Shown: piece by piece, positions 1 to 64,000 of the stretch
Position numbering within the stretch: position 1 is the stretch's first letter
Layout: the number at the start of each line of letters is the position of its first letter
Assembly: GCA_022376515.1 (NCBI GenBank)
Contig: WTXI01000010.1
Location: forward strand, 930,001 to 994,000
DNA length: 64,000 nt
DNA from: Lactifluus volemus
Lineage: Eukaryota; Basidiomycota; Agaricomycetes; Russulales; Russulaceae
Direction of reading: 5' to 3'
Program-made: the position numbers and the translations under genes
Notes under the pieces: model-generated
Told to the model about the DNA's origin: nothing
What the model saw: only the letters and a program-made list of their open reading frames with translations
Database searches by the model: none

Positions 1-594
1 GCGACCCAATGGGTGACGTGACTGTGGGGAGGCCTGGAGGCTGGAGGATGCTGTGCCGTCCTGTACACCCGGACTCATCTTCCGGTGACAACTTGAAGGT
101 AGAGGTGGCGGCGCAACTCCTCGTCAACGACGACCGGCACGTATCAGCGCACACAGCTCACGGGGGGAATGGATTTCCGAGTGCAGAGTTAGGTAGGGTC
201 ATCAGGAACCAGCACGGGGTTTGTAAACCTAATCATCTATCTCCTTCATGAAAATAAATTCTGACTCATGGGACTGAAAGTGTAATCATATAGCTTTGTA
301 TCTCATGTACGTAGCACATTTAAAAAATACTGATTTGGGCGAGGGTGGAAGGTAACCCTAGGGGTGCCGGCTCCTGATGACTCCTAAGTTACCTTACAGT
401 TTCCATCAATTCGGAAATGACTCGGTCGTCCCACCAGCGCCCATACCGTAATTTGGGAAAACGGGCTGTGACACAGCTATACAGTACAACGTATCCACGA
501 AGCCCACATATTCAATCAATCGCTGTGGTCGTTGACTCATAAAAGAGGTGGCAGCAGAGTTTCATTCCGTTTTTTTAGCTTTACATCCCATCCC
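1..594. other. Intergenic / upstream of BCS1-like gene
   Basis: No coding region can be supported here. One 80-codon open frame at 9-251 has no recognisable features and no splice-consistent continuation. The stretch from about 250 to 594 is probably the promoter and 5' UTR of the downstream AAA ATPase gene. Confidence 0.4.
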
Positions 595-2632
595 ATGGGG
601 TCTCTTTTCCAGGTCACGTCCATTGTTCAGCCTCTGCTTTCGTTCAAGCAATTCCCGATGAACAGGAGCAACGAGACTGCAATTGAACCAAACGACTCGT
701 TTACGGATGTGGTCCAGAAACCTACTCAGCCTACGCCATCCATGTCGTTGATGTCAACTCAGACTGATATTTCCTCAATGCTGACGTCCATGGCGTCTTT
801 GCCGTCTTTCTCTGCCCTTCGAGATTACATGAAATTTTTTGTTCTTGGTGGTGCCTTCGAGGTTCTACGTCGCACCTACTCGGCTTCTTATTCAAGTCTC
901 ATTGAGAGGTTCTTCATCAGGGCAAGCTTTGACAGCGAGGACGATGTCTATCGTGAGCCTCTTTTCCTTCATAATCCGACGTCTAGTTTACCTATAATCA
1001 GATTGGATGATGTTCTGGCTATCCACTCTTCCCCAATGGCGTCAGTTTCGAGACTTTATAGTTACTACTAGTCGCCACCGCATAGAAGATGGCGGCAACG
1101 ACATTGACGAGGATGCATCCTATGAACAGCGACAGCGAAGACGACCTCTTCGATTTTTACCCTCGTATACCTCGAACTATAGGATATGGTATAAGGGCAG
1201 ATTGATCACTATCTCCCGGACCAAGGACGACCACTACACCTGGCCCCCAGATCGGTCGACTCTAGCAATCACGTAAAGTCCCTTGTCGATAATGGTGACG
1301 TAGTATCCTAAGTTCTTCTTGTAGCATCTTCTCTCTTGACCGCTCCATCCTCGACTCCCTGATTCTTGAGGCCAGGGAGAAGTGGATGTCCGCCAAAGGT
1401 GACAAAATTCAGATTTTTGCCAACGACAGGTCTGTTTCGTAGTTTCAGCCCAAGACGGGTTGTTCGTTGATACGATTCATCTCACATTCAGCCGTGATTG
1501 GAAATACATTAATTCGCGTGTCAAACGCCCTTTGAACTCCATCGTACTGGACAATGGCATCAAGGAGCTCCTTCTTGAGGATGCTCGTGAGTTCATGAGG
1601 AGTAAGCAGTGGTATCTCGACCGGGGTACGTCCGTGAAGTTCTCTTCAGCATTCCGTTAACGTACTCCTGTAGGTATTCCCTTTCGGCGAGGTTATCTTT
1701 TCTATGGCGCGCCTGGCACTGGAAAGACTTCCATCATTCACAGCCTTGCGGGAGAGCTTGACCTTGACATTTACATCGTATCCCTTTCGAAGAGCGATCT
1801 CGATGACAGCACCCTCAATACATTGATGTCTTCGCTTCCTGAGCATTGCATTACAGTCATGGAGGACATCGATGCCGCGTTCACGCGTGGTGTCACTCGC
1901 AGTACTACCGGCACTGAGCTCGAGGATCCCCGCTATCGTGATCCCGAGCTCCGTGATCTGCCGCGAGATGCTTCTGAGACTGGCCGCCGTGAGGGCCAAG
2001 GACAGCAACCCGGCCAACTTCCGGGAGATCCCTCTGCAGGGAAGGAGTCCAAAATCACGCTCTCAGGCTTGCTCAATGCCCTCGACGGTATCTCGGCACA
2101 AGAAGGTCGTCTACTCTTCGCAACCACTAATCGATACCATACGCTCGACCCCGCACTCACCCGTCCAGGTCGTATGGACCTTCATGTCGAGTTCCGTCTC
2201 GCTAGTCAGCACCAGGCAAAGGAACTGTACAGGCACTTCTATGCCCCTGACCCTCCTAAGAAAGCTTCGGTGGATGGAGACGAGGACGATGCTCTTATTG
2301 CCCCTGGGTATGCCGCGCAGGTGAAGGTAGACTCTGGCCCCACGGCAACCTCATCGAATGGCGTTTTGCCCACCGAGGCGCCCAAGTACAACGGCATTGT
2401 ACATTCAGCACGTGCGCCAGAGCTATCAAGGGAAGAAATCGAGCAACTCGCGGAAACGTTCTCGAAACGGATCCCCGAACGCGAGATGTCGATGGCGAGT
2501 TTGCAGGAATTCCTGATGACTTACAAGGTGCGGCCGTTTGAGGCGGTAGATGAGGTTGAGAAGTGGGTTAAGGAGACGCGAGAGAGGCAGGATCGGAGAG
2601 CTGAGGCAAGAGCTGCGGGTGCTAGTGCGTGA
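595..2632 (+). CDS. BCS1: BCS1-like AAA ATPase (five exons, about 608 aa)
   Basis: AAA ATPase of the BCS1 family. In yeast, Bcs1 is a mitochondrial inner-membrane translocase/chaperone that delivers the Rieske Fe-S protein to complex III; fungi also carry extra paralogues of uncertain role. Exons 595-952, 1002-1272, 1325-1429, 1492-1625 and 1674-2632 sum to 1,827 nt in one frame. The start is the first ATG in frame (595); upstream codons lack an ATG. A hydrophobic stretch near residues 80-95 fits the N-terminal membrane segment, followed by the BCS1-specific domain (SRVKRPLNSIVLD...). Walker A is GAPGTGKTS near 1,709 and Walker B-like VMEDIDAAF near 1,857. The second AAA region has LLNALDGISAQEGRLLFATTN and an arginine finger region (RPGRMDLHVEF). 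The C-terminus is charged and helical. The 3' half is duplicated at 4.7-5.5 kb. The family call is firm; orthology to the true complex III chaperone rather than a paralogue is not shown. Confidence 0.88.
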
Positions 2633-3192
2633 AAAGCTTCGGATGAGATAGATCATTTGGAATATCCTTTAGACATTTGTAACACATCTTTCACGGACAC
2701 ACTAAGTTACGATAGAGGTCCCGAATGGCATGCGTTCATCCGGTGATCACCACCGTTCGCGAATGACTCATGTTGATGTCCTGTTTTCAAGGGTGATCGA
2801 GGGGCAGCAGCAGAATACCTGATGGTAGTTATGTAGTGCGTAGACGGGGAAACAAGAGTGAGTCGACGACGCCGCTGCTGTCTGGCCATTAGCAACAAAA
2901 GTGTCCATATGTATTAGAAAAAATCGGCAACGATCGCGCTCGATAGTCAACTCTACTGTCAGCAAAGTAGAAGTAACTAAGCAAAGAGAAGGCCGAGAAG
3001 GTCACGTGTCCCTGTGCGCACCAAGAATGTGCCGCACTTCCTACTGTACTCTAATTAGTTGCTAACCATCAACTGAAGTCGTGCAGCCATGCCATATGCA
3101 ATCGGGAATTGGAACTTTTTATAAGGGCATGCAAACTGCTACTACATTCTTCACAAGCTTCACCACCCAAGTCAGGCATATCCGAGTTGCGA
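2633..3192. other. Intergenic segment inside the duplicated block
   Basis: 3' flank of BCS1 and promoter of the secreted-protein gene. It is closely matched by 5483-6075 (for example the shared stretch around GATCGAGGGGCAGCAGCAG), showing that the duplication includes non-coding DNA. Several small open frames here are not conserved between the two copies and are not called. Confidence 0.6.
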
Positions 3193-3877
3193 ATGTCATA
3201 CCCAACTGTACTTACATTCCTGCTCCTCCTTTCTGGTTTTTCATTTGCCCAGGATGGGGTCACATCTCCGTCCTGTACTATTCCGAACAGTTACCTGGTA
3301 CGACCGAGAGATTTTGTTTGGTCAGACGTTTTTCAAAAGTTGACATGTATTGCATCGTCCAGTTTAACGTCCCCAATACCGATCAAGACCCGTGTAAGGT
3401 AGCGGCGCATGTGCTGGCAGCTTGCAATAATGGCGGTATGTCATTTCCCTCGTGTTTGTCACCCTCGCGTCGTGATCATTTCTCGTAGTGTATGATATTC
3501 CGACATCGGAGTACCTGTTTTTCACACCAGAGGATTCAAGTTTTGTTGGCGGAGACCTATCATGCAAGTGCAACACCATCACATATTCGCTTTTAGCTGG
3601 GTGTAGCTATTGCCGGGGAGGTTTTTGGGAAAGGTATGTTTCATCAAATGTTTCAAATCCTTCTCTCGAATTCACGTTCGCCAACCTCTTATTAGCTGGT
3701 CACAATATTCCTCCGGCTGCACATCACCCAGTCCTCCTCACGATCCTCCCTCTCACGGCGTAGAGATACCCAGGTGGGCTTTATGGCATATTGAGGTGAG
3801 TTTATTCATGTCAGTTCCTGACATGTACTAGTATTGATTGATCATCTTAGAATGATTATTGGTCAGTACCATTTTAG
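3193..3877 (+). CDS. Small secreted Cys-rich protein, copy 1 (about 149 aa, shortened C-terminus)
   Basis: Begins with a clear signal peptide (MSYPTVLTFLLLLSGFSFAQ). Exons 3193-3297, 3363-3435, 3489-3633, 3696-3795 and 3851-3877 keep one frame (450 nt). Ordered motifs are DPCKVAAHVLAAC, then a C-x-C followed by TYSLLAGCSYC, then WSQYSSGC, then IPRWAL. I recognise this order from a large, unnamed Agaricomycete family of secreted or single-pass membrane proteins; no function is established. The paralogue at 6076-6970 has a longer last exon with two more cysteines; here the final exon gives only about eight codons before the stop, so this copy may be degenerating. The fifth exon is the least certain. 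Paired cysteines suggest an extracellular, disulfide-bonded protein. Confidence 0.6.
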
Positions 3878-4729
3878 TAATGATAGATGGTTTAGATGGA
3901 TTAGCCTGAGAAAGCCCGGAACCTGTGATGAAGTGATCACTCACCTTGAAACTGGATAAACCGATATCCATCCGTGTTCCAGTAAATCAACATTATTGTG
4001 TTAAATTTATTTAAATCGATATTCAGGTCAGCCATGTGGCTGGCCTCGAAACCATGTTTCTACCCACTCTTCCTCCTCCTCCTCGTCTCATCTTTCGAGC
4101 CTGAAAGAAGACAAGGTTTCTAGGCACGGCGCATTGGCTATCGTCGTAACACTTAACACCTACTTCGAACGCGCAAGTCACGGACCAGTGCGGCCTAACC
4201 CATTAACTGGTCATGGTAGTAAGTTAAGTGATAACCTTTGAGATGAACTACTTCGTCGTATCGCTCCGGGACAGCGGGCGCCAAAAGACTCTACGAGAGT
4301 GCCGCTTCCGAGTTCCAAGTACCCCTCGAAATCAGTGTGCGTCAACGCTAGTTGTTCTGACGATTTTTGAACGAGTCCCTCGTGAGCCCTACAGATAATC
4401 TATCTGCTCCTCCAACAATCTCTAACTCCAGGGGCTCTTTCTTTAACGAAGCGTAAAATTGCGTCGCACGCGCCGCACTGTCCACCGGCGGAGGAGGTCC
4501 CGGGTTCTTCGAGGAAAAATCATCCGCCCACCCTGCAGTCGTATTTGCCCTCACTCTGATTTTGGACCGCACTCAGGTTTCCGATCTTCCGAGTGCTTTC
4601 CAGAAGGTTCCTCTTCGTGACCGCCCAGGAGAAAGGCGGATATGGTCGGTAGATCTAGCAGGGGAGGTGAAAACGTTAGAGTGTGCCAGTATAGTAATTC
4701 TTGCTGGCGGCGCTCAAACCGGCCGAGCA
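3878..4729. other. Non-duplicated spacer between units A and B
   Basis: Holds no confident gene. Short open frames exist on both strands (minus 4348-4572, plus from 4562), but no domain is recognisable and none has a convincing start. Part of it could be a remnant of an unrelated gene joined to the BCS1 fragment at the duplication breakpoint. Confidence 0.4.
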
Positions 4730-5482
4730 TTGCAGGAGGACATCGATGCTGCGTTCACGCTGTCACTCGCAGTACCACCGGCACTGAGCTCGAGGATCCC
4801 CGCTATCGTGATCCCGAGCTCCGTGATCTGCCGCGAGATGGTCCTGAGACTGGCCGCCGTGAGGGCCAAGGACAACACCCTGGCCAACTTCCGGGTGATC
4901 CTTCTGCAGGGAAGGAGTCCAAAATCACACTCTCAGGCTTGCTCAATGCCCTCGACGGTATCTCGGCACAAGAAGGTCGTCTACTCTTCGCGACCACTAA
5001 TCGATACCATACGCCCGATCCCGCGCTCACCCGTCCAGGTCGTATGGACCTTCATGTCGAGTTCCGTCTCGCTAGTCAGTACCAGGCAAAGGAACTGTAC
5101 AGGCACTTCTATGCCCCTGACCCTCCTAAGAAAGCTATGGTGGATGGAGACGAGGACGATGCTCTTATTGCCCATGGGTATGCTGCGCAGACGAGGGTAG
5201 ACTCTGGCCCCATGCCAACCTCATCGAACGGCGTTTTACCCACCGAGGCCCCCAAGTACAACGGCATTGTACATTCAGCACGCTATCAACTTGAAGGGAA
5301 GAAATCGAGCAGCTCGCTCGAAACGGATCCCCGAGATGTCAATGGCGAGTTTGCAGGAATACCTGATGACTTACAAGGTGCGGCCGTTTGAGGCGGTGGA
5401 TGAGGTTGAGAAGTGGGTTAAGGAGACGCGAGAGAGACAGGATCGGAGAGCTGAGGCAAGGGCTGCGGGCGCTAGTGCGTGA
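4730..5482 (+). pseudogene. BCS1: Truncated BCS1-like AAA ATPase pseudogene
   Basis: Near-identical to the 3' part of the BCS1 gene at 595-2632 (LLNALDGISAQEGRLLFATTN, RPGRMDLHVEFRLAS). It starts mid-gene and so lacks the membrane segment, the BCS1-specific domain and Walker A. A 10-bp deletion next to the breakpoint and deletions around 5,281-5,340 shift the frame: one frame stops at 5,391, whereas the conserved tail (VRPFEAVDEVEKWVKETRER) is in another frame ending at 5,482. An ATPase lacking the P-loop cannot hydrolyse ATP, so this is a dead copy. Confidence 0.88.
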
Positions 5483-6075
5483 AAAGTTTCGGATGAGATA
5501 GATCATTTGGAATATCCTTTAGACATTTGTAACACCTCTCTCACGGACACGATCTCGATAAGTTACGATAGAAGTTCTGAATTGACATGTGTTCATCCGG
5601 TGATCACTACCGTGTGCGAATGACTCATGGTTGATGTTGTTGATGTCCTGTTTTCAAGGGTGATCGAGGGGCAGCAGCAGGATACCCGATGGTAGTTATG
5701 TAGTGCGTAGACGGGGAAACCTGAGTGAGTCGACGGCGCCACTGTCTGGTCATCATTAGCAACAAAAGTGTTCAAAAGTATTAGAAAAAATTCGGAAACG
5801 ATCGCGCTCGATAATCAACTCCTGTCAAAGGACCAGTAGGTTTCAGATTAGCTTGCACGAGAACTGCCAGTGCGGGCCCACTAGACGTAACTATGGAGCC
5901 GAGATAGAATTGAATGTAAGGTATTCATTTGCGCACCAAGAATGCGCCGCACTTCGTAGTGTACTTGCTAACCATCAACTGAAGTCATGCCGCTTGCAAA
6001 TAGTAAATTGGGGCCTTTTAAAAAGGCATACCACTACAAACTACTTCACCACCCAAGTCAGGCATAGTATCGCGA
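5483..6075. other. Intergenic segment, counterpart of 2633-3192
   Basis: Non-coding DNA between the BCS1 pseudogene and the second secreted-protein gene, homologous to the corresponding spacer in unit A. No separate gene is supported. Confidence 0.5.
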
Positions 6076-6970
6076 ATGTCATACCGAGCTGTGCTTACTA
6101 GTATATTCCTGTTCCTCCTCCTTTCAAGTTCTGGTTTTACCATTGCCGAGGCTCGGCATCATCATAGCTTGACATATCCGGCGTGTAATTGGCACGCCGA
6201 CCGATGGGTGAGCGATTTGTTTTGCCCAGACGCTTTTCAAGTTGACAGGTGATTGCATTGTCCAGACATGGAACTCCAACAATCAAAGCCCGTGTCTGCT
6301 CGCGGCGGCTATGCTGGCAGCTTGCAATAATGGCAGTATGTTGTTTCAGGTCGTATTTGTCACCCTCGCTTCATGATCATCTCTCGTAGCGTATCATATT
6401 CCGAGCGATAGCCGGTACAAGTTTTTCACACCAGACGAGTCAAGTTTTAGTGGCGGAGACGGATGCAAGTGCAGCACCACCACATATTCCCTTTTAGCTG
6501 CCTGTAGCCAATGCCAGAAAGGTACTTGGACAACGTATGTTTTAAATCCAAATCCTTCTCTCGAATCCACGTTCGGCACCAACATCTTATTACTAGATGG
6601 GCTCAATATTCCTCCGGCTGCACGAATAATGCCACTGCTAAGGCCTCCCGCACGTATGTCAATTATTATGCAAGACTTCTACTCTGTCCTGACAGAACCT
6701 TACCCAGTTTTCCTTATCCAACTCCCCTCAATATTCCCCTGTGGGCTCTACGTGTTATTGCAGTTAGTTTATTCATTTCTGTTCCCAACTTGAACTTGTA
6801 TTGATTGGTCATGATTATCCTAGGAAGATGGTTCTTGGGATTCCTCAATGTGCGATATTGATCCGTTCAACGACGCTTGCTTCGAAATAATCGCTCCCTT
6901 TACCATTTTCCCTAATTCCGAGCCATTCACTACCACATATCGTGCGGATGATCCTTCCTCATTTGAGTGA
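6076..6970 (+). CDS. Small secreted Cys-rich protein, copy 2
   Basis: Paralogue of the gene at 3193-3877 with the same order of motifs: signal peptide from MSYRAVLTSIFLFLLLSSSG, then SPCLLAAAMLAACNNG, CKCSTTTYSLLAACSQC, WAQYSSGCTNNAT and PLNIPLWAL. Introns are short and in matching places. The last exon (from 6,823) adds about 48 codons with two further cysteines (MCDIDPFNDACFE) and ends in TGA at 6,968-6,970. This copy matches the family organisation better than copy 1, so within the duplicated pair the secreted gene survives best here while BCS1 survives only in unit A. The function is unknown; location is probably extracellular. Confidence 0.62.
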
Positions 6971-7492
6971 GGTCGGCCATGTAGCTGGCCTTGAAACTAT
7001 GCTTCTACCCACTCTCGTCCTCCAAGTCTCACCTTGCCTCATTCGATTTCCTTTCCTCTACTCTCACCCCTTTTCTTCAATCACATCACAAGTTGGATTG
7101 CCACCTCGCCCTTATCGTCCCGACATCAGCCGTGTACACACTCTTTGTTTATTCCTTGTTATTCCCTTTCTTGCTGGGTGTTTCACTTCAGACCCACTCC
7201 ATTTATAACTCGACCTGCAGAAGCTATACCCACATACCCCTATGGACTACATCTGTGTCCATGTACATGCCTGCATGCTTAATTCTGATGCGTTAGCTAG
7301 CTACAATATGTCTGGTCTTGAAATATATCTCAGGCCCTGGTGAAGGAACACCCAACCATCACCAAGTCCCATTTCGTCGATATTTTAGTTAATCGATGGG
7401 GTACGTATTAAGTGTGAACGAGGGGTTTCGAGACGCTACCGCGAGGTCTTGCAAAACTATCAGACGTTCGTCGCCTAAGGGGTGGTAAATCC
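6971..7492. other. Intergenic, pyrimidine-rich
   Basis: Includes the tail end of duplication unit B to about 7,030. Overlapping plus-strand frames at 6,942-7,296 are Leu/Ser/Pro/Phe-rich products of pyrimidine-rich DNA and are not called. It lies between two 3' ends (secreted gene on plus, VPS9 on minus). Confidence 0.5.
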
Positions 7493-10143
7493 TCAATCCC
7501 CACCACCAATCTCCAACAGCGCTTCAATACTCCGTCCTAAATCCCCTTCGTTCGCCTCGAGTACCCATTCAATCACTTCCCGATCGACAGCCGGGAAGAT
7601 CTGGATCAGCGTCCCGCGCGCAGCATCGGCAGCCCGTGAATGTGCAGCGTCGATCTCGGCTTGCAGTCCTGGAATATCCAATCCTGCGGTGGGTGTTCCC
7701 GTCCTGGAGGTAGGGTAAAGATTCTGTGGTATTGCTAATGCCTGTGCCTGAGGCTGAATTGGTGGCCGTTGGGAAGGTGTGTCATCTACCAGTTTGTGCG
7801 ACGCTGGCGGCCGAGCAGGAGACGCTGAGGGCGATGGCGAGGTACGTCTCACCCAGGGTTTATATGGCGTGTGCGGCATGGAAGGACTGGGCGCAGACAA
7901 CCCCGGAGGTTGTTGTGCAGGTGTCTGCGGCGGGAATTGGGAACTCAATGCCTCCTCGGCACCATCCAAGGCCTCGGTGAAGATACGTCCGATGGCGCTC
8001 AGTGGTTTCGAAAGTGAATCTCCGGTACGTTGAAGGAACCGTCGTGCGTCGATATTTGGAAGTGTGAGTGGCGTTGCAGGCTCTTCGCCAGCATGCAGTG
8101 ATGGATGTGGTGAAAGTGCGGGAGGTGGTTGTGCGGAAGGCCGGCCAGGTATGGTAGAATTGAGGTTAACGGGAGACGATGAAGTAGATGAAGACGAGGA
8201 CGAGTGGAGAGGTGGTGATTGGGACCGCGAGGTCGGGAGAGTTTGGATGGCGACTTCGACGTTCCTGTGACTGATTGTTAGACTAAGGAGAAAACAGCAG
8301 TATTAACGCCTACTTCTCAAACTCTTCTTGTGTGATGTTGGATAACGACGTGTGGTCCATAGTTTCAATAAACGAAACGGCGCCCATCTGCACGAAATGT
8401 GAGTCCCTACTTGGGATGTCCGCCCGCACAGATAGGACATACCAAACTTGATAAGTAGTAACCAGCCTCGCTTTGTAGCTTTGTCGGATTCCGAAACCGA
8501 TTGATGAACCTTAAGTAATTGAGTTCCCAGAGAACTTGCTTTGGGGATATGGGCTTACTCCACGTTTGATAACAAATTCTCGGGATTAGTCTTAAGAACA
8601 ACGTATATCAGTATAGGGACGAAAGTATCGGCGCTCTCCTCAGAATTCAAGTGTCGTATTAGGCCTATATCCAATTTCCATCGTTATGTAGCGATCGCGG
8701 TTGGAAATAGATAGAAACGGACCAAAGATAACCTTGCAGCAATTCAGAATGCAAATCAGCTTGTCTCGGGGGGCTTTATAATGGTTTATTTTGACTAGTT
8801 CTACAATGGATTTAGTCAACAAGGTTGTGACATGAGTAGAGAGCAAGAACAAACCTTGTTGCGCAAATAATAAGAAGCCGTTCGAGCCTTCTGTGACGGG
8901 AACGTCAAGATGCGCGGGCTGGATCCACCCAAAGAGCGCTATCCGTTGAGTCAAAACGCGATCACGCTCCAGATCATCAGTCGTTATTGGTCGTGGAGGA
9001 TTCGAACGAGCGATCTGTGGAGTAAAGGTACTAGAAGAAAAGTTAACGGAGGGCAATGGCTGAAAGCGTGCAAAAAGTCCATACAAATCGTACAATCGAT
9101 TCATCACAAGTTTTTCCATGCCCTCGATCGCATTGTCGAATTCTGCGTCCGAGGCAGGCTTCCAAATGTCTGCTTCCCGCATCTTCTGTGAGATGAACTA
9201 CACCAATAGGGTGAGCACCGGCAGCGAAATAACAAGGAAGCAGCATCCTCACGTTGAGGAAGTCATTGATCAGTTTGACCTGGTCAGTAACCGTGAAAGT
9301 TCGTTTTGAGAAGTTGCTCAGAAATCTGACAACGCCATGTAAGTCTAATATGTGTCATGAGCGAGTGTGAGCGGATGGGACGGACGATCGCAAGTAACGA
9401 GCGACGGGTTCAGCGCTCTTGGTTTTCATCTGATCTAGAAACTTTTGAAAGTCAAACGGTGGGTCTTTATCCTTGCCTCCGGGCCTCTCCCGTGACGGAT
9501 TTTCTCTCCGCAGGACGTTCTGCACCTGCACCCCCGATTCGGACGACTGTACGAGCGGCGCAGTGCCCATCTTGGGAGATCCGCGCGCCTCGGTCTCAGC
9601 GTCCTGTTGCGAAGCAAACGATCCCGCGATGATAGGTGTCCGCAAAACGTCTGCCGTGTCTATCGACTGCGGCCGCGTTCTTGTCCCGGCGACGAGGGAT
9701 ATGTTCATGTTGGGCAGAGAAGGAAGCGCGAAGGAACGCGCGAGCGAGGAGAACGAGGGAAAAGTCGAGGAGGACGAAGGCGCCCCGGGTTCTTGCGGCG
9801 GAGACTGTCGGTCGGGGTCGGGATCCTGAATTGGAGGTGGGGCGGGTGCGGGGTGGCCCTCCGCATTTGCCCAGGCCTCCCGCGCGCTCAGTTCTTCATG
9901 ATGCGCTTGTGGATCGAACGTATCGAACGTATCTGTATGTGTAGGAGGTTCGAGTGTTGGTGTGCGATTATCATCTGCGTTGATCCCCCCTAAAGCTACC
10001 CCGTCAAGCACATCTGGGCCCGGGGTGTGGAGCGGCTGAGTTACTAGTAGAGAAGGTGGTGTTGACACGGTATCAATCCATGGATTGGACTCGGGCTGTG
10101 AGTCCCCTGCAGCGTGTAAAGAGTTGAGAGGTGGGGTTATCAT
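7493..10143 (-). CDS. VPS9: VPS9-domain Rab5 GEF with C-terminal CUE domain (nine exons, 738 aa)
   Basis: Guanine-nucleotide exchange factor for Rab5/Vps21-type GTPases in vacuolar/endosomal sorting. Exons (minus) are 10143-9386, 9325-9253, 9197-9085, 9030-8855, 8800-8723, 8664-8559, 8509-8443, 8387-8314 and 8264-7493, total 2,217 nt, frame closed. The N-terminal 240 residues are low-complexity. A helical bundle follows (FLSNFSKRTFTVTDQVKLIN), then a canonical VPS9 core: GMEKLVMNRLYDF, DDLERDRVLTQRI, LVKINHYKAPRDKLICILNC, ADTFVPILIYVVLK, NPENLLSNVE and FRNPTKLQSEAGYYLSSL. This includes the Asp and Tyr positions needed for exchange in the family. The last 40 residues form a CUE ubiquitin-binding module (IFPAVD...VLEANEGDLGRSIEALLEI). 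The VPS9-then-CUE order matches yeast Vps9p, which senses ubiquitinated cargo. The length exceeds yeast Vps9 because of disordered linkers. Confidence 0.95.
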
Positions 10144-10358
10144 GATTGTCCGTGGCGAAGTGCAGCGCAGCGAGCGGCCTGAGTATCTCTTTGGCGCTGT
10201 ATCGCAATATTAAGATCACGTAAAGCTTGCCATAGTTATACACAGTGCAGATACGCGTACAGAATACATCGGGCAACTAACATAATAATAGGCTAAACAC
10301 GTTCTTGCTGCGGAAAAATGAATCGGTGGCAGTGCAGGTCAGGTCTAATGCGCGCAGT

Positions 10359-13300
10359 CTAATATAAAGGACTTGTTTGCAACTTCCTTCGACGGTGCAC
10401 GTCCTCGAGTGCCGCTAGGACGGCAGGTCTGGGCGCGCATTGATCGCGCCAAATCTGGCTTGCACGCCTTTTTACCCACAAATGAGAAATATCAACGCAA
10501 GAGTGTGACAAAGAAACGTACTTGATGCGTTGGAGAAAGACCACGCCTCGTGCAACGGACCGAAGAGTCTTTCGTCGCGGTTTATGTGATGGTCCAGGAA
10601 TCGGTGAAGTGATCCTTGCAATCATAGCAAGGACTTGTTCTTCGCTGGAGGTTGGCGGTGGTTGGCCCATCCGATATGAAGGTTATGGGACCGAACTCAC
10701 CTGCGCTCTCGCCGACTGAGAAGGATCAGTAAATATTGCTTTTGGTAGACCAGGTCCATTCGCAGTGTATTCTCCCGCGTGAACTTAGCCTTTAGGTAAT
10801 GTATATGGACAATAAGTCCTTTACACTCGTCTTTATGTCGTTCCCGGAGAGCTGAAAGCTGAGCTGAGCCGCTACATGGCGTCGCGCACAGGTCAGAAAG
10901 GTCCAAATGGAGAACTCGCTCCGACTCTCACCTAGCGCATACGTGTCTATTCCAGGTCTTCTTCTCGCCTTCAAGGAGATCAAGGCGCTGATGTAATATT
11001 CTGAGCTCCGCACCCGCCTGTTTCTGTTCTCGCAAGGCCTTGTCGAGTTTCGTTCTCGTCTCTTCGACGTCTTTGCGGGCTCGGGTTTTCTCTGCCTTGC
11101 GCTCCGTGTCGCGCCTCGAGTTATCCTCTTCTCGCCGTTTCCGCTCAGCGCGCAAGTCCCGGCCGAGGGTTTCTGCGCTACGCCGTACACGCGCAAGATC
11201 GGCCTCGAGTGCTGCCACCACGACGTCCTGCTCCCGTTCTCGAGCCTGGGCAGCAGCCGCTCGAATATGCGCAGCTTCTGTGGCTTGCAACGCGTCGGCT
11301 TGGTCGGCGAGCGCTTTTTTGAGCTCTTCGATCTCAAGCTTTTGAAAGTCAAGCGCGTGGCGTCGATCGTCGTGGGATATCTGAGACGCCCTTTGCTCTT
11401 CCCTAAGCTTATCCATTTGCTGCACGGAACCGCTCAGAACACTTGTCCTTTTGGATAATAAGTGGACGTCACGTACCTCCAAGGAATTTTTGAAGCGTTG
11501 CTGTAACTTCTTGTGTTCGGCTGCGAGAAGAGAACGCTCGTGTCTGAGATGTTCGATTGTCTCTGCGTTTTCTTCAGCCTTGGCTTCGAGTCGCCGCGCT
11601 TTCTGCTCCGCCGTAGCATTTACTATAAAACAATGACCGCGTTAGGAAGTATCCGTGTGAGGTTCACAACAATTACGCACCACGCAACTCGTCCTCCAAG
11701 ACGTTGTTATTGCGCTTGATACGTTGGAGCTGCAGTTTCACGTCCTCCATATCAGACTCGGTCCTCCTCAGCTGGAGTAAGACGTTCTCCTTCTCTCTCT
11801 CAGCACGAGTCTGCTCAACCGTAAGGTCTCGTAGACAGGCCCGCTCAGCTTTGAGGTCCTCCTCCAAATCCGCTATCGTCTGTTTCGCTTGGTCCAGCTC
11901 CTGCAAGTTCGAAGAGACCATGAGCAAAAAAAAAAGTATCCGAGAAACGAAAACAAATCCATACACCGAGAACGCCGTTTCTCGTCTTCTCCGACCTGCG
12001 TTCCGTTTTCTCGGCTCGCTCTTTGGCATCCCGTATCTGGTGATCGAGACGGTTCGCGGCGTCCTTGAGAACGGCGTTGTCGCCAAGTAGCTGCCGTTTT
12101 TCCTCCCGCCATTGCTTCTTCATCGAGTCGAGCTCCTTGTTGACGGCCTGCAGCTCAGCCTTGAGCGACTCGGAAGATTTGACAGGCGTCGACTCGGAAG
12201 CGTAGCTTAGAGTGGAAAAGTCGACCGTGCTGTTTTCCAACGGACGTTATCAGCTTGAGCATGAATTCCAAAATCGTAGAAATAAAACGTCATCTCCCAC
12301 CTTTCGTCTCCATCTGCAACACGGTTCAGGCTGCGCATGTCCGCCCTCTGGCGACAATGAGGACATTTGGCTTTCGCGAGACGGCACAGACGGCGTTCTT
12401 CGCGGCGGTTGAGTCGTGCAACGTCCTCCTCAAGCACGCCGGACCGTGCACGTTCGTCATTGAGGCGCATCTCGAGTTCTACGTTCCCAAATCCAGCATG
12501 TTCGAGCCGATCGAGCTTCTCGTCGATGCTCTCATTCGCGCGGCCGAGTTCCCTTTCCAGGCGTTGGATTTCCGCGATGTAAGGTGCCATTGAAGGGTCA
12601 GAGGGCGAGGAGTGCAGCCATGACATCTAGAAGAATTTTTACAAACCGAATTGTGAGTAGGCGAACGTCTGGGTTAATGAGTTAGATATTGCTACTTACG
12701 TCTCGCAATGGAGCCCCCGGGGTTTTGGGCGTCTTTAATGTCATGTTGAACAATTGACGGTGCATAGGCGATATACCGTTCGCGCTGCTGAACTTGCCCG
12801 GTGTGTTCCAACCTACCGTCTCGTGCTTGAGACTATCGAGGCGTTCCTGCAAGTCCTCCCGCTCCTTCTCCAATAGCTCGATCTTGGCATCACGCGCCCG
12901 GTCGAGTGCTTTGCGCGCAGGGGACTGAGCGAGCTCGCTATTCAAACGGTTGATCTCGCGGTGCGCGTCATCGAGTTCACGCTCCAACGCCTCGATCTGG
13001 TCCTCTGCCTCTTCGAGCTCGGTATTGCGTTCATCAGCACGGGACTTGTCGACGCGTTCGCGTTCGCGCTCGAGCGTCGCCACTCTACTCCGGAGCTCGG
13101 AAAGGGCTTCTCCATCCGAACACATCTTCTGTTCTGCGGCGTCTAGCGCATCTTCGAGCTGCTTCACGAGCTCGTCGTTGTGCTCAGCTTCTTGCCTGAG
13201 CTTAGCGACGGCACCGTCATCCCCGACGGCCTGGTCGTGAGCGTCTTGAATCTCTTGCTGCAAGCCTTCGATATGATCCATCGCCACGCCAGCATCCGTC

Positions 13301-15901
13301 TCGAGTTCCGTAATATAATCCTTGGCATCCTCCAGTTCGCGGTCGCGTTCTTGCAATCTGACCTCTTGTCCAGAAAGCTTGCGCTCGAGATCCTCTAGCG
13401 CGGTCTCCTTTGCTTCTAAATCACCTTGAAGTTTTCGAGAGCGCGATTTTTCATCCCGAAGACGCCCCTCTGCCTCGGCCACATCATCTTCGAGTCGCTC
13501 AACGTGAGATCGCAAGTCGTGCAGTTGGGCATTGCTCTTGACCAGCTTCTGGTTGGCTTCGTGAAGTTTGCCGCCAAGCTCGCTGCGATCTCCAAGCGTC
13601 TTCTCGGCGTTTTCTGCCCTCATCCGAGCAAACTCGGCTTCCTCCTCGACGCGCTTCAGCGCCTTCTCCAGCTCCTTGAGCAACCTATCCTTCTCGATGG
13701 AGTCGGCCGCGGCAGCCTCCGCCTTCTCGACTTTGGTCTCCAAGTCGCGGATGATGCCTTCGACGCCGCGCTCGACCTCGACCATGCGTTCGCGCCAACG
13801 TTCCTTGTCCCTCGACCGTTCGGCCTGCTCAGCATCGAGCGCCCCGATCGCCTCGTCTCGCTCTTGTTGACAATCGCGCAACTCCCCGCGCAGCGACTCA
13901 AGCTCTGCTTCCATTTCCAGCTTTTCCTCCATCCACCCTTCTCCGCCCGCGTCCTCCTTCACGTCTCCCAACGGCGAGCCAATGTCGCTCATACGCCGAC
14001 CGGCACTCGACCGTCGGCTACCTGCGCCGCCAGCGAACATCTGCTGTCGAACGAGCTCCATTTCCTCTTGCAAGGCCGCATTTTGCTCCGCAAGGCCCAT
14101 GTTCTCCTGACGCAGGATATCAACTTGACCCGCCAGGTTCTCGCTCTCTTCCTGTAGGCGTCGATTGAGGCCATGTAGGTACGTATTCAGCTTTCCGGCG
14201 TTGAAGCGGCCAATGCCGTGGCCCCCGACACCTAAACCCATGACATGGTCGAAGGAAGCGTTGGCACGTGGATGTGTGGTGAGATCATGCGAAGATGCGG
14301 TACTAATAAATGATGCTCCGCCTCCAGCGTCCTCAGACTCAGACGCTGAGGCAGTCCAGCCTCTTGAAAGAGGGTGAGAGAGCCGGCCCATCGTGCGCGT
14401 CCGCTGTCGCGGGGCGGGTGTGAAACTGGCGAAAGCCGCAGTGAGCGGCCTAACGGTGGCGACCGATGCCTGCGACTGTTCCTGGGTCGGTTGACCGAAT
14501 GAACCTGGCGAAGCAGAATCGCCCTCTTCCTCGTCAATTGAAGCTGAGAGTGAAGTGCGCTGAGGATGCGGTGTGGGGTGGGCGAACCGTGGACGTGCAG
14601 TGGAGTTGATAACATCAATGAGGAAGGAGCGACGTCTGGAAAATGGCGTGGTCAAGTCCTTGTTGGTCGAGACACTGTTATCAGGTACAACTGCTGGTGT
14701 CGAAGGGAGACCGGGTACGAGGAAGCGGGGTCGAGGGCGAGGCGGGAATGCAGGCGTTGGCGTGAACATGACAGAAGTTACGGGAGAGGATTGCGCCACC
14801 GAGAGCGTTGGTGGAGACTGCGATCCTGCACGACTAGACGAGACGTAGGATGGAGTAGCAGAAGGAAAATAAGGGTGGGCTGTCTGCTCTTCGGAAGAAA
14901 AGGTAGGATTTGGTTCATCCTCAAGCTCATCAGAATTGGTGACGCTTTCAACTGGTGTAGCTTCTTCAGCAGGGTGGTGCTCATCATGAAGCACCTGCTC
15001 CGAGTCTTTCTCCAAGTCTGGTGACTCAGAGACGTCGCTTGGAAGGGGTAAATCACTCAAAGACGGAGGCTCGCCATCATCTAAGCTCTCAGGAGGGATG
15101 ACTGAGAGCACACTGAGCGACGGAGCATTGTTCAGTTGCGCAGGTCCAGCCGACCTGCTAGAATGAGGAGTGGAATTAGAGGAAGATGATGACTGGGAAA
15201 GGGTCCGCGTGAGAGACGGGGTACGCATACGAGGGATAGGTTTTCGAAAAGACACGTTTCGCATCTTATCAAAGGGACTGGTCTATAGTTGATCGTTGAG
15301 TGACGGGGTTGGAGGAGAAAGATGAGGACTATATGCACACCTTGGGCTCCGACTTGAGGCTGACGGAATAGCTATACTTTGAGTGACCGTGTCCGGTCAT
15401 GTCCTCCAATGGATACGGAGACCCGGGAGGTTGCAATGCCTCTTCAAGCGACATGTCGTGTTCATGACCATCCTGAGCATCCTCCAAACCGACCTTGTTA
15501 GGTGGTGAGTACGATGCTATCGCACTGACATCATCAAAGCTGATCTCGGTCCGCTGGATAGATGTGTGTGGCGAGCGCTTCGATAAACTCCCTGCTGAGG
15601 ATGAGAATGCAGACCCAGAGCGACTGGCACGACTGGCGATGGACTGTGCAAAACGTGCGGTACTGGAGGTGGAGCCACTTGACTGCAGGCGAAAGGTTGT
15701 CTGGGCTGAGAGTGGCGCGGGAGTGGATTGCAAGGGAGAGGTGGGATTGAGATTGGATTGATGACTCTCCTCTGAGGTGGTAGTGACGTTGACATCGTTT
15801 GAGTCTTCGAAAGCTGGGACCTCGGGCAGAGAAGGCAGATCATTTTGCTCATCTGCCTCTATGCGGCGCCATATTCTTGACGGTGTTTCGAGCAGAGCCA
15901 T
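10359..15901 (-). CDS. pcp1: Pcp1/Spc110/pericentrin-like spindle pole body protein with PACT domain
   Basis: Large multi-exon gene on the minus strand, roughly 1,600 residues. Exon 1 is 15901-15341 and starts with TPSRIWRRIE. Exon 2 is 15282-12700 (861 codons) and opens with a Ser/Pro-rich segment, changing at about 14,200 to long heptad-repeat coiled coil that continues through exons between 12,626 and about 10,930. The C-terminus (10,900-10,360) carries the PACT signature: HKDECKGLIVHIHYLKAKF..RMDLVYQKQYLLIL, then RKTLRSVARGVVFLQRI and ASQIWRDQCAPRPAVLAALEDV. PACT anchors pericentrin, Pcp1 and PcpA to the centrosome or spindle pole body through calmodulin, and these proteins recruit the gamma-tubulin complex. 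I do not see a secure CM1 motif. Exon borders between 12.6 and 10.4 kb were not all resolved, so the span is firmer than the protein. The start lies 106 bp from a transposon insertion. Confidence 0.85.
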
Positions 15902-16007
15902 TATGCATCAAGCGAGGCAGCGACGCCAAAACGGGCCCGGCCAATACAACCGTCACTCACGTGATCGCGTTTAATCCCTCTGTTAAAGCACGTGCCAAGG
16001 TCGCGCT
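15902..16007. promoter_or_regulatory. Left half of an ancestral divergent promoter, ends in 8-bp TSD
   Basis: Sequence between the Pcp1 start codon (15,901, minus) and the transposon. The last eight bases (16000-16007, GTCGCGCT) are repeated at 22620-22627 just past the other end of the transposon. Removing the element and one TSD copy leaves about 126 bp between two divergent start codons. Confidence 0.75.
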
Positions 16008-16026
16008 AGGACCCCTGAAACTACAC
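16008..16026 (+). repeat. Left terminal inverted repeat of the P-like element
   Basis: AGGACCCCTGAAACTACAC; exact reverse complement of 22601-22619. The identity ends abruptly at base 20, marking a 19-bp TIR. Confidence 0.92.
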
Positions 16027-16040
16027 TGGACCGGCTGATC

Positions 16041-16196
16041 CAGGATTTGGATAAAATTTAGGTGATTTTTAAGAAATGCCTGAGGTCAATGCGGATAAAT
16101 ACTACTATTTTGGCTAAAATTTGCCCAAATGCATGGTCTGAAATTGCGGATAAAAATTAGGTCTGGTGACACAGGCCTGATGACTTTGCGGATAAA
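16041..16196. repeat. Subterminal GCGGATAAAAA-type repeats, left
   Basis: Several copies of a (G)CGGATAAAAA motif and a longer module (AAAATTTGCCCAAAT..AT) occur here and again at about 22,477-22,575 in the same orientation. Subterminal repeats of this sort serve as transposase-binding sites in P and hAT elements; that role is inferred. Confidence 0.6.
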
Positions 16197-16450
16197 AACC
16201 ACCAGTTCTGTTGAGGCATTGTGGCAAGGCACGTGCGGCAGAGAAGTGTGCTACACCTGGGCTGCGGAAATAGTGTGGACGGCCGGCATATGTTATCAAT
16301 GGGCATTTGTGTACTATTTGCATCCACATCGTATGCTAGTTGTACTATGTAACTAGTACTCGTAGGGCTAGGGTTGAATCAACAGAATCACTACATCTCA
16401 CCCAACCCAATCCAATCCAATCCAACGACTTGAACTGTTAATATCCTATT

Positions 16451-19400
16451 ATGCACAACTCAGACATTGAGGACAACGACCCTACACCATTTGTGCTCGA
16501 AGAATGGATAGGGAAGGGACGCCAGCTTCCAAACGCGATAGACACCCCCAGTGGTCTCGAAGAGCACTTCTCAATGCTCAGAGAAGTCCCCGATGACATC
16601 AAACACAAGTGCTACCCCAATACGGACCTCAGCATCGAATCATTTATCAAATATCAACTTCCAAAGCGTACCTATGCCCTCCCAGGGCTTGACGCATTGG
16701 GATGCTTCAACCAACGGGAGCCCAATGCTGATCTGGACATGCACACGACGCTTCCCCTTCCATCTCGCCAATTTGTTGAAAAGCTTGATACCCACTTCCG
16801 GCAGGCAACGCTCAATGATATGCACTCGGTGATAAACCCTGCATATCCAGGTTCCTACCTCCCACTCTGGTTAGGTCAATACTGGAAGGACATGTGGGAG
16901 ATACACGACTTACAGGAGACCTGGAAAAGGGGATTGACGTGGCTGGAAGACAAGATGCATGGAGGGGCATCAGAGACGGAATATGGCATTTACAAGGAGG
17001 CTCACAAACTCACCAACACTCTTCGATGGTCTGAAGTAACCAATATTGCTGGAGCACATGGCACGACAGATATATTTGCGCGCTACCTTTCTGACAACAC
17101 CTGGATGAGTTCAACGCAAATTGATATCATGTTTGCCCATATTTCGGACCGTATTGAACAAGACGAAACACTGGACTCACTAGTAACCGTGGAAACGCTT
17201 CGCCTTTGGACCGAGATTGAGAAGGCCAAAAATATTCAGTACTTCGATGGGCGTCCACCAACCTTCTTGCGCCGCCTCGAGAAGCGTATCCTAGATGGGG
17301 AAATCGATTATCTTGTATTCCCTGTGCACTGGGACGCACAGAAACATTGGTTGACATTCAAGCTGGATTTTCAGCTGAAAGAACTGTCTTACGGTGAGCG
17401 ACATATCCTAGCGGCAACGGTCACAGTAATACTCACCAAGCACCGACTCGGACAGGTGATTCTCTTGCACACAAATTAGGCCCCCCAACAGATGTTATCA
17501 GGAAATTGCAGTGGTGGTTGAGAAAAAGGATCAACGGTCCATTCAAGAGTGTTGGCGACAGACTTGATCATGGAAGGCAAGACGACACATCCAATTGCGG
17601 AATTGTTTGCGCAAACACAGCGGCATGCGACATCTTTGAAGACGATGACCTATGGACCACTGAAGCAAAGGCTCTTGAGAGGGGTCGGTGGTTTGTTGTG
17701 CTCGTTAAAAAGCATATAGACGATGTTAGTTTTTCAAGTTCTCCATGATGAAAGTTACAACTCACCGGATATTAGGTGAACAATGACCCAGATCGAAGAT
17801 CGTATGCCATTAATAGCATCACAGCCATAGATCCATCACGACGCACTGGCGTTTGTTCCATTGCGAATATCCTAAACCCACCTGACTCGGAGACGAATTT
17901 GCCAAAGCATGAAGGTGTCGCTCGGGCTAACAACGTTGCGGAAGAGGCTGACAGCGCTGACAAATCAACTTCAGCGGTGACGGTGGTTGTTACGCCGCCG
18001 CACTCTGGCACTAACACTGCCAGTGCGGTCGTACATCCTTTTGACGAAAATACACACCACGATGTCTTGTTATATCCTCTGTTGGCATCCGAGCAGGCTG
18101 AGGGAACAAAGAAGAGACGAGCACATCCCCAAGAATCAAACCGCGTAGACCAAAACCGAAAGAGGCCAAAAGTTACTCTTGTGGATGACGTATCTTCTCA
18201 GCGTACTGGTCGATCAAAATCAGCTATCTGGGAGCGCCTTCAGAACGAAAAGTACCAGAGTGGACAAGTACGTGCTGGAGACAACAGACTTGTGCGTTTC
18301 CGAGAAAAAATTCTGCGACTTGATAGGCTCGCGTGTATCCAGGACTCAAAACATGTCCGTCACTTCTTGTGTGGAAAATCGTTGGTTATGAAGTACCCGT
18401 TTAACACCAAGAACTTTGAGACACACATCTCAAATTGCAAGGGTACTCCGAAATCAGCAAAGCTTCCAGGCGGTGGAATGAAGCGTATCGACGCTTATTT
18501 TCATACAACTTCATCACGGTCTCTGCCAGCGGCACCGGCTCTACCTTGTCCTGGTCTTGATGCCTCTATGTATTCTATTGTCAGGGTGTACTTGGATCGA
18601 ACTGGAGCAGGGGGGGCGGTGCCCCATCTGTGACTAAAATCTCGCTCGAGCTCTATGGAAAGCGCTATGGCCAACTTTCGGACACACGCAAGAAGCATGT
18701 CAAAACTGCCCAATGCCATGAATGGACTTGGCGGAATGACCACAACGCTGACAAGGTATTCTCGACCAACTGCAGTAAAGTGGGGTCTATCTCAGCGCTG
18801 GGATCTGGAAGCAGCTCATCGCCAGGACCTTGCCCTGCCTGCTGCTCGGTGCTTGATAGCAAACCTTTTAGAAATGCGTGCAACGTCCCTCAACCTCCAG
18901 ATGAGAACTACAAATATGTCAATATGGTGTATCGTAACAAGAAGCTTGCTATGTTATTTGGCCGATGTTCTGGGCTGCGTAAAATCATTGAAAACGAAGT
19001 ACGTTACAGTCGCCTCCAGTTTGATCATGCCGCCGTGATGGCATAGCTAATTATCCATAACTAGACCATATCTCCTCTGCTGCAATATGTCCACGGGATA
19101 CTGTCACGCGAACATAAAGGCGATAATCTGTTCGCATCGATAATTGAAGCTGTGGCCCTCCGAAAAGACAAGGAAACCCGTGGAGTTGGGATGCAGAAGA
19201 TGCGCTATGCTCCAGATCTGATTGAGTTCTCGCACATTCTCTTTACACACAGTCCCAAGGCCTATGAAAGATTAAGGGACGTATTAACACTGCCCAACCC
19301 AAGGACACTTCGGTAAGCTCACTTGGGCCCTCTTGTATGCATTCGGACACTCATTTATGACTCGGAAATCAGTATGCAGCGTGCACGCCAACCACGGTTT

Positions 19401-22383
19401 CCTATTGGCATACAACCTCGAACATTCGAACTGGTTAAAGAGACCCTACAGCGACTTCAGTACGATGGTCCCATTGGCCTAAGTTGCGACGATACAAAGC
19501 TTCTGGCATCGTTTCGCCCGTACTATGATGAAGATCGCAAGGGCTACTTTCTTATGGGCCATATAGGCGAACCTTATCAGATTCTCAATCATGAAGACTT
19601 TCAGCTTGTGATACAAAATAAGGAGCTTCAGAAGGCAACAAAGGTATGATATCTGTTCATCTGACTATCTAAAAAGCTGATCATTCATTAGCTTCGCTTA
19701 TTTTGTCTTCAAATCCCCATACCAAAGATCCCGACCATCATTGTTGCCGCATTAGCAATCCCAGATAACCTTGAAGCGAATGATCTACTCAAATTTACAT
19801 GGGACATATTAACTGGTCTCCGTCGTTGCAACATCAGGGTCGCTTCTTATGCAACGGACGGCAGTAATGTCGAGCGCTCGGTTCAGGAGAAGCTTGAGGC
19901 ACATGCCGACCAAATCACGGAGACGCGATTCAGACATCCCGCAGATGATGGATCTATTCACGATGACATCGTTGTTCCCCTCCTGTGGTTTGGGGACCAG
20001 GCCATGGCGATTCTCCAAGACCCAAAGCATCTTCTTAAAACATGCCGCAATAACAGCTTTTCTGGTGCTCAAGTTCCGATCCTTCCCAATAACCCCATTC
20101 TCTTCTCCGACATTCGTGCAATGGCTTATAGTGATTCACCCCTCTATTTACGAGACGTTGAAAAGGTGGACCGTCAAGACGATAACGCCGCAACCCGACT
20201 CTTTAGTGGCGCAACACTAGAGTGGCTTTCGAAGAAGGGCCCGGACAAGAGGGGCCTTATTTGCTTCTTATTCGTTTGCGGTGAAATGATCGATGCATAT
20301 CAGAACCGCTTTCTCCCAATAGACGAGCGTGTTCAGATGATATTACGCGCGCATTTCTTCTTTGAGCTCTGGGAGGTGTTTATCGAAGTTGGTGGCTATG
20401 CTAAAAGGAAGCATTTCTTGTCGCCTCAGTGCATCAAGATCACAAAGGTGTTAATCCGTGGCTTCCTTCAACTTGTTATCATTTATCGTGATCACGAAGG
20501 AGGCCGTCCCTTACTCCCTTGGCTTTTGGGTACAGAGGCCGTCGAACACGTCTTTGGGATGTGTCGCCAAATTGTCAAGGATTTTACGATGCTCGATTTC
20601 CATCTCATGATACCTAAGCTTTTTATTAAGCTTCGGGAAGCCTTCCTTTCGTCCTTGTCACCCGATGGAAAAGCTCGGGCCAGTGGTTATTCTCACACTC
20701 ATACCGACACTCGTGGGATTGACCTTGTCGCGCTCTCCACCTATCCTACAAACAAGGACATTCAGGAACTTGCGAATCGTGCCTATAATGAAGCTCACTC
20801 TCTCTTCGTTTATCTTGGACTTACTGCAGAACAGCTATATTGCTCTACTGTGCCGTCACACCGCCCTACACATTTGCCATCTATTTCGAGCTGGTGGGAC
20901 CTCTCTGAGCCGGAAACGTCTGATGATGACTCGGGATCGGAATGCGGTTCATTGGAATCAAGTGATGACTATCAAGCGATGCTAGACAGACTTGAAGACT
21001 CTGACCTCTCTCTGAGACATGAGAATGAACTCATGGACTACAGGTTTGCAGCCGTTGCACTAAGTATCGATGACCAAACATCCATGTATGTTGTTGCGGT
21101 GACAATTTCGGTACTGGCCTGAATGGCATTGACTAATATCTGCCCTTTCAGATGTAATTTGCCAGAGCTCGATGGCGAAGCGATGACGGAAGCTTACTCA
21201 GATGATGCGGCTCATATTGCATCTGTTCTTCTGGCAGCTCATGGTGATCGCCTAGCAAATTCCCTCCCAGCAGTCAATGTATTGGAACCGGAAATCAATG
21301 TGTACTCATCTGCCTCAAAGATTGACATTTCCGAACTGTTTCACCTTCGTTATCAGCATCAGACCAAACAGGCCGAAACTGGAGTTCGCAAATTCGGAAA
21401 TTTGTGCAATTCCAAGTCCGAGTCAGCTCAGATGGACCAGCACAAAGCAAAGCCGCTTACTGAACGCCAGCAAATCCTTCGAAGATTTTCCGAGATTATC
21501 AAACAACAAAACGACCGAGGTATTGGGACGGGGTTGGAGAGAGCTGCACGCTGGAAAGCGACTGCGACAGGAAATTCCGCAAATGCAGCCATGGCAGCTA
21601 GTGCGGCATCGACAAAGGTCAGTCTGAGTCAAATGACCTTTTACGTTGCGTTGCCATGTTACTTCGCATTTTCTCACCAAATGTCGGGTTTTGTTTTTTT
21701 CTCAGGCCCTCACAAAACGAAAGCAAATATACCGCAACGTTGGACTGCCCGACATCATAGGGGACGCGCATGTCAATGCCCTAAATGTTTTACGTGCTGC
21801 TGATCCAAATTTCCCGCAAGCTGTGCCCCAGACTCGGATTGAGCATCGCCCGGCTACAGGAGGATATGGCTTTGCCATGTCGTCGCACAAAGGCCTTGGA
21901 CTTGTGCTATGCAAAGGTGTGTTTTGTTGCCATTGCCCGAGTCTGACATACTGACAACGCTCGTAATAAGTGCTTACTGTGTATTCAAAAGGGGGCGGAT
22001 CCCACGGCAAACACGGATACGTTGACAACGTTGGCACCATAACTGCGGCTTCAAACATTGTTATTCAAGTCTTTCAGTATCATTTCGGCTCCCATTTCTA
22101 TGACAAACCGCATATGAATCATCCATTCCCTCAGCTTTACTGCTTCGACATTATTCCTTCCACTCTGTTCCTTTGTGCTCTACAGAGTCCACCTGTCATA
22201 CCAGATGACCGACAGCCAGGCATTGAGGTTTCCCCACAGGACATCGCTCTCTTCAAAACGCTCAGGAAACAGCAAAAAGACATTGAGAAGGCGATCAAGG
22301 TATTCAACAAGCGGAAGGGCTCTTCTGCAGCCCAGGCAGGCCCAGCAAACTGTGACTCGGAGGAAGAGAATGAGGACGCGTAG
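16451..22383 (+). CDS. Transposon protein: Ulp1-like C48 cysteine protease joined to P-like transposase (nine exons; one G-run frameshift)
   Basis: Exons 16451-17393, 17456-17724, 17776-18998, 19065-19312, 19373-19643, 19692-21085, 21152-21617, 21706-21916 and 21971-22383. The sum is 5,438 nt; one extra base is needed at a seven-G run at about 18,607-18,613, giving 1,812 codons. The N-terminal region (residues about 280-370) has the Ulp1 layout: His299 in KHWLTFKLDF, Asp316 in SYGDS, Gln356 and Cys362 in DDTSNCGIV. A Cys/His cluster at about residues 590-620 (HFLCGKS...HISNCK) may bind DNA. The transposase half shows candidate acidic residues in SCDDTK (about 934), YATDGSN (about 1041) and TEAVEHVF, plus DPKHLLKTCRNN. 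The C-terminus is acidic. All introns are 48-89 nt and in phase, so apart from the G run the gene looks intact. Whether protease and transposase are one polypeptide is inferred from frame continuity across exons 2-3. Confidence 0.78.
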
Positions 22384-22476
22384 TTAATTGGACTCAGATG
22401 TACTAATGATGCACTATATCAACTCGTACGCATACTTTGTCCCAAAATAGATATATATATGATGCCTGATCCGTAG

Positions 22477-22575
22477 TGCGGATAAAAATTGGTGTCTGGC
22501 CCAGTCTAGGTGAGGATTGATCCCAAAACCGGATAAAATTTGCCCAAATTCATGCGGATAAAAATCGCAAAAATA
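22477..22575. repeat. Subterminal GCGGATAAAAA-type repeats, right
   Basis: Contains GCGGATAAAAATT, CCGGATAAAATTTGCCCAAAT and GCGGATAAAAATC, matching modules near the left end (16,041-16,196) as direct rather than inverted copies. Confidence 0.6.
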
Positions 22576-22600
22576 TGGTCATTTTAGATCAGGCCTCCTG

Positions 22601-22619
22601 GTGTAGTTTCAGGGGTCCT
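22601..22619 (-). repeat. Right terminal inverted repeat of the P-like element
   Basis: Exact inverted copy of 16008-16026. Its outer end lies 28 bp from the ATG of the RING gene at 22648. Confidence 0.92.
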
Positions 22620-22647
22620 GTCGCGCTCGAGGTCTGACAACACTACC
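22620..22647. promoter_or_regulatory. TSD copy plus remaining 20 bp upstream of the RING gene
   Basis: 22620-22627 is the second GTCGCGCT target duplication. Only 20 bp of original sequence separate it from the ATG at 22648, so the RING gene's promoter and most of its 5' UTR must now come from transposon DNA. Confidence 0.75.
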
Positions 22648-24121
22648 ATGAGCGACGCGGATTGTCCAATATGTATGAACCACTTCAAATTTCAAGATAT
22701 ACGCTCTCTTCCTTGTGGTAAATCTCGAAAAAGATTATCCATTGATCACAACGTTTATCGTCGTCCGCAGGACACACGTATTGCTCCGCTTGCATTGATG
22801 AATTGATTGGGAGACCATCTGCCGAGGATGGTATCTCCAGATGCCCGGAATGCCGACAACAGTTTCAATTTGATGACATCAGACGATTGTTCATCAACTC
22901 TTCCAATAGAAATCGTAATATCTCGTCACCACAAGCGACTTCATCAAGCGTCTGCTCTTCTGTTGAGACACAAGGCTTCGTAAGGCAAGCAAGGTTCATA
23001 GCGAGGCGCCTAGGAAGGATCAAGGCCGAGTCACCTGTACAGAGCCTCAAGACAGCGGTAGATGTTATCAAACATGTCGCGACAATCCAGTGCAAAGAAG
23101 CGCAAGTACGCCCTCATGAACCCCTTCCTCGTACCGTCCATCTTACATTCTCTCAAAACTTGCTTTGCTATAGGAAATCCTGTGGAAGGCCGTGCGAGAA
23201 TTTTGGCTTAGCCTGGTCCCTTACTTTGAGCAATTAGATCGATGCGAAGAATTGCAAAAGGCCATAACTGGCCTACAGCAACGTATGGACGTATTGGACC
23301 AGACTTGTACTAGTCTTCGCTCGGAGGTAGAAAAAGAGCGCAATCAAGCACAGCGATATTTCCACACGTTAAAAGACAAAGATCAGGAGATAGCAGAACT
23401 AAGGATGGCGCTTCGTCGAGTTGAGGATGAGAACGAATGGGAGCGACAACGGCACCATACCGTCCTTGCACATCTCAGAGCATCTGTGTGTTTTGTTCCT
23501 GTCAAGTCGACTTTCTCTGTTTTTCCGTGATACTCATTGCTTGAACTAATACAGACGATTAAGCAGCGTGCTCAAATCAAGCAACTCAGAAAAGACCTTA
23601 AAACTCGCGAGGAAGAGACCGCAACGAGTGGATTTCAACGGGAAGAGGAGTCTCTCATCATTGAACCCGATGTAGCATATAATAAAGAAAGATCTCATCG
23701 TCTCGACATCTACAATGAGGATAGTCTCTCCTCGAAATGCCACGAGGTAAGTCAAGCCAGAACACGGGTTCAGACCCAGCCCTTCTAAGCCTATTTTCCC
23801 TAGTCATCTCACGAAGCAAGTACACACGCTGTCGGCCTCGACGACACCTTTTCTGGAGACGACCTCCCTGACAATTGCCCATCGAAACAGCCCATGTCTC
23901 CACCTACCCAATGGAAACGGCGTTCCCACACAGCGGATCCGCCGGAAATTGACCACCCATCGCCTGAGCGCCCGAAATTTGGTTCAGATTGGAATTTGAA
24001 AGGCCCACGACGGGCGTTGGCAAGGTCCAACTCTGAGGTGCTCCCATTTCCTTTGGACGCTCAGGGAAGACCAAAAGGACTACTCAAATACGGTTCACGA
24101 GTGCGCGTGAAAGGGAGGTGA
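22648..24121 (+). CDS. RING-finger / coiled-coil protein, probable E3 ubiquitin ligase (five exons, 408 aa)
   Basis: Exons 22648-22717, 22771-23105, 23174-23485, 23555-23746 and 23804-24121 sum to 1,227 nt with the frame closed. A C3HC4 RING lies at the very N-terminus: CPIC..., then LPCGHTYCSAC and RCPEC, completed only by splicing exon 1 to exon 2. Residues about 150-290 form a long coiled coil (LQQRMDVLDQTC...EVEKERNQAQRY). The tail is disordered and basic (GRPKGLLKYGSRVRVKGR). The RING plus coiled-coil layout resembles TRAIP-type ligases, but the specific substrate is unknown. The start codon lies 28 bp from the end of the P-like transposon, so transcription may depend on element sequence. 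It is convergent with VPS25 (180-bp gap). Confidence 0.82.
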
Positions 24122-24301
24122 GACAACCGAGACCGCTTTGTTTTGCATCGGATATTGGTGGTACACCGGGATAGTGTACAAATAGCAAAGACCGACGTTT
24201 CTGACGTGACATCGAGAATGTTAGGAACATGGTAGTACATGGGCGTTTATCTGGATTGTAATTATAAAAACAGCGTGGAATGCGGTGCATGCGCGGCATC
24301 C

Positions 24302-25252
24302 TCAGCACTTGACATTGCGAGGAAACAATCGCACGCCGTCCCCGTCTGATATGCTGATAAGTTGAGCCCGACCGCTCTTGGCGAGTATCGCTATTGCGCT
24401 GCGTAATAGTGAATCAGGGATCCCCGATAGCGCAGATGGCACTGGGGGATCCGAAATCTCGTAAAAGGTCAAGATCGTGTTCATCTGTCCCGTACTCGTC
24501 GCCTGCACACGGAGAATTATGTGTGAGCCACATGGGGCGGATGAGATCGAAAGGGAGGATGGAGGGAAGGAGGGATCACGAACCCATTCGTGTAGAACCT
24601 CGGCCCATTCCTCAGGTAACCGCCAGTAAAGCAAGACCGCTCGCGTCTGCTTCGCGGGTTCGTACACGGCAAGATTCTTGCTGACCATAATACCAATAAT
24701 ACGCGTGAGGTAATCGGACATCAATCTCCCTGCAAAGAAATTTGGAAAAAGAAGAGGAAGAGAGGGACGAGGTGGTGATGCTTGGTGCGTTTTGCGCCAC
24801 GCCTACACCCAGCCCCAGTCCCTTCCTCTCCACCCTTCCTCTCCATCGTTATCATCATCTGCGGCTTACCAAGGCAAAAGAGAGAGGACCCACGATTGAT
24901 TCTCGGGTTTCTCAGCACCTCGTCCCATTCGCCGCCACTTGATACCTCGGCATCCTCGACCCGCAATATGAATAAGCGGCGGTGGCGTGCATAAGCAAGG
25001 ATCAGGCGCGTCCACTGTTCAGTAAAGACGGCTTGGGTGGTGGCGTTTGGCTGCTGGCTGGTGTGGACCATCGCTGAGATGGGATCAAAGTTCATCGAGT
25101 CGAGTAAAGTACTGACGTGAAGAAAGGCGGCGCAGAATGGACAGACGGCAAGAGGAAGCCTGGATTATGGACAAGTCAATGCTGGAAGTTATACATAGTT
25201 TATGCAAGAACGGGGCCACACCGCTGTCAGTTTTGTATGTTGACAGGTTCAT
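24302..25252 (-). CDS. VPS25: ESCRT-II subunit Vps25 (five exons, 194 aa)
   Basis: Component of ESCRT-II on endosomes; two Vps25 copies bind Vps22/Vps36 and recruit ESCRT-III (Vps20) for multivesicular-body sorting. Exons (minus) 25252-25222, 25159-25117, 25057-24894, 24729-24584 and 24502-24302 total 585 nt, frame closed. The short first exon reads MNLSTYKTDS and joins to GFLLPSVHSAPPFFT, then QQPNATTQA. Core motifs are WTRLILAYARHRRLF, WDEVLRNPRINRR, MVSKNLAVYE, TRAVLLYWRLPEEWAEVLHEW, TGQMNTILTFYEI and GIPDSLLRSAIAILAKSGRAQL, covering both winged-helix repeats. The length is close to the family norm (about 170-200). The 164-nt third intron is open in frame, which could mislead gene finders into a longer exon. 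Confidence 0.95.
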
Positions 25253-25463
25253 TAGGAGAGTGGAAGAGAGGCAAGTGACTCGTTAGTCATCATGGATCAT
25301 ACGCAAATACAGTAAATGATTATTGGCTGCTGGAGGGATTATATATATGATGAACAGACGACTGCAAATCACGATGCCTAATCCTAGATGTTCCCTACAC
25401 GATGATGTCCTAACATATGGATACAAAAACTAATGATGAATGACAAAGGACGATTATGTTCAA

Positions 25464-26498
25464 TCATTCCAGCCTTTTGTCAACTAGGCGCTTGCGGACG
25501 CCGTTAGTCATGGGGATATTAAATGGGGAATCACCATCGCTGGTATTGACGGGGCCGTGTTTGCCGAATGTTCCAAACGAAGAGCAGGCATCATCCTCCT
25601 TCGCTTGGAGCTCCTCTCGAGTGGCTCGGAATCAGACACGGGTGACGCAACCCCGTCCGGCGGACAAATGAGCGGCACACAAGGTACATCATCAGCTTGC
25701 AGAGAGGTTTTGAGTGTTTGCGGCAAAGCTTCGTGCGATATGAAATCGCTCTCCCCCTCGTCGGATCCGCTATTCAAAAAAAACTGTCAAGGCAGCTCCA
25801 CACTAGACGCTAGTCGGGACTGACCGGTGGACATCCGAGAACTTCCGTTTCAGGGTGTCATACTTCCGAGCGAGTTCATCCCGCTCATCTCTCAGCCTCC
25901 GTGCCTGGTCTCGTGCGAGACGCACGAGCGCACTTAACCCAAGTTGGGCAGCAACGTGCGCATTAGAGCGGGCACGCCATGCATGACAGCTCTGCCGTAA
26001 AACAGCGTTCTCCATCCCTAGTCGCGCAATGACCTTTTCACCATCGTCATCTTCGGGGGAGGCCACGGAGGTGCCCAACGTGGGTGAGGAAAGATCACTG
26101 AGGATGGGACTGGGACTTGGGGGAGGAGTGGGTCCATTCAAATATAGGCGTCGGAAGGGAGAGAGAAGAAAAGGGCGCAGATGTGGAGGGATGAGGAGAG
26201 GATTAGGAGTGACTGCACCAAGTGGGTGGGGCGTTATCATGATAGGGTTTTCATGAAGAGATGGTATGGACATACCTATAAAAACCCGTTCACGACATGT
26301 TGGGCAATGGGCGACAGGTGATGATGGGCCGGTCATGGCTTTAATCGCCTGAGATATGCAACCGTGACAATACACATGGCCTAGGACAAGGGATGTTAGC
26401 TCTTTGTGGCGACAGAGGACAGCAGGGATAAATAATGCACCACATGGAAGGGCCACAGGAGACTTGAGTGTGTCAAGACAGATCGCGCAAGCAGACAT
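25464..26498 (-). CDS. RING-finger / coiled-coil protein
   Basis: The N-terminal RING starts at the first residues: CAICLDTL, then LPCGHVYCHGC and HCPTCRERV. The CG and HVYC parts join across an intron of about 60 nt. A Pro-rich linker (PPHLRPFLLSPFRRLYLNG) and a predicted helix (LARDQARRLRDERDELARKYDTLKRKF) follow. After the next intron come acidic residues (SGSDEGESDFISHEAL). The last exon is best read in the frame ending MTNGVRKRLVDKRLE with stop at 25464-25466; a competing frame stops at about 25,508. Probable E3 ligase, substrate unknown. It is divergent from the WLM protease gene (403-bp gap). Confidence 0.7.
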
Positions 26499-26901
26499 TG
26501 AGAGTAAATAAGGAAGATGCGGGGGTGGTAGACCGGCTTTATATCGCGGGTATGTACGGCACAGGATCGATTAGAAATATACGAGGGCCCGAGGTGAGTA
26601 CTACTACTAGTAAGTGACCAGACTTGAGAAGATTCCAGTTCTGAAAGGGTGACAAGGAAGGGGAAGAAGAGGAGAGGTATTTTTGCTCGAGAGTGATGTG
26701 AGTACTTATATATATATTAACTTTGAGTCCCTCTCTGAGTAACAAGGGAGAGAAGGGAGAGTACAACTGCGGCGAGGCAACTGTACCGGTCCCGCCGCGT
26801 AAACTTAGATTGGCCGAGATCTCGGATCTCGCCATCAGCACTCCGTCTGCGTCCGATGCTCTTTTACAAATTATCCTCTTCCGACTCGGCCCTGAGACTC
26901 T
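26499..26901. promoter_or_regulatory. Divergent intergenic region between RING gene and WLM protease
   Basis: 403 bp between two start codons on opposite strands, including a TATATATATA stretch at about 26,708-26,718. It likely holds both promoters. No gene is supported, although an open frame runs in from 26,723 into the WLM gene in another frame. Confidence 0.45.
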
Positions 26902-27964
26902 ATGTCACCACTTATCCTTCATGTCGCCCATCGCGGCGTCAACTATGATCTCTCTCTCTCCCCGGACGATACTCTCGATGTCCTTTATACTCACCTAGAA
27001 TCACTCACAGCTGTCCCAGTTTCCAGGCAGAAACTTTTATACAAGGGCAAGAAGCCTTCTCACACATCTACTTCCACTCTCAAGGATGCTGGCTTATCCC
27101 ACGGAATCAAAGTTACTATGCTTGGTTCTACCGATCAAGAACTCGGAACTATGATCAAGGCAGAGAATGAGCAAAGACGTATAGAACAAGTTATGCAAGA
27201 CCGCGCGTCCAAGGGTACAGTCAAGGCACGTCGCTGACTGGCAACTATGCCACACGCTCACAACCCTTCTTAGGTGCGCTCTACAGGCGTAGCGAAACCC
27301 AACTCGTTCATCTTTCACAAGTTGGAGCCTCTCTCACATCTCCCTAACCCTACCTCGGCTCTAGAACGCCTGCAGCGACTGTCGTCTGACCCAGCGATAA
27401 AGCACATTATGCTGACGAATCAGCTTTCCGTCAGCCTGCTTACCGAGCTTGCTCCCCACGAACACCCTAACTTACTCGGCCTCAACGTGAATGCTGGACA
27501 GGCCATCAAGCTGCGTCTGAGGACTGACCAATATGACGGATTCAGACCGTATAGCGACATCCGACGCGTGCTTTGTCACGAACTCGCCCACAACCTCTGG
27601 GGCGATCATGATAACAATGTGAGTTTGTACCCGGTGTTCACTGATCCATCATTTTAGCTCACCAAACTCCAAGTTCAAGGAGTTCAACTCCAAGCTCAAC
27701 CGGGAAGTGGCAGAGTTTGAACGGAGAGTGCGAGAGGGTACACACACCCTTACGAGCGCCGAAGACACGTATGTGCCTGTCCCTCGGCTCGAGGCGGAGA
27801 TACAGGCGCACATCCTGGGAGGATCGGGCCCTCCCCCGTCGTCGGACGAATCAGCTGAAGAACGCCGGCGCAGAGTGCTTGACGCGGCTATGAAACGGCT
27901 GCGAGAAGAAGAGCAGGAGATCGAGAACAGCTGTGGTACTGCGCCAGCGAACCAGTCACATTAG
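26902..27964 (+). CDS. Ubiquitin-like / WLM-domain metalloprotease, Wss1 family (three exons, 319 aa)
   Basis: Exons 26902-27225, 27274-27618 and 27674-27964 total 960 nt, all phase 0. Residues 1-75 are a ubiquitin-like fold (LILHVAHRGVNYDLSLSPDDTL...). The WLM domain follows in exon 2 with the zinc-binding HELAHNLWGDHD at about residues 210-221 (two His plus a third His, catalytic Glu). The family cleaves DNA-protein crosslinks and acts on SUMO/ubiquitin-modified nuclear proteins in yeast and plants; assignment to that role here is by homology. The C-terminal helix is charged. Intron 1 uses a GC donor (AAG|GCACGT) with a normal AG acceptor; a GT alternative does not preserve the frame into VRSTGVAKPN. 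Confidence 0.88.
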
Positions 27965-29566
27965 CTTTTCGGAACAGAATAGGGCAGGCATGGGAGAGTC
28001 GGGCTAGTACATGATTCCTAACCCCTGGTACAACCAATGCGTGGTAGATTTTGGGCCTTTCGGAATTGGATTCCTTGGCCATGTATCCTTTTCTGTACAC
28101 TAACACTCTGCTAATCTACACTGGAACCACATACTACCCGGCGCCGCGCGAAGGCTTCATAAAACGCTTTATCGTCCTATACATTATGACGCCGTCTCGA
28201 AGCCGAACATAGTGCGAAACCCTTGCGTGTTCAGAGCACACCATGTGGAATACTGTTAGCAAGACCGTGTCGCTGCACCCGATCCGGGATCGGAGTATGT
28301 ATCGGGTGGCGAATCGTTCCGACCGCAGTGAGCAAAGGCGTGTGTGCCTTGGCTAGGCACACGTTGTAGTACAGTATCCGGCCTATCGGGGCTAGAGGAT
28401 GGGTTCTGATTTCACCGTGCTGCATTGGAGAGAGCTTCGTCATGTGGCTCCCTAGCAACTAGGAGCTGCCATAGCTCGCCTGAGGTGACATCGACCATCG
28501 ACATCGCTAGAAGAGATGATATAGTATCGATGGACATCATGATGGCCCAGAGCAATGCGGTGTATCCTGCGATTGTGAGGGCAGTTTTTCCAGTGCTTGA
28601 CGTTGCATTACTAGCATATACATAGCTTCTTGGCCGTGTTGCCTTTAGGGTTCATCGTCCAAAAAAATTCATTAATTAGGGTGGGGAAGAAAGTACATTT
28701 ACGATTGCAAAAAGTAATTTGTGGCCTCTTTGCCACGTTTAGAACCTTTTTCGTGGCACGTTATTCACAAGTGCCAGGCTTGCCAGCTCGTCGCCATGAC
28801 ACGAAAAAATAAATAAATAAGATTTCTTCTCCGGCAGCCACATGGCTGGCGCCTATTTCGGGACAACCGTACACTTGCTGGTACTTGTACAGTCCGAGTC
28901 ACTTGTAAGTTACTGTGTTGCGCCCCCCAGTGGAGCCGACAAGGCTGATCCTAGATATCCCCGTTTTCGCCGAGAGTCGGGAGGATCTATTTGTCGTCCC
29001 CCAGTACAACTGCCCCCGATGCGAGGGGGCAGGTGTATTGGTAAGTTCCATTCCATTCGTGCGCGAACAGGAGCCCACGTAAACATTTACCATGACTCGA
29101 ACCACACATCGATCGAAGGACATATATATACCTCAGGGCTGCGATGTCGCAGCCAAAAGATATATATTACACTGTGGTGCTGTACTGTACTTGTGTCAGG
29201 TGCAGTGAATTCAGGTCCCTAGGAGACAACCTCAGCCTTTCTGGTCCCGGCGCTTGAGTCAATCACGAAAAGGGGGATGGGAGGGGGAGGGTTTGATCGA
29301 CGTCACACTTGACAAGATTCTTCCGAAAAAGGAATCCAAAATGGGGGTTGGTGGTGGGTGGTTCCAGCAGGTTCCAGCTCTAGTCAAGTCCCTGCCTGCT
29401 GCGGGCCTGCGGCTGTGCATCACCAGTTTTTTTTTTTTTTTTCGAATTTGACGCCTTTCCGTCCGTTTTTCATTTTCATATTGTGGCGGAGGTGTGTGGG
29501 GTTGGTTGGAACACTCTCTCGCAAATCAATTGAGTTGTCAACGGATCTCGAGCCTGAGCTTGAAGT

Positions 29567-29600
29567 GTCCGACAGTTAGCGTCGACAGTTAGCGTCGGAC
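29567..29600. repeat. Short tandem plus inverted repeat
   Basis: A 13-bp unit (CGACAGTTAGCGT) occurs twice in tandem, and the pair is flanked by inverted GTCCGAC / GTCGGAC arms; the sequence CGGATCTCG also appears on each side. Possibly a hairpin or transposon footprint; significance unclear. Confidence 0.5.
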
Positions 29601-31399
29601 GGATCTCGCGCGCGCACGACTTTTTCATGCTTCTCCTTCAGAATCGCCTCTATGCCACGAGTCAGTCGCTTGCAGCTCTGGAGGTATGGGAGAGGCTGTA
29701 CTTTCAAAAAGCACTGTCATTTTCAAAAGGCTTACGATAGCGGTACGGCAATGCATCATCTGATAGAGGCAGGGGAAAGCAATGAAATATCAGTGCTAGC
29801 CCCATCGAGGATGCATCTTCCAGTCAAGGCAAGGCCGCAGCGGTTTGGCTCTCACGCTGATACGATCGGCACCGATTCATCTGACCCAGCGCAAAGTCAT
29901 GTGCTCACTTGTCTTAAGTTTGCCCCTTGAATCCAACTACCAAGTACTCAGCATCTCAAATTACTCCACGATTCAAGACTGATCGCAGATTTTGGGTTGG
30001 GTACTGGCATTACTTTCACGGTGATTTTAGAGAGGAGTGCAAACATATCATTCTGAACCCAAGTTTCACATCCGCGCAACGTGATAGGTAGACATCTGGA
30101 ATAAAACGGAAGAACGTTCAGGGTTGCGTATTCCGACGAACACACTGGGATTAGTGAAACACAGTTGGAATACTTACAAGTTTTCTCAGCAAGATGCCGG
30201 GGAGCAAGCTGGACTAGATGGCGGTTGGTCGACGGGAGTCACATTAACAGCTACTGCTAACTACCAATTACGAACGTGATAGGAGGTGTTTTCGTTCGCA
30301 TACGTGTATTGCAAGGAAAATTACGAGCCCCTGGCCAGTCGTAATTCCAGAGGAGAGTTGTTCATCATTTCAAACCTTTCTGGTTATGAGGTCGGTGAAA
30401 ATGGCAAGAAAGCAAGATACTTGTGACGAACGCTGCGGAACCCGCAGAATGTCCCAATGGTCCCCGTGCTAGTATCACATGCGTTTCATCGGCATTTACG
30501 TCAAGTTGGCCAGTAGGTGGGGAATGTTATGCTGATCCTGTTGAAGGAAACCAGATGGTGCGGTGTTGCCGCCAATTTCGTAATCCTGCAATGGACCTAT
30601 AGACCCCGGATGGTTCTGTGGCCATGAGACGACAACTTCGAAGGGAGGCTAGGAATGAATTGATGGCGGTAAGTGCGGAACACAACACAAGAAGAACGAG
30701 TCAGGTGAGCTGGTGATTGTAGTGGTAGGGCGAATAAGCGCGAGCCAACAAAAGAGATAGGAGTGTTCATATTCATAAGGACGTCGTGGACACACCAGGA
30801 CGGGTAAAGTTCAGGCACGAAGAACGTGATTGGAGCGTGATTGAGGAAACACATGATTTGCGGAAATGTACAGGTAATAAGTAAAACCAAGCAATGGTAG
30901 TTGTGAACATGGCCGGGAAGGATCAAAATGCGATCGGGTGGGGTAAGGAAGATGATGGGGTGCTAATTGGGGCAATTTCCATACGTGTTTCGATCCACAA
31001 CAAGGGTTCTTCGGCAAGGTTGCCCGATACCGGAAGTGGAAGGCCCGACGGACGCACGGAGCGCGGAGGTAGCGCAGTGCAGCGCATGTAGCGCATGGTA
31101 AGCGGCCGGAACCAAGAAAACGTGGCAAATTTGTACAGCAATAATGAATTGATAATTAGAGGAGGGAGTAGGAGAATTCATGGTTGGAACAAGTAAGTTC
31201 CTCGGAAGTGGTGCTGGGAGGTCTTGAGTGAAATCATCTGATGTATCTGGGGAACGAGCGCCGGCAAGAATGGATGATGCGGGGTTATCAGCCATCGTGT
31301 TGGGGAAGATATTCCCAAGGGAGGTGTGAGAAGTGGCCAGTGGCACCCGCGGATTGCCGGTGGCTGAAGTGTTCGGCTCTCGTGATTTCCCCTGTGCCG

Positions 31400-31432
31400 A
31401 GTTATTTATTATATTATTATTATTATTTTGAG
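31400..31432. repeat. ATT/AAT microsatellite
   Basis: Run of TTA/ATT triplets (about ten units, slightly imperfect) in the upstream region of the REG1 gene. It encodes an Asn run in a minus-strand open frame that is probably not a gene. Confidence 0.7.
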
Positions 31433-31499
31433 CTAGGCCAATGAGACGAGTGACCCAACAAAGAGCTGAGCTTGTTTTTCTCTTTGGCCCTTTGGTCGT

Positions 31500-31799
31500 C
31501 ATTTTCTGACTGTATCATAAACTCTTCTCCCTTTTCTTCTCCTTCCATCATCCCGGTTTCTCTTTCCTCGGGGTCCACCTTTCATTTCCTCTCACCCACT
31601 TTGTTCCCGCGTGCGTGAGAAGGTATCCGATCAACAAGTGCCTGCCAGTCAACCACCCCACGACACTCGGCAAAGGCGACACATACCACCAATTTCCCCA
31701 ACAAACTCGTCCTTCTTCCCTCTCCCATACATATATTCCGCTCCATCAATCCCCTTCCTTCTCCTTTTCCTTCTGGTCAGATAGTCTTGACTAGCCTAG
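31500..31799 (+). promoter_or_regulatory. Pyrimidine-rich promoter / 5' UTR of REG1
   Basis: Strong CT bias on the coding strand (TTCTCCCTTTTCTTCTCCTTCC and similar blocks) up to the ATG at 31800. CT-rich tracts just upstream of the start are common in fungal promoters. No other element is called. Confidence 0.5.
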
Positions 31800-34731
31800 A
31801 TGGCCAACTATCTACCAGTTCTTCTCGTCTCCGTCACAACCAATGCGATCCCTGATGACTCTTCACTATCTACCCAGCCCCGCGGCCAAGTTGATTACCT
31901 TTCACACGATTGGCGGGAGGAGGATGTGTGGCGGTCATGGCGCAACATGACACGCCAAAAGAATGAAATCGCTAACGGCGTACGTCTAGAAAATGCAAGC
32001 TGGAGGACCTGGTGGAAACAAAGGAACAAATTAAAAACTATCAGCCCAGAGACGCTCAACTGGTACGTCCTATGGTTCACTCGTCCATGTGTTATCCCCC
32101 TGCCCTTCTCGATCGCCTCCGCCTTGTGGCGCACTCACACTTACATTTCTTTCCTAGGCTCAAAGATTCCGACGTCACATGGCTTTACGGTCCCTTACAT
32201 ACTGCTGTCGACTGGGAGCCACTCCCTCAGCCCAAGGGCGACTCTTCCATCGTCGATGGACAGCCTAGCCCTCATGATCGAAGTGGACTTAGCTCGGCTT
32301 CCGACCATCCATCTCAATTGCGTTCCAAACCGATCCTGAAACACCGCAGCATAAGCGATCTCCTCACAAGTGCTCTACCAAACTTGAACCAGACAACTGA
32401 TGACGTCGAGAGTGATCCAGAGCCCGTCGAGGATGAAGACGATGAAATTCATTCACCACTTGCACGTCCCCCTCTCTTACATACCACAAGTGATTCGAAC
32501 GTTATGCGCTGGTCCCATAATCGCCCTTTCCGCAAGGACTCTCCTCCACGCATTATTGCCCCCACACGTCAGCCCCGACCGTCGGAAACGACCAACCCCG
32601 TTGTAGCACCGCCCTTGGATGAGCGCTCCGGGTCAAGTGACTCGGCGCGTGAAACTACAAGTAGTTCCCAGGACCTCAGCGCTTCCCCTACCGGTGGGAA
32701 GAAGAGACACATCACTTTCAACACTTTTGTGGAGCAATGCATCGCGATCGATTCACCACCGAAGCCACGCCGCGGTAGTTTGCCAAGAGAAAGAGATAGC
32801 TCGTACAGTGACTCCTATGATGACGGGTCAGTTTCACGCCAATTGAAAGCGAGCTAATCGTTAATTCATCTGCTACCATTCTGCAGCTACGACGAAGACT
32901 CAGAGATTGTGTTCAATGAGCCCGATGACGTCCTCGACGAGGGTGGTCTATTCTCTGAAGCTCATAATGGCTCAGACTCGGATGAGGAGGGCGAAATGCT
33001 CGAGATGCGTCCTTCGTTGAACCGCTCACGGTCTTCATCCTCGTCACGCTCGCCTGGTACTCCTGGGTACCCCCGTCATCCTTTCCCATACCCCCACGGA
33101 CATCCATTCAACTCGGCATCTTCCGACAAAGAGCACGTGACAATTGCACCGATCGCACCAACACTTCTCAAGACAACCGGTGTCGGTAATCACTTCGTCG
33201 TCACTGACCTTGGTGGGCGCGAGCGAAACTCATTCACTCCGCCACCCGTGAATCTCGTATACGTTCCCTCCTCTGGGAATGGGTACGTGCCGAGGAAGGA
33301 TTCCGGGGGATTTATGGCGAAGGAAGCTCAAGCGATGACGTCTACAGGCACAAAGGTGGCCGATTCAGTTCTAGCCCGGGAACAAGCACAAGTACCAGTG
33401 CCAGCAGTGATTCACGTTGTCCCCCGCCCACTATCCCCGCTGCCGAGGCTCTTCCAATCCCACGAACTTTGAGTCCGCCTACGATGGAAAGTCCCATGGG
33501 CGCTCACGAAGAATCGTATGATTATTTCGGCTCGGCCGCTGCTGCACAGGCGCTCAGCGCAGATCTTCCGTTGAACATGCGACAATCGGAACTCGGTGCA
33601 GACTTTGGTGGACAGGATACGGGGGCGCTGCGCGTCCGCCTTGGGCGGGCTGTCGACATGCCGGAAGTCGTAGTGAATGATGAAACTGGAGCAATTGAAG
33701 AACGATGTGAAAGCCGTCCGAGGTCGCGGTCGCGTTCTCACTCCCGGTCTCATAGTAGAAGTCATTCACGGACACCCAGTCCTGCTGAAACGCTGGCGGC
33801 GACCGCTGAGTCTGACAACACAAAGATATCCTCCTCTACATCCGCTCATTCAACTACACTGCCTTCACAAGACGCCAGTCGCCTCTCACCCCCCGATTCC
33901 TACCCATCGCGCGGTCGCACGCCCCCTGGGATGCCATCCCGATCGTGGTCGTTCTCGAACGACGGACACACTTCCACAGAGACATGTCGTGGTCGCTCGG
34001 CGACCCGCAACTCATCCTTTTCTGATCGTGAGCGTTCTTCGTCAAGAACAAGTAATGTCGGCGGAACTAGTTCACCGTTAGGAAGCGTAAGTCCAACGGG
34101 TTCGGGTGCAGCGACCGTGAGCAATGGCATCTACCCGGCGTACACCCAGGGACGCAGTGGTCTACGACGGGGAAATGGCAGCACAGAGAGCATCGGTAGC
34201 AGGGAACGTGGACGGTCCTATGCTGACCGTCGGATAGGTGTTTGCGAGACGAGCATCAGTCCTCCAAGGAGGGGGACAGCTTACGAAGGTAGAAGCCTAG
34301 ATGCCGCCATGGTGGATGTCTCACCTAGTCCAAACACACTGGCATCCCCCGCATCGCCTTCTATCCCTTCGCCGGAACCTCCATCATCATCGCCGGAGCC
34401 AGACCCTGCGCCCGCAATACCAAACGTCTCGCTGCTACCCGCCGAGGTCAAGCACCCCCACTCCGCCTCAAATATGATTTCTCCATCTGTTTTGCGTCGT
34501 GTATCCCCTGCCGTTCCCGCACCACCGACACCTGCCTCCGCATCTGTGCTCGCGCAGAAACCACACTCACCGACAGTTGGGACATCTGCACGAGATTCCT
34601 TAACTCCGCCAAGCAGTCCGACTGAGCACGGTATATTCGCAGGACGCGCAGCAGACATTGTGACGACTGCGCGGGGTCTAATCGGTGCGCTTTGGTCTGG
34701 GAGTGGTGGGAATAGTCCAGGCGTTCCATGA
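31800..34731 (+). CDS. REG1: Reg1/Hex2-like regulatory subunit of protein phosphatase 1 (four exons, 894 aa)
   Basis: Targets PP1 (Glc7) in glucose repression; in yeast, Reg1-Glc7 dephosphorylates Snf1. Exons 31800-32062, 32158-32826, 32887-33282 and 33375-34731 total 2,685 nt, frame closed. Residues about 30-100 carry the DUF1752/GATA-like block (VDYLSHDWREEDVWRSW..NGVRLENASWRTW..KDSDVTWLYGPLH). The PP1 docking (RVxF-type) site is KKRHITFNTFVEQCIAID at about residues 268-285, matching the conserved Reg1 motif, followed by YDEDSEIVFNEPDDVLDEG. Nearly all the rest is Ser/Pro/Arg-rich and disordered, with an RS-like run at about 33,730-33,790. Intron 3 (33283-33374) has a strong GTACGT donor; without it the frame ends early at 33,472. 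Confidence 0.9.
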
Positions 34732-35974
34732 TACCTTCCTTGCTCATGATTTCCCAGTATCTCGATGTCCTCGTTCGCTGATCAATCGAGAATCCGGCTA
34801 CGGTTGATTGTCATCCTCCCCCACCTTTTTTTTTATTCGCATTTTCGCATATCACATCTCTGACTCATACTACGTAAATTCTCTGTTGTGCCACTCCCCT
34901 CACGCCTACCAGCTTTCAGTGCTTCCTCTGTATACCTGCAATTTAACGCCCTCTTGGGGCTTAATCTTGGCGTGTGCGCGCCTTGCATCATTGTTTATGT
35001 ATATGCATCCTTTGGGTATTGCCTTATACTTACCTTCATTGTACGTTTCTTTTTTTGGACTCGCACTATTATCGTAAAATATTGCAACATGTCGAAGTTT
35101 CGTGCTAACGATAGTGTACTACATGATGACGTTAAATCATCATACAAACTGTGGCTGGCTGTATTTCACATTCACATCTTTGGTGCACACGTGTTGCCGA
35201 TAATCCCGAAATGATGTCATAAATACGTCCTTGCCAATGGCAAATTTGAATCACACATCGCCAAACATGGACTCATGTTTGTTTTTCTTCTCTCACAGCA
35301 ACTCACAGCAATAATACCTTACAGTCCCGTACGTCATCATTTGCAAATTACGCTATAGCCTTGCACACTTTCCTTATCCCTCCACATCCGAAGCACTAAT
35401 TCCCACTGGCCCACTCGGAAACCTTGGGACTGGGGGTGTCTGACTCTGAGCGTTCTCCGCCAATTCTCCGCTTCTCCCAACCCCAAATTGGCGAAAGCCT
35501 TGGGGACCATGATCACCACCTCAATAGCCTAACTTTTTATCCGCCACAGGCCTAGTCCCGCTGGGCCAAAATCTCATCACCCTCTAGGGTTAGGTATCGA
35601 GTTGATGATGGGTGACGCATCGCGCCGCAGCGATAATAAGGAAGAGGCAGATCCCCCGCCATTTACCTCTTCGGCTTTTCTGACCTGGGTCTGTCTCGAC
35701 TGGTCGTTGACGCTCCATCTTTCTAGATCAACAACCAAATGGGTGGTATGGGGATTTGTTGTCTCTGTGGGACTTACCAAGCTGCTCGCACGCCGCTGTG
35801 CTGGCGCCGGTCTTTGCGTCCAGAAGCACGCTGCCTTTTTCTTTCTTGCCCCACAGGGTGGTGAGTTGCGGGGAGCCGGTCCCTCATCGCGTCTTTTATG
35901 CCATCTAACAATGGTGACGCAAGATACTGAAATTGTCGAACAAGTCAGTAACCCTATTTATTTTGTCTAGATCA
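34732..35974. other. Intergenic
   Basis: Downstream of REG1. Several short plus-strand frames (34,808-35,214 and 35,602-35,970) lack recognisable features. No repeat pair was identified. Confidence 0.4.
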
Positions 35975-36039
35975 TAAAACTTTAGCACAGTATCAGCCGA
36001 CTAGAAGTGCCGCCTCTGCCGTGCGACCGTCCCAGACGT

Positions 36040-36660
36040 TTGGACTATGACATACCCGCTCAAGAGCCAACTGGCTCTGGGCAGATGGCTTTCATTGCGT
36101 CTGTCTCCCAAGGTCAAATTGTTCTTGATAGTATTGTTAGCGAGCTCATGGAAAAGTAACAACGGTGCAGACAGTTCTGCTGCTCCAGGAGAATATGATT
36201 AGAAAATCATTCTACAATTTCAAGATGGTCGGCCGGAATGATATCAGTCTGGCACTGCTCTTCTGGGGGCGGGGCCTGCTCCTGTCGGCGTTCCTTCCCC
36301 ATCAGCCGGACGACGTCATCCACAAGCAACAGGATAAGCTAGGCCGTAGCAGACAAAAGAAGAGGGATCAAGTCAGCAAAGGGATACTCAAACCACAAAA
36401 TATTCCGAGGTACCGCGATGGCGGTCAAGAGACTTTGACACCAGCTATCGAGGATGCCCTCCACCCACATCTTTTCCCTCACTCAAGAAGGTGAAGTATC
36501 TGGAGAAGGATGGGGTGCGATGAGCGAAGCGCTAGTCTGACCCTCGGATATCTTCTACGGGATTGACGATCGTCGCACGCACTGCGTGCTCGATGCGGTT
36601 GTTATCCTACTTGCGTACGCGCTGGAGCGTGGAGACGTCCACTTTGAGGAGGAGTACTGA
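36040..36660 (+). pseudogene. Relic of an unidentified protein-coding gene
   Basis: Translating one frame from about 36,046 gives long protein-like stretches interrupted by several in-frame stops: YPLKSQLALGRWLSLRLSPK, then NNGADSSAAPGEYD, a stop, KIILQFQDGRPE, another stop, and SLKKVKYLE. It ends with GIDDRRTHCVLDAVVILLAYALERG and an acidic tail to TGA at 36658-36660. The ordered composition suggests a once-functional exon set; I do not recognise the family. An unusual intron pattern could explain some stops, so it may be partly functional. Confidence 0.4.
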
Positions 36661-36969
36661 GCGTGATCGGAGACATGGAGTCACTCAGAAATTAGAGGCC
36701 TGGGGATGCACCGCCATCGCCTTGACCTGCCACCGATATGTTGTGAATCGATCTGAGTGACGTTAATAGATGTATTTGTTGCGCAGGTTACCGGATAGGA
36801 ATAAGGTGCCGGGTTTGCGTGGAAATGTGAAAGATGCGTAGGAAAGAAAACGGCGCGGCAGCACGTTTTTCCCTCAGATCTCACAAGTCAGCATCGACGT
36901 TGAGCCTGGGAATTAGAGTTAACCCATGCCAGGCTACCATAGACTCCGAAACACATTGTGTTGGGATGC
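36661..36969. other. Intergenic, left flank of the tandem duplication
   Basis: Sequence immediately before the point (about 36,970) where homology to 44,455 onward begins. No gene is supported. Confidence 0.45.
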
Positions 36970-37907
36970 AACATAATGGGCCCAGGAGCAGGAGCAAGTC
37001 ACGTTTGTGAAGGCCAGAGGTACCAGTTTAGGAATTTGAGAGAGTCGAGGTTCAGGCCGTTCAGGTTGGAGACGCTAGGTGGTGGTAGAGGTACATGGGA
37101 ACGTTTGGCAATAGAGCTAATGAACGAGCGGCAATGACTGGGACGGTCACGGTGGCATACGCGAATGAGTGGGGTGGTTGAATGGGTTGTTCGCGCGTTA
37201 TCGGGGCTATGCTGCATTGGCGTTGATCCTGGCACCTACATTCAGTAACTACTTGGCTTTTCTTTTTCAGAAATCACTCGCTAAGACGCTTCCAACCAGA
37301 GACACGTCGATCGGTACTGTATTCCACATCTGGAAGTAGGCCTCCAAGTCTGTATCCTGCAATTGCAAACCCATCACCCACGCTTGGCTGTCTGGGGAAG
37401 TCTTTGCTCGAGTTGGTCGAAATAGCTCATTATGACAGAAAGCAGTACCTTTTAACCTACATTCATATGTGCGGGATGTTAACAAAGACGCGCTTCGACT
37501 GTCAGAAAGCATAACAACCTAGGTAGAGTGTAAAGATGGGATAGTCCTTAATGGAACAGTGTGTGGATGGTGAGTCATACTGTAGCCGTGTCGCATGAGG
37601 GGGAACCGTACCCTTTCTTGTTTAGCTATCGTGTGCATTCCCTCGCGCTCTAAGCAAGCTGGCACCTACCTCCAAAGTGAAGTAAACCATGAAAACGGTA
37701 AGGAGACAAGGTGTCGACTCGGAGTCGGTACGATTCACATGAACTGGTCAATCTCGGGCGGAAGTGTGACGGAAGAGTTCTACGGCGCATCCAAGGGCGC
37801 AACGCCACAGTACGCCTACCCCTTTCTCTCCTCGGTTGCCTGCACCTCTCAACTCTTCCTTCCTTTTTACCTCCGTTTCAATCTACGAAGGAAGCGCATA
37901 ACTACGA

Positions 37908-40900
37908 TGGCTCCCGCACAAGAACCCACAGCGGTTGTTCCGGATTCGTATGCCAATCTCATATCGGATATTCCTTGATCGTTCGTAACTATCATTACAG
38001 CCCGGATCCTCAATTATCCGCAATATCGTACGTCAATCAGTTCCATCTCATTTCTGTCCTTGTTCACGTAGCTATCTTTGAACAGCACTCAAGTCACCGA
38101 CACGAAGCGGGGCTTACTTCAACTCCAGGTCGCTAGTACGAATCTCAGTGATACTCCTCTAATATTACGAATTACCTTTTCGCTATCAGTCCTCAAAGCA
38201 CGTAATCTTCCCCCTATCAAGAACCGCCTTGGGAAGGAAAGGCGGTTCTATGTCACTGTGACTCACGGCGCGAGAAAATGCCAGACACGATCTATCCAGA
38301 GCATAGGGCAACGCGTGGAGTGGAACGAGAACATCGACGCCTTGTGAGATATGTGGAACTTTTACTCCTGTTAAAATTAAATCTCTTGCAGTGCTGTAAA
38401 GCCACTCTTCAATATCACCGTGTCTCTTTATGCAAAGAGCACCATCCACAAAGACGTCCTCATTGGAACGAAGACGATTTCCTGTGATACTCAACGTGGG
38501 TCGTCGTTTTCTTATGATTACTATGCGTCTAGCTGAGCATCCTAGATGTAGAACTTGACATTATTTTGGATAGTGTTGACGGACGTCCAAATGAGTCAGG
38601 CGCACTCTTAACGATCACTGTCACTGCAAACAGCCAGATGGAGATGTCAGGTGCTACTCTTGGTCGCGCAGAAGAATCCATCAACGCTATGGAATCATGG
38701 AGCAGTGCTGTCGATGTCATCAAGCTGGTGATGGATGCTGTCGGTCCGATCGCAGCAGTATGCCTAGTATCATTTTGCCTGTCCTTGTCTGAGCTGACTC
38801 CCGTTCTTCAGTTGCAACCCTATGCAAGTCTGGCATGGAGTTTGCTCTCAAGATCCCAGAGGTGCGGCTCCTTGAGTTGTCAGGGTACACGGGACATTCA
38901 TTCTGTTTTTGCCTCGCTGTCAGACTCTGCTACTACAGGTTCAGCGTGACGACAATGTCAGAACACTCTTTCAGGCGATACGCGATGCGTTCGAATTCGC
39001 AGAAGATGCCGATGCTTTGAGGAATATCAAGCCCGAGTCTAGGCAAGCACGGATCCTGGAGGAGATGCTGCAGTGTGTCTCCGAGATTGGGAAATTTATT
39101 GAATTGTATGCGAAGCATATTGGAGTCGGTGAGTCATCTTGACATCTCTCCTTGGTAATTGTAAACATGTGATTTGTAGGAACGCGGACGTGGAAGAATA
39201 TATTCGGCCAAGTTGACGGAGAAATAGAAGACTATCGTACTAAGCTGATCCGATTGCGAGACGATTTCCTTGCTCGTGCTGCGGTGACTACCGAGATTAC
39301 TGTGCTTGGAATACATGACGACGTGAGTGACGTTACTCTAGCCCAGTAGGAGTTATTTGACTGAATGGAGCAAATCCACAGCTGAGGGCGATGTCATCCC
39401 AAGTGATAGACGCTGGTGTGTAATTCGTAATTCTAATGGTAATAAGAACAACCGAACTGATAAGGGACACACAGAAATGGGGGCTATAATCAGAGAATTG
39501 CCTTACAAAGGAGGCTGGCGGCTCGGCGATAAGAATCGCTGCCTTCCAGGCACGCGTGAAGATTTCTTGGAGCATATCGTGAATTGGGTCGAGAATCCGG
39601 AATCCGAACGTGGCCTTATTCTTCTCGGCCAAGCCGGCACGGGAAAGTCGTCGATTGCTCATGAAGTGGCACGTCGATTCGAGAACAAGTATCTCGGCTC
39701 TTACTTCGCATTTTTGCGAAAGGAGCAATCTAAAGACGAGGCTTACCAGCTGTTCACGACACTTGCTCGGGATCTTTCCGATCGCAATCCTGGATTCAAG
39801 CTCGCTCTCGGGAAGGTGCTCAAGAATAATTCGTCTCTTTCTGGCACCCGAGACTATCATACACTTTTCGAATGGCTCCTCCTTGAGCCGCTGAAGAATG
39901 TGGAAATTTCGGATCCAGTTCTTATTGTCATCGATGCATTGGATGAGAGTGGAGATGCAACCGGTGAAAATGGATTGCATACATATTTTGCTCAACACCT
40001 TCCAAAGCTCCCATCAAAGTTTCGTGTATTCATGACTTCAAGGGCAGAGGATGTATCGAAGCTGCCTTCGGAGAAGCCTCATCTATCGACATGCTCTACA
40101 TGGACGACGTCAAACTGGCTGCCAAGACGGAGCAAGATATTTGCGTATATCTTCGGCACAAGCTTCCTCCCGACGTATTCAAAGACCATGGTATGAAACT
40201 GGCAAAGGCAGCAGAGGGCTTGTTTCAGTGGGCAGCCGTTGCGTGCGGGTTCATAAACAGGCCCCCTGCTAGTTTCGGATTTAGCAAGAAAAAGTGCGTG
40301 CAGCGCCTGTTGGGACACTCTCGAGATCACAATGGACAAGATCCGTTGGACAAGTTATACGAAGAAGTTCTGGAAGGTTACTTCAAACCGGATGAAGCAC
40401 AGAGCCTATTTCGATCGGTGATGGGACAACTGTTTGCTGCGATCAAACCTCTCTCCCTCCAATCCTTAATCGCTTTGCGACGGCATGCTCCCATCGATGA
40501 CCCGAGGATCCCGATCCGGTTCTTGAATTGCTTCGTCATCTCGGCTCTTTGCTGACTAATGTCACGTCATCTGATCAAAGTCGACCCATCGTTCCTCTCC
40601 ATACTTCATTCCGTGACTTTTTGACCAATAAGAAGAACGATGCATTTTATGTCGACCTTGACGAAGCGCACCATCAGTTGGCACATTCCTGCCTTGGTCT
40701 AATGCTCGATAATCTCAAGTTTAACATCTGCAAACTGGAATCGTCGTATATCGCCAACAGCGACATCCCAGACCTTCAATCTCGAATTTCCAAGCACATT
40801 CCACCTGCTTTATGGTATTCCTGTGTCTTTGGGATAATCATTTAGATCATGTTGCTTTCGAACACGATCTGTTCACGAAACTTCGGTCATTGTTCGAGAA

Positions 40901-43419
40901 CAAATTTCTATTTTGGCTAGAAGTCCTTAGCATTAAGAGAAATGTGGGCCTTGCTACACCGGCATTGTCATCTCTGAAGACCTGGTTGCGATCTGACCAG
41001 CAGAATGTACGTACAACCTACATTTGAAATGTGACATGTAGTGACTATTACGAAAAGTTGGGACGGCCATCCCAAACTGAGGTAGAGAATATTTTGGCAT
41101 TTGTGAATGATGCGTCCTCGTTTGTGCGATATTTCGGGATGGCAATAGCAAGGAGTACTCCACATATCTATGTCTCTGCTTTGCCCTTCGCGCCATCCTC
41201 TTCCCACATCCTGAAGAACTACATTCACCTATTTCCTCACACATTGTCGTTGGAACGAGGGCAGCTCCTTCATTGGCCAACATTGGAAATGACTATTCCA
41301 GCACATGACGACCCAATCTACTCTATTGCGTTCTCACCAGATGGGCAGCGGATAGTCTCAGGCTCTCGAGATCACACGATTCGGGTGTGGGATGCCACAA
41401 CGGGACATCTCGTGGCGGGCCATTTACTGGACACAGCGATGATGTTAACTCTGTTGCATTCTCGCCAGACGGGCAGCATGTTGCCTCAGCCTCGGACGAT
41501 CGCGCGATTCGTGTGTGGGATGCCACAACAGGGGAGGTCGTCGCGGGCCCGTTTATTGGACATACCGGTTGGGTCAGATCCATTTCATTCTCACCGAACG
41601 GACAACGCATAGCATCTGCTCGAATGATCGCACAATCCGCGTTTGGGATGCTTCAACAGGGGAGGTTGTAGTGGGCCCGTTTACGGGTCACACTGATGGT
41701 GTTAGATCTGTTGCATTCTCTCCAGACGGTCAACTCATCGCCTCGGCTTCTTTCGATCGCACGATTCGCATGTGGGATGCCACAACGGGGGAGATCATTG
41801 TGGACCCATTTACTGGACACACCGATAGTGTGATTTCTGTTTCATTCTCACCGGACGGACGTCGCATCGCCTCGGCATCGGACCGATCTCACAGTTCGCG
41901 TGTGGGATGCCACGACCGGACAGCTCGTAACGGACCCATTCACTAGGCACACTGATCGAGTCTGCTCTGTTGCATTCTCCCCAGATGGGCAGCGAATTGC
42001 CTCGCCTCACGGATGTCACGATTCTCATGTGGGATGCCATAAGTGGAGAGGTTGTAGCAGGCCCGTTTAATGGACATTCTGATTCGGTGAACTCTGTCGT
42101 GTTCTCACAAGATGGTCAACGCATTGCCTCAGGCTCTGCAGATACACAATTCGTGTGTGGGATGCCACAGCAACAACACAGTTCGTGGCGGATCCGTTTA
42201 CCGGACACACCGATTCAGTCAGATGTGTTGATTTTCACCAGACGGGCAGCACATCGCCTCGGCCTCATCGGATCACACGATTTGCGTGTGGAATGCTGCA
42301 ACGGGAGAGGTGACAGCTGGCCCATTTACTGGACACACGATTGGGTCAGATCTATTTCATTCTCGCCAGATGGGCGGCGCATCGCGTCTGCCTCTGACGA
42401 TCGCACGATTCGCGTGTGGGATGCCGCGACAGGACATGTTGTAGCCGGCCTGTTCACTGGACACACCGATTGGATCCTTTCTGTTGCATTTCGCCAGACG
42501 GGTCAGCGCATCGCTTCGGCTGCAAGAGATGCTACGATTCGCGTATGGGATGCTGCGACGGAGAAGTCATGGCAGGCCCATTTACCGGACACAGTCAGGT
42601 CAATTCTATTTCATTTCGCCAGACGGGCAGCGCATTGCCTCAGCTCGGGCTCGTCCGATCGCACGATTCGCGTGTGGGATGCTGCAACCGGACATGTTGT
42701 GGCGGTCCATTTACTGGACACACACCGTCTCTTCTGTTGCATTTTCACCAGACGGACAGCGCATCTCTTCGGGCTCACACGATGACACGATTCGTGTATG
42801 GGATGCCCTGACAGGACAAGTCGTGGCGGGCCCATTACTGAACACACTGATGATATCAACGCTGTTGTATTCTCGCCAGATGGACAGGTATCGCCTCAGC
42901 CTCGGACGATCGTACGATTCGTATATGGGATGCCGCAACAGGAGAGGCCATAGAGGGCCCATTTACTGGACACACAGTTGGGTCCTTTCTGTTGCATTCT
43001 CCCCTGACGGGCAGCGCATCGTCTCTGCCTCGGGGAGATCGCACAATTCGTGTGTGGGATGTAACACAGGAGAGCGCGTAACGGACCTATCTACTGGACA
43101 CCCAGAATTGGCGTTTTCTTCGCTGGGCAGGCAACGCAATCCCTCGGCTTCCCAAGGTCGCACGGTTCGTGTGAAGGAGGGAACAGATGCCGAGAAGATC
43201 TATTTCACAGACGAGCTCCGATCAATGATGATGGTTGGATGTGTGGAGAAGAGAAAGAGCTTCTTTTATGGATTCCTCAGATTCACCGGCCATATCTTCA
43301 TAGGTCTAATACTGTCTGGATTGCAGGCAAAGATTATACCGAGCTTGATCTTTCAAACTTTTGTACATGGATCAAATTGGGCTACGTATATGTTCACGGT
43401 TCTTCTAAATAGAGGTTAA
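37908..43419 (+). pseudogene. C2-NACHT-WD40 STAND (NLR-like) gene, copy 1, decayed
   Basis: Same architecture as the gene at 59873 on: a C2-like domain (VLKARNLPPIKNRLGKERRF), helical region, NACHT P-loop NTPase (GQAGTGKSS at about 39,630; VIDALDESG at about 39,934) and a C-terminal array of about 14 WD40 repeats. The frame is broken repeatedly. An in-frame TGA lies at 37976-37978 where copy 2 has Ser-Ser. Single-base losses occur at about 40,050, 40,501 (CCCC to CCC), 40,828 (TTTT to TTT), 41,420 (CCC to CC) and 41,615, with a one-base gain near 41,880 and more downstream. The C-terminal tail (FTDELRSMMMVGCVE..FVHGSNWAT) is still recognisable. Intact homologues act as intracellular sensors in non-self recognition or cell-death signalling. 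Some indels could be assembly error in a repeat; the TGA is a substitution. Confidence 0.85.
41310..43160 (+). repeat. WD40 repeat array of NLR copy 1
   Basis: About 14 tandem units of roughly 129 bp (43 codons), each with the consensus [42 protein letters not shown]. Units are highly alike at DNA level, the pattern seen in fungal STAND genes with high internal repeat conservation. Frame shifts several times across the array. Confidence 0.85.
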
Positions 43420-43483
43420 ATACAGTATACTGTGCACTCAGGCTTTATGCTCGAATGCTGTTTCCTAGCATCAGCTAGTCTGT

Positions 43484-44290
43484 TTGAATACGTCAATGGC
43501 TTCGAAATCTTCGATTATTCACGGTGCTGCCAGTGCCTTGCCTGGTCCGAGTCCGCCTCCCACTGGGGGCCTGCCCAGATCGAAACTTCACACTCTGCCA
43601 CTTATTCTAGTTACGCGTTTTCAGGGAAAAGTAACGTTCATCACTCCCACTGGCAAGTTAGTACAGCAAAACTATCATATGCTATCAACAGGACCAAGAT
43701 GGCTCGGATCTCCATTTGACGAGGCCGATGCGGATATCACCATGTTGACCTCCAGCTCTATAGATAACTTGGACTTCTGCGTATATGGGGTCATCCTGTC
43801 AAAAGCGTCACCCGTACTCAGGGACATGTTCACTTTTCCCCATCCGCCTTCTCCTGGCTCTTGCGTCGAACTGGAGAACGAGGACAACGGACAAAGACGT
43901 CGGCTACAAAAATGGGTTGCTCCTTGTCCTTCCATTTTCCAGAGAGCACTGGCAGCGCCACACTTCGATCCTACTGTATGCGATCTATCCCGTCTGTCGC
44001 ATACGTCGTCCTCAAATTTGATGGGCCTGGAAAGGACGACGACAGAACTTGCGGTAACGATAGTCACGGTAGTGTGGTGCCCTGGACACGCTGACGGAAG
44101 CATTGGTTCGCTGCGGACAAGTACGAGATCAGCAGTCAATGTCACAAGCTCACAGCCCGTTTGATGGGCGTACCCACTGATGACGTGTCTATCGCTCCGA
44201 GTCCGCCTGTTCGAAGTCGCTTATTATTTGCGTTCACAGGTACTCCTGTAGTCTGCGGTGGCACGCTCTCGCTCGTTCCACTGACACTCT
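43484..44290 (+). pseudogene. BTB/POZ-domain protein, broken
   Basis: The first frame reads [38 protein letters not shown], the N-terminal half of a fungal BTB/POZ domain. The rest is spread over other frames (LLYAIYPVC, then [23 protein letters not shown]), so at least two frameshifts are present. BTB proteins of this Agaricomycete type have uncertain roles, possibly as CUL3 adaptors. It lies directly after NLR copy 1 and is part of the duplicated unit. Confidence 0.65.
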
Positions 44291-44827
44291 ACTAGCTCGG
44301 ACGACACGTCGAAGTCGTCGACCTCGTCCCGTTCATCGCCGTGCGACATTTCATCGGGTGTCCGGCGTGGCGGTGCGTGAATTTGCGATGGACGAAGACG
44401 ACTTTGTGGAAGTGTTCTTGCCTGGCTGGTTTACGTGTGGGCCAGGGAACCGAGGGACAGGAGCAGGAGCAAGTCACATTTGTGAGGGCCAGAGGTACCG
44501 GTTCGGGAATTTGGGAGAGTCGAGGTTCTGGCCGTTCGGTTTAGAGACGCTAGTGTGGTGGTAGAGGTACATGGGAGCGTTTGGAAATAGAGCTAGTGAT
44601 CCAGCGGCGATTACGCGAATGAGAGGGGTGAGTGAATTGGCGAAAAACGTTGTGCGCGCGTGTCGGGGCTATGCTGTGTTTTCGTTGACCCTAGCACATA
44701 CATTCAGTAGCTAGGTTTTTCTTTTTCAGCAATCACTCTCTAATATGCTTCCAACCAGAGACTAGGGAAATGCCGACGTTGTCGTCGGCCACCTTGCTTG
44801 CGGACTATGCAGGTTGCAAGTAGCGTG

Positions 44828-44848
44828 ATGTTACCTTGCTTGCAAGGT
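44828..44848 (+). repeat. Left 21-bp inverted repeat of the 3.4-kb insertion
   Basis: Perfect inverted match to 48182-48202. The core CCTTGCTTGCAAGG is itself almost palindromic. Confidence 0.8.
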
Positions 44849-45284
44849 ATTCAGTGCGGTCGTAATTCGACCGTATTTTAGGTTGTGCCTTGCAAAATGG
44901 AAGCTTTTGATTGGTGCGCGTAATTCGGATCTTGTCAATTAAAAATTGAAATTTGTATATACGAAATTGGGATGTTTCTTGTTGTTTGGGTTCGATTTTG
45001 ATATTGAATTTGCTTGCTCTTTCATCCAACGCTGTTTTCACTTTTGTTCTCAGTTTTGATCCGGTGACCTGATCGTGCAACTCTCAGTTCTTATTTTGAC
45101 CAAATGTTGTTGTGCGTGGAAATTGATGTGTGCCGGTCCCATATGATGACTGTTGGGACTGTGGTACACGGCTGCATTCAATTTGTCAGTATGAGCAAAG
45201 CTCCTGTGTCAGTATTCTACGGAGCCTTATTTTTATACATGTACTCACACAAGACCTTAGTAAATCAAGACCTATTAGGTGTGC

Positions 45285-45830
45285 GTCGAGATGTTGCAAG
45301 TCTTAAGTCTTAAAGAAGGAGGGCTTAATAACAGAAGGGCTGCTCAGAGTGAGTATACTTTCAGTCGTGTGATTCAGACTTTGTTTATCCAACAGGAGAA
45401 AAAGGCTAGTCTTGGTGTGGCAAAATTGCACTCACATGCGACCAAACATGTCTTAGAACTAGCTGTGGAGATCGTACGAGTGTGGAAAAGGGCTGTGAAC
45501 AAGGAAAGGCAAGTGGGTGAGACGGCCTCTAAAAGCACCGCGGAAACTGCAGGTGCGTGAGCAATTTTATTTCTTGTCTTTACCTGACCGTGTCTTTCCA
45601 TCAATGCCCCTCCGCTTCGCAAAGCATCAACTGCAACCATGTCCCTCTAAATCAAACCCATCTCGAACAGTGGCTAGCATTCCGCAATGAATGACGGTGT
45701 GAGCACGTCTATTAGAGGAGACAGAACATGCAACAAGTGTGTCGAAATGCTTTATGATGCCCTGGCGACGCTGCAAGTGCCCGCAGCTTCGACATACTTC
45801 AAATTTTCTGGCCACGTGAATCGCAAACAA
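45285..45830 (+). pseudogene. DST1: Captured fragment of transcription elongation factor TFIIS
   Basis: Two diagnostic parts in order: the LW/TFIIS N-terminal domain (LGVAKLHSHATKHVLELAVE, then IVRVWKRAV) at 45,410-45,500, and the start of the central domain (NDGVSTSIRGDRTCNKCVEM followed by LYDALA) at 45,690-45,765. Intron-like gaps separate them, with a donor after 45,555. TFIIS rescues arrested RNA polymerase II. The C-terminal zinc ribbon with its catalytic acidic pair is not found, so this is a non-functional fragment carried inside the inverted-repeat insertion. Retained introns imply DNA-level capture. Confidence 0.72.
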
Positions 45831-46369
45831 TAAAACAATTCAGATCATCTGCACGAAACATTTCATATTTCATCTCTAAGTTGATTTAAAAAAAGTTTAA
45901 CCGACATTGTGATAAAACACACTAGCGAATGGCAGCGGTTGATAGAATCGACAGTACTGTACACTGTGCGTGAAATTAGATGATGTGCTTGCGAGAACTG
46001 AAATGCGATGTACTTACGCCGTTGAGTTCGCCAATCAAGGCTAACAAAGTAAACCGGTCTGGAATCCTCGCACGGAACCTGACCAGTCTACGTGCGGTGG
46101 CGGAGCGTGGCCAAAATCGATGGAACGTTGCAGACGGGGATCACTCACGTTACGCCCCTGAGTTGACCGGGTTGCCACGGCTGCAGCGTGGCTACCAAGA
46201 GTCACAGAGTGACGACGAAAGCGACGATAGTGGACGGCGAGCGACAGTGACCATGAGACGTCCTCATGAACGCAGACAGTTCACGCTGAATTGAACATGC
46301 TGCAAGTGCGGTCAGGTGCACATGAGGTGATTGATGACGACGGTGGGGTGACGGTTGGACTGAACACGC

Positions 46370-47365
46370 CGAGCCGTCCAATGAGAGTGGCTTGACCGCG
46401 GCTGCTGCCCGCTTTGGTAAAAAGATTGCCCTGAAGTCAGATGCTGTGCCCCACGCCGACCAATGAGAGCCGCCCGACGGCGGCTGCAGCCCGCTTTGGT
46501 AAGACAGTGAAAGCAAAAGAAGGAAAAGTGAGAAACAGTGTCAGAGAAAACGAAGGAAAACTGAGAAATAGGAGTCGAACGTGCGAGTCGGAGCCAAATA
46601 GAAATCATGTGCACATTTATATGCAGACAGCCCCTAATGCACCGCTCAGCCGGCGGCTTCAGCTACAGATAGCTAGAAAAATACTGTCCTCGTCAGCGTG
46701 ATCGTGTTGACAGGGCAAGGGCATGACCCCGCGCCGGCTCCTTTGACGAACGAGCCACCTGGCCACAACGTGGGCCAGAGTCTGGGGCCACAGCGTGAGC
46801 TCAGAGTCTGGGGATCTTGAACGGTTCCTGCACCGCACACCGACCACATCGTGTTGACAGGTCAGGAGCACGACCCCGCGCCGACCAATGAGAGCCAGCC
46901 GATGGGGGCTGCAAACTGTCCCGCGATGAGGGAACAGGCGACGGAGGGGATGGAGGTGGAGGAAGCAGGTGCACGGCCAAGTGAGGAACGACCAAATGAG
47001 GCAGTTGAGGGGTCCGAAGTCTGCCATCAGTGATGTCATCTGCAAGAAAGTGCTTCCCCAACTGCCGTTTTGAGACAGCACACGTGAGGAGACAGGGGGA
47101 GAGAGAAAACACTGAGATTGTAAGTTGTCGAAAAGTAAGGCAGAGAAAACGATGCGACGAACTGTATCATCAAAGATTAAATTCTGGCGTTCAGATCAGC
47201 TGACTGAACCGTCTTCAGCGTGCCACCTGTTGTTGACCAAACACGCCCGCAGCCTGCGTTGACTGGTGCCGCCTGCCTGGGTGGCTCAAAGATTGGTCAT
47301 TCTAAATCTTGAGTGGGGACGGGAAGAAGTCAGACAGCGGCTGCAGCCCGCTTTGGCAAAAAGCT
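46370..47365. repeat. Dispersed internal repeats in the 3.4-kb insertion
   Basis: A module containing CCAATGAGAG(C/T)..GCGGCTGC(A/T)GCCCGCTTTGGTAA occurs at about 46,378, 46,460 and partly at 46,885 and 47,330. A second module (TTGACAGG.CA.G.GCA.GACCCCGCGCCG) occurs at about 46,707 and 46,852. No coding function is apparent. Confidence 0.6.
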
Positions 47366-48181
47366 TTAATATAATAGATAGATGGTTGCGCCTGACAGTC
47401 TTAGTGTTCGAATTACTGTATCCTTTAAATCTTAGACCGTTTTTCACGAGATAAATTACATAATATGATTTTGGGGCGACACGGGGCCTCCCCCATCCAA
47501 GCAAGGTCTGTGGCGACAACGTCGACATTTCTAGTATTGTAAGGTCGGCATTGTCGAATTCGACCCTTTCGGCCGACATCGGGACGTCTCGGACATATTG
47601 GGTACTATTCCAGTTTTAGATTGTTCTTTCTTAGTTCCATAAGTAGTTACTGCCACTCATGTACTTAAGGACACGGAGTGTAGGGGAGAAATCCCCAGCA
47701 GAAAGCTTGGGTTGCTCCCAAGCAAATAGCTCATCCCTTTTATTTCCTTCTGGCATCTCACTGTCCCTCGAACTCGCCTGTACTCTGGTGAGTACTTTCA
47801 GTATTGATCGGTATAAAGACCAGGACTTTATTATTTGTACATTAACATACACACTCGAATATTTTTTGACACGGATTTGGTACAATACCCAACAGGAGTG
47901 GTTCAGCGTGGAAGATGTTGGTCCACGCCGGACCTTGTGTGAACTTGAATGGCTGGATCGCTCGTATTGCACCGACTATTGATAACGCTCAGGTATTCTA
48001 CGACCATTAGTGCTGAGCACCGCACTGTCACCACTCATCAAATGACTGAGATCGAACAAATCTAAAGATCGTGACAAAATGAGGAGCCCGTCGGAACACA
48101 TACAGCAGAACGGGCAAGTCGGAAAATCAGAGTTAGGTATATTTCTTACGTAACTTTTGATGGTTCCTGCAGTCACAGGCG

Positions 48182-48202
48182 ACCTTGCAAGCAAGGTAAC
48201 AT
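48182..48202 (-). repeat. Right 21-bp inverted repeat of the 3.4-kb insertion
   Basis: Perfect inverted match to 44828-44848; abuts sequence homologous to the unit 1 site at 37,305. Confidence 0.8.
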
Positions 48203-48475
48203 GTCGATCGGTACTGTATCCCACAGCCGGAACTTGAGTAGGTCCATGTCTGGACCCACGCTTGGCTGTCTAGGGAAGTCTTTGGTGTAGAATTTCCTCG
48301 AGTTGGACGAGGTAGCTCATTATTACAGTAAGCAGTATTAATCCTCATTCGTATACTGTACTAGCGCATCATTGCTGCTTGTTAACACCTTGCACTAGTG
48401 GTGCAAGATGATGACAAACATGGAAAGGTATGGGGACGAGGCTATTTGGTGAAGTGACTTACTCCGGCCTTGATC
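48203..48475. other. Remnant of unit 2 upstream DNA between two insertions
   Basis: 48,203-48,360 matches unit 1 at about 37,305-37,480 (shared ACGCTTGGCTGTCT.GGGAAGTC). The last seven bases (48469-48475, CTTGATC) are the target duplication of the following element. Confidence 0.7.
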
Positions 48476-48502
48476 CCCAGTCAAAAATCGATTGAAGTAA
48501 TT
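48476..48502 (+). repeat. Left 27-bp TIR of the outer element
   Basis: Exact reverse complement of 59513-59539. Confidence 0.88.
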
Positions 48503-48593
48503 TGATGGGAATTGATGAGAATTGTGTTTAATTTAAGTAAATTGGTTCGGATTGATCAGATTTGAATTCGATTCAAGTTAATTCAAAACAATT

Positions 48594-51082
48594 TTTTTTT
48601 TTTTTTTTTTTGAATTGGGGTTTAGAGTCCCCGCGTGTATTGCGACAAGACTAAGTTACTCTGTACAAGGTACTATCCTAATGGAGACACAAGTAAGGAA
48701 ACAGAAAGAAAAGAAGAGGGAAAATAGAAGAAGTGAAAATAGGAAGAGAGGGAAAGAGAGGAGAGCGTGGCCAAGGCCGGAATCATTCAAGGGGGTCTGG
48801 GCGGGGCGGGAGGGGCCGGAGGCCTTGTTGCGAGAGGAGCAGGAATTGTGCGAGACGTCTGCCCCCCGCTTCTGTGGAGAAGATATATTGTGAGGAGAGG
48901 CCTGTAATGGTGGAGGCACGGTGTTCCGAGTGGAGGCGGCAGTCAAAGAGGACGTGATTGATAGAGTAACGGTGGATGGGGGCCGGCGTGGGTGGGCCTG
49001 AGTGTAAAGGCGAGAGGATGGGTGTGAAGGGGACTTCGTTGCAGGGGCAGAAAGTATTGTCCCCTGCCAGCGGCCGGAACCGGTCACTGTAGTCCGCGAA
49101 GAAGGTGTGTTGGCTGAGAAGTTGGAGTCCCGACGTAAAGAGGTGTCTGTTTTTATGAGAGAGTAGCCCTCTCACAAAGGGTGGGGGTTGGTTCGATGGG
49201 GTGGCGGGGCACGCCTGCCAGGCTTTATGGCCTGGCGTGTGGGGGAGCTCGCCGGAGGCAAGTTCCCTCGCCCATAAGTGGAAGGCAAGATTAGAGGGGG
49301 GAACTGGGGGTGCGACGATTAGGGTCGGTTGTAGGTCGCAGAGGAGGCGATCGAGCTCCGAGGCCCCGGGGACACAAGCCCAAGTTTCCTTGAAGAGCCG
49401 TAGCTCTACGGCGCGCTCCGGGGAGGGTCCAAAAAAGAAGAAAGAGAGGACGTGAAGAAAGAAGCAAAAGAAAGAAAGGGGACTTAGTGGTAGTGTTATA
49501 AGGTAGGTAAGACCAGTTTGTTGGCAAGAAAATGTAGAGAAAGCCCCCCGAAGGGAGCGAGAGGAAAAATTGAGGCCCTGCGAAAGGGCCTTGAGGAGTG
49601 ACCATCTGTTATGGACTGACACGTGTTTGCTGACTCATACGATACATTTTCGGACTGCTGACCCATTTCTGATGACCCATTTCTGATGACTCCTTGCTTA
49701 TGCGAATGGACTGCCGATCGCTTTGTTTCAGATCGCCTACTTATTTTCTCACGATACAGCTTTGCACAGCACCGTACAGCCTCAAGCAACAGCCACATGC
49801 ACAGGATGACTCGCTGATTCCTGAAACATGTTTCAAACCCTGAAAGCTGTACGAAGGTCACAGCCCCTACGGCTGTGTACATAGCCGCGTTCCTTCTCTA
49901 TATAAACCCTGTACTTTCTGCCCTAGAGACCTTAAGTCTCAGTTTTGTTTCGCATCCAAGTCTTCTATCTATTAGAACCTTGCTTGCCCGGAAGCATTAG
50001 ACCTGAGAGAACCCTTTTGACATCACGTTCTTCGACTTCTTGACACTTTGGTCTTATCCCTAAGCCCAAAGCCCTTGACCTCTGAAACGCTCTTGACTTA
50101 GTCGTTTACTAAGTCTCATCTTATCGAACCCTTGATCTTGACTTGCACGTCTTGCAAGTCTCGCTCTTGACTTCACGAACGATCGTACACTTTGTACAAA
50201 GGTCCCACTTGGAACCTTAACACCATCTACGGTCCATGTCCACCAACACCCCCGACTGCAGCAACCTCTCCCCACTGTACAGTAAGAAGGCATGTCCATA
50301 AGAGTCAGGGGTGGGTATGGGAAGGGATCGAACGTAAAGACTATGAACAAGAGGGGGGGGTTTTGTGATGAGGGAACGGGTAAAGGAGTGAGCCTCCTTG
50401 GAGGAGGAGGTGTAGGAAGTGAAGCCTGGGTGTGACCATACGGACAGGTAAGGGGGGGAAGGGTAAGAGAAGGGAAAAGGAGCGGGGGTTCTGGACTTAA
50501 CAAGGGACCAAAGGTTCGTAAGGGGTAAGAAGGTGGAGTGCCACCGGGAAATGGGGTTCGCCCAGACCGACGTGATTAATGGGGAAGACGGGGGGAGTAG
50601 TGAGAGACGTGTAATGTACTGGGACTGGAGTTTGAGAAGGGTATAACGTATAGGGGAATACCTAGTAAGTGATGTAGTGGAGACGTAGGTGTGGTGCGGA
50701 AAGCCCCACTGAGGCGTCGGCAGGCTTGGTTCTGTGCCACTTGAAGTGGTTGAACCAGCCTTTCTGTCGGACATCAGTGAACCAAATGGGGGAACCGTAC
50801 GTGAGGATAGGAAGTATTACCGCCAGGTAGACTTTGCGCCAGTTGGCAAAGTCGAGCCACGAATGGAATTACCTAGGACCCCCAGAGCCGCAAGGGAGGA
50901 GCGGGCTCGGGAGGCCATGATAGCAACGTGTTCTTTCCACGACAGCGTGGGATTGAAGAAAATACCGAGGTAGCGGACCACCTTGGAAGATTTGATGGAG
51001 TACTCACCGTTGGAGGGATCCCGGAGAGCGAGGCGAGTTAAATGAGGGCCAAAATGGCGTTCGACATGGCGGGTGCGGAAGA
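48594..51082 (-). mobile_element. 5'-truncated LINE (non-LTR) retrotransposon
   Basis: Minus-oriented. The 3' end is a 20-nt poly(A) tail, seen as T at 48592-48611. The target duplication TTAATTCAAAACAATT occurs at 48578-48593 and 51083-51098. Coding remnants are the end of a reverse transcriptase (VVRYLGIFFNPTLSWKEHV at about 50,960-51,010) and a C-terminal part ending in a Cys/His-rich motif (CPCNEV...HVLFDC at about 48,950-49,060), typical of fungal non-LTR ORF2. The frame shifts between pieces. It is interrupted by a solo LTR. Confidence 0.85.
49607..50222. mobile_element. Solo LTR, 616 bp, inside the LINE
   Basis: Starts TGTTA and ends TAACA, flanked by the 5-bp duplication CCATC (49602-49606 and 50223-50227). 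It contains a TATATAAA box at about 49,902. Removing it and one CCATC rejoins the LINE reading frame (..VDMDRRW and SLLKALSQG..). No internal retroelement genes are present, so it is the product of LTR-LTR recombination. Confidence 0.85.
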
Positions 51083-51098
51083 TTAATTCAAAACAATT

Positions 51099-51825
51099 GA
51101 TAAGATTTGAATACTGATTTAAGTAAATTGATAACAATTGAATAATATTGATCAGCTTATGTGAGATCTATTTTTCGATCTAAGCACCTGATTAGAATTG
51201 ATTAGAATTGAATATAATGTATCCCCGTCTGTGCACTGAGTTCCTTAAATGGGCTCATTTAACAGACTCTGAGCGTCATTGCGACTTGCCAATTTTTCGT
51301 GAACAAGGTACTACTATTTGTAGTTGTTTGTCTATAGACTTGGGATTTTGCTTCGACGCATGATGCATATATTCTGCTTCCTTCCCTCCCTCTCTAAGTG
51401 TCGTCCTCTGGTGCCATGTCCTCTGACTTGTTTGAGCCATTTGACTGAGCAGGTGCGTGTCTATTCATCGTTGTTCTGTGGCAACCAGTTGACCCAAACA
51501 CAACACCTTTCCACTACTTGCCCATGTTTTTTTTTTTCGCTGGCTTGGTGATATTTTCTCTAAGCTGCACACTCATGTAATGCTCAAGTGTTTTCTAAGG
51601 ACTTGTGCTACGATGCCCTTATCCCTGTTGTTTCTGAACCCGCCATCCTGAGGTTTCGCTCCAGGCACCACAGGTTTCCCGCCATCCAGACTTTTCTGGA
51701 AACATTTGTCCACCACACCAAAGATATCCCCCTCAGCGGGCTTCAGTGGCCTGTCACTTTTACTCTCCATGTCTCCCGTGCATCTGTTCTACTATTCTGC
51801 GCTTCATTCAAACCTCAAACTTGCA
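51099..51825 (+). other. Outer-element core with unidentified coding-like segment
   Basis: AT-rich subterminal DNA to about 51,230, then unclassified sequence. At 51,590-51,790 one frame reads KDLCYDALIPVVSEPAILRF and onward for over 60 codons, which looks protein-like, but I do not recognise the family. It may be another captured fragment. Confidence 0.4.
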
Positions 51826-52700
51826 GGAGGTCGACACTAAAATAAGCTGCGCAGACTGTCTAGTGCTCGCTAAACTTGCAGGGCAGGCTGAGCGATGGGA
51901 TGGTACGTCTCGCTACTACAAGCTTTCTTGTTCCTTTAAACTTTCCTCCTTACTCAAAAAACCATTTCGTCAAAAAAAAGATGTCATCAAGCAATTGAAA
52001 TCCATCATTTCCTATTCCGACGGGCACCTCACTATGGAAGAACGAAACTTGTTGTCTATCGCGTACAAGCATGTTATGGGCACTCTGCTCACGAGCTGGC
52101 GAAACATCGAAGGTATCGAGAAGCAGGAGACGGTCAACGGGTGCGTGACCCAGCGCAAGCAGGCACTCATCCGGCACCAACGTGAAAAGATTGAAAATGA
52201 ACTGGCAGATGCCTGCCGGGATCTTCTAAATTTGCTCGACCGGTCCTTGGTGCCCGTGGTGGAGCCTGGCGAGGAGCGTGTCTTTAACTACAAAATGCAC
52301 GTTTGATACCATTTTGCTTTGTTCATTCTGAGCCGTTTGTTGAGCTGAAATGGGTTATATAGGCAAGGAGACTATTTGCAGAGTTCGCCCGACGTCAAGA
52401 CCGAGAACGATCTCCACAACTAGCATTAGAGCGCACAAGGCTTTATATAAGCACGCCTTTAACACGCTGCCACCGTGGCATCCAACGCGTCTCGGCGTTG
52501 CACTCAACTTTTTTGTCCACTTCCATGACGTCCACGGGAGTCCAGACCGGGCATGCCATCTCACGAATCATGCTTTCGATGAGGTGGTCGGCGCTATGCA
52601 TGCGACACCAGAGCATACATTCCGCGATTCCTTAATGATTTTGCAATTTCTGAGAGATGATATCATCTTATGGTCCGCGGAGATGTTGCAGGATGGTGCG
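51826..52700 (+). pseudogene. BMH: 14-3-3 protein gene remnant carried by the outer element
   Basis: Nearly the whole 14-3-3 fold is recognisable. The N-terminal helix is LVLAKLAGQAERWD, with an intron 51903-51980 then DVIKQLKSIISYSDG. Signature 1 is RNLLSIAYKHV, followed by SWRNIEGIE, REKIENELADACRDLLNLLD and GEERVFNYKM. After an intron come LFAEFARRQDRE, a frame change, TRLGVALNFFVHFHDV, SPDRACHLTNHAF and a signature-2 relic (FRDSLMILQFLRDD). The phosphopeptide-pocket residues are partly altered. A frameshift at about 52,430-52,445 and lack of a clear start codon mark it as a pseudogene. 14-3-3 proteins bind phosphoserine clients in signalling. The fragment keeps introns. Confidence 0.82.
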
Positions 52701-52882
52701 TACCAATACCTCTAATGCCGGAGACCCATTGAAACAAGTCATTCTCCAGAAGGACGCTTCACGCGGATCTACAACTTCTGGCCTGAGAAGGTGGACAAGT
52801 GCGGTGAGGACGGTTCTGTGAAGCCGAGATCCACACTACTGGCCATAGCATGCTTTCATATGGACGTTTCGGAGGGTGCACC
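52701..52882 (+). other. Outer-element core, coding-like remnant interrupted by the hAT
   Basis: The frame RIYNFWPEKVDKCGEDGSVK continues to SEGA at the hAT insertion point and resumes after the hAT (58,882 on) as PERVARE. Exact continuation across the removed hAT supports the target-site reading. The family is not recognised. The last eight bases (52875-52882, GGTGCACC) are the hAT target duplication. Confidence 0.5.
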
Positions 52883-53025
52883 TAGGGATCAGCATGGGTA
52901 TGGGTAACCCATGTGGGTTATGGGTTGGGTTGTGCTTGGGTATGGGTGTGGGTAGACTCGGGCCGACCCGTAGCCGGGTTAAGCCCGGGTCACCACCCAT
53001 GTCACTACCCATGCCGCTTATTTCA
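52883..53025. repeat. Left TIR and GGGT-rich subterminal repeats of the hAT
   Basis: After the TIR there is a dense run of TGGGTATGGGT / ACCCAT-type units in both orientations to about 53,020. The same type of array is present next to the right end (58,730-58,873). Such arrays bind transposase in hAT elements. Confidence 0.75.
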
Positions 53026-53535
53026 GCTTTGCAGATCTTGCTACCAACATGTTCTGAGTTTAGACACATTAAATAAAGTATCTGTATATATCCCTGTGGT
53101 ATCATATTTTTGCCTTTTATTTTCTCGCTGAGACCTTATGCCAGAGCTGCGGCCCATGTCCTGCAGCGGCACCACATGCCAATTTGGGCTTACTAACGGT
53201 GACCGCACTTCGCGGCCCTCACTGGAGGTTTGAATCAAATTCCGAGTTAACAAATTATAACCTGTAAACTAGCAACAGTTCCAACACTGAGTCACTTATA
53301 GAGACAGCTCTCCTGATGTTCCCCTTCACCCGAGTCTCCGCTCTCCCGTAAGTCCTTCCAGCCCATTTGCATACATCACACACGGCGCGCGGCACACGTC
53401 CAATTGGAGATCGAAGCTAGAAAGTGTCACGGACCTTCAAAATAACCTTTTCGCAGTTCCTGCTAACCTCGTTGGTACAGGGGGAACACTCAGAAAGGGT
53501 GGCCTAGACTGAGGTAGACTTGACTTACCTCCGTC

Positions 53536-56500
53536 ATGGTCTCCAAAAAAAAGGAAAGTGTTTCTACCCACAGCAAGGCCTCTACTCCTGCTACTCCCAC
53601 TTCTGTATCCCCCTCGCTCCCATCCTCCGAAAAAGCGGCCAAGAGTACGACATCAACAAAGCGGAAGGCTCGAAAAAGTCTCAGCCGCAAATGTCACGCT
53701 CGGAATAAAAAAAGGAGCATACCTGACGAGACTTCGTCCGATAGCTCCGAGGACTCCAGCTCCTCAGATGAGGTCATTGAGATTACCAAGACCAGGGCCT
53801 TGAAGACGCAAAAGGGTTCCAACAGCGTGACTAGGGATGAAGATGACAAAAAGGAACTCCGTCAGTATCTAATGTAACATCACAAAATTAGGTTACTCAC
53901 AGATAAGGACAGAAAAACTGATGTCCATATGGAAATCTCCAACATACTCCTTCTATGAACCAATCCCGTGCATCGAATATATCAGCGGTCGCAAGGTACA
54001 TACCTTTAAATGTGCACGTGCCGGATGCAAATACGAATGCCGCCGCTATCAAGATTCCGAATCAGATCGTTCATCTACCGGAAATCTCTCGCGTCACGCA
54101 AAGTCCTGCTGGGGGGAGGAGGCATATCAAATGGCAATCCAATGTGGATCCATCAGCAAGGCAAGGAAAGACGTCCTGGAGCCGTTCAACCTCTCGGGAA
54201 CAATTACGGCGTCATTCATGAAGATGGGGAAAGGGAAACCCGCTTACATGGCACGCAATCACACTAAGATGGAAATCAAGTAAGTCAAAATTTACGAGGC
54301 AAGATAATAGGCTTACGTGACACAAAATAGGGCCGAGATAGTACGTTGGGTGTCGGAGAGTGCTCGTCCCTTCCAAGTAGTTGAGGATCGAGGATTTAAG
54401 GTATTGATGAAGACCGGGCGCCCTGAGTTATACATCCCGTCCGCTTCTACTGTCACGCGTGACGTGAAATTGATATTCGCGCGCACACGCACCAGGATTG
54501 TGGGCCTACTCCAAGTAGGTTAGATCTACAAAATGGGAAGATATTTGATTAAACGCACCGTTACAGAATTACGAAGGACGACTTAACTTTGCCACAGATG
54601 CATGGACATCACCTAACCATCATGCCTATGTTGCAGTGACAGTTCACTTGGAATTGAATGGTGCCATGGCTTCCCTTGTACTTGATATTATTGAGGTTCC
54701 AGAGGCAAGTTGAATTACCTGGAAAGGCCGCATTGATTGACATCGAAAATAGTCACATACCGGCTCGAATTTGGCAGCCGCGGTCGAAAAAATCCTGCGT
54801 GACTTCGGCATTGATCGAAAAGTAAGTCAACACCTAATGAAAGAGAGTTGATAACGCTTACCTGGGCTCAAGATCCTGTCCATAACATGTGATAATGCCT
54901 CAAATAATGACACAATGGTTGAGGAAATGCAGAAGCGTATGCCCTCATTCCACAAGGTCAATCGGACACGCTGCTTTCTTCACATTTTAAACCTTGTTGC
55001 AAAGTCACTACTAAAGATGTTTGAGCTTCCAGAAAGAAAGTCCGAGGACTTAACCGATTGTGAACGCGAAGTACTTGGTGACCTTATAGAGCTCGCGGAA
55101 GGGACCATCGCAGAGGAGGCGTTGACTCAGAAAGAAAGGGATCGGAACCTCGGACTTGAAGGGGATGAGGTGGATGACGACGACAATACTGAAGAATGGG
55201 TCGATAAGGTTGACATGGCACCAGGCGAAGTCAAGGAGCTTCAAGAAAAAGTTGTTCCCATCACCCGCGTGCTCGTCAAGGTAAGTTATTTGACAACATA
55301 CCGTAGCACCTTCTGAAATTTTCCCCAAGCTCCGCAAGCTGGCTTTTAAAATTGTCCATTCGACGACGAAACTTCTGCCGGCTTGGAAAGCGGTGCTTGA
55401 GAACCTCAACTTGAAAATTCACATCATGCCGCGGGATGTTAAAACACGGTGGAACTCAACATATGACATGATGAGCTTTGCTATTGAGTATAAAGTGGCA
55501 TTGAAGGAGCTTACCTCAGATCGGAGCAATGGACTGCGCGAGTTTGAGCTCGATGAGTCGGAGTGGGTGTTGGCAGAAGACGTAATGAAAGTCCTCAAGG
55601 CAAGTTCTCGCCGAGTTCATCCGACGGATACGCCACTGAACTTTTTTTTTCAACCCACGTTCCCTTGATTGTCGGCCTCCAATGGTCGAACCCTCCTTTT
55701 GCCCATGATCCTTCTCGCCCTTGTTCCTCAGTATCTGAAAGATGGTACCTTATTCTTCTCGCGCGCCTCACCGAACCTCCAGAAGGTTATCCCTGCCATG
55801 GACAAAATTGATGAATATTTCACCACTCGTCTTAAGGATGAGTCACTCAATGTTGCTATACGTGCTGCCATTATCTCTGCCAAGTCAACCCTCAACAAGT
55901 ACTATGCGCTCACAGATGACACGGAGGTGTATCGAATTGCAATGGGTGAGTTACCAAGCTTTTTATCAATCCCTATCCCACTCATTTTCCTTATCAGTCC
56001 TGGATCCCCGTTACAAGCTTCGCTACTTTAAGAAGGCAGGCTGGGATGACGAATGGATTCAGACCTCAAGGGAGTTGGTCCAGGAAGGGCTCGCGCGCTC
56101 GTACTGGCACTTCTTGCCACTTCCTAATGATAGTAGCGATATCTCAGGTGGAGAGGAAGCCAACACAAACAATTCAGCTAGCCGCATTTCCCAGAATGTC
56201 AAGGTGAGTGAAACCCTTTATTTATCAATTATTCTTACTTTCAGGTATAACAGGACAAGGTCAATGTCTTCGACCAAGACCCTGCCGCGACGTCATCCGA
56301 TGAATCGGCATCTACATTAGATCAAGAACTCGAACAATACCTCAGTACAAAGCCTGATAAAAATATTGCAGATCCCATTCGCTGGTGGCTGGAGAAGCGA
56401 GAGTCCTACCGATCCTATCCGCGTCTCTCGCGGATGGCAATCGATTACCTTACTATTCCTGGTGTGTGGTACCTCTTTTGACTTTCAACGGCTTATCACA

Positions 56501-56738
56501 TCCTACAGGTACCTCAGTTGATGTTGAACGCTTGTTCAGCCGTGGCCGACTTGTCCTTTCGCATACACGGGGCCGACTCAGCGTAACGTCCACACGCGCG
56601 CTTCTGTGCCTTGGTTCATGGAGTTTACTGGGTCTCATTCGGAATGAGGACCTTGAAGAGGTTGGGAACCTTGATGAAATTGATGGTAGGATTGAACTAG
56701 AGCGCGTTTCAAACATTTTACAAGGACTAGACATATAG
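53536..56738 (+). CDS. hAT transposase with BED zinc finger and dimerisation domain (11 exons, 872 aa)
   Basis: Exons 53536-53860, 53913-54279, 54331-54514, 54567-54704, 54753-54821, 54873-55280, 55330-55599, 55732-55945, 55998-56203, 56254-56461 and 56509-56738 total 2,619 nt with the frame closed, so the gene appears intact. The basic Ser/Lys-rich N-terminus is followed by a BED-type finger (FKCARAGCKYECRRY...GNLSRHAKSCW). The RNase-H-like catalytic core includes NFATDAWTSPNHHAYVAVTV (first Asp), ITCDNASNN (second Asp) and RCFLHILNLVAK. The C-terminal hAT dimerisation region has DPIRWWLEKRESY, GTSVDVERLFSRGR with the conserved Glu, and LLCLGSW. Two introns (after 54704 and 55599) use GC donors, (G)AG|GCAAGT. 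It likely catalyses movement of this element and related non-autonomous copies. Confidence 0.92.
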
Positions 56739-56889
56739 ACTTTGTCTTTCCCGAGCACCTTCACACTCGTTACGTTCTCCGTATACCCTGTTGATCCCCT
56801 TGCATTCATTACGTTATCTGGATCTGCCTCTTCACATTCGTTACCGTCTTCCGTATACATGTTGGTTTACTATCAGAAGAACAATTTGT

Positions 56890-57855
56890 CTTGACTGAAT
56901 AGGTGCGAGCGGGCCTGAGCGGCAGCAGTGGTAGTGGCGCTGCCCAAGCAACGGTAGCGGCAGTGGCGCCGCATGATTTTTTTTTTGTTCTTCTCCATCC
57001 ATTCTTTCACTCACTTTGCAACTTCCCCCTTCAGCTTGCATCGCTTGCCCACTCTCACCACTCTCTTTGGCATTTCTGCAATATTCTAGATCACCAGCCA
57101 GCTGGGGCCCTGACGCCCCATTCACCCTATCATGCACGGCACATGTCTCGTTGGCCCTTGGCCCCTTCAAATTTCGAACCTTTCTTTGCTGGCACTTCAA
57201 TCTACTACCCCTCTACGATGCAACACAGATGCAGAGACGGCGCCAGGAACAGACAAATTCAGTAGCGGGCCCCTCTGTCCCTCTCTGTCGCCATCTCTGT
57301 CGTGGCCTCTGCTGTCACCACCGCTCCCCGTCTGGCACTGCCACATGTCTCCACGTCCCCACCACCTTCTTGCCACCGCGACTGTGTTGCCTCCTGTGTG
57401 CATTGTCGCCCCAACGCATCCCACTGCTGCCTCCTCCGCCTCCTCTCCTCCTGTGCCTCTACCTCCGCCGCGTCCTCCTGTGCCTCCTGTGCCGCCTTCT
57501 GCTTTTGGCTCCTCCGCATCACGCGCCTCCTGGACAGGGCAGTCCACAGCGTCACGCTGCCTATACCGACACCTTCTGCACCCCCTCCCTGGTACGTTGT
57601 CACGCTGCTTTCCCCGCCCCAACGCGTCCTAACTCCTATCCTTATTTTTTTTCACCTCCGCCTCCGCTGCCTCTTCCTGCACCGCCACCTCCCTGCCTGC
57701 ACCACCTCCTCCTGCATCTCCCGTGCGTCCTGCATCTCTCGCACTTGCCATGCCTCCCATCCTACGCCTCCTGCGCCTCCCGCGCATTTTCCACCTCCCG
57801 CACATTTTCAACCTCCCGCACCGCCACCACCACCGCCACCTCCCTGTGGCCCTAT
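56890..57855. repeat. Pyrimidine-rich low-complexity region in the hAT
   Basis: Long CCT/CTGC/CACCTCC-type runs (cryptic simple repeat, GC-rich, strong strand asymmetry), ending at the NIC96 fragment. Open frames on both strands here encode Pro/Ser/Cys-rich (plus) or Arg/Gly/Glu-rich (minus) products with no domain; not called as genes. Confidence 0.65.
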
Positions 57856-57856
57856 C

Positions 57857-58390
57857 CTTGCCACAGCTTGTGTGTTATTACTTGCTAATGCCGGTCCTGC
57901 GTGGGATGAACTTGTTGGCAGTTTTCGTGCAGATGGAATGCGCTTTGTAGGTCCTTTTTCTTTGTGTAGTTTTGCATAAGTTGCTTACTGGATGCAGACA
58001 GGTGTCATCGAGCAAGTGACACCACTACTTAAGCTCAGTGATACCCATGAACTCAATGCAGAGATTTTTGTCCTTGCGGCGCGGCAGGTGGAGGAAAGCG
58101 ACCTCGTCCTCCAGGCCATAAAGCTTTACAATCTCGTGGGAGAGTATACTACTGTCATTAACAGCCTTGCCGTGGCTTTTGGCACAACGTTGGCCGCACC
58201 CGTTGGCCGCACCCAGTGGTGGTGGAGAGTGCGCACGTTCGCTTGAAACAGCCGCCAGTGACATAATCCGACACTATGAGCGGATGGGTCGTGCTCCAGG
58301 ACGTGCTAGAGATGCTGTTATGAAGCTGTTGCGTGTGAGGGAGGCACTTGATGCTAAGGCCGAGGGGAGGCTTGATCGAGCGTTTGAGGT
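57857..58390 (+). pseudogene. NIC96: Captured fragment of nucleoporin NIC96 (Nup93 family)
   Basis: C-terminal alpha-solenoid part of Nic96, a scaffold nucleoporin of the inner ring. Exon 1 ends SFRADGMRF at about 57,948; a 53-nt-class intron follows; exon 2 reads TGVIEQVTPLLKLSDTHELN and onward, then IKLYNLVGEYTTVINSLA, then SDIIRHYERMGRA and MKLLRVREALDAK. A perfect 13-bp tandem duplication (58189-58201 and 58202-58214, GTTGGCCGCACCC) shifts the frame by one; downstream NIC96 sequence resumes in the new frame. It lies wholly inside the hAT, downstream of the transposase. It keeps an intron, so capture was from genomic DNA. It covers only a small part of the full gene and is not functional. 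Confidence 0.82.
58189..58214. repeat. 13-bp tandem duplication breaking the NIC96 fragment
   Basis: Two adjacent identical copies of GTTGGCCGCACCC. Thirteen is not a multiple of three, so this accounts for the frame change inside the NIC96 homology. Confidence 0.92.
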
Positions 58391-58729
58391 GAGCGGACGA
58401 GGCGAAGATCAATCGGTGTGCAGAGGGATTTAAGGACTTCCATGAGGAACTTACATACATACCTTCCACTTGCAATAGATTGTATTGCTGGTATAACTTA
58501 GGGGGTGTGGAAAAAAAAGAAAAGGAAATTTCTTTATTTGTGTGGCCCAAGTCGACTAAGAGCCGCGAAGTTGCGGCGGAAAAGGTTGTGGCTTACCAAG
58601 CCGAGGCACAGCAACACTAAGAATACATGTGTTTATCCATCAATGAAAGTCACTGCTAGGCAGTCTGAGTGAACCTTTGAGTGATTTATTAATTAAGATT
58701 TTTGACTTGTACATATTCACAATTCAAGT

Positions 58730-58873
58730 GCTACCCATGTGGGTGACCCATGACCCGTCTCAACCCACGCTAACCCATCAGAACGACCCATGGGTTGATG
58801 GGTCATTCACCCGTATGGGTATGGGTGTGGGTCAGCCTCTCGGCACCCACGGGTTCACCCGTGCCGATCCCTA
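58730..58873. repeat. Right subterminal ACCCAT-rich repeats and TIR of the hAT
   Basis: Many ACCCATGGGT / TATGGGTGTGGGT units followed by the right TIR at 58857-58873, mirroring the left end. Confidence 0.75.
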
Positions 58874-58881
58874 GGTGCACC

Positions 58882-59512
58882 AGAACGCGTTGCACGTGAA
58901 ACATGGCGCAAGATGTGGCAAGCTCGAAAAGCTTACGCAACCTAGACCAGCTATCGACTGGGATTTTCTCCTCGATGATTAATTGCATGTTTAACATGCC
59001 GTTACTCCAACACGATGATCACAAGAACTGGTACTCTACAGTATGTAACGTTCAGCTCTAGGTGTAAGCCCCCTCTCCCCCTTTTGACTGCTTGTCTCTT
59101 ACATCAATCACAGTTTCATCGCTGGTGTGATTGATTGCACCCACCTCACTCACATTTGCTTTGACTTGGTGTTCAAATGTCAGCAGAAGGGGGAGGCGTG
59201 CTCAGGCTCCACATGCGCGGGCATGTGCACTTGTTGCAGTGGATGTCGTGTTGGTGACTTGCACCTAAGCGACGTCAATAATATTTAAATAAAATTGTAC
59301 AGTAAATAGAAATTAAATAAAGATTAATTCGATTCAATTGTATTCAAGTGCGTGTAATCAAAAGAAATCGATCCAATTCAATTCAATGTAGTCCGGAATT
59401 CAAATAAATTCGAAAAACTTAAATTGTCTTCAATCCGAATTGAATCAAACCTATTTGTCTGCTCAAATTTTGATCAAAATTGAAATAAATCAAGTTACTT
59501 CAATTTACTTAG
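58882..59512. other. Right part of the outer element core
   Basis: Starts with the continuation of the coding-like frame interrupted by the hAT (to about 58,940), then unclassified DNA, and from about 59,280 AT-rich subterminal sequence with AATTCAATT motifs like those at 51,100-51,230. Confidence 0.6.
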
Positions 59513-59539
59513 AATTACTTCAATCGATTTTTGACTGGG
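59513..59539 (-). repeat. Right 27-bp TIR of the outer element
   Basis: Exact reverse complement of 48476-48502; followed by the CTTGATC target duplication. Confidence 0.88.
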
Positions 59540-59546
59540 CTTGATC

Positions 59547-59872
59547 GCGTGATCCTGGAACCAGTGGTTTAGCTAAGTCTGCATTCCCACGCCCTCTAGG
59601 TCATGCTAGGCACTGGCATTACCAGTACTGACCTCCCAAGTGAAGTAAACCATGAAAAGAGAAAAGACGTCGACTCCGAGTTGATATGATTCACATGAAC
59701 TGGACAATCTCTAGCGGAAGTGTGACCGTAGGAAAGAGAACAAACAGTACGCCGCAACGCCACAGCACTCCCACCCCTTCCTCTTCGTCCTGGGCGGCTC
59801 GTTGCCTCCACCTCTCAACTCTTCCATCCTTTTTACCTGTATTCCAATCTACGAAGGGTGCCTATAACTACG
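59547..59872 (+). promoter_or_regulatory. Upstream region of NLR copy 2
   Basis: Homologous to 37,620-37,907 in unit 1 (shared GTGAAGTAAACCATGAAAA, then ATTCACATGAACTGG..AATCTC). The 11-kb insertion ends only about 330 bp before the start codon, so distal promoter elements have been displaced. Confidence 0.55.
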
Positions 59873-62800
59873 ATGGTTCCCGCACAAGAACCCACCAACG
59901 TGGTTCCGGATTTGTATGCCAATCTCATATCGGATATTCCCTCATCATTCTTAACTGCCATTACAGCCAAGATCCTCAATCATCCGCAACACCGTACATC
60001 AGTCACTTCCATTTCATTTCAATGTTTTCTCACGTAGCTATCTCTGAAAAGCACGCTAGTCACCGACAAGAAGTGGGGCTTACTTCAACTCGATGTCGCT
60101 AGTACGTATCTCAGTGATACTCCTCTAATATTACGAATTACATTCTCGCTATCAGTCCTCAAAGCACGCAATCTTCCCCTTATCAAGAACCGCCTTGGGA
60201 AGGAAAGGCGGTTCTATGTCACTGTGACTCACGGCGCAAGAACATGCCAGACACGATCTATCCAGAGCATAGGGCAACGCGTAGAGTGGAACGAGAACAT
60301 CGACGCCTTGTGAGATATGTGGAACTTTTACTCCTGTTTCAAACTGAGTCTCCTACAGTGCTGTGGAACCACTCTCCAGTATGACCGTGTCACTTTATGC
60401 AAAGAGCACCATCCACAAAGACGTCCTCATTGGAATGAAGACGATTTCCTGTGAACCTCAACGTGGGTCGTTTTCTTAGAATTATTATGCATCTGGCTGA
60501 GCATCTTAGATGTAGAACTTGACGTTATTCTGGATAGTGTCGACGGGCGTCCAACTGAGTCAAGCGCACTCGTAACGATCACTGTCACTGCAAACAGCCA
60601 GACGGAGATGTCAGGTGCTGTTCTTGGTCGCGCAGAAGAAGCCATCAACGCTATGGAATCATGGAGCAGTGCTGTCGATGTCATCAAGCAAGTGATGGAT
60701 GCTGTCGGTCCGATCGCAGCAGTATGCCTAGTATCATTTTGCCTCTCCTTGTCTGAGCTGACTTCCGTTCTTCAGTTGCAACCCTATGCAAGTCTGGCAT
60801 GGAGTTTGCTCTCAAAGATCCCAGAGGTGCGGCTCCTTGCGTTGTCAGGGTACACGGGACATTCATTCTATTTTTGCCTCGCTGTCAGACTCTGCTACTA
60901 CAGGTTCAGCGTGACGACAACGTCCGAACACTCTTTCAGGCGATACGAGATGCGTTCGAATTCGCAGAAGATGCCGATGCTTTGAGGAATATCAAGCCCG
61001 AGTCTAGGCAAGCACGAATCCTGGAGGAGATGCTGCAGTGTGTCTCCGAGATTGGGAAATTTATAGAATTGTATGCGAAGCATGTGGGAGTCAGTAAGTC
61101 GTCTTGACCCCTCTCCTTGGTAATTGTAAACATGTGATTTGTAGGATCGCGGACGTGGAAGAATATGTTCGGCAAAGTTGACGGAGAAATAGAACAGTAT
61201 CGTACCAAGCTCGTCCGATTGCGAGACGATTTCATTGCTCGTGCTACTGTCACCACCGAGATTACTGTGCTTGGAATGCATGACGACGTGAGTAACGTTA
61301 CTCTAGCCCAGTAGGAGTTATTTGACTAAATGGAGCGAATCGACAGCTAATGGCGATGTCATCCCAAGTAATAGACGCTGGTATGTAATTCTAATAGGTG
61401 TAAGAACAGCCGAGCTGATGAGGGACGCACAGAAATGGGCGCTATAATCAGAGAATTGCCTTACAAAGGAGGCTGGCGGCTCGGCGATAAGAATCGCTGT
61501 CTTCCAGGCACACGGGAAGATTTCTTGGAGCATATCGTGAATTGGGTCGAGAATCCGGAATCGGAACGTGGGCTTATTCTCCTCGGCCAAGCGGGCACGG
61601 GAAAGTCGTCTATTGCTCATGAAGTGGCACGTCGATTCGAGAACAAGTATCTCGGCTCTTACTTCGCATTTTTGCGAAAGGAACAATCTAAAGACGAGGC
61701 TTACCAGCTGTTCACGACACTTGCTCGCGATCTTTCCCTTCGATATTCTTCGTTCAAACTCTCCCTCGGAAGGGCCATTAAGGAGAATCCCTCTCTGTAC
61801 GGTACCCGAGACTATCGTACCCTCTTCGAAGGCCTTCTCCTCGAACCGCTCAAGAATGTGGAACTTCATGGCCCAATTCTTATCGTAATTGATGCATTGG
61901 ATGAGAGTGGGGATGCCATCGGTAAAAATGGATTACATGTATTTCTTGCTCAACATCTCCTCGACCTCCCACCGAAATTCCGTGTACTTGTCACATCACG
62001 GCCGGAGGATGGTGTCGAAGCTGCGTTTGCAAGTGCGTCATCTATTGACACGCGCTACATGGACGATGTCAAACTGGCTGCCAAGACGGAGCAAGATATT
62101 TGCGTATATCTTCGACATGAGCTCCCTCCGGATGTATTCAAAGACCATGGTATGAAACTAGCAAAGGCAGCAGAGGGCTTGTTTCAATGGGCAGCTGTCG
62201 CCTCTGGGTTCATAAACAGGCCCCCTGCTAGTTTCGGGTTTAGCAAGAAGAAGTGCGTGCAGCGCCTGTTGGGACACTCTCGAGATCACAATGGACAAGA
62301 TCCGTTGGACAAGTTATATGAAGAAGTTCTGGAAGGTTACTTCAAACCGGATGAAGCACAAGCCCTATTTCGATCGGTGATGGGACAACTGTTTGCTGCG
62401 ATCAAACCTCTCTCCCTCCAATCCTTAATCGCTTTGCGACGGCATGCTCCCATCGATGACCCCGAGGATCCCGATCCGGTTCTTGAATTGCTTCGTCACC
62501 TGGGCTCGCTGCTGACTAATGTCACTTCCTCCGATCCAACGCGTCCCATCATTCCCCTTCATACCTCATTCCGTGACTTCCTCACCACTAAGAAGAGCGA
62601 CGCGTTTTATGTCGATCTTGATGAAGCGCACCATCAGTTGGCACATTCCTGCCTTGGACTAATGCTCGATAATCTCAAGTTCAACATCTGCGAACTGGAA
62701 TCGTCGTATATCGCCAACAGCGACGTCCCGGACTTGGAATCTCGAATTTCCAAACATATTCCACCTGCTCTATGGTATGCCTGCGTCTTTTGGGACAACC

Positions 62801-64000
62801 ATCTAGAACATGTTGCCTTCGGACACGATCTGTTCACGAAACTTCGATCATTGTTCGAGAACAAATTTCTATTCTGGCTAGAAGTCCTTAGCATTAAGAG
62901 AAATGTGGGCCTTGCTTCACCGGCGTTGTCATCTCTGAAGACCTGGTTGCGATCTGATCAGCAGAAGGTATGTACAACCTCCATTTGAAATGTGACATGT
63001 AATGACCATTACGAAAAGTTGCAACGGCCATCCCAAACTGAGGTAGAGAATATGTTGGCATTTGTGAATGATGCGTCGTCGTTTGTGCGGTATTTCGGGA
63101 TGGCAATAGCAAGAAGTGCTCCACATATCTATGTCTCTGCTTTGCCCTTCGCGCCATCCTCTTCCCACATCCTGAAGAACTACATTCACCTATTCCCTCA
63201 CACAATGTCGTTGGAACAAGGGCAGCTCCTTCATTGGCCAACATTGGAAATGACTATCCCAGCACATGACGATTCAGTCGACTCTATTGCATTCTCACCA
63301 GATGGGCAGCGGATAGTCTCAGCCTCACGAGACCGCACGATTCGGGTGTGGGATTCCACAACGGGACATCTCGTGGCGGGCCCATTTACTGGACACACCG
63401 ATATTGTTAGCTCTGTTGCATTCTCGCCAGACGGGCAACGTGTCGCCTCAGCCTCGTACGATCGCACGATACGTGTGTGGGATGCAACAACCGGGGAGGT
63501 CGTCGCAGGCCCGTTTATTGGACATACCGATTGGGTCAGATCCATTTCATTCTCACCGAACGGACAACTCATAGCATCTGCCTCGGACGATCGCACAATC
63601 CGTGTTTTGGATGCTTCAACAGGGGAAGTTGTAGTGGGCCCGTTTACCGGTCACACTGGTGATGTTAGATCTGTTGCATTCTCTCCAGACGGTCAACGCA
63701 TTGCCTCGGCTTCTTACGATCGCACGATTCGCGTGTGGGATGCCACAACGGGGGAGGTCATGGTGGATCCATTTACTGGACACACCAATTGTGTCACTTT
63801 TGTTTCATTCTCACCGGACGGACGTCGCATCGCCTCAGCATCGGACGATCTCACAATTCGCGTGTGGGACGCTACGACCGGGCAGGTTGTAATGGACCCA
63901 TTCACTAGGCACACCGGTGGTGTCTGCTCTGTTGTATTCTCCCCATATGGGCACAGAATTGCCTCGGCCTCACAGGATCTCACGATTATCATGTGGGACG
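59873..64000 (+). CDS. C2-NACHT-WD40 STAND (NLR-like) protein, copy 2 (3' end beyond window)
   Basis: Starts MVPAQEPTNVVPDLYANLIS at 59873. Early exons 59873-59993, 60060-60101 and 60156-60309 give a C2-like domain (DKKWGLLQLDVAILKARNLP...ERRFYVTVTHG). More small exons carry helical sequence to about 61,290. One long exon (about 61,433-62,967) carries the NACHT NTPase: Walker A GQAGTGKSS at about 61,585, Walker B LIVIDALDESG at about 61,880, and a conserved DFLTTKKSD / HSCLGLMLDNLKFNICELESSY helical region. Intron 62968-63018 joins [12 protein letters not shown]. From about 63,265 six WD40 repeats remain in a single frame to the window end. Unlike copy 1, no frame break is seen. Fungal STAND proteins of this layout are intracellular sensors; ligand recognition would lie in the WD40 array. 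Exon borders at 60,360-61,433 are approximate. Confidence 0.85.

Follow-up and report, generated by a model that had tools for sequence, protein, structure and literature searches.

Which superfamily does a mushroom transposon belong to when its gene joins an Ulp1-like protease to a transposase, and what would the protease do for the element? The question is raised by a 6,612-bp element located at positions 16008-22619 of a 64,000-nucleotide stretch of DNA (the window) from Lactifluus volemus (Agaricomycetes, Russulales). The element very likely belongs to the P (P/THAP9) superfamily of cut-and-paste DNA transposons. The whole account given here, of a P-superfamily mushroom transposon that codes for one multidomain protein and acts by the mechanism proposed below, is probable. 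From the N-terminus, this protein is predicted to comprise an Ulp1/SENP-type cysteine protease, a Cys/His cluster, an HTH of the P-element type, and an RNase H core into which a P-type domain is inserted.

P elements are the textbook animal transposon, described in reviews through Drosophila and THAP9. The first-pass annotation had regarded the combination as possibly undescribed, and among the matches listed from the open-access literature (titles and abstract openings), nothing was found that describes an Ulp1 protease in a P element, or P elements in mushrooms. The element is read as a P-superfamily lineage with an added protease module.

Element ends, gene and genomic copies

The perfect 19-bp terminal inverted repeats (TIRs) and 8-bp target-site duplication (TSD) that had been reported for the element were both verified, at 16000-16026 and 22601-22627 (Table 1). 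With up to three mismatches allowed, the window contains 2 matches to the TIR, compared with a mean of 0.03 in shuffled sequences, which is far above chance expectation. Inside the TIRs, the motif GGATAAA is found four times near the left end and three times near the right, always on the plus strand; the 57,388 bases that lie outside the element contain six occurrences, both strands counted. One sister copy (L004) carries six such sites, three per end, and three of the four left sites of the window copy are kept in the sister subfamily. The repeats are candidate transposase-binding sites. A RING-finger-like gene (22648-23237 of the window) starts 20 bp past the right duplication, which places the element just upstream of a host start codon, and a minus-strand open frame (15329-15907) reads away on the element's other side. 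P elements are known to prefer promoters.

Table 1. Coordinates of the element's features in the window.
Feature	Position	Strand	Description
Left TSD copy	16000..16007	none	GTCGCGCT, 8 bp
Left TIR	16008..16026	+	AGGACCCCTGAAACTACAC, 19 bp, perfect
Left subterminal direct repeats	16049, 16093, 16148, 16190 (span 16049..16196)	+	GGATAAA
Exon 1	16451..17393	+	N-terminal region and first half of Ulp1-like protease; His299 at 17345-17347
Exon 2	17456..17724	+	Second half of protease; Asp316 at 17458-17460, Gln356 at 17578-17580, Cys362 at 17596-17598
Exon 3	17776..18998	+	Variable linker, Cys/His cluster, conserved CPGL...GGG motif; frame break of the window copy
Exon 4	19065..19312	+	P-element HTH domain (PF12017; genome-search match 19191-19313)
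Exon 5	19373..19643	+	First strand of RNase H fold, SCDDTK motif; D933/D934 at 19488-19493
Exon 6	19692..21085	+	D1040 (19857-19859), DxxH (D1094 20019, H1097 20028), P-type insertion domain
Exon 6, further acidic residues	E1266 (20535), E1269 (20544)	+	
Exon 7	21152..21617	+	
Exon 8	21706..21916	+	
Exon 9 and stop codon	21992..22383	+	End of strand-rich C-terminal domain, charged tail
Right subterminal direct repeats	22480, 22531, 22556 (span 22480..22562)	+	GGATAAA
Right TIR	22601..22619	-	AGGACCCCTGAAACTACAC inverted, 19 bp, perfect
Right TSD copy	22620..22627	none	GTCGCGCT, 8 bp

Exon limits were set by comparing the window copy with L004. The nine-exon gene, with a frame closing save at one G run, was borne out, all eight introns being of the GT..AG type. 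The G run (18610-18616) disrupts the reading frame of the window copy, so that a stop follows at 18633; past the run, the downstream frame is open until the stop at 22383. In three sister copies (L003, L004 and L005), the exons join into a single frame of 1,811 aa that no internal stop interrupts. The earlier description of the element as intact, thus, holds for its ends and not for the frame of the window copy, the full frames being those of the three sister copies. The window copy is probably non-autonomous, and any movement of it would probably depend on enzyme supplied by the full-frame copies. Since the same G-run frameshift is present in a near-identical copy on contig C610, either the broken form has also moved or the assembly is in error in both. 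The run codes for part of a conserved GGG motif, which makes the gene prone to slippage.

A database protein that bears the name Lactifluus volemus is 95% identical to the protease part, in line with this species as the host. The 62.4-Mb genome assembly was searched for further copies. The copy on C610 shows 2 substitutions over 5,850 compared bases and lacks 762 bp of the gene. A sister subfamily, 83% identical to the window copy, comprises three complete 6,634-bp copies (the full-frame ones), which mutually differ at 1 to 12 sites; older or broken copies are also present. All 12 differences between L003 and L004, as well as the only one between L004 and L005, are transitions, for which cytosine deamination or RIP-like mutation is a possible origin. 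The genome-wide count of copies and TSD lengths that had been proposed as a check gave eight copies with both ends, each with a perfect 8-bp duplication different from all others: GTCGCGCT, GAGATACC, GTGATAAG and CTCCCCCT for the window copy and three others, and GCTAGTAG, GCGACGCA, ATGGTAAC and ATGCTGTC for the remaining four (GCGACGCA being scored with one base allowed to be missing in that copy's left repeat). This count leaves out short derivatives on C445, C481, C107, C611, C26, C281 and C112, together with L049 and L052, which have just the left and just the right end, respectively; no TSD was found in the two short derivatives tested (L050 and L051).

The element has, thus, moved recently, with duplication of 8 bp of the target. 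L044 and L045, two copies with internal deletions, have a common deletion junction at different sites with different duplications, indicating that the deleted form has moved; internally deleted P-like elements have also moved in zebrafish (PMC7776569). About 7.9 kb of other sequence lies within one of these deleted copies (L044 995-8874, on C290).

The protease and its possible role

Relatives were collected with the core region of the protein, in a search restricted to proteins whose length was 0.55-1.75 times that of the query. It returned 154 proteins, of which 120 were listed, all with fungal names that we take to be those of Agaricomycetes. Pfam was run on 31 of these 120 relatives, and fold alignments were made on 45 and 47 rows.

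The family profile aligned to yeast Ulp1 with an E-value of 2.8e-13, and the predicted structure of the N-terminal part contains the Ulp1/adenain fold. Its nearer fold matches are modifier proteases. The element protease shares the fold and the His-Asp-Gln-Cys set with yeast Ulp1, human SENP1-5 and NEDP1, but differs from them by its low identity (about 12-19% over the fold alignments) and by the approximately 195 residues of its own region that precede it. The residue numbers assigned earlier to the catalytic set (His299, Asp316, Gln356, Cys362) were right. These residues are aligned in 103, 97, 102 and 101 of the 120 listed relatives, respectively, the others showing mostly gaps; all four are present in 89 of the 120, and in 14 of the 19 rows inspected singly. 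In Sistotremastrum, an Asp is aligned where the catalytic His is expected.

PF02902 (Peptidase_C48) did not exceed its cut-off on this family's own copies, reaching an E-value of 0.13 on exon 1 of the window copy and having no match on the L004 protein, and it matched 12 of the 31 relatives at E<=0.1 (best 6.5e-11), while a single-sequence phmmer search of the PDB returned at best only bacterial Ulp1 relatives (E 0.86-0.99). In the genome, PF02902 matched 6 places, none of them in this element family; two lie within single long frames, on C127 and C132.

In the mechanism proposed here, the transposase would bind the GGATAAA subterminal repeats, pair and cut the ends, and integrate the element with an 8-bp stagger; as for P, a purine nucleotide would probably serve as cofactor in the pairing and cutting. 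Binding to subterminal sites, end pairing, cutting, and integration with this stagger are established for P, whose superfamily is also marked by a requirement for GTP and a donor cut staggered by 17 nt. The fused protease would ride with the transposase to the transposon DNA, and there free the transposase, chromatin or repair proteins of SUMO- or NEDD8-type modifiers. This modifier-removal role is proposed by analogy, and its chances appear about even. The model is provided by Ginger1, for whose protease comparable proposals have been made (PMC2836005). More broadly, Ginger1, Mutator-like and Crypton DNA transposons encode Ulp1/C48 proteases, with a proposed role in transposition (PMC2836005, PMC3212892). 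The mushroom element resembles them in coding for a protease of this class, but their transposases are unrelated to its own, and the Ginger1 protease is C-terminal, whereas that of the mushroom element is N-terminal.

The main rival to modifier removal is self-processing at G678-G680, in which the protease would mature its own polyprotein by cleaving within it, for example at the GGG between linker and HTH, so as to free the transposase. Clan-CE proteases carry out polyprotein maturation in some large DNA viruses, and a scan of the protein returned G678-G680 as the only conserved Gly-Gly site. Nevertheless, Gly-rich motifs can be structural, the GGG is part of a longer conserved block (CPGL...YLxRT..GGG..S), and the nearer fold matches are proteases of modifiers, so that self-processing is rather unlikely. 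Both activities are covered by a broader proposal, whose chances fall slightly short of even: the P transposase may need its own fused protease to move, either for stripping SUMO/NEDD8-type marks or for cutting at GGG, with a fusion that would be older than the divergence of the Agaricomycete lineages sampled and would have been maintained ever since. If this is true, the transposon carries an enzyme of its own for counter-silencing or for maturation.

A probable single fused protein, its constraint and its history

The first-pass annotation placed protease and transposase in one protein, and this agrees both with the single frame of the three full-frame copies and with the listed predictions. 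The protease region is detected in 104 of the 120 relatives listed, a figure biased upward, and not a frequency, because only long proteins were taken and 120 of 154 are listed; the middle region is found in 117 and the C-terminal region in 103. Both catalytic sets are complete in 80 of the 120 (alignment).

The alternative of two genes in one transposon, in which gene finders would have joined a protease transcript (exons 1-2) to a separate transposase transcript (exon 3 on), could draw on the 16 listed relatives that have no detectable protease region, and on a core-profile search open to shorter proteins. The latter returned 293 proteins (120 listed, those with an organism name being presumably from Agaricomycetes), many of them transposase-only predictions; it drew on the 7,997 candidates with most shared words and says nothing on relatives elsewhere. 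The database protein P0121, which bears the name Lactifluus volemus, ends soon past the protease. However, exon 2 and the 1,221-nt exon 3 of the three full-frame copies are read in one frame across a 51-nt GT-AG intron, and the 104 predictions join both parts, albeit in a search that favours long proteins. The short transposase-only proteins may be fragments of genes or may belong to elements that truly lack a protease. Separate genes are, thus, improbable, and a single fused protein is retained.

Between the window subfamily and its sister, codon position 3 differs at 23.8% of sites, position 1 at 8.0% and position 2 at 7.6%, and in the introns, 113 of the 507 sites compared are different. 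The dN/dS ratio is 0.175 overall; along the protein, it is 0.217 (residues 1-195), 0.104 (protease, 196-410), 0.424 (linker, 411-590), 0.230 (591-820), 0.078 (821-1300), 0.197 (1301-1450) and 0.196 (1451-1811). Both halves are, thus, under purifying selection. As the constraint on the protease nearly equals that on the transposase core, the element seems to need its protease. The possibility that the fold has been preserved for binding or scaffolding alone, with no enzymatic activity, could be raised from the 31 listed rows without all four catalytic residues (in 16 of the 120, no protease region is detected at all), but it is quite improbable given the low dN/dS of the protease region and the number of rows in which each catalytic residue is aligned. 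Such a constraint makes testable an old guess, namely that the modifier proteases borne by Ginger1, Mutator-like and Crypton transposons aid transposition, and the three near-identical full-frame copies constitute a ready test system.

A tree was built from 48 rows (47 of the 120 relatives plus the Lactifluus family) and rooted at its midpoint, with no outgroup. Its deepest fork separates Rhizoctonia, Ceratobasidium and Favolaschia from Schizophyllum and Panaeolus, and both branches include fusions that carry the four protease residues. A single early gain of the protease in mushroom evolution would fit this midpoint-rooted tree, and the reading preferred here is that a P-superfamily lineage without THAP gained an Ulp1-type protease at that early stage. 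The window family pairs with a Panaeolus protein as its sister (support of 100/100), far away from two Lactarius proteins; horizontal transfer and old parallel lineages could both explain this placement. The Lactifluus family groups with Agaricales elements, and the Lactarius elements are on another branch.

The transposase and its superfamily

The P superfamily is characterized by an HTH, an RNase H core interrupted by a large insertion domain, a D/D/[C/D]xxH/E signature and 8-bp TSDs (PMC7776569, PMC8230255). The P/THAP9-type transposase recognized in the first-pass annotation is supported on each of these features. PF12017, the HTH of P transposases, matches exon 4 of the window copy above the cut-off (E 8.9e-9), as well as 12 of the 31 relatives at E<=0.1. 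In the predicted structure, a P-type (GTP-binding) insertion domain interrupts the RNase H fold, and strand 311-317 of the model is followed by D318xxH321, i.e., [C/D](2)H right after strand 5. D933, D1040 and E1269 are aligned in 103 of the 120 relatives listed and [C/D]xxH in 117, D933 or D934 being the candidate catalytic Asp.

Sequence searches are too weak to go further: the HTH was the sole Pfam match on the whole L004 protein, Drosophila P gave no sequence-level match outside the HTH (none in profile searches of PDB sequences at E<=10), and single-sequence phmmer against the PDB gave no P match. The assignment, therefore, rests on fold, signature and HTH. Foldseek also returns Hermes (E 1.1e-4), as expected from the shared RNase H fold. 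The structural comparison suggested earlier gave a P-type core whose closest fold is not that of a hAT transposase, with KDZ set aside on profiles. No hAT Pfam match (C-terminal dimerisation domain) was obtained in the 31 relatives at E<=0.1.

An element belonging to KDZ, hAT or another known fungal superfamily instead of P is highly improbable, even though the Ulp1 domain occurs in KDZ elements, which are common in this genome. KDZ (Kyakuja, Dileera, Zisupton) elements are described from mushroom fungi, and Zisupton likewise makes 8-bp TSDs (PMC12730594). Their transposase is, however, of a different family by profile: PF18758 has no match in the 31 relatives (E<=0.1), and none of its 71 genome matches falls at element copies. 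Since to our knowledge the PDB holds no KDZ structure, this exclusion rests on profiles, and absence from the fold search is no evidence.

With the P assignment retained, the element is like Drosophila P and vertebrate THAP9 in its HTH, split RNase H core, signature, 8-bp TSD and mobile internally deleted derivatives. It is unlike them in its fungal host, its N-terminal Ulp1-type protease, its extra C-terminal domain and its core, which is unmatched by sequence alone. The transposase of P and THAP9 has about 750 aa, and the mushroom protein 1,811 aa. The TIR is 19 bp long, versus 31 bp in the P element (PMC7776569). No THAP family match was obtained in the 31 relatives (Pfam, E<=0.1) or the L004 protein. 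As THAP domains are described as restricted to animals (PMC7776569), this absence is treated as concerning a trait of the animal members, and not of the superfamily; the Cys/His cluster, putatively DNA-binding, would replace the THAP domain. Distant P homologues outside animals have already been reported, from one amoebozoan and one chromalveolate (PMC3985635). A strand-rich C-terminal domain, without a clear place in a P transposase, is well predicted at about residues 860-990 of the relative P0052, in rough correspondence with about 1640-1770 of L004.
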